The notes under the pieces were generated by a model. The model made no database searches and was not told the origin of the DNA. It saw only the letters and a program-made list of their open reading frames with translations. Both the position numbers and the translations under genes were made by a program. A stretch of 31,066 nt of DNA. It comes from a virus. The first letter of the stretch is position 1, and every line of letters begins with the position of its first letter. The DNA lies in IMG/VR virus record IMGVR_UViG_3300001097_000042, positions 1 through 31,066 of that record, one strand, 5' to 3'. Shown here piece by piece: positions 1 to 31,066 of the stretch.

Positions 1-996
1 TGGAGTAAATGTTACATACCCACCATTTATCCAAATATAAAATGTTCCACGATCACCTTCATTTTCAATTACAAGATATGCATAGCCATTTATAGATATT
101 TCAGGAAGCAAGGTATCTGATGAAAGTCTTTCTGCAAAAATAAATGAAGACTTATATTCTTCTGGTATTACAAGTCCATACTCAAGTTCTAAATATCCAT
201 CTGTATTTATAATTGGTTCTCCAGAGATTCTTGTGTCAGTTTCTCTAAATGAGTATGCATCAACCCAACTATTTTCTTGTAAGTATTGAACCTTCCACCT
301 ACTTGGTGTTGTTTTATTTAAAGGTCCAAATAAGGGATCTGCTACTGATGCTGTTGCCGTTGCAAATGGTCCAAGATCAACATCTCCGACATTTGTCTGC
401 ACTTTAATTACAATTCTATTTGCTGGAACATTTTCTTTATATACCACAAATGGAACAGCGTCATCTATATAATACAAACCATTTGAAATATTTTTAGCAA
501 TGCCTCGCTCAACATTATTTTCTGTTCTATAAGAAGTCCAGTATTTAAATTCATCATATCTCGATGGCATGTAGTATCTTGGTCTTTGAGCCATTGAAGC
601 ACCAGAATTTGCTAAGAATCGATTATTAAAATATAAAGGTTTATTAATCCCAGAGCGTGGTCTAAATGGTTTCAAACAATCTTCTAAAGAATAAATCATT
701 TTCATTTTGTCTTTTATAGATTTAAATAGTTGTGGGATATCACTATCTGTAAATCCACCATCAATTACAACGTCAGCATCTGTTGCTCCTGTAAAATAAT
801 TACCAGAATCTAGTTGATCAAAATCATTAGGAAGTGTAAAATATTGAGAAGTATTGTCTGCTGGTCTGTATCTATAGTTGCCTAACTTATAAAAGTTATC
901 TGGCATATTCATATTCCATTCAGCAAGAATAAGAGATTGCAGCCTTACTGTTGCAGATGTTTGAAGGTGCGTCTTTAATGCTTCATTTACAAACAT
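1..996 (-). CDS. Minor tail protein, 3' end cut by window edge
   Basis: The minus-strand frame is open from an ATG at 996 to base 1 (332 codons, no stop), so the C-terminus lies outside the window. The protein begins MFVNEALKTHLQ and is rich in aromatic and beta-type residues, with no recognised catalytic motif. It starts right after the stop of the upstream Dit-like gene (TAAATG) and has GAGG about 5 nt before the ATG, which fixes this start. Its place directly after tape measure and a Dit-like protein is where siphoviruses encode baseplate, tail-tip or fibre-anchor proteins, so a tail-tip role is inferred from position only. No signal peptide or membrane segment is seen. It could equally be a fibre or the N-terminal part of a tail-associated adhesin. 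Confidence 0.8.
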   Translation of the reverse strand, partial: MFVNEALKTHLQTSATVRLQSLILAEWNMNMPDNFYKLGNYRYRPADNTSQYFTLPNDFDQLDSGNYFTGATDADVVIDGGFTDSDIPQLFKSIKDKMKMIYSLEDCLKPFRPRSGINKPLYFNNRFLANSGASMAQRPRYYMPSRYDEFKYWTSYRTENNVERGIAKNISNGLYYIDDAVPFVVYKENVPANRIVIKVQTNVGDVDLGPFATATASVADPLFGPLNKTTPSRWKVQYLQENSWVDAYSFRETDTRISGEPIINTDGYLELEYGLVIPEEYKSSFIFAERLSSDTLLPEISINGYAYLVIENEGDRGTFYIWINGGYVTFTP

Positions 997-1638
997 TTAG
1001 ACCTCTTCCAGAATTACCGAAATATTCCAAAGGTCGAAGTTATTTCCACCACGCTTTATAACTGTGTAATTAAAATCATCAAAATAAACTTCAATGATTT
1101 GATTATATTGCTGTAGATGCGTATAGGCATTTGCATCACTTCCAAAATTATTGTATTTGTCATATGCTAGATACATCCAAAAAGGTCCCTTGTGGTTTTC
1201 ATACCAATCAAGTAGTTCAACTCCTCCAGCACCACCGTCTGCTGTGTGCTCTAGATTTTGAGAACCTGTATAGGCTGATTTGCCAGTAGTATTGCTAAAG
1301 TCTGGGGGAAGATAAAAACCTCTAGATGGAAGATTATTCCAAGACAACGACATATTTAATTTATCAGCAATATGGTAGGATCTCATTCTTCCATTGATAG
1401 TTCTTTGACGTTGCTCAATTCTGTTTGGTTTAAATTGCAGTTCCCCTCGATTATGGTCAGAGAGTATTAAGAACTGATCTAGAAGGGCTTCATCAGCCCC
1501 CTCTGGGGGTTCTGAGCCTATTTCAAAGCCTGTTGGTACATAAACCCCACCTTGCAGAGTTCCTGCGTTTTCAGACCAAAGTATAGCCTGTGGTCTTTGA
1601 TACCTACGACGACCTGTTAAATATGCTGCGGTAGCCAT
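997..1638 (-). CDS. Minor tail protein, distal-tail (Dit)-like by position
   Basis: A 213-residue protein encoded immediately after the tape measure gene; the tape measure stop and this start overlap as TAATG, so translation is probably coupled. In siphoviruses the gene after the tape measure usually encodes the distal tail protein that closes the tube and joins the baseplate. Here that is a positional inference: the sequence has an N-terminal basic stretch (TGRRRYQRPQ), many Asn, Tyr and Trp residues and a C-terminal segment (NFDLWNISVILEEV) that looks like a beta strand ending a tail-tip fold, but no diagnostic motif. The next gene starts one base after its stop, so the two form an operon with the tape measure gene. 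An alternative is a non-Dit minor tail protein. Confidence 0.75.
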   Translation of the reverse strand: MATAAYLTGRRRYQRPQAILWSENAGTLQGGVYVPTGFEIGSEPPEGADEALLDQFLILSDHNRGELQFKPNRIEQRQRTINGRMRSYHIADKLNMSLSWNNLPSRGFYLPPDFSNTTGKSAYTGSQNLEHTADGGAGGVELLDWYENHKGPFWMYLAYDKYNNFGSDANAYTHLQQYNQIIEVYFDDFNYTVIKRGGNNFDLWNISVILEEV

Positions 1639-4600
1639 TACTTTTGTCCTCTAATTCTTTGTGAATCAATATACTTAATCTGACCGATTACTGCTCTAGC
1701 AATATCATTAGAACTTGCACTTGATTGTGGAACTGTAATTCCAATATTATAATTATACATGGTGCTGGAGTTATCTGATACCGTTGTTGCTACAGATGTA
1801 ATTGTTGGTGCTACAACAGATGAGTTATTAGATGAATAGACTGCTGGAGTCATATCTTTAATCATTGAAGGGAACTTAGAGTTATTCATATTTTCAAGCA
1901 TTGGACCAAACCTCTTAGTCGCAGCCTTATTCATTACAAACTCTCCAGGTGTTAGCATTGAGGGAACGCTATCAGAACCTACACGACCACCAACAGCCAT
2001 ATAGTTAGGAACCATTCCACCATAGTTCATTGGCATAATTTTTCCACCATACATTTTGCCAGTAGGTTTAGGAGGGGTTCCAGAACTTGTGTAGGAAGTG
2101 TTTACTATATTTGTAGTTGTTATAATTCTATTTACATTTTCAGTAAGCGTAATTGTTTTATTTTTTAATGCTTGCCATGAAGCAAGAATTGCCGCTGTAT
2201 TTTTAGCAGACTTGCTTGTTTCTGCTTCAATTGACTTATACTTAGACTCTACTGCAGTTAACTCTGTATTTATAACTATCCATTGATCCTTTGTTTGACC
2301 CTGATAAGTAAGGCTACTGGTGAGTGCAGTTGTTTGTTTTTCATATTGATCTCTAGCAAGGGTTGCTTTTTCAAGAAGTTGTTGTGAAGGAACTAAAGAA
2401 TCACGTTGAACCTTATCAATCTCAAATTGATAATCTCTAATTTTTTTATTAATTGGCTCACGAAGAAGTTCTTTAGCATAAACTTGATCTTGTATAGCAA
2501 GAATTTGTGCTTCAACAACTTGACGCTGTTGTTCTAGTGCAAATGTTTGTTGACCTATCTGGAACTGACGTTCTTCAATTTGAACTCTTGTCATTCCACT
2601 AACTGTTGCCGCACCAATTTCTGATTGACGAGCAGCGGCAAGTGTTCCAGAAGATCTGCGTGATGCAGCCTCAGCAGAAGTTGCTCTCATTTCTTGTGCA
2701 GCAGCGGCAGCGGCTGATATATCTCCTTGGCTTAGTGCATCAGCAAGGGTAAGTCTTTGTTTTTCTTGTGCTGCAATTTCAGAATTAAGTTGAGAAATCT
2801 TAGTAAGTGCTTCTTCTTGTGCATCAAACTTAGCATTAATTCCTTCTTCTGCTTTATCAATAAGACCAAGGGTATTAGAAAGAATTGAAGACTCATCATT
2901 TAGATTGGCAAGAGGTCTATCAAAATTAATCTCAGCACTTCTTGTTAAAATATCAACCTGTGAATTAAGATTATCAATTATACGACTTCCGTAAATAGTA
3001 TTGTATTCTAAATCATGTTGTAATTCACCAATTTTACTTTGATAATCAGATATTACTTTTTCTGCTGCATCTATTGCAGCGGTCTGTGCATCAATCTGTG
3101 TATTCAAATCCTTAAATACTGGAGATGCTTCTCTTTCTTGTTGAACAAGTGCGCCTTGTGCATCAAAATAATCTGTTGCTTGGGAAAATGATTCTTTAAA
3201 GATTGAGAACTGACCTTCCCTAGTTTGCATATTTAAATTTTGTTGCAAATCTTTTACTGCTTGAGCAGCAGTTTTAGCATTTCTTGCCATCTTTAAAAGT
3301 TCTTCAGAACTAATATCTTTTCCATTTATGGCTACAGCAAGTTCAGCATCTGCAACCATCTCAATTGCTTGTGCAGCAGAAACTCCAGCAGCCGTTAACT
3401 TTTTAAATGCCTTTCCTTGAGCCTTGGTAGTATCTATAGTTTTTGCTTGTGTTATTTGATACTCTCCAATTACCGCTTCATCAAATGCTTCTTTAAGGGC
3501 TTTACCTTGTGAAGTTAATGTAGCCTTACCATTTTTAATTGTCATGTATGTTTTGCGTGTTTTATCATCCATCTGACTAATAAAATCTAAGAACTGAGTA
3601 TTCATTGCTCCTGGGGCTTGGTTCATAAGGTTTTGCATTACCCCGCCAAACTGAGTTAAACCTTTACCTTTAGTTACCTTTAATAATTCATTTATACCGC
3701 CAGTAGCATTAATGGATGCTTTACGAACCATCTTAAGTCTATTTAAAATATCGTCAAGTGTGGTGTCTCTTGCTTTTGGGTTTTTTACTTTAGTATCTGT
3801 TGTGAATGCTGTAGATGCTGCATTAAATCCTTTTGCAATATATTCTGGAACTGATAACCCTGCAGTTTTTGCTGCTGCTATGAGTGCGGGATCTTCTTTT
3901 CCAACTAAATAATTAACAAGAAGTGTCTTACTTATTAAATCTTTTCCTTCTGAAAGTAAGGTAAAATTAAGCAATGCATCTTTAAATAATTCTGGATTTG
4001 CTCCAGCAAGTTGTTGAACTACTGTTTTATTTATTGTTTTTGGCAATGTTGCAATTTTTGACAGTGCTGAATTTGCTAGTACAAGTTGTTCTGCTCCGTT
4101 TGTTTTTAAATCTAAAGTAACTCCATACGTTGGTTGAAACTTTGCAAGAATATTTAATGCTTCTATGTCTGTTTTTAAATCAACTTTATTGGTATTGATA
4201 TATTTTAACATAATATTAATTGTATTTGCATCTGCCCCAGTTTGAAATAATAATTGAAAAACTGTAGCAGCATCGGCAAATCCTGATTTATCAACTATAA
4301 ACTTTATTTTTTGTTCAATTTCTGGATTTTTCTTAGATAAGTCTAACATCTGAATTACAGTATTAGGATCTAAATCTCCAGAAGCAAAACCAATTTGTAT
4401 AACCTTTTTAAGATCTGAATTTGCAAAATTGTTTAATTCTTGTTCAGCAATGTCTTTAAATACTTTAACTGCATCTGAAGCATTTTCATATAAACTATCA
4501 ACTGATGAGTTGATCGCTTTATTAAAGTTTTCTGGAGATATTTTACTTGAAAGAGAAATAACATCATTTAGTGTTGTTTTGTTTGCAACATTTAATTGAT

Positions 4601-7600
4601 CCAAACTTATTTTTCTTTGTTTTTCAATATCTAAAATTTCTTGTTCAGTTTTTGCATTTTTAATTTTAGAATCATATTGTTGATTTAATCCATCTACAAG
4701 TTGTTGATTTTGAGTAATTGTTTCAAGACCTAATTGTAGCGTTGCTGAATCAAGTTTAGCGTTGTGTGCTTTTGCTTTATTTTGATCATAGACTGCTTTA
4801 AGAATTGCAGCAGTACCAGCAACGGCTAATCCTATTGCTACTGGTGCACCTACACCAGTTGCCGCAGCACCACCTGCGGCTGCAAAAAGTGCGGCTCCTC
4901 CACCAACTTGAGCAATTCCTGAACTAGGAACTAAAGATTTTCTATTATTTTGTGCTTGATCAAATGCTGTTTTTAAATTTTTAACAGATTCTTCTTTAAT
5001 TTTTAAAGAAATTTCAAGTGGATCTTTCAGAATATTTTCTCCATTTGGACCTAAAAGAGTTACAAGTTTACCACTTATCATTGCTGGTATTTCATAACTT
5101 CCTAGTTTTTCTCCAAGTGCTGATGAAATGCTCTGTGCTTGTGCTGTTGTTACTACTCCTTGAGATACAGCCATTGCTAATTGATTAGCCATATTTTGTG
5201 CAATTTCTTTTGGTGTTTTTCCTACTTTTGCTTGAGTTCCAATATCTGCAAGAAGACCTTTGCCAAAATCACTTTCAAGAACATTTTGTCCATATTGTCT
5301 TTGGGCATCAACTGTACCAGAAAGCAAGTTAGATCTTTTTCTTTGTGCTGCTTCACTTGCACTAACTGTTCCACTAATTACAGATAAATCAACTAATTTT
5401 TTAGAAGTCATTGACATTGCTTTAGCAAGATTAATTCCTTCTTGTCTTGCTGTTTCTATATCTTTGTTAAATTTCATAACTAGCCCACCTAATACTGCTA
5501 TTCCAGCAACAGCAGCAACCCAAGGGTTAGCCAATAGTGGAAGAAGCATTGCTATTCCTTGTAGTCCAAATACAAACGGCATAATCTGTTGTGCCATTTC
5601 TCCAACTTTTCCTCCAGCAAAAGAAGCAGCAATTGTTAAACCACTAACAGCGCCTATTCCTTTACTAGCCTTACTGCTAAACTCAGTTAATTGTTGTTTT
5701 GTAGTTATTTGAGCCTTGGTAGAATCATTCATGGCACTTGTTAATTTACCCTCTGCAGCAATCCTACGTTTTGCTTCTTTTAAACTTATCTTTTCTGTAG
5801 CGGCAATTAACTGTGCTCTTGATAGTTGTGCTGATTGTGATACCGTTCCAACTGTAGTGCTTCCAGTCTTTTGACCTGTTGGAATTCCATCTTCTGCTCC
5901 TGCAATTCTAAATTTTCCAAACCCTGGAACAAATGCTGAACGTCCAGATCTTAATGCTTTAGTTGTTTTTTTGTTAAGGATTGCTTCTCCTATGCCAACA
6001 CCGACTTGGCGTCGATCACTAGGTGCACCTCCAGCAACACCAACTGATGCAGGCTTTGCCCTTCCTGTTTGACCAGTAACAACTTCAGACTTTGTTTTTT
6101 TAAGTGGAGTTACATCAGCCAAAGTTTTCATTGGTTGAGAATAAAAATTACTTTTTGATCTATATTCTAATCCAGCAAGTACAGCCTTTGCTTGATAGGA
6201 ATTAGGGTTAATCCGTGCATCATATCTAGCAACAGAACGTAGTGTTTCTGCTGCTCTTGCATTTGTTGGATGTGTTCCAGACTGAAGTTTTTTAAGTTCA
6301 TTTCTATCAATACCCATTGATTTAAGTTGATCGTCAGACATGCCCGATAATGAACTACCAAGTTTACCCTTAACAGTATTTAAATAATTATTTACATATC
6401 CCAGATCTGCTACAAGGTTCTTAGATTTCCACTCTTTTACTCCAGCATTTCTTACTTCCTCAATATGTGAAGCCTGAACATTAAATAAATTCTTTTCTTG
6501 TGCTGGAGTTAAAACTACCCCTTGTCTTTTAAGAACTTCTTTAATTGCATTAGTTTCTTGCATAAATCCTGATTGTGATTGTTTTGCAAGAGATCTAATT
6601 GCTGATGGGGCTGATGTTCCAGAACCAGCACCGCGACCAATTGACAATCTTCTTTCAAGTTGTGAAGCAGTCATTGGTCTGCCTTGCTCAACATTTTTTT
6701 CTAAAGCCTTAAGAAGTTTGTCTTCTGAGTATCCCTTAGATGTTAATTCAGCAATTTTATTTTGAAGCCTTAATCCAGTATCCTGACTTTTTGTTGTAAA
6801 TGATCTTCCTCCAACATTTACAGTACCTTGTTCAAATTTTTGAATGCTTCCAGAAACAAGTGCTTCAATTAATGGTTGGAACTGAGGATTTTGTGCAATA
6901 TCTCTAGGAATAACTGCTTCACCTGGAGTAAGCATTGAAGCAACTGTGTCTTTGTTTCCAGATCCTGGAACATATGGTGTACCCTTTGCAAACTTCTTTG
7001 GTACTGCACCTTTACGACCAGGCATCATCATTCCTGGATTTGCTCTAGCAAAGTTTGCTGCAGCCACTGTAGCGTCAATATAGGCTTGACGCAATAGTCT
7101 AACTGCTGAACTTTCTGCTGTAAAAGATTGAGTTAGTCTTGTGTGTGCTTGGTTTAAAGATGCTGCAACGGTGGCTGCTTCCATCTGCTCTGTATTTAAA
7201 TAGTCTGTTTGTTGTGCAAGAATTTTTGAATTTCCGCCAAGTTTTAAGAAACCAACACGTAAGGCTAAAAACATTTTAATAATGTTGGCTGTTCCGTTAG
7301 CAAGAAGACCAAAAGCCATAAGCAGTGTTGGACCAATAATACCAACAAGAGTAGATGCTATAACAATAAACTTTTTAGTACCTTCTCCTAGATTGTTAAA
7401 CTTGTCAAGTACGTTTCCAATAACTTTTACGATTGGAGTTACTGCCTCTAAGAATGTTTTACCTATTGGAGCAATCGCTAGTTTAAGTTCTTCTACCGCT
7501 GACTTAAACTGAACTCCAACTGAGTCTTCTACAGTTTTTAATTCTCGTTCAGATAAAATTGCAAGTTGTTCAATGGATGAGCCTGCAAGGTCTAAAACCC

Positions 7601-8996
7601 TGCTTGCTTGTGTTCCATCTTTAATTACGTTTTGAAATAAAGTTGATAAACGTGAAAATTGAAACTTACCAAATAATTGTTCAATTGCACGGGCACGATT
7701 TAATGGATCCATTGTATCTAAGGCTTTTGAAAAATCAATAACTGTTTGTCTAATATTTCCTTGATTTCCTTCAACGATTCCGTTAATATTAATACCAAAT
7801 TCAGCAAACATCTCGCTAGCCTTTTTAGTTGGATTAATTAATGCTGCAAGACCAGATTTAAGTGCGTTAGCACCTTCTGAAGCATTGATTCCACCTTCTT
7901 TCATTGCTGTAAGGAAGAATGCTAGATCTTCTACATCTCCACCAAGTTGTTTAACTACTGGTCCTGCTTTAGGAACAGCAATTGTTAAATCTTCAATAGA
8001 AACAACTGTTTGGTTTTCTACTGCGTTAAGAAAATCAATCTTTTTTGCTAAATCCTCTGAAGCAATACCAAATGCATTAGTAAGTGATATTGTAGTTTCA
8101 AGTGCTTGGCTTTGCTCTACGCCACCAAGAACTGCAAGTCTATTGGCTTCTGCAACTTGGGCTGTAAGATCTGCCCCAGTTTTACCCATAGCGGCAGCCT
8201 GGGCTGCAAGTTCCATAGTTTTAACTGCAGCAACTCCATATTTAGTAAATTCTTCTGCTAACTGTTTAATATCATCAAGTGCTTTATTTGTTTGCTCTGT
8301 TGTTGTAAACATGTCGCCATAAACACGTTTAAACTTAACAGCCTGAACCTCAAGATCCATAAATGTTTTTGCTGCTGCTGTACCAAAATATGCAAGTGGA
8401 ACAGTAAAACCAACCATTAACTGGCGACCTGCCCATTGGGTATTCTTACCAAAGTTTAAAAGGTTTGTAGAACCTTGACGTATTAACTGATTAAACAAGG
8501 CTTGCTTCTGCGATGACATTGCCATCTTAGTGTTGTAGTCACTCATATCCAATGTTCTTGGAGTAATTGCCATTGCTCTCATTGCGCCAGATGAATCACG
8601 ACCCATCTTAATATATTGGGTCTGCATCTTCTTTACACGTTCTTCGGCTACCTTGCCAATTGTGTCAAATTCTTGTTTAAATAATTTACCAAAACTTTTG
8701 GTAGATCCGCCTGCATAACGGAAATACTCACGCATAGAAAGTTTATTGCCTTCAAGTGCGTGAGTAAACGACTCCGTTGAGGTTCTTACCAATCCCATCT
8801 GAGCAGAGAATTTGCCAGTGGCATTGATAGAGTTTAAAAGGTTAGTCTGTAGGTTTTTTTGTGCTGCAGATGATGCTGCACTATTTCTTGCTACAGATGA
8901 ATGGAAGGTTGCTAATTGACGTTGGAGATTTTTGAGTTCTGCCAGTGCCGCCGACGTATCAATATGTACGCCAATATTAGCATTTACATCAGCCAT
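1638..8996 (-). CDS. Tail tape measure protein (2452 aa)
   Basis: The longest gene of the window. It measures tail length during tube assembly and is ejected with the DNA. Residues about 190-530 read as the TP901-type tape measure core (AAKTFMDLEVQAVKFKRVYG, then the QTVVSIEDLTIAVPKAG and MKEGGINASEGANALKSG segments). Hydrophobic segments lie near residues 545-575, 1115-1175 and 1355-1395, as expected of a protein that enters the host membrane. Long Gln/Glu/Ala-rich coiled-coil regions fill residues about 1900-2250. The motif MLTPGE, usual near the end of this type of tape measure protein, occurs twice, near 688 and 2347. At roughly 0.15 nm per residue the tail would be about 350 nm, an inference from the general rule. 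AGAGG precedes the chosen ATG by 9 nt; the ATG four bases upstream hits a stop within four codons. No peptidase or muramidase motif was recognised. Confidence 0.97.
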   Translation of the reverse strand: MADVNANIGVHIDTSAALAELKNLQRQLATFHSSVARNSAASSAAQKNLQTNLLNSINATGKFSAQMGLVRTSTESFTHALEGNKLSMREYFRYAGGSTKSFGKLFKQEFDTIGKVAEERVKKMQTQYIKMGRDSSGAMRAMAITPRTLDMSDYNTKMAMSSQKQALFNQLIRQGSTNLLNFGKNTQWAGRQLMVGFTVPLAYFGTAAAKTFMDLEVQAVKFKRVYGDMFTTTEQTNKALDDIKQLAEEFTKYGVAAVKTMELAAQAAAMGKTGADLTAQVAEANRLAVLGGVEQSQALETTISLTNAFGIASEDLAKKIDFLNAVENQTVVSIEDLTIAVPKAGPVVKQLGGDVEDLAFFLTAMKEGGINASEGANALKSGLAALINPTKKASEMFAEFGININGIVEGNQGNIRQTVIDFSKALDTMDPLNRARAIEQLFGKFQFSRLSTLFQNVIKDGTQASRVLDLAGSSIEQLAILSERELKTVEDSVGVQFKSAVEELKLAIAPIGKTFLEAVTPIVKVIGNVLDKFNNLGEGTKKFIVIASTLVGIIGPTLLMAFGLLANGTANIIKMFLALRVGFLKLGGNSKILAQQTDYLNTEQMEAATVAASLNQAHTRLTQSFTAESSAVRLLRQAYIDATVAAANFARANPGMMMPGRKGAVPKKFAKGTPYVPGSGNKDTVASMLTPGEAVIPRDIAQNPQFQPLIEALVSGSIQKFEQGTVNVGGRSFTTKSQDTGLRLQNKIAELTSKGYSEDKLLKALEKNVEQGRPMTASQLERRLSIGRGAGSGTSAPSAIRSLAKQSQSGFMQETNAIKEVLKRQGVVLTPAQEKNLFNVQASHIEEVRNAGVKEWKSKNLVADLGYVNNYLNTVKGKLGSSLSGMSDDQLKSMGIDRNELKKLQSGTHPTNARAAETLRSVARYDARINPNSYQAKAVLAGLEYRSKSNFYSQPMKTLADVTPLKKTKSEVVTGQTGRAKPASVGVAGGAPSDRRQVGVGIGEAILNKKTTKALRSGRSAFVPGFGKFRIAGAEDGIPTGQKTGSTTVGTVSQSAQLSRAQLIAATEKISLKEAKRRIAAEGKLTSAMNDSTKAQITTKQQLTEFSSKASKGIGAVSGLTIAASFAGGKVGEMAQQIMPFVFGLQGIAMLLPLLANPWVAAVAGIAVLGGLVMKFNKDIETARQEGINLAKAMSMTSKKLVDLSVISGTVSASEAAQRKRSNLLSGTVDAQRQYGQNVLESDFGKGLLADIGTQAKVGKTPKEIAQNMANQLAMAVSQGVVTTAQAQSISSALGEKLGSYEIPAMISGKLVTLLGPNGENILKDPLEISLKIKEESVKNLKTAFDQAQNNRKSLVPSSGIAQVGGGAALFAAAGGAAATGVGAPVAIGLAVAGTAAILKAVYDQNKAKAHNAKLDSATLQLGLETITQNQQLVDGLNQQYDSKIKNAKTEQEILDIEKQRKISLDQLNVANKTTLNDVISLSSKISPENFNKAINSSVDSLYENASDAVKVFKDIAEQELNNFANSDLKKVIQIGFASGDLDPNTVIQMLDLSKKNPEIEQKIKFIVDKSGFADAATVFQLLFQTGADANTINIMLKYINTNKVDLKTDIEALNILAKFQPTYGVTLDLKTNGAEQLVLANSALSKIATLPKTINKTVVQQLAGANPELFKDALLNFTLLSEGKDLISKTLLVNYLVGKEDPALIAAAKTAGLSVPEYIAKGFNAASTAFTTDTKVKNPKARDTTLDDILNRLKMVRKASINATGGINELLKVTKGKGLTQFGGVMQNLMNQAPGAMNTQFLDFISQMDDKTRKTYMTIKNGKATLTSQGKALKEAFDEAVIGEYQITQAKTIDTTKAQGKAFKKLTAAGVSAAQAIEMVADAELAVAINGKDISSEELLKMARNAKTAAQAVKDLQQNLNMQTREGQFSIFKESFSQATDYFDAQGALVQQEREASPVFKDLNTQIDAQTAAIDAAEKVISDYQSKIGELQHDLEYNTIYGSRIIDNLNSQVDILTRSAEINFDRPLANLNDESSILSNTLGLIDKAEEGINAKFDAQEEALTKISQLNSEIAAQEKQRLTLADALSQGDISAAAAAAQEMRATSAEAASRRSSGTLAAARQSEIGAATVSGMTRVQIEERQFQIGQQTFALEQQRQVVEAQILAIQDQVYAKELLREPINKKIRDYQFEIDKVQRDSLVPSQQLLEKATLARDQYEKQTTALTSSLTYQGQTKDQWIVINTELTAVESKYKSIEAETSKSAKNTAAILASWQALKNKTITLTENVNRIITTTNIVNTSYTSSGTPPKPTGKMYGGKIMPMNYGGMVPNYMAVGGRVGSDSVPSMLTPGEFVMNKAATKRFGPMLENMNNSKFPSMIKDMTPAVYSSNNSSVVAPTITSVATTVSDNSSTMYNYNIGITVPQSSASSNDIARAVIGQIKYIDSQRIRGQK

Positions 8997-9017
8997 TCAT
9001 TTACACCTCTTTATTAA

Positions 9018-9350
9018 TTAGTTATTTGCAAGTACTGTATTTAAAAGAGTATTTGCATCTGTTAACTTAACTCCAGAAGCGGCTTCAATAACTTTATAGA
9101 CTGTTGGAAGATCTAAGATTTCTTCCAGTTTATTAATATCTGTAGACAAGTCTGGGTTGTACTGCTCCATTGCGATCTGTACACATTCAATAAGAAGAGT
9201 CATTGACTTCTCGTTATCTTCTGCCACCCCTGCTACCTGTTCGAACTTCTTCATAAAGGGACGAAGCAAAGAGATTTTAAGGGGTCTAACCTTAATCTTT
9301 GAGCCATCCATAAGAGTTAGTTCTGTGCCCTCATGTACCGTTGTTGCCAT
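9018..9350 (-). CDS. Short tail assembly chaperone (G-like)
   Basis: A 110-residue protein between the long chaperone gene and the tape measure gene, the position of lambda gpG. It is a clear paralogue of the first 100 residues of the protein encoded at 10236-9523: both begin MATT, share PLKI, LR.FM, FE.V.G, ECV.I.M.QY.P and end the domain with PTVYKV, roughly 40% identical by eye. It lacks the C-terminal T-like domain and stops after TLLNTVLANN. Such proteins coat the tape measure and recruit tube subunits. Translation has a strong site (GGAGG, 6 nt before ATG) and its own extended -10 promoter (9378-9386). Having it as a separate gene is odd because most phages make the short form from the same gene as the long form. 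Confidence 0.85.
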   Translation of the reverse strand: MATTVHEGTELTLMDGSKIKVRPLKISLLRPFMKKFEQVAGVAEDNEKSMTLLIECVQIAMEQYNPDLSTDINKLEEILDLPTVYKVIEAASGVKLTDANTLLNTVLANN

Positions 9351-9377
9351 GTATTTCCTCCTGTATAGGTTAACTCA

Positions 9378-9386
9378 ATTATAGCA
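9378..9386 (-). promoter_or_regulatory. Extended -10 promoter of short tail chaperone gene
   Basis: TGCTATAAT on the minus strand. Predicted transcription start is about 21 nt before the ATG at 9350; the leader carries GGAGG. No convincing -35 box is present. The element lies just past the stop of the endonuclease remnant, so the short chaperone can be transcribed apart from the long one. Confidence 0.6.
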
Positions 9387-9398
9387 TAGGGGGTTTGT

Positions 9399-9527
9399 TT
9401 ATTTTAAAGATTTTTTTAGATACCATATTGCTTTTATCAAAAGGTTGGGGTCGTCATTAAAGTTTCCAAGCCCGATATTGCATTTTTGGCATAACATTCC
9501 TCTTACAATACCAGTCTCAGTGTTATT
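9399..9527 (-). pseudogene. C-terminal remnant of an endonuclease VII-like homing endonuclease
   Basis: In the spacer between the two chaperone genes the minus strand encodes, after a stop, [18 protein letters not shown] followed by [20 protein letters not shown] and a stop at 9399-9401. This matches the C-terminal half of phage recombination endonuclease VII-type HNH proteins (TG.VRG.LC..CN.GLG.F.DDP..L..A..YL). The intact family member at 23042-22446 has VRGTLCQNCN and KDNPTILRLLADYI in the same order. The catalytic His/Asp part and everything N-terminal are missing; the reading starts inside the stop region of the long chaperone gene, in another frame. An internal ATG with no ribosome site could give at most 34 residues, so I call it a remnant of a deleted mobile endonuclease gene and not an active enzyme. 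Confidence 0.8.
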
Positions 9528-10236
9528 TTTTTATTACCGACGGGTCTCTTTCATCAGAATAATCGAGACCCATATTTATACCAAATCCTAGTTTAGCCGC
9601 TTTGGGTCCTTGTAGTGATAGAACATCGTTTGAATCACCCGTCTGACCTTTACTAAATACTCTTGCTTTCATGTCTTCCCACTCTTGCTGTCCCTTGCCT
9701 TTTCCAGACTCTTTATCTAAGTCCACACCTTGGATTGCAGCCATAAACTTTTTTTCAGCATAATCTAATTCTCTGCTAACCTCTAATGTTGCCATGAGTT
9801 CTGGCATAGATAGTGATGTTTCTAATTCTTGATAATCTTTCCAAATTCCCAGCAAAAATACTTCAGACTCTAATTTTGCTAAATCAAGATCATCCCAACT
9901 AGAGCCACTTTCTACTGCCTGATTCTTGACTGGCTCTTCAGATTTTTTGTTAATCTTAATTCCAGCAGAAACATCTAAAACCTTATAAACTGTAGGCATA
10001 TCTATGCTGTCTTCTATATCTTCAACGCTGCCAGATATTGATGGATAATATTGCTTCATGCATATTCTTACACACTCTACTAGTTTTTCAATTGCTTCGT
10101 CATCATCTTTTGTACCCTTGACATTTTCAAAAGCATGCATAAACTCACGAAGATATCTAATCTTAAGAGGTGTTATTTCTAGTTCTGTTCCGTCAAATAA
10201 ATGTATTATTTCACTTTTATATATTGTAGTTGCCAT
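9523..10236 (-). CDS. Long tail assembly chaperone (GT-like, continuous reading frame)
   Basis: A 237-residue protein with two parts. Residues 1-100 are the G-like domain shared with the short chaperone at 9350-9018. A linker ([13 protein letters not shown]) leads to a T-like domain, residues about 115-237, with [20 protein letters not shown] and [11 protein letters not shown], typical of the C-terminal extension that siphoviruses normally add by a programmed frameshift. Here the two are fused in one frame. The protein should bind the tape measure through G and tube subunits through T. There is no Shine-Dalgarno site; an extended -10 element (TGGTAGAAT) ends 9 nt before the ATG, so the mRNA is leaderless or nearly so. 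The major tail gene's terminator lies immediately upstream. Confidence 0.88.
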
Positions 10237-10245
10237 AGAAATTCT

Positions 10246-10254
10246 ATTCTACCA
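10246..10254 (-). promoter_or_regulatory. Extended -10 promoter of long tail chaperone gene
   Basis: TGGTAGAAT on the minus strand, 9 nt before the ATG at 10236, with no ribosome-binding site between them. A second overlapping TAGAAT lies 4 nt from the ATG. The element sits just downstream of the UUCG-loop terminator, as expected for a new transcription unit. Confidence 0.5.
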
Positions 10255-10265
10255 CAAAACAACAA

Positions 10266-10289
10266 AGCCCATATCCGAAGACATGGGCT
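10266..10289 (-). terminator. Intrinsic terminator of the major tail protein gene
   Basis: On the minus strand a 10-bp stem (AGCCCATGTC with GATATGGGCT, one G-U pair) closes a TTCG tetraloop and is followed by TTTGTTGTTTTG. The C(UUCG)G loop and T-rich tail are classic for factor-independent termination. It begins about 20 nt after the stop of the major tail gene and would cut off most read-through into the chaperones. Confidence 0.9.
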
Positions 10290-10308
10290 CTGATGAATAG
10301 TTAAACTA

Positions 10309-10947
10309 TTAAGATAGTAGGTCTCCGAAAGTACGATCAACGATCTTACCGTATGAGCCTGAAGTATCTTCTGGTAGTAAACGGAATGAAACTTCAAACA
10401 TTGAAGCCTCATCACGCTTTGCAGAAACTGTTACGTTTTCAATAGACAAAGCACGGTATGCTGTGTAGACACGCTCCACGAATGGAGAATCTACGCAATC
10501 ACCTGTACCAGGTCCTACTGCAACAATTCCACGCTCTACTGGACACTCACCGATATCTCCTGCAGAAAGGTTCAAAACCTGTCCTGAGTTAGATGCCTTT
10601 GTGCCAGTTAGTTCTTCTGATTTGAATGCAAGTGACAAGAGAAGATTCTCTAGTGTTGCTTCTGCAAAAGCAGTTGCAAGGTTAACCTGCATGCCTTGCT
10701 TGTAAAGTTTTGCAACGTCAAGAATTTGGTCTACCTGGACTTCACCGAAGTCTGGTTGGAACTGCATTTCTAGACCGTTCATGGTGTAACCTACGTTTGT
10801 ATATGCTGCATCATCTGAGAGTGTTTCTCTGAATGATACTTCTGTATCAAAGTTTTCCAGTGTTCCTGGAGTTAGGGTTGTGTCTGCAACAAAAAGTGCT
10901 GCTGCTCCAACGATAATGTTGGTAGACGTTCCACGACTGTATGCCAT
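10309..10947 (-). CDS. Major tail (tube) protein
   Basis: A 212-residue protein of the size and position of siphovirus tube proteins: it follows the neck genes and precedes the tail chaperones. The start MAYSRGTSTNIIVGAAALFV, the central GLEMQFQPDFGEVQVDQILD and the final FEVSFRLLPEDTSGSYGKIVDR fit the beta-sandwich tube family in which each virion carries hundreds of copies. AGAGG lies 7 nt before the ATG. The gene is isolated by its own extended -10 promoter (11010-11018) and a strong terminator (10266-10289), giving a single-gene transcript, which fits a need for far more product than its neighbours. No Ig-like decoration domain is seen at the C-terminus. Confidence 0.88.
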   Translation of the reverse strand: MAYSRGTSTNIIVGAAALFVADTTLTPGTLENFDTEVSFRETLSDDAAYTNVGYTMNGLEMQFQPDFGEVQVDQILDVAKLYKQGMQVNLATAFAEATLENLLLSLAFKSEELTGTKASNSGQVLNLSAGDIGECPVERGIVAVGPGTGDCVDSPFVERVYTAYRALSIENVTVSAKRDEASMFEVSFRLLPEDTSGSYGKIVDRTFGDLLS

Positions 10948-11009
10948 TTATTCACCTCTTCCTTAAGAATAGATATTAAGTTGTACGGCGTTTGTGTTTC
11001 CTCATGATA

Positions 11010-11018
11010 ATTATAACA
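11010..11018 (-). promoter_or_regulatory. Extended -10 promoter of the major tail protein gene
   Basis: TGTTATAAT on the minus strand just downstream of the neck gene that ends at 11025. The predicted start gives a leader of about 56 nt that ends with AGAGG before the ATG at 10947. This is the longest leader of any structural gene here apart from the large fibre gene. Confidence 0.6.
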
Positions 11019-11024
11019 GTCTTT

Positions 11025-11603
11025 TTATGTGTATCTTTGTGATATTCCCAGGGTATCTGTGGTGTGATAATCATACTCTATTACCAGTTTATTTAAAAAT
11101 AAAGTTCTTGCTGAGGCTAACTCTGCTATATCCCGTGCCTCATCAGCCTGATATACCTTTAGATTATGAAACATAACATTTCTAGTAATTGCATTTCCGT
11201 CTTCACCTAATACGTCATTTGTGGCTATCCAAGAGTTTAGATCTTGGGCTGCGGCATCTTCTCTGTCAAGACACTCAATTATCACCCTAGTTGAATCAAA
11301 TAGGTTACTTAGATTTGGTGCATAAATAAAATATACCAATTGCTCACGCTTATTTCTATAAAAAGCGTTTGGTCTAAACCTAATAAGCCTATCAAACATT
11401 ACTACTATTGCTTCAGGATTATTTTTAATGTATACGCTGTCATTATAAATATCTTCTATGTTGATTGGGCTATTGGCTGGAAAAAATGGTTGGAATGGGT
11501 TGGGTCCATCAGGAATTAATCCAAACTCTTTAAGTTCGCTATTGATATAAGCGTTAAGAAATGTTGGGGGAAACCCAGTCTGAGTATTAATATCTAAAGC
11601 CAT
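11025..11603 (-). CDS. Neck / tail terminator-like protein
   Basis: A 192-residue protein encoded directly before the major tail gene, where siphoviruses encode the tail terminator or tail-completion protein that caps the tube and docks it to the head. It is acidic and soluble, with no membrane segment; the stretch AIVVMFDRLIRFRPNAFYRN and the later LFLNKLVIEYDYHTTDTLG are its most distinctive parts. I cannot identify the family from a motif, so the role rests on gene order. The ATG follows the previous stop by four bases without a Shine-Dalgarno site; a TAGAAT hexamer lies 6 nt upstream, so it may be leaderless or translationally coupled. Confidence 0.7.
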   Translation of the reverse strand: MALDINTQTGFPPTFLNAYINSELKEFGLIPDGPNPFQPFFPANSPINIEDIYNDSVYIKNNPEAIVVMFDRLIRFRPNAFYRNKREQLVYFIYAPNLSNLFDSTRVIIECLDREDAAAQDLNSWIATNDVLGEDGNAITRNVMFHNLKVYQADEARDIAELASARTLFLNKLVIEYDYHTTDTLGISQRYT

Positions 11604-11607
11604 AGTT

Positions 11608-12285
11608 CTATTCTACACCAATCTTTGCATTAACAATCCACTTAAATCCAACATCCAAACCTTTTGATCTTCCAAGTCTTGATCCTGCTTTAATATTTTT
11701 TTTAAAAACTTCTGGTTTTTTTATATAGTCGTATATTCCAGAAGCACGTAAGAAAGACTGTTTAAAGTATCTAAGAATAAACTCATCCATGGTTTTTTCA
11801 AAAGACCCCTTAACCTCATCTCCTCCAGGACTTCTAATTGTTATTGGGTTCTTGGTAAAGATTGTCTCTCCACCTTCTTGAAATACCAAGACAGAAGATT
11901 TTTTTGGAGAAATTGTAACTGGAATGCCACGCTCCATGATATTTGCTTTATTGTAAAAGGGTTGGCTTGAGTCTTCCTTCAAAGTTCTTGACTGTTTAAA
12001 TGTTGAGTTAATGCTTAGCCCTAGATTGCTAACAGTATAATTTAAATCAAAAAGTCTTGCTGATGGACTTCCAGTCTGATACCACTCATATACATGGTGT
12101 AGGGCTCTTGGGTTACCTTTAGCAGATACATCAATGTACATTGCTAATGCTTGAACTGTTCCAGCGCCTAGGTTTTTTAAGAATGCAGATTTTCCACCTT
12201 GAATTCCATCTAAAAATCCTACAGAATATTGAACAATATTGTTCATCTGTGATTCAAACTTTTTTAAATTAGTGGTTACTCTCAT
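11608..12285 (-). CDS. Neck protein, HK97 gp10-like by size and position
   Basis: A 225-residue basic protein between the head-closure-like gene and the tail terminator-like gene. This slot is usually filled by HK97 gp10-like or type-1 neck proteins that help join tail to head. Visible features are a Lys/Phe-rich N-terminus (MRVTTNLKKFESQMNNIVQY), a Gly-rich middle (RSPGGDEVKGSFEKTMDEF) and a basic C-terminus (KKNIKAGSRLGRSKGLDVGF). The HVYEWYQTGSPSARLFDL segment resembles the conserved central part of such proteins. Its start overlaps the previous stop as TAATG, so it is translated together with that gene. The assignment is a positional inference supported by size and basic charge. Confidence 0.65.
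   Translation of the reverse strand: MRVTTNLKKFESQMNNIVQYSVGFLDGIQGGKSAFLKNLGAGTVQALAMYIDVSAKGNPRALHHVYEWYQTGSPSARLFDLNYTVSNLGLSINSTFKQSRTLKEDSSQPFYNKANIMERGIPVTISPKKSSVLVFQEGGETIFTKNPITIRSPGGDEVKGSFEKTMDEFILRYFKQSFLRASGIYDYIKKPEVFKKNIKAGSRLGRSKGLDVGFKWIVNAKIGVE
11610..11615 (-). promoter_or_regulatory. Possible -10 element before the tail terminator-like gene
   Basis: TAGAAT on the minus strand, overlapping the upstream stop codon and ending 6 nt before the ATG at 11603. It lacks the TG extension of the other sites, so it is the weakest of the set. The spacing equals that of the clearer leaderless cases. Confidence 0.3.
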
Positions 12286-12734
12286 TAGTCACCTACTGTT
12301 TGATTTTCTGTCCTGCGCCAGAGCATCTTAAAGTATTCAGTATTGCCAAATGGTCCAGTAAATGGTTCTACTGTTGCCATCTCGTAGATTGTTCCTCTGC
12401 CAGATCTTGGACCTGCTGTTTCTTTGTATATAGGCTCATCATAAGCATTACGAATATTGGTTACTAGAATATTTGTTATAGCGTTCTCAGCACTGTTAGA
12501 GGATACTCTTGGATCACTCTTGGTTCTTGCAATAAGTTTATTTTCATATTGTAAGAATGTTTCTGGCTTAATGTTTTCTGTACCCGCTCCACCAACGCTT
12601 GTAGCATTGCATATAATGGTTCTATCAAATACCCAGTCTTTTGTAGCCTGACCATATTGAGTTTGTTTAATAATTGGATAGTAAATATCAGCCTTCATTG
12701 GGTAGATGAAATCTGTTTCTGGACAGCATTCCAC
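12285..12734 (-). CDS. Head closure / stopper-like protein
   Basis: A 149-residue protein in the connector block. Its size and the small beta-rich pattern, with a C-terminal segment EYFKMLWRRTENQTVGD, fit head-closure (stopper) proteins that seal the portal after packaging, but I see no diagnostic motif and rely on gene order. The start is GTG at 12734, overlapping the previous stop as TAGTG, with AGGGG 8 nt upstream; the next in-frame ATG (residue 13) has no ribosome site, so GTG is preferred. The N-terminus then carries two adjacent Cys (MECCPETDF). Its end overlaps the next start as TAATG. Confidence 0.65.
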   Translation of the reverse strand: MECCPETDFIYPMKADIYYPIIKQTQYGQATKDWVFDRTIICNATSVGGAGTENIKPETFLQYENKLIARTKSDPRVSSNSAENAITNILVTNIRNAYDEPIYKETAGPRSGRGTIYEMATVEPFTGPFGNTEYFKMLWRRTENQTVGD

Positions 12735-13708
12735 TATAATACCCCTGGACGGATAATCGTTTCTACATATTTATCTAATATTTTATCAACAAGCAGGTTA
12801 CCAGTACCGTCTACAATGCGCTTATCATACTCAATTTTAAATTGATCTGTGCTGTAGTTCTTTATGTATCTCTTGTAATAGTCTAATTTTCCACACCTAA
12901 TATCTTCAATTAGCATTTTAGTAGCATCTTGAATATCAATTGGAACTACCTTATGTCCCGTCTCTAATAAAAATATACAGTCTATTCCTTCTGGAAATCC
13001 TGCTGCTGGGACGATGGTTGCTACGTTACCACTATCTTCTGTATCAAAAATACTAATAGAGTCTGATGGTGCAACTGGAATATTTGGATAACGTCTTTCA
13101 GCACGATTTAAAGCATCTATTGTTTCTACAGGATCTTTTGTAATTGCTGATTTATCTTTTGTAATAATATAAGTATAGGATTTTAAGGCTGGTCCATTGA
13201 CTGTATCGCTTAAGTCATATACTAACTCTGCATTTTCGTATGCTTTTAAAATCTTGTGTGTTTTTTTCCAAAGCGGGACATAATCTGTTCCCTGTCCAAC
13301 AACTTCTAAATAAGTTCTGTTGTAATAAAAACCACCAGTAATTGAATCAATAATAAGTCTGGCTAACCTTTCATACCCTATGTAGGCTGCAATGTCTGTT
13401 GCTGTACCAGAAGTTGCTAACAATGTTGGGTTTACGTATGGTCTAGCAATTTCCATATTGTCTTCAACAACAATATCTCCACGCTCTCCATCAATATCTT
13501 CGTACACGCTTACTGAATAAGATTTATCATATTTAACAAATTCTCCTGTAAGAGAGTAGGTGATTATTGAGTTAACGCTTGATGTAACAAATTCTTCTAT
13601 CTCTGTAAGGTCTGCAACATCTTCTATAACTAGGATGTAGTCTGCTTCAGCATCTGGAACCGTATAGGTAACTGATAATGGATATGGGGGTAGTCTTAAA
13701 ATATTCAT
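12734..13708 (-). CDS. Head-tail connector-region protein (324 aa)
   Basis: A 324-residue acidic protein between the small Rho-N/SAP-like gene and the stopper-like gene. Connector adaptors bound to the portal are encoded in this position, but they are usually shorter (100-200 residues), so this one is large for the role. The first 90 residues are beta-rich (YPLSVTYTVPDAEADYILVI); the middle is helical (IGYERLARLIIDSITGGFYY) and the C-terminus is basic and helical (LVDKILDKYVETIIRPGVL). The helical IIDSITGG segment resembles adaptor proteins, which suggests an adaptor fused to an extra N-terminal beta domain. Only two bases separate it from the upstream stop and its ribosome site is weak (GGGA), so coupling is likely. 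Confidence 0.6.
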   Translation of the reverse strand: MNILRLPPYPLSVTYTVPDAEADYILVIEDVADLTEIEEFVTSSVNSIITYSLTGEFVKYDKSYSVSVYEDIDGERGDIVVEDNMEIARPYVNPTLLATSGTATDIAAYIGYERLARLIIDSITGGFYYNRTYLEVVGQGTDYVPLWKKTHKILKAYENAELVYDLSDTVNGPALKSYTYIITKDKSAITKDPVETIDALNRAERRYPNIPVAPSDSISIFDTEDSGNVATIVPAAGFPEGIDCIFLLETGHKVVPIDIQDATKMLIEDIRCGKLDYYKRYIKNYSTDQFKIEYDKRIVDGTGNLLVDKILDKYVETIIRPGVL

Positions 13709-13710
13709 GT

Positions 13711-14052
13711 TTATTTCCCGTAGTGTGAGGCTAATTCTTCAGGAGTTACAGTTCTAACTAACCTGTGGGTAAGCCACTTTTCCGATGCCTCCTTTGTAAC
13801 AATATTATATCCTACAGCAATTGGCTTTAGATTATCCATATGTAGGTTCTTTTGAGAGTAGATGGCTACTGTTTCTTTTGGATCTTCCTTTTTAATTTCA
13901 GGTTCAACTAATGTTGGTGGAAAGAAACTTGCAATAGTTTCTAAAATTTCAAGTTTTGTATTGGCTCCAAATAAATCAATGCCATTTTTTTTACCATAGG
14001 ATTTTAACTCCATTACAGTTTTTTTTGACAACTGCTCCATTGTTAGTTTCAT
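13711..14052 (-). CDS. Small protein with a Rho-N/SAP-like N-terminal helix pair
   Basis: A 113-residue protein, first of the connector operon. Residues 5-42 (MEQLSKKTVMELKSYGKKNG and GANTKLEILETI) have the pattern L..K.V.ELK..A...GI...G.KLEIL, typical of SAP or Rho N-terminal domains, small helical folds that bind nucleic acid or protein. The rest (LHMDNLKPIAVGYNIVTKEA then EKWLTHRLVRTVTPEELASH) has no match I know. Proteins of this kind are often found just after the major capsid gene in siphoviruses of actinobacteria, where their role is unclear. It has its own extended -10 promoter and GGAG five bases before the ATG, right after the capsid gene terminator. Confidence 0.75.
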   Translation of the reverse strand: MKLTMEQLSKKTVMELKSYGKKNGIDLFGANTKLEILETIASFFPPTLVEPEIKKEDPKETVAIYSQKNLHMDNLKPIAVGYNIVTKEASEKWLTHRLVRTVTPEELASHYGK

Positions 14053-14074
14053 ATTTCTCCTATGCTCATTTGTA

Positions 14075-14083
14075 ATTATACCA
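14075..14083 (-). promoter_or_regulatory. Extended -10 promoter of the connector operon
   Basis: TGGTATAAT on the minus strand, 12 bp downstream of the capsid gene terminator stem. The predicted leader is about 16 nt and contains AGGAG before the ATG at 14052. It restarts transcription for the connector and neck genes after capsid termination. Confidence 0.65.
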
Positions 14084-14095
14084 GAATAAGAATAA

Positions 14096-14121
14096 GGAGG
14101 GTAGTTTTTACGCTACCCTCC
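14096..14121 (-). terminator. Intrinsic terminator of the major capsid gene
   Basis: A perfect 9-bp GC-rich stem (GGAGGGTAG with CTACCCTCC) with an 8-nt loop, starting 22 nt after the capsid stop codon and followed on the minus strand by TTATTCTTATTCT. It is the second strongest terminator in the window. Confidence 0.85.
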
Positions 14122-14142
14122 CTATAACTTATTGGTTAAAGA

Positions 14143-15291
14143 TTAGGAATCAGCACTATCTGAGTCGACATAAGCGACTGCATCTAGTTCTTCCCATGCA
14201 AGACCAAAACGTACGAATACTGTGTATTCGATTGTGTCCTTCTTTGCAACGTACTCACGATTTACTGTGATATCACGCTGGAAACCCCATACACGGTTCT
14301 GAGGGAATGTCAAGTCGACATAACCTGCAGGGTAGTAAGGAACTTCAAGAACATCTACACCTAGTACACGAGTTGTACGTGAGTTACCAAGTGTTTGTGC
14401 AGTTCCATCAAGAAATTCTTGACGGTTTGCTGCTGTGCTACCAATACGATCTGAGAACGCTGATGAGATAGCATCTGCAAGTGTACCGTTATTACGAACG
14501 ATTCCTGCGAAAGCATCTGTACCTGCGTAGAACTTAAGGTTTGCCTTAAGTGCACGATACTTGCGTGGCATTGCTAGAAGCAAGCCCTGCATTACTGTTG
14601 TTGTGAAGTTGTTATCTGCAACTGTAGCAGCATATTCGTGAGCAGCATTTCCAACTGTTCCACGAGTTTGCTTGATAAAGCCAGGCATGATTGACAGGAA
14701 CTCTCCTGTTGCACCATCACCGTTAATAGCAAGATCTTCAATATCGTTAGCAAATGCATTGGTCATTAAACGAACTAGATGATCCTCAAGTGCTCCGCCT
14801 TCAATATTGTCTTCAAGTGCTTCTGTAGATACTTCCCAGTCCAGACGAATCTTTTTGGTTGTAAGTTCTACTTTTGAAAATGTTGCGCCTGCGTTTGTGT
14901 ATGTTGGTGCACCCTGTGCTGCTGCACGGATAACACGCTCTCCAACGTTGACCTTTTCGATCTCCATTGTGTTAGCACGCATTGTGACTTTACGTCCATC
15001 TTTGGCGAGAACTGTTGCATCCCACACATAGTCGATGAATCGACGAGCCTGCTCTGGTGCTAGAATACCACCTGCTACACCCGTTGGGTTGACAGCATTG
15101 GCTCCTGTTGTTGAACCGAAGCCTGCAGTTGCAGTGTTGCCGAGTTGAGATCCTACAGATGTACCTGCAGAGTCTAGACCAGTTGCACCACCTTCACCAC
15201 CAGAAACGAATGAGCCCTGAGAGTTAATCTCGTTGCCTGCACCCGCTGATCCTGGATAGTTTTTTTCTAGATTGTTATTTTGTTCCGACAT
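14143..15291 (-). CDS. Major capsid protein (HK97 fold)
   Basis: A 382-residue protein that forms the icosahedral shell. After a flexible Gly/Ser/Asn-rich N-terminus (residues 1-75), the HK97-type body begins near ILAPEQARRFIDYVWDATVL, followed by ATFSKVELTTKKIRLDWEVS (the strand before the spine helix) and ALEDHLVRLMTNAFANDIED (spine helix and the usual E.A.i.GdG loop: LAINGDGATGEF). It ends with VFVRFGLAWEELDAVAYVD. The upstream gene is the protease/scaffold, and a strong terminator follows. The chosen start is ATG at 15291, with AGGAGG 8 nt upstream; a GTG three codons earlier lies within that ribosome site and cannot use it. The N-terminal linker could be removed by the upstream protease during maturation, which is an inference. 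Confidence 0.95.
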   Translation of the reverse strand: MSEQNNNLEKNYPGSAGAGNEINSQGSFVSGGEGGATGLDSAGTSVGSQLGNTATAGFGSTTGANAVNPTGVAGGILAPEQARRFIDYVWDATVLAKDGRKVTMRANTMEIEKVNVGERVIRAAAQGAPTYTNAGATFSKVELTTKKIRLDWEVSTEALEDNIEGGALEDHLVRLMTNAFANDIEDLAINGDGATGEFLSIMPGFIKQTRGTVGNAAHEYAATVADNNFTTTVMQGLLLAMPRKYRALKANLKFYAGTDAFAGIVRNNGTLADAISSAFSDRIGSTAANRQEFLDGTAQTLGNSRTTRVLGVDVLEVPYYPAGYVDLTFPQNRVWGFQRDITVNREYVAKKDTIEYTVFVRFGLAWEELDAVAYVDSDSADS

Positions 15292-15318
15292 ATTGTTCAC
15301 CTCCTAGTGATTTTTACC

Positions 15319-16656
15319 TTAATTGAATAGGTCGGTATTCGTGAGGAAACGACCGCCCCATAGGGATTTCTGAACCTTGGTAGGCTCAAACTGCACGATC
15401 TCGCCTAGATCGCCAGACTTGCGGAAAGCGGTATCTTGCTCTACGGCATCTACTCGCTTGCCAAACTCATTAAAAACTCCCTTAACATTATTTACATCAT
15501 CAGACACGGACTTTACTTCACCTGATACTGCGTCAAGAGACTTGCTTAGTGCAACAATTTGATCATTAAGAGACTTAATAGTTGTTGCAAGATCGCCAAA
15601 GGCATTTGTAAGAGAATTTTTGATTTCAACAACTGCCTCAACAATTGCCTCATCAGACTTCGCTACAACAGTTTCTGTTGCAACAACTTCTCCCTCTTCT
15701 GATTTTTCAATAGAAGAATCTGCACTACCATCAATTGACTTTTCTGCATCTGCTGCATCTGCAACTGGTGCATTTGCGGCTGGTGCCTCATCAACGACTG
15801 CAGGAGTTTCTACAACTTCTGCTGGTTGTGCCTCTGGAGCGACCTGAACTTCTTCAACTGCAGCATCAACTGCTGTTTCTGTTGTTTCAGTCATAGGACT
15901 AACCTCCTTTGTAATCTTAATTGTACTAATGCCTTTAGCACTATCAACTAAGAACTTTATCATATTTGCTTTTTCATTATCATTCTTTTCAACAAAACCT
16001 ATGTTTTTCATTTGATTGCCCGTAGTTGGACTTTCTTTTGTCTCTTCTTCAGAGACTAAAACTATTCCAGAATCTTTGTCCCAAAATACGTTTTCTACTT
16101 GTGTGTCAATTGCTGATCCTTTAAATATGTTTATCCCGTCAACTTTTTCAACTGACATAATATTTGCAAACTGATTTGCGGGGCTATCAACTAGTGATAG
16201 TTCAATAAGGTCGTAGTTCGTGATAACTCTAATTATTTCATTGGTTTTTTCATCAAAGGCATCGTCCCACTTGTTTATTCTTCCACCAATTGAAAACCCC
16301 GTGTATGTTTTATCAAGAACCTTTTCCCAAGCATTCTGGGCACCTTTTGAAACATATGCAGATACATAAACGCCCTTGTAAAATGTTTTTGTTTCTGGAT
16401 CAAAATATTTTTCTTCTTTAAAAGATACAACTTTACCTACTGCTGATGGCTGGTGCATCTCTCTTAAATTGTTTTTAAAACCTTTGAATGCTTGCATTGA
16501 TGCTTCTGAAGTTACTATGTCCCCCTGCTTGTCAAGGTTATCCAATGAAGCAAAGCCAGATACAATTCTGCGTTCTTGATCTATTTTAGAAAAGAGCATT
16601 GACACATGAACAACGTCGTTTAGCACATTAACTTTGGCTTTATTAATTATTTCCAT
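15319..16656 (-). CDS. Prohead protease (XkdF-like) fused to a scaffold domain
   Basis: A 445-residue protein. Residues 1-170 look like the XkdF-type serine protease that matures HK97-like proheads: H68 in REMHQPSAVGKVV, S122 in YTGFSIGGRI, and the family segment IELSLVDSPAN (151-161). Residues about 250-330 are an acidic Ala/Glu/Val/Pro-rich linker, and 335-400 form a coiled coil (IKNSLTNAFGDLATTIKSLN and similar heptads), the usual make-up of a scaffold that guides shell assembly and is then digested. The C-terminus KSLWGGRFLTNTDLF may be the capsid-binding tail. Protease and scaffold in one chain is known for several siphoviruses. The ATG has AAGG 9 nt upstream and overlaps the end of the 45-residue zinc-finger ORF by 10 bases. 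Confidence 0.88.
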   Translation of the reverse strand: MEIINKAKVNVLNDVVHVSMLFSKIDQERRIVSGFASLDNLDKQGDIVTSEASMQAFKGFKNNLREMHQPSAVGKVVSFKEEKYFDPETKTFYKGVYVSAYVSKGAQNAWEKVLDKTYTGFSIGGRINKWDDAFDEKTNEIIRVITNYDLIELSLVDSPANQFANIMSVEKVDGINIFKGSAIDTQVENVFWDKDSGIVLVSEEETKESPTTGNQMKNIGFVEKNDNEKANMIKFLVDSAKGISTIKITKEVSPMTETTETAVDAAVEEVQVAPEAQPAEVVETPAVVDEAPAANAPVADAADAEKSIDGSADSSIEKSEEGEVVATETVVAKSDEAIVEAVVEIKNSLTNAFGDLATTIKSLNDQIVALSKSLDAVSGEVKSVSDDVNNVKGVFNEFGKRVDAVEQDTAFRKSGDLGEIVQFEPTKVQKSLWGGRFLTNTDLFN

Positions 16657-16784
16657 ACTCTAATGCCTTCTCTTAGGACCCTGGCATAATGCATATCACA
16701 ATACATGGTTTTTTCACCATTTCTTCGTTTTGGCTTGTAGCATTTTTCAACGTCACAGTTATTTATGTTCATAGTATTATCCAT
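16647..16784 (-). CDS. Orphan single zinc-finger micro-ORF (45 aa)
   Basis: An ORF in the portal-protease gap encoding 45 residues with a C-x4-C-x13-C-x2-H pattern (C10, C15, C29, H32; CDVEKCYKPK and MYCDMHYARVLREG). This matches a single unit of the three tandem fingers of the endonuclease at 23042-22446 (for example C51, C56, C66, H69 with SHYYRFLNTG). It ends inside the start of the protease gene (10-base overlap). Start choice is unsure: the first ATG (16784) lies within a TGGTATAAT promoter element, so a transcript from that promoter could only use the second ATG (16772), giving 41 residues. It may be a real small DNA-binding protein or the surviving N-terminal piece of a degraded homing endonuclease. 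Confidence 0.6.
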   Translation of the reverse strand: MDNTMNINNCDVEKCYKPKRRNGEKTMYCDMHYARVLREGIRVWK

Positions 16785-16791
16785 TATACCA
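16783..16791 (-). promoter_or_regulatory. Extended -10 promoter before the zinc-finger ORF
   Basis: TGGTATAAT on the minus strand, overlapping the first ATG of the zinc-finger ORF. The predicted start lies 3-4 nt before the second ATG (16772). It could also supply the protease and capsid genes downstream, which have no other visible promoter. Confidence 0.5.
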
Positions 16792-16806
16792 AACATTTTT
16801 AAGTTT

Positions 16807-16823
16807 ATCTCAACTATTGAGAT
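16807..16823 (-). other. Short hairpin around the portal stop codon
   Basis: ATCTCAA-TAG-TTGAGAT on the minus strand: a 7-bp stem with the portal gene's TAG stop as the loop. No T-run follows, so it is not a typical terminator. It might protect or pause the portal mRNA end. Confidence 0.4.
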
Positions 16824-18409
16824 GCTCTACCTTCTCCTTGTGCATTACGTCCAGAGATGGTTGTTGTAGAGTCTGAATTGTTATTTGTTCTCTCAGAATC
16901 TCTTTGGCGATTCCCTGCCAAATTTGCTACAGCATCAGTTGCTTGACGTGGTGACATTACAAATGGCTCATCTCCATCTGCTCTTTGTGGTAAGTCTAAC
17001 TTTTCACGAGCCTCATTTGGAGTCATAACTTGAGTTTTAACATATCTTTCAATAATTTGAGACTGAGCAATTTCATCTGTAAGGGTTAACTCATTAAACT
17101 TAAGTTCTAGAATGTCTGTTTTTTCTCTAATTATCTTATTAACAACCTTCTCTAAATGTTTCTGGGCTGGACGAGAAACCTGCTCTTTAAATGTACGATC
17201 TTGTGATAAGGCTGCTGCAATTCCAGAATCAGAGCCACCCAGTTTAGATATTGGAACTTGATGAGCAATCAGAATATCATCACGATTTTGCTTACGATAC
17301 TCTTTAAATGATCCCTCTTGAATACCATTCTCAACTGCTTCCATTTTAAACTCAACCTTGTTCTGGTCTGTGTCTCCAGGAAGCGGGATATAAAGTGTTC
17401 TATGGGATTGAGACTTAAGTCCAGTTTGAAGGAATCTAAACATCTTGTCTTCTCCATCAGAAGAAAGTTTGGCACCTTTAAGAGTTACTACGTATCTAGG
17501 AACAGCCTTGTTCTCAAAATAATCAATGTTGTATTGTGATGCTAATTGATCTCCAATGAGAGAAGGCAATGCAGCAATAATATCTGGAACCCCATAATAA
17601 GTGTTTAGAGGTGAGTATTCTTTATAATGAATAATTTCATTTGGACGTGCATCAGCAGTCATAGGGTTTACATTTTTAGCACCAAAGTTACGGAAGTAAA
17701 CTACAGAGTTTCCAATAATCTGAACATAGCCATCACGAAGTCTGCGTACACGAATAGTAGTTGCTGGAATGTGTCCAACATATCCGATATCTCCAGTTAC
17801 TGTTCTCCCAATTTCAAGAAAACCATTGCCAATTGCTTGTACGTCTGTGTAAAACTTTTCCATGGTTTTTGTAAAAGAATCATCATCGTTAAGATTTTCA
17901 AGCCAATCTTTTAATTCAAACCGCATTCTTTCAATTCTATTGCGAGCACGCTCTACAGCAGATTGATCTGTATTCATCTCAAACCTTAGCATTGTTCTAT
18001 CCGCAATATCAAAGCGGTATCCAAGACCTACAACGTTTTCTACCTTAGCGTCAATTGCAGCATGATTGGCAAAGGATGTGTCGTAGAAGTTTGCTAGTTC
18101 ATACATATTATATGGTGGAGTAATTACATCAAATAGACCGTAGCCATTTCTGTATACCGTTCCAGGATTGATAGCCTTTGAACTTGCATCAACTCCTGAT
18201 GGGGTTGCATTTGCTGAGTCTAGGTATGCATCTGTTGGAACTATAACTGCTTTTGCAACATTGCGAGAAGTTTTTCTACGAAAGTTTTGATTTAGTCCAT
18301 TGTAATCTTTTAAGTTTTCCCAGGATTTATTGAAAATATCTTGTGCTTTAAATGGGTTGTCTTCTTGTTCTTGGGTGTTTAAGCCAACTCTTAAATAATC
18401 ATCAGTCAT
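16814..18409 (-). CDS. Portal protein
   Basis: A 531-residue protein that forms the dodecameric DNA entry channel. The order of segments fits HK97/SPP1-like portals: an N-terminal region with YGLFDVITPPYNMYELANFY, then NHAAIDAKVENVVGLGYRFD, the central GNGFLEIGRTVTGDIGYVGH and IPATTIRVRR, NEIIHYKEYSPLNTYYGVPD, and the helical clip and crown with QVPISKLGGSDSGIAAALSQ. It ends with a polar Ser/Asn/Arg tail. Start choice: ATG at 18409 has GGAG 6 nt upstream and overlaps the upstream stop as ATGACTGA, indicating coupling; ATGs at 18421 and 18430 have no ribosome site. No terminase gene is found beside it, although phages usually place it just upstream. Confidence 0.93.
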   Translation of the reverse strand: MTDDYLRVGLNTQEQEDNPFKAQDIFNKSWENLKDYNGLNQNFRRKTSRNVAKAVIVPTDAYLDSANATPSGVDASSKAINPGTVYRNGYGLFDVITPPYNMYELANFYDTSFANHAAIDAKVENVVGLGYRFDIADRTMLRFEMNTDQSAVERARNRIERMRFELKDWLENLNDDDSFTKTMEKFYTDVQAIGNGFLEIGRTVTGDIGYVGHIPATTIRVRRLRDGYVQIIGNSVVYFRNFGAKNVNPMTADARPNEIIHYKEYSPLNTYYGVPDIIAALPSLIGDQLASQYNIDYFENKAVPRYVVTLKGAKLSSDGEDKMFRFLQTGLKSQSHRTLYIPLPGDTDQNKVEFKMEAVENGIQEGSFKEYRKQNRDDILIAHQVPISKLGGSDSGIAAALSQDRTFKEQVSRPAQKHLEKVVNKIIREKTDILELKFNELTLTDEIAQSQIIERYVKTQVMTPNEAREKLDLPQRADGDEPFVMSPRQATDAVANLAGNRQRDSERTNNNSDSTTTISGRNAQGEGRASQ

Positions 18410-18791
18410 CGCTTGCTCCATACTTATCATATGTTTGTCGTGCTGCTACCCAAGCACCATGATCATTCATTGATGGGATTAGTCCTTCTGAAAGTCTTTG
18501 CTTTTGTTCAGAGTATTCTTCTTCACTAACTCTATGCAGACCTGGAACAAAAACAGCCTCTCCCAAACCATCGTCACCATGACTTATTGCAGACTTCTTA
18601 AGTTCTGAAATTTTACTTATATCTCCACGCTCAGCGGGAATGTTTAAGACAGATCCTTGTCCGTCAGTAAACCAACTACCATTTGTTTTTTTGTATACAT
18701 ACAATCCCCACTCATAATGCTTCTCAATGACCTTGCGACGTACATTTTTAACATAGGGCTTACCAGTTTTTGGGTTAATAAGTGATTCCAT
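18402..18791 (-). CDS. Conserved pre-portal protein of unknown function
   Basis: A 129-residue protein translated just before the portal, overlapping it by eight bases. Segments such as GEAVFVPGLHRVSEEEYSEQ and GLIPSMNDHGAWVAARQ resemble small uncharacterised proteins next to portal genes in phages of actinobacteria; that resemblance is from memory. It is mixed basic/acidic, soluble, without signal peptide. The ATG at 18791 is preferred over GTG two codons upstream: TGCTATACT ends 7 nt before this ATG, so the mRNA would start at or one base before it. No Shine-Dalgarno site is present, in line with a leaderless mRNA. It may help portal assembly or expression, which is unproven. Confidence 0.7.
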   Translation of the reverse strand: MESLINPKTGKPYVKNVRRKVIEKHYEWGLYVYKKTNGSWFTDGQGSVLNIPAERGDISKISELKKSAISHGDDGLGEAVFVPGLHRVSEEEYSEQKQRLSEGLIPSMNDHGAWVAARQTYDKYGASDD

Positions 18792-18798
18792 AACCACA

Positions 18799-18807
18799 AG
18801 TATAGCA
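18799..18807 (-). promoter_or_regulatory. Extended -10 promoter of the head operon, leaderless
   Basis: TGCTATACT on the minus strand, starting just past the stop of the large adhesin-like gene and ending 7 nt before the ATG at 18791. It would drive the pre-portal and portal genes. Confidence 0.6.
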
Positions 18808-18809
18808 TA

Positions 18810-21800
18810 CTAGACTGGAATCTGTACCGTGCTCTGCCAATTTGTATTTGAATAGATCTTGAGTTTTTCTGCATCAAATATCATGCCTTCATCATCATCA
18901 ATAATAATCTTATTAGTTCCAGTGTAAGTCTTATATACGCTTTCTGGGCTTACCCCATAAAGATCTGATGCTGAAATAACAAGAACGCCTTGCCATGTAA
19001 AGTTATTTAACCAGAATTCCCAGTCAAAGTTAGTAAAACCATCTGACTCAACCCTTAGCCAAGGTCTGGTAAGAGTACTCTGAACCTGCTGAAGGTTATT
19101 TGCTTGATAATAGGCTATGTTATTAAATACCATTGGACCAGTTAAATTAATACCGCCAAGGTATCCATCAAAGTTTAAGGCTGTAGAGAATGCAATTCCA
19201 AGCACTCCCCACTCTTTTTTTGTAATGACTGGTTCACGAACAAGGACTCCATTCCAGAAGTAAGCAAGACCATTGAACTCTAATCCAGTGTTTTGACTGC
19301 GTGCAAAAATCTTAGCACGATTACCTTGATAACTGTTAGCAACCATATAGAACTTAATAGTGTCGCCTTTATATTCAATTTCAAAAAGTTCTGTTGGAGT
19401 TCCTGGGAAAAAATCATCATCATATCTCATCCAAACCTGGGCTGCGCTAACGCGATAATTAACAGCAGATGTTTGGTTAATTGGAATGGCAATTCCACGG
19501 CTTACCTGTGGATCAAATTGACCACGAACCTCTATACCAGTCTTTCTATTTAGATATAGGTATGGGGTACTTCCTTTATAAATACTGAATGGGTTCTTAG
19601 ATTTATAATCATAATATAATCCCGCCCTCTTATATGGGAACATATTAAGACTAAATCTAGTTCCAATTGGATTAAATGAGTTATCATTTAATGCTTGAGA
19701 AGCAAACTCTAGTCTACGCAAAGCAATTGGTTTTGTCAAGATATTTCTAATGTTAAACTCAAGGTGGTACACAATTGCAAGTTTGTTAAAATCAATAGTC
19801 TTTGTTGGATAAATAAGAGTATTATCTACAACCTCAAACCTTGTTGTTGCCCATAGGGGGTGGTCATCAATGTCAATAATTCTTGTAGACTTTGCTGCCT
19901 CTAATCTATCAAAACTTGTTTGTGGAGCATTGGCACCTTCAGACACATATTGAAAGGTTATGTAACTTCTAACAGATGCACTTTCTGTATCATATTGATA
20001 AAACTTTACAGATTTTTGTTTAACATCTTCATAGTTTGACCATCCAGTAAATAAAAAGTTATCAAACTGATAATATGTTTTTTGCTCTGGGTGCTCAAAT
20101 TGAGATTTTAAATCTGCATAGGTCCAAGACTCTGCAACCTCTTCTAATTGAGATGAAGATGAAGGTCCTGGATATCCAATATTAAATTGCAAGAAATCAA
20201 GATCATAGAACTGATTTCCAACATCATTGGTAACAAACTTTGCAAAGTATGAAAGAGGCAGGTAATCTTGCCAGTATCCAGATACTCCAATATCAAGAAA
20301 GAACTTTCCGTATGACTCTGTTGGTAGCAAGGTATAACTTGCTGTGTGATCTATAAGTTCTTGATCTGATTCAAATAAACAGAATCCGTCTTCATTAAAA
20401 TAATTTTCTAACTCTGATGCATTAAAACTCGTTGATAGACCTACAGTATAGATGTTTCCAGTAAAGGTGTATAAACCTGAATCATCCCCACCAACATACA
20501 CCTTTAAGCCATTTCTTTCACCAAAGAATGAGGCAATGTTTCCACCAAAAGAGTTAATCATGGTTTGTAGGTTTACTCCAACGGCAATTGGCTGTCCTAT
20601 TGGAAAATCTTGAAGAGAATAAAACTCTTCTTGAATTCCGTTATATGTTAGGTAGTAGTCAATATCTGGACCGTTTTTTATTACGGTAAAAGAGTTGCCA
20701 TTTAAACTATTATAGATTTTAAACAAAACTTGATCTGAGGCATCATCTTCATTAATTTGAAAAACACCATATATAGAGTGAATTTCATCTGCTAAAATAT
20801 TAAACCTTGTAAAATTAATATAAGGGTTTACTGAGTTCCAAGTATTGTTTGGTCTAAAGGTAATAAACTTGTTTGGTATTTCCAATCCAGACGGAACATC
20901 TTGAATCTCTTGGTTATCGCTATAGAACTCATTAATAGTTTTTGAGTCTAGGAATATCTCTGGAAGAGAATATTCTGGTGTTGTTAATGCTGTATTTGTT
21001 GTTACTAGATTATCAAATGTACCCTGCTGCCAAGAGGCAAAATCGGGGTAGTTATAATTTGAAGCATAGTCTGCAAAAGGATAATCAATAAAAGCAGACG
21101 TTCCTCCATATGCTGAGTTAATCCCTTCTGGAGAAAGAACACCTTGACCATATACCCATCTACGCTTTGCAATAGTTACTGGCACTTGATATGGATAAAT
21201 AGCAACACAGTCAATTTCTATTGGCGTTACATCTTCGTATGAATAAAATCCAAGCCAGTCTTGTGATTTTCCTAAGTCTAGTGGTGTTGGCAAATTTAAG
21301 GTTTCTGTATCAACAGCAAAAGAAATAATCTCTTCACCATTTAATAAAACGCTTGCTGAGTTTCTAATAACACGAATATGAATTAACATTGGTCTAAACC
21401 ACTCGCCGACAAAGTGCGAAGCAAACTCTGTCCCAAGAACAAAAGTTAAAAAACCACCTTCAACATAGAGTCCGTCTGTTCCAGATATAGGACCAAATAT
21501 TCTTTTTGGTGTTGGTGAATCACAAGAGATTCTTGCCCAAAACTCTACTGTATATTCTTTGTATCTGCCAAGTTCATTTAAAAACCCTTTTCCTGGCAAG
21601 ATTAACGATGGATCTCCTCCAGAGTTAGTTGATAGAACTGTTACTCCAGATGCTCCAAATACCATAGGTACGCTAGAATTTTTTGCTACTAAGGCATTAT
21701 TATCAATAAGATAATATCCTTCTTCAACTGATATTCCATATGGTAGTGCTGGCAAGACTTGATTAGATGTTGTTAATGCTATTGTTTCTGGAAATGGTTC

Positions 21801-22415
21801 AGGTTCAATACCAAGTGACTTAGAATTATATTCTTCTGACCATTGACCAACTGTTATTCCGTTTATATAAAATTGATAATCTGCTGTATTTGCTCCGCCA
21901 GAATTAGTGTTTATCTTAAAGACAGCCCTTAACTCTGTGTTTTCATCTGGGATTTCAAATGTTTCAGAAACAAATCCCCAGTTATTAAATAAAGTAGTTT
22001 CAAATGTTTTAAGTTTTTGCACAACAAAAGATGTTGTTGTATCTGTATATTCATATCCTATTGATACAGAAGACAAGTAAGCACTATTTGAATAGAAGTA
22101 TCCACCTACAGAAAAAGTTCCAAGGTTTGAGTTCAAATCTGTAAAGTTAACAAGATTAGGGCTAATACAAGAAATCTCATTTGTTGCTCCACCTGGAATG
22201 GTGCCTAATACTGATGTTGTTGTACTATATGGAAATGGTTCATTTTCAATTACTGCCTCTGTCGCTGTACCGCCAGTAACTGACCATTCGTTTTCAATAT
22301 TACGATTGGCTTCAGATATAAGGCTTACATAGTTAGCGGTATCGTCTAGCGCCCAAAGAACAAGTGGATGTTCTGAGTATATCTTTTCTGCATATAAGTT
22401 TGACGGGTTAGACAT
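18810..22415 (-). CDS. Large LamG/adhesin-like tail protein (1201 aa)
   Basis: A 1201-residue protein, probably exposed on the tail or as a fibre. It starts with YSEHPLVLWALDDTANYVSL, the entry to a laminin-G/concanavalin-like domain common in phage adhesins, and further LamG-like stretches are visible (residues about 290-420, with YTVEFWARISCDSPTPKRIF and LIHIRVIRNSASVLLNGEEI; about 530-680, with FITFRPNNTWNSVNPYINFT; and about 1010-1120). Such folds often bind sugars. There is no signal peptide or membrane segment. The gene sits upstream of the head genes, away from the other minor tail genes at the left edge. GGAG precedes the ATG by 5 nt and an extended -10 element lies upstream. Binding to host polysaccharide is an inference from the fold. 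Confidence 0.75.
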   Translation of the reverse strand: MSNPSNLYAEKIYSEHPLVLWALDDTANYVSLISEANRNIENEWSVTGGTATEAVIENEPFPYSTTTSVLGTIPGGATNEISCISPNLVNFTDLNSNLGTFSVGGYFYSNSAYLSSVSIGYEYTDTTTSFVVQKLKTFETTLFNNWGFVSETFEIPDENTELRAVFKINTNSGGANTADYQFYINGITVGQWSEEYNSKSLGIEPEPFPETIALTTSNQVLPALPYGISVEEGYYLIDNNALVAKNSSVPMVFGASGVTVLSTNSGGDPSLILPGKGFLNELGRYKEYTVEFWARISCDSPTPKRIFGPISGTDGLYVEGGFLTFVLGTEFASHFVGEWFRPMLIHIRVIRNSASVLLNGEEIISFAVDTETLNLPTPLDLGKSQDWLGFYSYEDVTPIEIDCVAIYPYQVPVTIAKRRWVYGQGVLSPEGINSAYGGTSAFIDYPFADYASNYNYPDFASWQQGTFDNLVTTNTALTTPEYSLPEIFLDSKTINEFYSDNQEIQDVPSGLEIPNKFITFRPNNTWNSVNPYINFTRFNILADEIHSIYGVFQINEDDASDQVLFKIYNSLNGNSFTVIKNGPDIDYYLTYNGIQEEFYSLQDFPIGQPIAVGVNLQTMINSFGGNIASFFGERNGLKVYVGGDDSGLYTFTGNIYTVGLSTSFNASELENYFNEDGFCLFESDQELIDHTASYTLLPTESYGKFFLDIGVSGYWQDYLPLSYFAKFVTNDVGNQFYDLDFLQFNIGYPGPSSSSQLEEVAESWTYADLKSQFEHPEQKTYYQFDNFLFTGWSNYEDVKQKSVKFYQYDTESASVRSYITFQYVSEGANAPQTSFDRLEAAKSTRIIDIDDHPLWATTRFEVVDNTLIYPTKTIDFNKLAIVYHLEFNIRNILTKPIALRRLEFASQALNDNSFNPIGTRFSLNMFPYKRAGLYYDYKSKNPFSIYKGSTPYLYLNRKTGIEVRGQFDPQVSRGIAIPINQTSAVNYRVSAAQVWMRYDDDFFPGTPTELFEIEYKGDTIKFYMVANSYQGNRAKIFARSQNTGLEFNGLAYFWNGVLVREPVITKKEWGVLGIAFSTALNFDGYLGGINLTGPMVFNNIAYYQANNLQQVQSTLTRPWLRVESDGFTNFDWEFWLNNFTWQGVLVISASDLYGVSPESVYKTYTGTNKIIIDDDEGMIFDAEKLKIYSNTNWQSTVQIPV

Positions 22416-22432
22416 GATTCTCCTATACCCTT

Positions 22433-22441
22433 ATTATAGCA
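22433..22441 (-). promoter_or_regulatory. Extended -10 promoter of the large adhesin-like gene
   Basis: TGCTATAAT on the minus strand between the endonuclease stop and the ATG at 22415. The predicted leader is about 11 nt, just long enough for its GGAG site. Confidence 0.6.
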
Positions 22442-22445
22442 GTTG

Positions 22446-23042
22446 TCATTTATTTTTATGTCTATCAATATAGTCAGCAAGGAGCCTAAGAATTGTGGGG
22501 TTATCTTTTGCTTGTCCCATAGATCTATTGCAGTTTTGGCATAAGGTTCCACGAACACATTTTCCACAAGATATTCTTTTATTGCAACATTCGTGATCGT
22601 GATCAATTGTTAGGTTTTCTAACGATCCGCACACTTCACATGGATTAGATAACATTGTTATTAATTGCTCTGATGTTAGATTATATGTTCTTTTTGTGGC
22701 ATCGTGCGTTCCGCATAGCCTAACTGCTTTGTGTTTATTTGAACAATATGGAACATCACAATCAACTTTATTATAAATTAGTTTTTTAATTGGAACCTCT
22801 GCGCTAATATTTCCAGTATTTAAAAATCTATAGTAATGGCTAGAGCAATAGTTTAAAGAATAATGTTTTTTTGTACATTTTTTAACAATACAAAACTGAG
22901 GACGTTTTTCTTGTTTTTTTGCACCAAGATCTCTTCTTTTTTTTTCTCTATAATGATTATGGCAAAGTCTTTTGGCATGAACCGTTTTATTACAATCTGC
23001 AAAGATACATAAATCATTTGAATCTTGTACATTATCAATCAT
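22446..23042 (-). CDS. Endonuclease VII-like homing endonuclease with three zinc fingers
   Basis: A 198-residue free-standing endonuclease. Three tandem C-x4-C-x9-C-x2-H units lie at C12/C17/C27/H30, C51/C56/C66/H69 and C95/C100/C110/H113; they probably bind zinc and contact DNA. The C-terminal nuclease domain is of the recombination endonuclease VII/HNH type: C135-x2-C138, the IDHDH active-site segment (146-150), VRGTLCQNCN (163-172, with C168 and C171) and KDNPTI. Such genes copy themselves into cut relatives of the phage and often sit beside conserved genes, here the reductase. There is no Shine-Dalgarno site; TGGTACAAT ends 6 nt before the ATG, implying a leaderless mRNA. Whether it cuts within the reductase gene of related phages is an inference. 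Confidence 0.9.
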   Translation of the reverse strand: MIDNVQDSNDLCIFADCNKTVHAKRLCHNHYREKKRRDLGAKKQEKRPQFCIVKKCTKKHYSLNYCSSHYYRFLNTGNISAEVPIKKLIYNKVDCDVPYCSNKHKAVRLCGTHDATKRTYNLTSEQLITMLSNPCEVCGSLENLTIDHDHECCNKRISCGKCVRGTLCQNCNRSMGQAKDNPTILRLLADYIDRHKNK

Positions 23043-23048
23043 TTGATA

Positions 23049-23057
23049 ATTGTACCA
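23049..23057 (-). promoter_or_regulatory. Extended -10 promoter of the endonuclease gene, leaderless
   Basis: TGGTACAAT on the minus strand in the 26-bp gap after the reductase gene, ending 6 nt before the ATG at 23042. Confidence 0.55.
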
Positions 23058-23058
23058 T

Positions 23059-23067
23059 ACTTTATGT
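23059..23067 (-). repeat. 9-bp repeat flanking the reductase gene, downstream copy
   Basis: ACATAAAGT on the minus strand, one base after the reductase stop codon. The same 9 bases in the same orientation occur upstream of the reductase gene at 25221-25229, so the gene lies between two direct copies. Chance is possible for an AT-rich 9-mer. Confidence 0.4.
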
Positions 23068-23068
23068 A

Positions 23069-25090
23069 TTAAATAAGACAGTTATCATTGTTGCAATATT
23101 TTTCTCCAAGGGCATCAAGATTTTCTACACCGTCATAAATAGCAGACCAGTCAATAGTTGCTATTTTGCCAATATAAGAGTTATATTCTTCTTCTGTAAT
23201 TTCTTGATAAGGTTGTTGAGGGTATACTTTGTTACCCATTGGCAAAAATGAAACTGCCTTTAGTTGACCCTCGTACATGTGAAGTGCTGGGGCAATAAAC
23301 TTTGTCTCAGTCTCTTTATCAAATGATAAAGTTACAGAAACACCATTATCTGACCAGTACTTCTGAGCAGTTGCTGCAAGACCAATCTTCTCAAACATGC
23401 TAACATCTTTTTCAGCACGAGGATGACCTGATGCTACTGGGAAATAGACTACTCGAGTATTTGCTGATACAAGGTCTTTCTCAATCTTATACCCTGCCGC
23501 TCTAAACAAATGAAGCATTGGATCAGTATTTCCAAAACGAATAGCACGAAGATAGAATGCTCCTCCAGGACCCCAGTGAACTCCAGGTGTAGCACCAGAA
23601 AGAAGTGATACAGATCCTGATGGCTTGACTGTTGTTACACGAATTGATTCACGAACACATAGCCATTCTGAATACTGCTTGTCATAACTACGAATCTTTT
23701 TGTATCCTTCATCCATCCACTCACGAGTTACTGGTAAACCATTTTGATCAGCAAATGATGCAATGCCTGTAAGTGATGTTCCGATACGGCGATTACGTTG
23801 CATAATGCCGTTTGTTTGTTGCCAGTGTGTGGGAAGAAGTGTTACAGTCTTTCCATAAAGATAAGCAAACTTCAATGTCTTGAGGAAGTCCTCCTTGGAA
23901 TCATGACGATTTAAGTGCACTTCTACAAGTGTACAAAGTTCATAACTTTCAAGACCCATCTCTGCACATGGGTTCATTCCCATCACACGATAGTCTTTTC
24001 CATCTGCTGGATCTGCAAGTCTTCCATAATTACGAGCAACATCAAGCCAAATAAAACCTGGCTCTCCATTATCTGCAATTAAATCTACATAGTCCTCATA
24101 TTTAGTTCCAACGGTTGCTGCAATAGAGTTATTACTCATCCATGCCCACCCTGGATTTTCTGAATCAAACGAGTTTCTTTCTGGAAATACTTCTGCATTT
24201 TTTAGATTAATAAAATCTTTATCTTCTGGTGTGCCAAGTGCAAGGGTAGCAGAACGACGAACATTACCAGAAACAACACATGTACCAATAAGATTTATAA
24301 TATCTGTAATAGCACGAGAGTCTAATGTTTCTCCTGCTCTGCCGCCAATTACTTTACGAAGTCTTTTATGTAATTCAATTAATGGCTTAGGTCCTGAAGC
24401 AACTCCACCAAACCCCTTAATGGGTGCTCCCAGTGGACGAATCTCAGAATAATCAAACTCTTGAATACTTTGATTTTGACGAAGGAATGAATTCAAAATC
24501 ATCCGAACTGACTCAACCCATCCTTCACGGGTATCAGGAATAACATAGGTATTTACAGGCTCTGTAGGGCTATAGATAGGCATGTCTTTATCTTGACCAA
24601 TAGTGTCGAAGCCTACTCCAATACCCAGCATAAGGGCATCCATAACCCATGCAAATAGGGTTCCTGGGTCATTGCGATCAAGGTCACGAGTAGATACCAT
24701 AGCGCAGTTTTGAAGAGCAGCAGAGTTGCGCTTCTCCATAGTCATAGATGTTCCAAATGTCCACATTCCACGACCTGGAGGTGTCCACTTTAATTCAAAC
24801 ATTCTTTGGAAGGCTTCTTGTGCAGACTTTTGAGCCTTGTTATCATTCCAAGGTAGTCTATTTTCTTTAGCATGGTTTTTTTGAACTGAGTACATACCCT
24901 CGATTACACGCTTACAAACCTCATACCATCTTTCTTTTGTTCCATCCTCTTTAACACGAGAATAGGTGCGGATAAATGTGATCTCACCTAAAGAGTTAGA
25001 TCCAGCATCTGAAAAGCCAAAAGGTGCTGGAGCCTCTTTATATTTTGCAATAAAATCATCTAGTAAACGAAAAGAAAAGACATCTGACAT
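23069..25090 (-). CDS. nrdJ: Class II adenosylcobalamin-dependent ribonucleoside triphosphate reductase
   Basis: A 673-residue monomeric reductase that converts ribonucleoside triphosphates to deoxyribonucleotides for phage DNA synthesis, using vitamin B12 coenzyme. Key residues are in place compared with the Lactobacillus leichmannii enzyme: C129 (LQNCAMVST), N373-P-C375-A-E377 (radical Cys and Glu), C386 (YELCTL), and the C-terminal pair C666/C671 in CNNDNCLI. Spacings of 11 (375/386) and 5 (666/671) equal those of C408/C419 and C731/C736 in that enzyme (739 residues). TTVKPSGSVSLLSGATPGVH is the conserved substrate-site segment. It appears intact, with no intein. The ribosome site is GAGAGG, rather far (12 nt) from the ATG. 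As a metabolic gene it is out of place among fibre and head genes, and an endonuclease gene follows directly. Confidence 0.95.
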   Translation of the reverse strand: MSDVFSFRLLDDFIAKYKEAPAPFGFSDAGSNSLGEITFIRTYSRVKEDGTKERWYEVCKRVIEGMYSVQKNHAKENRLPWNDNKAQKSAQEAFQRMFELKWTPPGRGMWTFGTSMTMEKRNSAALQNCAMVSTRDLDRNDPGTLFAWVMDALMLGIGVGFDTIGQDKDMPIYSPTEPVNTYVIPDTREGWVESVRMILNSFLRQNQSIQEFDYSEIRPLGAPIKGFGGVASGPKPLIELHKRLRKVIGGRAGETLDSRAITDIINLIGTCVVSGNVRRSATLALGTPEDKDFINLKNAEVFPERNSFDSENPGWAWMSNNSIAATVGTKYEDYVDLIADNGEPGFIWLDVARNYGRLADPADGKDYRVMGMNPCAEMGLESYELCTLVEVHLNRHDSKEDFLKTLKFAYLYGKTVTLLPTHWQQTNGIMQRNRRIGTSLTGIASFADQNGLPVTREWMDEGYKKIRSYDKQYSEWLCVRESIRVTTVKPSGSVSLLSGATPGVHWGPGGAFYLRAIRFGNTDPMLHLFRAAGYKIEKDLVSANTRVVYFPVASGHPRAEKDVSMFEKIGLAATAQKYWSDNGVSVTLSFDKETETKFIAPALHMYEGQLKAVSFLPMGNKVYPQQPYQEITEEEYNSYIGKIATIDWSAIYDGVENLDALGEKYCNNDNCLI

Positions 25091-25126
25091 TGGATTTGTA
25101 AACCTCTCAATAAAATTAACAATAGA

Positions 25127-25145
25127 ACTTTACATCTCGTAAAGT
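25127..25145 (-). promoter_or_regulatory. 5'-terminal stem-loop of the reductase mRNA
   Basis: ACTTTAC-gagat-GTAAAGT on the minus strand, a perfect 7-bp stem. It begins 6 nt after the TATACT element, that is at the predicted first base of the mRNA. It could protect the 5' end, or be a DNA operator, as it overlaps the start site. Confidence 0.55.
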
Positions 25146-25151
25146 ACTCTA

Positions 25152-25160
25152 AGTATAGCA
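25152..25160 (-). promoter_or_regulatory. Extended -10 promoter of the reductase gene
   Basis: TGCTATACT on the minus strand, predicting a leader of about 55 nt before the ATG at 25090. The leader is too short for a cobalamin riboswitch. A plus-strand TGTTATAAT lies 3 bp away (25164-25172), so the site may fire both ways. Confidence 0.55.
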
Positions 25161-25163
25161 CAT

Positions 25164-25172
25164 TGTTATAAT
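25164..25172 (+). promoter_or_regulatory. Possible divergent plus-strand -10 element
   Basis: TGTTATAAT on the plus strand, back to back with the reductase promoter. No plus-strand gene follows; a transcript would run into the hairpin at 25199-25231 and be antisense to the fibre gene ending at 25243. Could be chance in AT-rich DNA. Confidence 0.25.
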
Positions 25173-25198
25173 ATTTTTTACGCTTGCTTTAAAACATT

Positions 25199-25231
25199 AA
25201 GCATAAAGTAAAGGTTAAGCACTTTATGTTT
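25199..25231 (-). terminator. Weak hairpin after the 310-residue fibre gene
   Basis: CATAAAGT and ACTTTATG form an 8-bp AT-rich stem with an 11-nt loop, 12 nt after the stop at 25243; AATGTTTT follows on the minus strand. On the plus strand the stem extends to 11 bp through a G-U pair and ends in TTTTG. A weak terminator in either direction, or an operator. Confidence 0.35.
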
Positions 25232-25242
25232 TGTAAAGTAGT

Positions 25243-26175
25243 TTAACTAATTACAAGTCCAGACTTACCATTTTTAACTTCTCCCCATGTTAGAGCAGGA
25301 AGAGCAGTAGAAATTGCAATGTTGTTAATTTTATAAGATTTACCTGTAAAAAGATTCATATGCTCTGAAGATGTCCAAGCATCTGTTGCATCTATCCATG
25401 CAAAGGTTTTATCTGTATCACCTTTAAGAGTAAGTCCACCACCATCAGCAGTAGTATCTGTTGGAGTTGCTGTATCTCCTAAAACAATATTTTTATCTTC
25501 AACAACAAGGTTAGTTGAATTAATATTTGTTGTTGTTCCATTAACTGTTAGATTACCAGAAAGAGTAAGACTTGTTCCAGTTACCGCTCCTGTAAAAATT
25601 GCTCCTGAAAGTGTTGCGTATGAATCTAAGTTGCTTGTAAGTGCAACTGTTCCTGTAGCATCTGGGAAAGTTACTGTTCTATCTGCTGTTGGGTCTCCTG
25701 CAGAAATTGTTAATTCATTAGAATCTTCAGTAGAACCTTCCATTATGATGGTTGAAGTAAATACCCCAATGTTAGTAATATCTGAAAGGTTTCCAGTTGT
25801 AATAACTGTACCGCTAACATTTGGAAAAGTAATTGTACGATCAGCAGAAGGATCTGCAACTTCTAAAGTTGTTTGATGCTCATTTACAGTGCCTTCAAAA
25901 ATAATGGCTGCTGGAGCAAGTATATTTTTAGATCCATCTAGTTCTGCAACACCATTAATAGCACTTTTTTGACTATCCTCAATGTATGCGCCAAGGCTGG
26001 TATCTAAAGATCCTGCACTTACAAGATATTCTAACTCAGACCAAACTGTTTCACCGTCACCAATTTTAATTTGATAAAGGGTGCTGTTATATCCAAACTC
26101 ACCTTCATTTAGGGTTGGGTCTGCGGCATTCCATTCAGAGGTTGTACCTCTACGCATTTGAATTCTAGTTGCCAC
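25243..26175 (-). CDS. Tail fibre protein with tropism-determinant-like N-terminus (310 aa)
   Basis: A fibre protein. The first 50 residues (IQMRRGTTSEWNAADPTLNE, then GEFGYNSTLYQIKIGDGETV) are the RRGT..W......L..GE.G......KIGDG repeat found at the N-terminus of many phage fibres, a likely attachment or trimer domain. Two imperfect copies of an about 40-residue unit follow, centred on ADRTITFPNVSGTVITTGNL and ADRTVTFPDATGTVALTSNL. The C-terminal half (LTVNGTTTNINSTNLVVEDK, DTTADGGGLTLKGDTDKTFA, and ending WGEVKNGKSGLVIS) resembles fibre proteins of aquatic myoviruses, suggesting exchange between unrelated phages. The start is GTG with GGAGG 6 nt upstream, and an extended -10 promoter precedes it. 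Role: part of the host-binding apparatus, by family. Confidence 0.85.
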   Translation of the reverse strand: MATRIQMRRGTTSEWNAADPTLNEGEFGYNSTLYQIKIGDGETVWSELEYLVSAGSLDTSLGAYIEDSQKSAINGVAELDGSKNILAPAAIIFEGTVNEHQTTLEVADPSADRTITFPNVSGTVITTGNLSDITNIGVFTSTIIMEGSTEDSNELTISAGDPTADRTVTFPDATGTVALTSNLDSYATLSGAIFTGAVTGTSLTLSGNLTVNGTTTNINSTNLVVEDKNIVLGDTATPTDTTADGGGLTLKGDTDKTFAWIDATDAWTSSEHMNLFTGKSYKINNIAISTALPALTWGEVKNGKSGLVIS

Positions 26176-26198
26176 AATTTACCTCCAGATTATGTTTA

Positions 26199-26207
26199 AT
26201 TATAGCA
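26199..26207 (-). promoter_or_regulatory. Extended -10 promoter of the 310-residue fibre gene
   Basis: TGCTATAAT on the minus strand, close to the end of the preceding gene (26215). The predicted leader is about 17 nt and holds GGAGG before the GTG at 26175. Confidence 0.6.
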
Positions 26208-26214
26208 GAATTTG

Positions 26215-26616
26215 TCATGCTGCTGACCCGCCATCAATTGTCATTGCAAAAGATGTTGTTGCTGGTGATCCACCATCAAGACTTTGCCATATAAAAGATG
26301 GGAGCATAACTCCATTGCCATTGTACTGATATGTACCATCTACAAACCCTGCGCTATCATGATTGTGATCTACAATAGAAACGGTATCATCATAATTTGC
26401 TAATGGAACCCAGTTATCACCATAATAGTAATACACTTTTAAAGTTGTTGTATCTAAATGCATTGCACCATTTGAAGGGCTAACTGGGAAAGTACTTCCA
26501 ACAGTTATTGCACTTCCACTAAATGCTGTGGTTTGTACAGAATTATCTGGGAAGGTAACTCCAGTAGCAACCTTGAGTCCTTGTTTTACAACAAAGTCTT
26601 TATTGTTAGTTGCCAC
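26215..26616 (-). CDS. Small fibre-associated protein (133 aa)
   Basis: A 133-residue protein between two fibre genes. Its N-terminus MATNNKDFVVKQGLKVATGV has the same pattern (MAT..K.F..K.GL.V) as the large fibre protein encoded upstream (MATVDKAFRIKNGLVVEGST), which points to a shared attachment peptide. The segment GVTFPDNSVQTTAF is also common in phage fibres, and TLKVYYYYGDNWVPLANY resembles fibre segments that describe a labelled grid. The C-terminus is Gly/Ser/Asp-rich. The start is GTG (GTGGCAACT, as in the next gene), with AAGGGA about 13 nt upstream, which is long; the nearer upstream ATG hits a stop at once. Probably a short fibre or an adaptor; function inferred. Confidence 0.75.
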   Translation of the reverse strand: MATNNKDFVVKQGLKVATGVTFPDNSVQTTAFSGSAITVGSTFPVSPSNGAMHLDTTTLKVYYYYGDNWVPLANYDDTVSIVDHNHDSAGFVDGTYQYNGNGVMLPSFIWQSLDGGSPATTSFAMTIDGGSAA

Positions 26617-26644
26617 TAAAGTTCACATATCCCTTCAGTCCACA

Positions 26645-28552
26645 TTACGCTTCAATGAGCGTCTTGTGAACCTTTATTGTTGTTCCGCTTGTTGATGTTA
26701 CAAGTAGTCTAACGTTTCCGCTAAACAGGTCAGCATCTGTTGTACCAATTTGAGCATTGCTAATTACATCAGCATACTCTGTAATATAAACATTGTTGTT
26801 TCCATCTACAGTTACTAGTACTTCTAGTACTTCAATGTCTGTACCGTTTTTCATTTGAACAAGATATTTTGCTGAACTGTAGTTTGTTGCTGACCAAGAG
26901 TCAACTACTGTTGCACTTGTTGTAGAAAGACTTGTTGTGGCAGTTCCGATAAGGGCATCTGTTAATGTTATTTGCGTAAATGTTGTTGTGCCATCTTTAA
27001 TATCATCAACTAATCCATCTGCATATGTTTGATAAGCAGTTGTGATTGCTGTTTCTCTGCCATCTGTGTAAGAGTTAGCCTCTGACTCTGCTGTATTAGC
27101 ATAACCTTGTGCAGTGTTTAAAGCATCTATAATTTCAAGATTTGTGTAATTACTTGCTGATAGTTCTGCAGCATCTGCTTCTGCTTTAGCAAAAGCGGTT
27201 GTTGCAATCTGGTTTGTGTTTGTATCTGCTGCTGCTGTTGGTGCCTCTGGTACTCCAGTAAGCACTGGTGAAGCAAGTGGTGCTTTTGCTGCAAGAGCGG
27301 TTGTCATTGTTGTTGAATAGTTTTCATCATCAGCAATTGCTGCTGCAATTTCATTTAATGTGTCAAGAAGTCCTGGGGCTCCGTCAACAAGATTGTCAAC
27401 TGCAGTTGTAATTGCATTATTACGATCTGTAACTTCTGTGCTAATTGCAGAATCTACATAACCCTGTGTTGCAATTTGATTTCCTGTAGAGACAGAACCA
27501 AGATATGAATCTACGTCAGCATTAAGAATAATGTTTGAATTACTAGCAAAGTATAGGTTGTTATCCTCAATGGAGGCTATGGAATCAGTGAATAGAGTAG
27601 TAACTTTTACGCCACCCATAGCAGGACCGTAGAGAGTGCCATTACTATCAAAAGACCAACTACTATTGGGTGAGTATGTATTTATGATATATGACTGTCC
27701 TACAACAAAAAGTACTCCAGTAGCACCAGCCGTAACGATATACTCATCTCCGACTACTTCAGACGAAATAATACCAATCTCAACTAAGCCCGTCCCAGTG
27801 TTTACGGTGTCAAAAAACACTTCAGGATATGAAGGTACATATGCAAATACAAGAATGTCTTGAGTAGAACCAGCCCTTGCTAAGGCTATAATTTCCACTG
27901 AAGGCTCAGTAGCGGATATAGAAACACTACCAGCATCAAGAACAATATCTCCATCTGATGCTGAAATAGCAACATTAGCCCCTGCTGCTACTGTCTTAAG
28001 ATCAAGGTTTCCATAGTTAGCCTTGATTTCAAATTGGTGAGTTGTTGGCTTGACTGCAATTTCACCCTCATTTGCAACTGTTACGCCATCTGTAAAGTAA
28101 AGCGTATCAATGACTCTCTTGTTTGAAATATCCTGTGTATCGCTTGTTCCAACAACATCTCCGTTTACACCGTGAACTCCAGAAGATGCTTCTGTGTGTG
28201 TATCTAGATCTCCTAACTTAATGTATCCTAAGTCACTAATTGGTTGATCAAGAAATTCTGTTTGTGTATACAGTTCTAGTACAGTGTTTGTATGAGAGTT
28301 GGCGTTATTGCCGGCAGCAGATGCTGCACCGTATTCATCAAATACTTCCTCATTTACTGTAAGGTTTCCATTTACATCTACTGTAAATGTTGCTGCGTCT
28401 ACAGAACTTATAAGCGTCTCTCCACCAATAAGGTCAAGAATGTATGCATCGCCTGTTGTTTCTGTAAGTATTGTATTTCCTGCTACGGTTGCTGTTGATC
28501 CCTCAACAACTAAACCATTCTTAATCCTAAAGGCTTTATCTACTGTTGCCAT
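26645..28552 (-). CDS. Large tail fibre protein (635 aa)
   Basis: The main fibre candidate. The N-terminus MATVDKAFRIKNGLVVEGST is typical of fibre proteins from aquatic phages. Residues about 115-200 (SSGVHGVNGDVVGTSDTQDI, GEIAVKPTTHQFEIKANYGN) and about 350-460 contain classic fibre units: QIATQGYVDSAISTEVTDRN, LLDTLNEIAAAIADDENYST and ASPVLTGVPEAPTAAADTNT-NQIATTAFA. An Ala/Glu/Asn-rich coiled stretch (residues 460-520) follows. The last about 95 residues form a beta domain shared with the neighbouring protein at 29006-28569. It most likely forms a trimeric shaft with a C-terminal receptor-binding or knob domain. A strong ribosome site (AAAGGAG) lies 6 nt before the ATG, after an 80-nt leader with two hairpins. 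Confidence 0.88.
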   Translation of the reverse strand: MATVDKAFRIKNGLVVEGSTATVAGNTILTETTGDAYILDLIGGETLISSVDAATFTVDVNGNLTVNEEVFDEYGAASAAGNNANSHTNTVLELYTQTEFLDQPISDLGYIKLGDLDTHTEASSGVHGVNGDVVGTSDTQDISNKRVIDTLYFTDGVTVANEGEIAVKPTTHQFEIKANYGNLDLKTVAAGANVAISASDGDIVLDAGSVSISATEPSVEIIALARAGSTQDILVFAYVPSYPEVFFDTVNTGTGLVEIGIISSEVVGDEYIVTAGATGVLFVVGQSYIINTYSPNSSWSFDSNGTLYGPAMGGVKVTTLFTDSIASIEDNNLYFASNSNIILNADVDSYLGSVSTGNQIATQGYVDSAISTEVTDRNNAITTAVDNLVDGAPGLLDTLNEIAAAIADDENYSTTMTTALAAKAPLASPVLTGVPEAPTAAADTNTNQIATTAFAKAEADAAELSASNYTNLEIIDALNTAQGYANTAESEANSYTDGRETAITTAYQTYADGLVDDIKDGTTTFTQITLTDALIGTATTSLSTTSATVVDSWSATNYSSAKYLVQMKNGTDIEVLEVLVTVDGNNNVYITEYADVISNAQIGTTDADLFSGNVRLLVTSTSGTTIKVHKTLIEA

Positions 28553-28568
28553 TTATTTCTCCTTTAGG

Positions 28569-29006
28569 TCAGGTCTTCAAACCTGTGCGATAATATCGCA
28601 AGGTTATCGGACTAAGTGTTGGTGTAACCGTCATACTGATTATACCAGAATTTAAATTAGCAGTGATATTTCCAATAGGATTTGTTGTATTAGATAACGT
28701 GCCAAACTCTGTTATATTTTGATTTGTTCCGTCAAAAAGTATGTTAATCTCTGTGCTTTTATAGACACTTGTTGCAGTGTGAGACATCTGAATCATATAC
28801 TTTATAGTTCTCCATGTAGCAGTGTCTATTGTGTCAAATACTGTTGCAGTTTCAATACCGTTGATAGTTGAAGAGTTGTTTCCATCTCCACCCAGAGATT
28901 CTGCACGGTATGAAACGGTATCAATTAAATCAATAAAATCTTGTCCAGTAGGTTTATCACCAGACTCAAATTTGGTTTTTAATGTTGAAATTGGTACTAT
29001 AGCCAT
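28569..29006 (-). CDS. Fibre-associated protein sharing the large fibre's C-terminal domain (145 aa)
   Basis: A 145-residue protein. Residues 1-40 (ISTLKTKFESGDKPTGQDFI and DLIDTVSYRA) resemble the short helical leader seen in many fibre proteins. Residues about 50-145 align with the last 95 residues of the large fibre protein: TVFDTIDTATWRTIKYMIQM against TVVDSWSATNYSSAKYLVQM, then E.NILFDG.N..ITE, IG, A.L.SG...M.VT and a final I.LR. The ATG at 29006 is chosen because TGATATAAT ends 7 nt before it (leaderless) and it clears the upstream gene by 13 bp; an in-frame TTG 13 codons earlier overlaps that gene. Its role may be a competing or alternative knob, or a small accessory fibre. Confidence 0.75.
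   Translation of the reverse strand: MAIVPISTLKTKFESGDKPTGQDFIDLIDTVSYRAESLGGDGNNSSTINGIETATVFDTIDTATWRTIKYMIQMSHTATSVYKSTEINILFDGTNQNITEFGTLSNTTNPIGNITANLNSGIISMTVTPTLSPITLRYYRTGLKT
28570..28600 (-). promoter_or_regulatory. Two tandem hairpins before the large fibre gene
   Basis: On the minus strand TGCGAT-att-ATCGCA (28600-28586) is followed directly by CAGGT-ttgaag-ACCTG (28585-28570), then the stop of the upstream gene and the AAAGGAG site of the large fibre gene. No T-run follows, so they are more likely to affect translation or mRNA stability than termination. Confidence 0.4.
28637..28645 (-). promoter_or_regulatory. Extended -10 promoter of the large fibre gene, inside the upstream gene
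   Basis: TGGTATAAT on the minus strand within the coding end of the 145-residue protein. It predicts a leader of about 78 nt before the ATG at 28552. Confidence 0.55.
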
Positions 29007-29013
29007 ATATGTG

Positions 29014-29022
29014 ATTATATCA
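29014..29022 (-). promoter_or_regulatory. Extended -10 promoter of the 145-residue fibre gene, leaderless
   Basis: TGATATAAT on the minus strand, overlapping the stop of the upstream 74-residue gene and ending 7 nt before the ATG at 29006. No Shine-Dalgarno site is present. Confidence 0.55.
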
Positions 29023-29244
29023 TAAAATGTAGAAGGTACTACCAATGATGGCTATACCAATTCTTGGAGTATTGCTTTGTGAAAAACCTGGATATCCAAT
29101 ATCTTTAAATCTAACCTTAAATGGGTAAATTCCTTGAACCTCTGCAAGAGTTGTACCAATTCTAGTTACATTAATTTTAGTATATTCAAGTGGTGTTACA
29201 AATATCTTTGCAACTTCTAAAGTGGTAACTTGTTCTACTGGCAT
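29020..29244 (-). CDS. Small protein of unknown function in the fibre block (74 aa)
   Basis: A 74-residue protein (MPVEQVTTLEVAKIFVTPLE at the start, ending IGIAIIGSTFYIL). It has a beta-type pattern and no membrane span; the C-terminal hydrophobic stretch is short. The ATG follows the stop of the upstream gene by one base and it ends inside the promoter of the next gene, so it is tightly packed in an operon, which supports its being real. The ribosome site is weak (GAGAG 5 nt before the ATG), again suggesting coupling. I do not recognise the family; a small fibre or baseplate accessory is the guess from context. Confidence 0.65.
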   Translation of the reverse strand: MPVEQVTTLEVAKIFVTPLEYTKINVTRIGTTLAEVQGIYPFKVRFKDIGYPGFSQSNTPRIGIAIIGSTFYIL

Positions 29245-29245
29245 T

Positions 29246-29632
29246 TTAACTCTCAGCGGCAGTTACGTCTTCAATTACTGTTATTGTACCCTTGCAAATT
29301 GTCGAGGTACGTGTTTCATCAGATAATTGAATATCAAAAATATCTCCTGTTTCAAGATCTTCAGATTGTCCAGAAGAAAGTGAAACTGTAAACTCTCCGT
29401 CATCATCAGCAAATGTTACTTCTGGATAAAGAGAAACAACTAAAGCACTTGTTGATGGTCTAACAACATCCATTGAAATTGTCCATTCAGAGATTGTTAA
29501 AGGATTGCGAGTTTCATCTGTTACATAAACTCTAAATGCTGCTGTATCTCCACGAACTAATGTCCATAAAACTGTTGGAGGAGCAGCACCAATTGAAAAT
29601 GAATCTGTTCCTTGACCTCTATATGTTGCCAT
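29246..29632 (-). CDS. Baseplate/fibre beta-domain protein (128 aa)
   Basis: A 128-residue beta-rich protein. The pattern TVLWTLVRGDTAAFRVYVTD, then PLTISEWTISMDVVRP and a later ETGDIFDIQLSDETR plus ICKGTITVIEDVT, is the small beta-sandwich used in several siphovirus baseplate or fibre-linker proteins (BppU-N-like: a D-x-F-x-hydrophobic start and a G.I.V final strand). The start is ATG at 29632, which overlaps the previous stop as TAATG; an ATG ten codons upstream would overlap the upstream gene by 31 bases. No signal peptide or membrane segment. Likely a connector between fibres and baseplate; the family is judged by pattern only. Confidence 0.7.
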   Translation of the reverse strand: MATYRGQGTDSFSIGAAPPTVLWTLVRGDTAAFRVYVTDETRNPLTISEWTISMDVVRPSTSALVVSLYPEVTFADDDGEFTVSLSSGQSEDLETGDIFDIQLSDETRTSTICKGTITVIEDVTAAES

Positions 29633-30174
29633 TATGCCAACCCTGCTTTCATTGATCCCCATGTACCGTTGCCTTTAGGCTGCCCAACAACAATTGCACC
29701 AGTTGATGCATTTGCCTTTAAAACAACCGCTACAGCCCCTGAGCCGCCTTCTGGCTGGGTATCTGTTAGTCCTCCACCATTTGCTACATAAAGTACGTCT
29801 CCTGCTGTGTATGAGGATGTGTTAAGTGGAATATCTGCGTTACCAGAAAAAATACCAGAAACAATAATAACTCCATCAGAGCCATTAGAAATATTTGATT
29901 GTGCTAATCCAATTACTGGAAATGTTGCAAGATTATCTGAGTCAGATTTTGCGACGGTAGTTTTAGTTGAATACCCAGTAGCATATACTGGATCTCCTTT
30001 ATTAATTGTTACACCGCTAGAGTTTTTAACTTCATATGTAAAATAAGGTAATCCCAAACCTGGAAGTACAAGTTCAATCTGTTCTGCTAACGATTGTATA
30101 TCGCCGTGCACGTTTACCGTGTCAGTTAATAACGGAAAGGGGAGATCATAAATTGCGGTAGCGCCAGTAGCCAT
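29632..30174 (-). CDS. Fibre-block protein, probable capsid or tail decoration (180 aa)
   Basis: A 180-residue protein opening the leftward operon. Its first 45 residues are helical; the rest is a Gly/Ser/Thr-rich beta domain with repeated phrases such as SGVTINKGDPVYATGYSTKT, IGLAQSNISNGSDGVIIVSG and SSYTAGDVLYVANGGG. This G.V....G....T..Y..GD.LYV form is widespread in environmental phage structural proteins, often near fibres, and looks like the DUF2190-type decoration fold, though I cannot verify that. There is no Shine-Dalgarno site; TGGTATAAT ends 6 nt before the ATG, so the mRNA is leaderless. Its stop overlaps the next start as TAATG. Confidence 0.7.
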   Translation of the reverse strand: MATGATAIYDLPFPLLTDTVNVHGDIQSLAEQIELVLPGLGLPYFTYEVKNSSGVTINKGDPVYATGYSTKTTVAKSDSDNLATFPVIGLAQSNISNGSDGVIIVSGIFSGNADIPLNTSSYTAGDVLYVANGGGLTDTQPEGGSGAVAVVLKANASTGAIVVGQPKGNGTWGSMKAGLA

Positions 30175-30180
30175 TCTATT

Positions 30181-30189
30181 ATTATACCA
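30181..30189 (-). promoter_or_regulatory. Extended -10 promoter of the leftward fibre operon, leaderless
   Basis: TGGTATAAT on the minus strand, ending 6 nt before the ATG at 30174. It is the leftward half of a divergent promoter region (30175-30365) shared with the lysozyme-like gene; the remainder of that region holds no ORF I can support. Confidence 0.65.
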
Positions 30190-30303
30190 TTTCTCTTGGC
30201 TTTTTGGTTAAATTACACAAATAACATATTAGTCCATACTTTTCTAAAGTTTGAACTCATATATTGATTTTATCACATAAACTTGCTTTTTATTCCAAAT
30301 TCA

Positions 30304-30312
30304 TGCTACAAT
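30304..30312 (+). promoter_or_regulatory. Extended -10 promoter of the lysozyme-like gene
   Basis: TGCTACAAT on the plus strand, with TTGCTT 18 bp upstream (30283-30288) as a possible -35 box, the only site here with one. The predicted start is near 30319. Confidence 0.55.
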
Positions 30313-30318
30313 TAATAC

Positions 30319-30340
30319 AATGCTGCCGAAGGGTAGCATT
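30319..30340 (+). promoter_or_regulatory. 5'-terminal stem-loop of the lysozyme-like mRNA
   Basis: AATGCTGCC-GAAG-GGTAGCATT, a 9-bp stem (one G-U pair) with a tetraloop, beginning 6 nt after the -10 element, at the predicted first base of the mRNA. TGTTTCT follows, so weak attenuation is also possible. Confidence 0.6.
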
Positions 30341-30365
30341 TGTTTCTAGAAAGAAGGTTTTTACT

Positions 30366-30920
30366 ATGAAAAGAGACAACAGTAAAAAGGCTTGGTTTGG
30401 CTTGATAGCGATAGTTGGTTTAATTGCACCTTTTTGCAATGCCGCTAAGGCTCTTGAAACTAAAACTCTAATTAAAACTCCCATAGAGTCAGAAGCAGCC
30501 CTTAAAGGGGCTTTTTTGGTTTCTAAAGAACAAATATTAGATAAGTATGAAAACGCCCATAATTTAAACGATGGGCAATTAATTGAACTATTAAAGGCTG
30601 TGGGGTTTAAAAGTAAGGCTTTACGATCTGCTTGTGCAATCACTAAGGCTGAGACTAATGGAAGACCGCTTGCTTTTAATGGTAATCTAAAAACTGGAGA
30701 TAGTTCATACGGGATGTTTCAAATAAACATGATCGGTAATCTAGGTCCAGATCGCAGAGATAAGTTTGATTTAAGTTCAAACGCTGAGTTATTTAACCCA
30801 GTTACAAATGCACAGGTGGCGCTTCACATGACAAAAAGCGGAACAGATTGGTCATCATGGTCATCCCTCAATGGGAAACGGTATCAGGAATGGTACAACA
30901 AATATCCATGTAAAGCATAA
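30366..30920 (+). CDS. Secreted lysozyme-like / SLT transglycosylase protein (184 aa)
   Basis: The only rightward gene. The N-terminus is a signal peptide: basic MKRDNSKK, hydrophobic AWFGLIAIVGLIAPFC, and a likely cut after NAAKA (residue 29). The mature part carries an SLT/lysozyme-like domain, residues about 80-182, with the probable catalytic E96 in ITKAETNGRPLAFNGN, then SSYGMFQINM (113-122) and WSSWSSLNGKRYQEW. It should cleave peptidoglycan outside the membrane, as an exported endolysin. AGAAGG lies 8 nt before the ATG at 30366; a longer in-frame start at 30264 would precede the promoter and destroy the signal peptide. A promoter, a 5' hairpin and a terminator make it a single-gene unit. 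A virion-bound lysozyme or a superinfection protein are alternatives; no holin is seen beside it. Confidence 0.85.
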   Translation: MKRDNSKKAWFGLIAIVGLIAPFCNAAKALETKTLIKTPIESEAALKGAFLVSKEQILDKYENAHNLNDGQLIELLKAVGFKSKALRSACAITKAETNGRPLAFNGNLKTGDSSYGMFQINMIGNLGPDRRDKFDLSSNAELFNPVTNAQVALHMTKSGTDWSSWSSLNGKRYQEWYNKYPCKA

Positions 30921-30937
30921 AATTTAATAATAAAAAT

Positions 30938-30965
30938 ACCCCCTTGGATTTTAGTCCTTGGGGGT
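30938..30965 (+). terminator. Probably bidirectional terminator after the lysozyme-like gene
   Basis: ACCCCC-tt-GGA with TCC-tt-GGGGGT around a TTTTAG loop, followed by TATTTTTTATTT on the plus strand; on the minus strand the stem is followed by ATTTTTATTATT. It starts 18 nt after the lysozyme stop and lies between convergent genes, so it can end both transcripts. Confidence 0.85.
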
Positions 30966-31016
30966 TATTTTTTATTTAATTATTAAGCAGTTATGACCCA
31001 TACTCAGGGGTAAGAT

Positions 31017-31066
31017 TTATTCTGTTGGTTCTAGTTGCCAATTTAGGTCAGCCTCAACCCACGAAT
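31017..31066 (-). CDS. C-terminal end of a gene cut by the right edge
   Basis: On the minus strand the last 15 codons of a frame that enters from the right edge read SWVEADLNWQLEPTE and stop at 31017-31019. The alternation of Trp, acidic residues and Asn resembles the ends of phage structural or hypothetical proteins, and the gene would converge on the lysozyme-like gene with a terminator between. The other two minus-strand frames stop within eight codons. Too short for a functional call; the spacer at 30966-31016 has nothing else I can support. Confidence 0.5.
   Translation of the reverse strand, partial: SWVEADLNWQLEPTE

Follow-up and report, generated by a model that had tools for sequence, protein, structure and literature searches.

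A single gene with a slip, from which both tail assembly chaperone forms G and GT are made, is the rule in long-tailed phages (PMC5009743), and an open issue for this conserved frameshift is whether the slip itself is needed or only the ratio that results from it. The chaperone locus of the window (the whole 31,066-nt stretch analysed here, part of the uncultivated phage record G000) raises this question in an unusual form, as two adjacent genes, read from the genes alone, predict two products that share a G domain and of which one carries a T extension. We conclude from comparative evidence that the long (GT) and short (G) chaperone forms have very probably been split into separate paralogous genes that replace the slip, an interpretation put forward in a preliminary description of this DNA and supported by the relatives examined below. 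If this is true, the hard-wired clade to which the window belongs amounts to a natural experiment that asks why other phages have conserved the frameshift so strongly.

Organization of the chaperone locus

The structural genes of the window lie on the minus strand in the order tail tube, long gene, short gene and tape measure, so that the chaperone gene pair sits between the tail tube and tape measure genes as expected of G/GT (Table 1). The same gene order was found in Streptomyces phages, in which genes annotated as "major tail protein" occupy the place equivalent to that of the tail tube gene. The coordinates given in the preliminary description proved exact; two further features, the terminator hairpin and the endonuclease VII remnant, had been overlooked. 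Within the long protein, the G domain spans approximately residues 1-96, the linker residues 97-112, and the T domain residues 113-237.

Table 1. Coordinates of features at and around the chaperone locus (window numbering).
Feature	Position	Strand	Basis or remark
Tail tube (major tail) protein, upstream neighbour	10309..10947	-	Profile match; Streptomyces phage synteny
Intrinsic terminator hairpin	10263..10292	-	After tail tube gene, just upstream of long gene promoter
Extended -10 TGGTAGAAT of long gene	10246..10254	-	Ends 9 nt before ATG; predicted leaderless
Long gene, in-frame GT tail assembly chaperone, 237 aa	9523..10236	-	ORF, profile matches, survey
AAC AAA AAA TCT in long gene linker	9940..9951	-	Position homologous to single-gene slip site
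Endonuclease VII/HNH remnant, C-terminal 40 aa	9399..9521	-	phrog_2633 (7e-12); PF02945 (1e-10)
Extended -10 TGCTATAAT of short gene	9378..9386	-	Motif scan
AGGAGG Shine-Dalgarno of short gene	9357..9362	-	Before short ATG
Short gene, G-only chaperone paralog, 110 aa	9018..9350	-	Directly upstream of tape measure gene
GAT GCA AAT in short gene	9051..9059	-	Homologous to GAC CCA AAY (C CCA AAY heptamer) of single-gene relatives
Tape measure protein, downstream neighbour	1638..8996	-	phrog_10030 (3e-94)

The gap between the long and short genes measured 172 nt in the window and approximately 26-69 nt in nearly all relatives. The endonuclease VII remnant lies in this gap, between the long stop and the short promoter, and was present only in the window's phage and one other locus (L003) while being absent from close relatives; it resembles what is left of a homing endonuclease that inserted here and has since decayed, with the promoter of the short gene left intact. 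An intact endonuclease VII-like gene was observed elsewhere in the window (22446-23042). Opposite the structural genes, positions 30264-30920 (+) hold a long plausible gene with a signal-peptide-like start that appeared lysozyme- or transglycosylase-like by eye.

Paralogy and identity of the two chaperone genes

The two N-terminal domains had been described as the same domain encoded twice, approximately 40% identical by eye, and BLASTP bore this out with 41 identical residues over 96 (43%), 72% positives, and a score of 94.4 bits (E 7e-30). The shared motifs on which that description rested (MATT, PLKI, LRxFM, ECVxIxMxQYxP, and PTVYKV) were all found as listed. Both proteins matched phrog_10504 (3e-24 for the long and 3e-20 for the short protein), while the T-like domain of the long protein, encoded in the same frame as its G domain and homologous to the T of Streptomyces phages, corresponded to phrog_10474 (4e-15); these matches agree with the assignment of an in-frame T-like domain to the upstream gene and of G only to the downstream gene. 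Matches by tblastn were obtained in 127-130 phage records, many of which carry the annotation tail assembly chaperone, and 6 of 60 aligned relatives matched phrog_1932 (tail assembly chaperone).

In both structure models the G domain consists of a beta hairpin followed by four helices in the same order. The top PDB match of the short model, by Foldseek as well as VIA-align, was HK97 gp13 (2OB9), a weak match (E 1.3; Z 4.6, rmsd 6.2, 83 residues aligned). The long model matched a predicted viral chaperone (E 2.5e-4) and N15 GT (E 0.035) and had no useful fold match in the PDB; a sequence search against solved structures likewise gave no meaningful match. Gene order and homology, taken with these mostly weak structural matches, identify both genes as tail assembly chaperones. 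Both copies are under purifying selection, with median Ka/Ks values of 0.23 for the long G domain, 0.13 for T, and 0.13 for the short G.

Two architectures among relatives

Six IMG/VR scans and annotated phage records yielded 489 loci, some of which share a contig, and each was classed with G and T profiles in three frames. Loci of the first kind, represented by 243 distinct sequences, encode an in-frame GT followed by a separate second G; those of the second kind (61 distinct sequences, including the Streptomyces Stanwilliamsviridae) encode G once, with T following at -1. A mixed architecture was not found among the 489 loci, and the few loci with a partial set of domains are incomplete stretches. 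T invariably lies at -1 to G in the second kind. In the first kind the second G occurred in all three frames with respect to T (91, 79, and 70 loci), an arbitrary relationship of the sort expected for an independent gene.

Copy number followed the same division. Whole records contained two G copies in each of seven duplicated phages and one in each of 11 single-gene phages, and each of 127 Streptomyces phage records held one G place; thus, neither the whole-record searches nor those of the Streptomyces phage records found a second G elsewhere in single-gene phages. Chaperone copies were also sought in bacterial genome contigs, where none was confirmed. A search of relatives for one or two copies had been proposed with the preliminary description, and both types, one copy with a slip and two copies with a fused GT, proved to be present. 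A sequencing or assembly error as the source of the in-frame fusion was ruled out by the occurrence of the same state in 243 distinct sequences. One locus (L142) stood alone in having a broken long frame, which breaks at codon 133 with T homology resuming in another frame and may reflect a sequencing error or a recent mutation. Another locus (L188), considered as an intermediate with a second G, turned out to have a single chaperone gene with GGGAAAC, its tape measure gene having a promoter of its own.

Origin of the second copy

In the G tree, the long copies formed one clade (100/100) and the short copies another (98/98), the latter grouping with the G of environmental single-gene phages (98/97). 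Because long and short copies each form one clade, the change most likely happened once, and the copies would be old and common to the whole clade. We took the single-gene state as ancestral, since several separate lineages share it and long-tailed phages as a rule have it. The remaining trees were not uniform. Most environmental single-gene phages were placed beside the duplicated clade by the tape measure tree, whereas the T and tail tube trees placed environmental single-gene phages (the L260 group) inside it, which the tape measure and G trees did not; AU tests did not reject one duplicated clade (p 0.29 and 0.20). This discordance points to recombination or a more complex history, and recombination around the chaperone locus is likely.

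These trees bear on an alternative in which the long GT gene is a xenolog that entered by recombination with another phage, and the resident gene then lost T and its slip site. A GT unit may have been gained horizontally, given the length of the stem of the long-G clade (0.82); the position of this clade outside the group of short and environmental single-gene copies and the signs of recombination among the tail tube, T, and tape measure trees are also in its favour. The survey, however, contained no donor lineage with an in-frame GT alone, and the T domains of GT and of the environmental single-gene phages are close (97/98). We regard acquisition as unlikely, though worth keeping in view, and infer instead that the extra copy would have come from tandem duplication and not from recombination with another phage. 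The present-day working of the locus would be the same under either history.

Promoters, leaders and terminator

Separate promoters had been proposed for the two genes, with a leaderless message for the long gene and GGAGG for the short gene; the motifs were found at the places given, and both are conserved in relatives. For the long gene, promoter matches of at least 7/8 occurred in 136 of 144 distinct loci, compared with approximately 5% of shuffles. The spacing from the -10 element to the ATG was 5-9 nt in 141 of the 143 scored loci and a Shine-Dalgarno-like sequence was found in 0 of 144; on the basis of this spacing and the lack of a Shine-Dalgarno, the long gene is predicted to be leaderless. 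For the short gene, a perfect TGNTATAAT was present in all 146 distinct loci, mostly 23-29 nt before the ATG, and a Shine-Dalgarno-like sequence in 142 of them. Single-gene relatives share the layout of the short gene (Shine-Dalgarno in 56 of 56, spacing 22-42 nt). It is thus the short gene that resembles the ancestral expression unit, the control of the long gene appearing to be new. In one subgroup (L035 and L043) the short promoter overlaps the long stop (CTT ATG CTA TAA), such that the -10 element encodes the long C-terminus (LML stop).

TGNTATAAT is a phage-wide -10 motif, with 11 occurrences in the window compared with 2.7 expected. Three other minus-strand starts, near 30174, 29006, and 23042, lie 6-7 nt after an extended -10 (TGGTATAAT, TGATATAAT, and TGGTACAAT, respectively), which suggests that leaderless messages may be common in the window's phage.

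The terminator hairpin upstream of the long gene promoter has a folding energy of -22.4 kcal/mol (z -6.5), and similar hairpins occur upstream in related loci. The window showed no terminator between the long and short genes, and transcription from the first promoter can therefore run on through the short gene. Promoter strength, read-through and initiation mode would thus be expected to act jointly on the G:GT ratio, which the preliminary description ascribes to the two promoters.

Whether this ratio still matters in the manner of lambda may be questioned on the ground that the short protein and the G half of the long one can perhaps no longer replace each other, the two proteins being fixed partners in a hetero-complex to which a free G:GT ratio of the lambda type is irrelevant. 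The divergence of the long G from the short G (the 43% identity given above) and the weaker constraint on the long G (Ka/Ks of 0.23 versus 0.13) are consistent with such a specialization. The contrast in promoter and leader between the two genes, however, has been kept across the clade, which suggests that relative dose still matters, and we consider fixed partnership doubtful.

Fate of the slip site

In loci of the second kind, a heptamer lies near the 3' end of G, close to the G stop, and the -1 frame reads through it without a stop. A slip heptamer was identified in 23 of 27 single-gene representatives, and the other four share CCCGGAA. The heptamer C CCA AAY/A occurs in most environmental single-gene phages and in the Loccivirinae, C CCG GAA in the Boydwoodruffvirinae, and G GGA AAC in three loci (L188, L438, and L484). 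Rhodococcus phage NiceHouse, whose T is homologous, carries G GGA AAA, and its chaperone is annotated as a two-piece join. A -1 frameshift has been predicted for Streptomyces phage Phredrick (PMC10793280), and we found that the T of this phage, a member of the same homology group, matches as well.

Neither copy in the duplicated clade retains such a conserved site. In the short gene the heptamer is destroyed, with KLTDAN in place of the KLNDPN of single-gene relatives, and no T follows downstream; a chance in-frame TTTAAAT in the window's short gene is likewise without T downstream. At the homologous position in the long linker the slippery pattern is not conserved, relatives reading AAG AAG TCT, AAG CAA TCC, AGT GGT TCA, or AAG TCA TCT, and this codon comparison ruled out a conserved leftover slip there. 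Canonical in-frame heptamers, assorted and non-conserved, were found in 10 long linkers and 4 short 3' ends among 54 representatives. With T in frame in the long gene and no conserved slip site, the locus falls outside the frameshift-dependent G/GT type, and the loss of the slip asserted in the preliminary description is upheld by nearest relatives that keep a -1 slip site. A slip at C AAA AAA T by which the long gene would still supply a short form, the short gene being an extra specialised paralog, is highly improbable, for although a -1 shift after AAC AAA AAA TCT GAA in the window meets an immediate TGA (ATC TGA) and would give a G-sized product, and the long gene of locus L298 keeps an in-frame CCCAAAT (around 2785; relic or chance) at which a -1 slip runs at once into TAA, the C AAA AAA T stretch is neither a canonical heptamer nor conserved, and the few canonical linker heptamers are of assorted types.

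Proposed replacement of the slip by two genes

We propose that the ancestor had one G gene on which some ribosomes slipped by -1 at a heptamer near the G stop to give GT, a mechanism that the nearest relatives seem to have retained. One duplication would have been followed by an indel that brought G and T of the upstream copy into one frame, while the downstream copy would have kept G, its original promoter and its Shine-Dalgarno and lost T and the slip heptamer. The upstream copy, preceded by a terminator, would now be transcribed from a promoter of its own into a leaderless message, and the downstream copy from a consensus extended -10 promoter with a strong Shine-Dalgarno, so that the short product presumably exceeds the long one and provides the excess otherwise provided by the slip. 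The proteins and their ratio, how the promoters compare in strength, and the sequence of events are all inferred from DNA comparisons. A large clade of uncultivated phages is thus likely to have dropped an otherwise nearly universal frameshift and hard-wired the two forms as two genes, with the ratio moved to gene-specific transcription and initiation.

A clade with two genes whose nearest relatives have a slip suggests that phages can do without the slip as long as they are supplied with both forms. The clade and its slip-keeping relatives offer ready-made pairs for measuring the required ratio, and they would constitute a comparative case of gene duplication replacing programmed frameshifting in which both derived copies and the ancestral-type state are at hand.

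Comparison with known systems

The tail assembly chaperone pair is of a known kind, whose members characteristically bind the tape measure and tail tube proteins and are missing from the virion; what appears to be new here is that it would be made without a frameshift. In the open-access literature we found no report of a natural in-frame or duplicated chaperone, a weak negative given that most subscription papers lie outside that scope. Lambda, the HK97 family, and TP901-1, which use a -1 frameshift for G/GT, resemble the window in having the genes between tail tube and tape measure and in making G together with a T-extended form, but the window has two genes, separate promoters, and no conserved slip site. 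Closer at hand, the Stanwilliamsviridae (Coruscant, Evy, Circinus, Jada, and Phredrick) and NiceHouse have T homologs with the same neighbours, the Streptomyces phages have G homologs as well, and the promoter and Shine-Dalgarno layout of G in single-gene relatives is that of the window's short gene. Unlike the window, these Streptomyces phages and NiceHouse have one G and reach T at -1 via CCCAAAT (Circinus and Jada), CCCGGAA (Coruscant and Evy), or GGGAAAA (NiceHouse).

A phage with fused GT would be expected to require G from elsewhere, and the short gene would supply it, since the permanent gpG-gpT fusion in TP901-1 gave particles without infectivity (PMC4493119) and the G:GT ratio in lambda is approximately 30:1 (PMC5009743). 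The engineered TP901-1 fusion is like the long gene in that the frame is fused and only GT is made from the gene; it had no separate G, whereas the natural phages described here carry one.

Follow-up and report, generated by a model that had tools for sequence, protein, structure and literature searches.

We find that the spacer between the two tail-assembly chaperone genes in the window (the whole stretch of 31,066 nucleotides analysed, IMG/VR record IMGVR_UViG_3300001097_000042) holds the tail of an endonuclease VII (EndoVII) gene. Comparison with related phage sequences leads us to regard this spacer as probably the inactivated scar of a free-standing, homing-type endonuclease gene with the EndoVII motif (F-CphI/EndoVII-type), formed through co-conversion and an internal deletion. 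On the minus strand, positions 9527-9399 encode the last ~36 residues of the EndoVII domain, in a frame offset by +1 from that of the long chaperone, and recognisable EndoVII homology starts directly past the TAA of that gene. A sequence-only reading had described the spacer as the C-terminal half of an EndoVII-like protein in another frame with its N-terminus lost, and a translated search of 9399-9527 against phage proteins agreed with this description. The remnant (9402..9518, minus strand) matched positions 47-82 of the 82 in the Pfam profile Endonuclease_7 (PF02945) with E 8.7e-11 and 42 bits, above the curated cut-off of 23.6 bits; PHROG endonuclease VII families matched down to E 6e-12, and tblastn found matches in 813 phage records. 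For the first 2-3 codons of the 43 residues quoted by that reading, which overlap or abut the chaperone stop, an EndoVII origin is not clear.

Alignment with intact family members showed that the remnant has kept the Arg, the second zinc CxxC pair and the active-site Asn, and that it has lost the catalytic D-H-H, the first half of the zinc site (first CxxC), the N-terminus and everything upstream. A complete domain has two CxxC pairs and a D-H-x-H active site, and the remnant covers profile positions 47-82 only, which makes it a pseudogene fragment. It lacks D-H-x-H and the first CxxC and cannot act as a nuclease. The same spacer is found in a second assembly (L001, IMGVR_UViG_3300032462_000444), which has 16 mismatches to the window in 7,967 nt (99.8% identity), all outside the spacer; the remnant is thus not an assembly accident of a single record.

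The nearest phage in IMG/VR, L002 (IMGVR_UViG_3300036671_000035), carries an empty allele of this boundary. By blastn, window and L002 align with 99.52% identity along the flank that reaches 9578 (5,659 nt) and with 99.41% along the flank that starts at 9388 (2,558 nt), with nothing alignable within 9389-9577 (minus strand), where 189 nt in the window replace 43 nt of L002. This foreign tract exceeds 9399-9527 and takes in the 3' end of the long chaperone (9523..9577, minus strand), whose last ~15 codons are recoded; L002 ends in ...GQGLDYENLT*. Because the nearest empty relatives all share the ENLT-type end, the state in the window is the derived one, and the change was a gain. On its right side the tract ends exactly at TATGCTATAAT (9378..9388, minus strand), an element resembling an extended -10 promoter that precedes the short chaperone and is conserved in the spacers of relatives; right-side co-conversion in the window is nil here. 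The window has 11 extended -10-like TGNTATAAT sites where 2.7 would be expected, nine of them on the coding, minus strand (30189, 29022, 28647, 26207, 22441, 16791, 14083, 11018 and 9386); several copies clearly lie in spacers preceding genes, and three are insert edges. A frameshifted fusion of the long chaperone with the remnant at an A7 run would be possible on paper; we rejected it, as the run is foreign-tract sequence absent from the nearest relative.

An intact endonuclease gene between the two chaperones was then sought in relatives and found in three contigs (L167, L168 and L169), where a 180-aa EndoVII gene follows a long chaperone ending in ...GLDYNDERDPNLLK and precedes the short one. 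Identity between its tail and the remnant is 79%. The L167 frame (2578-3120) has a complete PF02945 domain (E 1.4e-20, 73.4 bits) with D141, H142, H144, R150, N158 (the DHHRN set) and both CxxC pairs aligned, positions of which the remnant shares only the R and N of the set. Searching by pattern for EndoVII tails ahead of TATGCTATAAT had returned the L001 contig as its sole match, because the intact relatives carry TATGGTATAAT instead. Of the 23 nucleotide differences between remnant and intact tail, 13 are synonymous, where a sequence free of constraint would give ~21% (P 2e-4); the two therefore diverged mostly under protein selection, a signal that this comparison cannot assign to either the remnant or the intact lineage. 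The closest tail in the collections is only 77% identical to the remnant in nucleotides, and its exact parent is not among them. The window's own second EndoVII gene was rejected as the source, with only 12 of 23 residues identical. Elsewhere, an open frame with an apparently complete EndoVII domain, unannotated in the record, lies at 1156-1644 of L163 (Microbacterium phage RunningBrook, PQ559671.1).

The occupied type also has an empty near relative, L264, in which the stop of the long chaperone lies inside the promoter element. The pair of L263 (intact) and L264 (empty) is 96.1% and 97.6% identical on the two flanks (about 96-98%), and its swap boundaries nearly equal those between window and L002. 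In these occupied and empty pairs, which are partial metagenome contigs, divergence is limited to patches adjoining the inserts, ends within ~50-650 nt and returns to background beyond. Thus an optional gene sits between conserved genes of near-identical genomes in window/L002 and in L263/L264, and a second time within window/L002, at the end of a ribonucleotide reductase gene (site B). The flanks are co-converted, as for a free-standing homing endonuclease gene.

At site B, a second foreign tract (22443..23129, minus strand) of 687 nt in the window corresponds to 78 nt in L002. It holds an intact EndoVII frame of 198 aa (22446-23042) that is missing from L002, has a complete PF02945 domain with a longer loop (E 2.2e-14, 53.5 bits), and is accompanied by a recoded final stretch of the reductase gene; its right edge again lies at a TGCTATAAT element. 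The recoded end is common to the window and L359, in which positions 1-1455, compared with window 24513-23059, carry a reductase gene 99% identical to that of the window, with only ~69% identity downstream, in the next gene. These sequences point to a recent joint transfer of the reductase end and the element, up to the element. A separate observation concerns the intact EndoVII genes at both sites, which have TGATATACT / TGGTACAAT elements ~6-7 nt before the ATG (L167:2560-2580; window 23043-23065), positions that suggest leaderless transcripts of their own. The third difference between window and L002 (16472-16758) holds a frame of 49 aa (16647-16796), absent from L002, that lies between the portal and protease genes adjoining a promoter-like element. 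Its single zinc knuckle (C-x4-C...YC-x2-HY) resembles those of both intact EndoVII proteins, and beside it the 5' end of the protease gene is recoded over ~450-650 nt. A tblastn search with this frame found no homologue. Another frame, 13711-14052, matched a PHROG 'endonuclease VII' family and was considered as a third EndoVII copy; we rejected it because it resembles a SAP-type domain (a sub-threshold Pfam match).

Ordinary recombination without an endonuclease can also yield short replaced tracts. Such a passive patch, imported from a lineage whose endonuclease had already decayed and with no homing in the event, would agree with the shortness of the tract (189 nt), its end exactly at a conserved promoter, the lack of right-hand co-conversion in the window and the lack of a known intact copy of this exact element. 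However, all three large differences in the ~18 kb compared between window and L002 lie at EndoVII-like or zinc-knuckle frames, which undirected recombination would not predict, and another lineage has an intact gene at the very same boundary. As an account of the whole we consider the passive patch fairly unlikely; for the last step, a patch from a scarred donor is possible.

Decay, too, is repeated at site B. A search with both N-terminal and C-terminal peptide patterns recovered a C-terminal scar of the second element at the same place in four relatives (L357, L358, L359 and L364). These scars lack window positions 23058 to 22564, have a changed Arg and have no in-frame start near their beginning, and L364 has a further one-base frameshift. 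The deletion is seen there almost base by base, which backs the deletion proposed at the chaperone site. The same scars bear on whether the 32-42 residue frame of the remnant could be a functional mini-protein translated from a start of its own at 9497, for instance a dominant-negative form of the full-length endonuclease. The frame is open, its ATG stands behind AAGAGGA, and a complete CxxC and the C-terminal helix are present. Nevertheless, it is found only in the window and L001 and is missing from 112 distinct empty alleles, its first zinc half is gone, and the equivalent scar at site B has neither a comparable start nor the Arg and is frameshifted in L364. A conserved small protein is hence very improbable.

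The homing-type insertion followed by decay would have run as follows. The original element would have been a complete gene, coding for zinc-knuckle repeats at the N-terminus and an EndoVII nuclease at the C-terminus, placed behind the long-chaperone stop and ahead of the short-chaperone promoter. It would have spread by cutting empty alleles, probably within the long chaperone's 3' end or close to it, and double-strand-break repair would have copied the gene together with a recoded chaperone end, no longer a target of the enzyme. Later, something like 0.5 kb (a very rough figure) would have been deleted from inside the element, between a point shortly past the chaperone stop and the catalytic loop. 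The start, the DNA-binding part and D-H-H would have gone with it, leaving a 36-codon tail and the short-chaperone promoter; the deletion endpoints are estimates, as the collections lack the exact parent of the remnant. The order of invasion and deletion may also have differed, as the donor may already have been deleted. EndoVII-family proteins also serve as resolvases or restriction enzymes. The earlier proposal that a homing endonuclease once sat at this boundary fits the presence and absence of the gene in near-identical phages and the recoded flanks; from these we infer homing itself.

The sequence-only reading had further linked the endonuclease to the duplication of the chaperone or to the loss of the usual G/T frameshift, with an insertion that would break the slip arrangement. 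The long chaperone (9523..10236, minus strand; 237 aa) has its N-domain and C-domain fused in one frame (phrog_10504 at residues 1-102, phrog_10474 at 131-197), and the short paralogue (9018..9350, minus strand; 110 aa, phrog_10504) is 100% identical in L002. A G gene followed by a T part in the -1 frame is the textbook arrangement. The long chaperone is homologous to the split G and T of Streptomyces phages, and Stanwilliamsviridae among these have a 115-aa G gene, a T part in the -1 frame and a single N-domain copy, with no second short copy. This retained split arrangement, and the location of the endonuclease exactly between the two paralogues, would suit an insertion that triggered the rearrangement. 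The distribution argues otherwise. Among loci with both chaperones complete, the fused G/T gene and a separate short G paralogue were found in 230 of 230 (116 distinct alleles); 112 of the 116 have a 26-69 nt spacer with no trace of an endonuclease, and the only departures from this empty type are the window with L001 and the three intact contigs. Duplication and frameshift loss therefore predate the endonuclease and did not require it. In the protein tree, window and L002 group together (support 0.998), as do L167 and L264 (0.983), far apart from one another, so that each of the two lineages with an endonuclease is a lone tip surrounded by empty ones; two separate acquisitions would be the simplest account of this tree. 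The insertion also lies past the stop of the long gene, and the slip site, judged from Streptomyces phages Coruscant and MulchMansion, would be expected at residues ~95-115. We consequently regard an insertion trigger as most improbable, and neither link holds. Bacterial genomes searched for relatives of the long chaperone yielded none.

Collectively, one boundary is seen empty, occupied by a selfish gene and scarred by it, within surroundings up to 99.5% identical, and a second boundary repeats the pattern, providing a natural example of a selfish gene that invades and then decays. Two events are thereby separated: the chaperone duplication is old and general, and the endonuclease recent and local. 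The allele pairs are ready substrates for asking whether EndoVII-type phage genes home, what is cut, and whether scars protect. We also raise, as a speculation that we rate unlikely, that EndoVII elements in this phage group travel with a recoded neighbour end that makes the carrier immune. Repeated deletion of the start and catalytic loop would then leave the C-terminal tail and recoded flank behind as a scar that confers immunity, and such scars would be preserved because they prevent re-invasion and would not be neutral debris; C-terminal scars comprise two cases, too few for a rule.

The EndoVII-type homing-like element at the tail-chaperone boundary is a further case of an already known kind. 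F-CphI shows that proteins with the EndoVII motif can be homing endonucleases (PMC6083498). As in the DHHRN homing endonucleases of this type (cyanophage S-PM2 ORF177; PMC6083498), a free-standing phage endonuclease with the EndoVII catalytic motif adjoins a conserved gene, and the D, H, H, R and N positions are present in the intact relatives (L167). F-CphI differs in involving an intron and the psbA site, whereas here there is no intron and the site is a tail-chaperone boundary; moreover, the window copy is a dead tail, and the intact relatives have N-terminal zinc-knuckle repeats and predicted cleavage. Free-standing homing endonucleases cut the conserved neighbour in genomes lacking them, and the gene is then copied in by repair, along with co-converted flanks (PMC2988022). 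Intronless homing by T4 Seg and Mob likewise involves an optional endonuclease gene between conserved genes and co-conversion of the neighbour; those enzymes have GIY-YIG or HNH domains and their drive was shown genetically, whereas here it is deduced from alleles (PMC2988022). T4 gp49 endonuclease VII, a Holliday-junction resolvase, belongs to the same Pfam family (PF02945), but the genes described here are optional, mobile-looking and equipped with extra N-terminal zinc knuckles, and a resolvase role is not indicated. Finally, in the homing cycle of Goddard and Burt, reviewed in PMC1654191, a gene spreads and then decays. The coexistence of empty, degenerate and intact-occupied alleles at a single site is shared with that cycle, which concerns an intron or intein, whereas the gene here is free-standing and lies in phage spacers.
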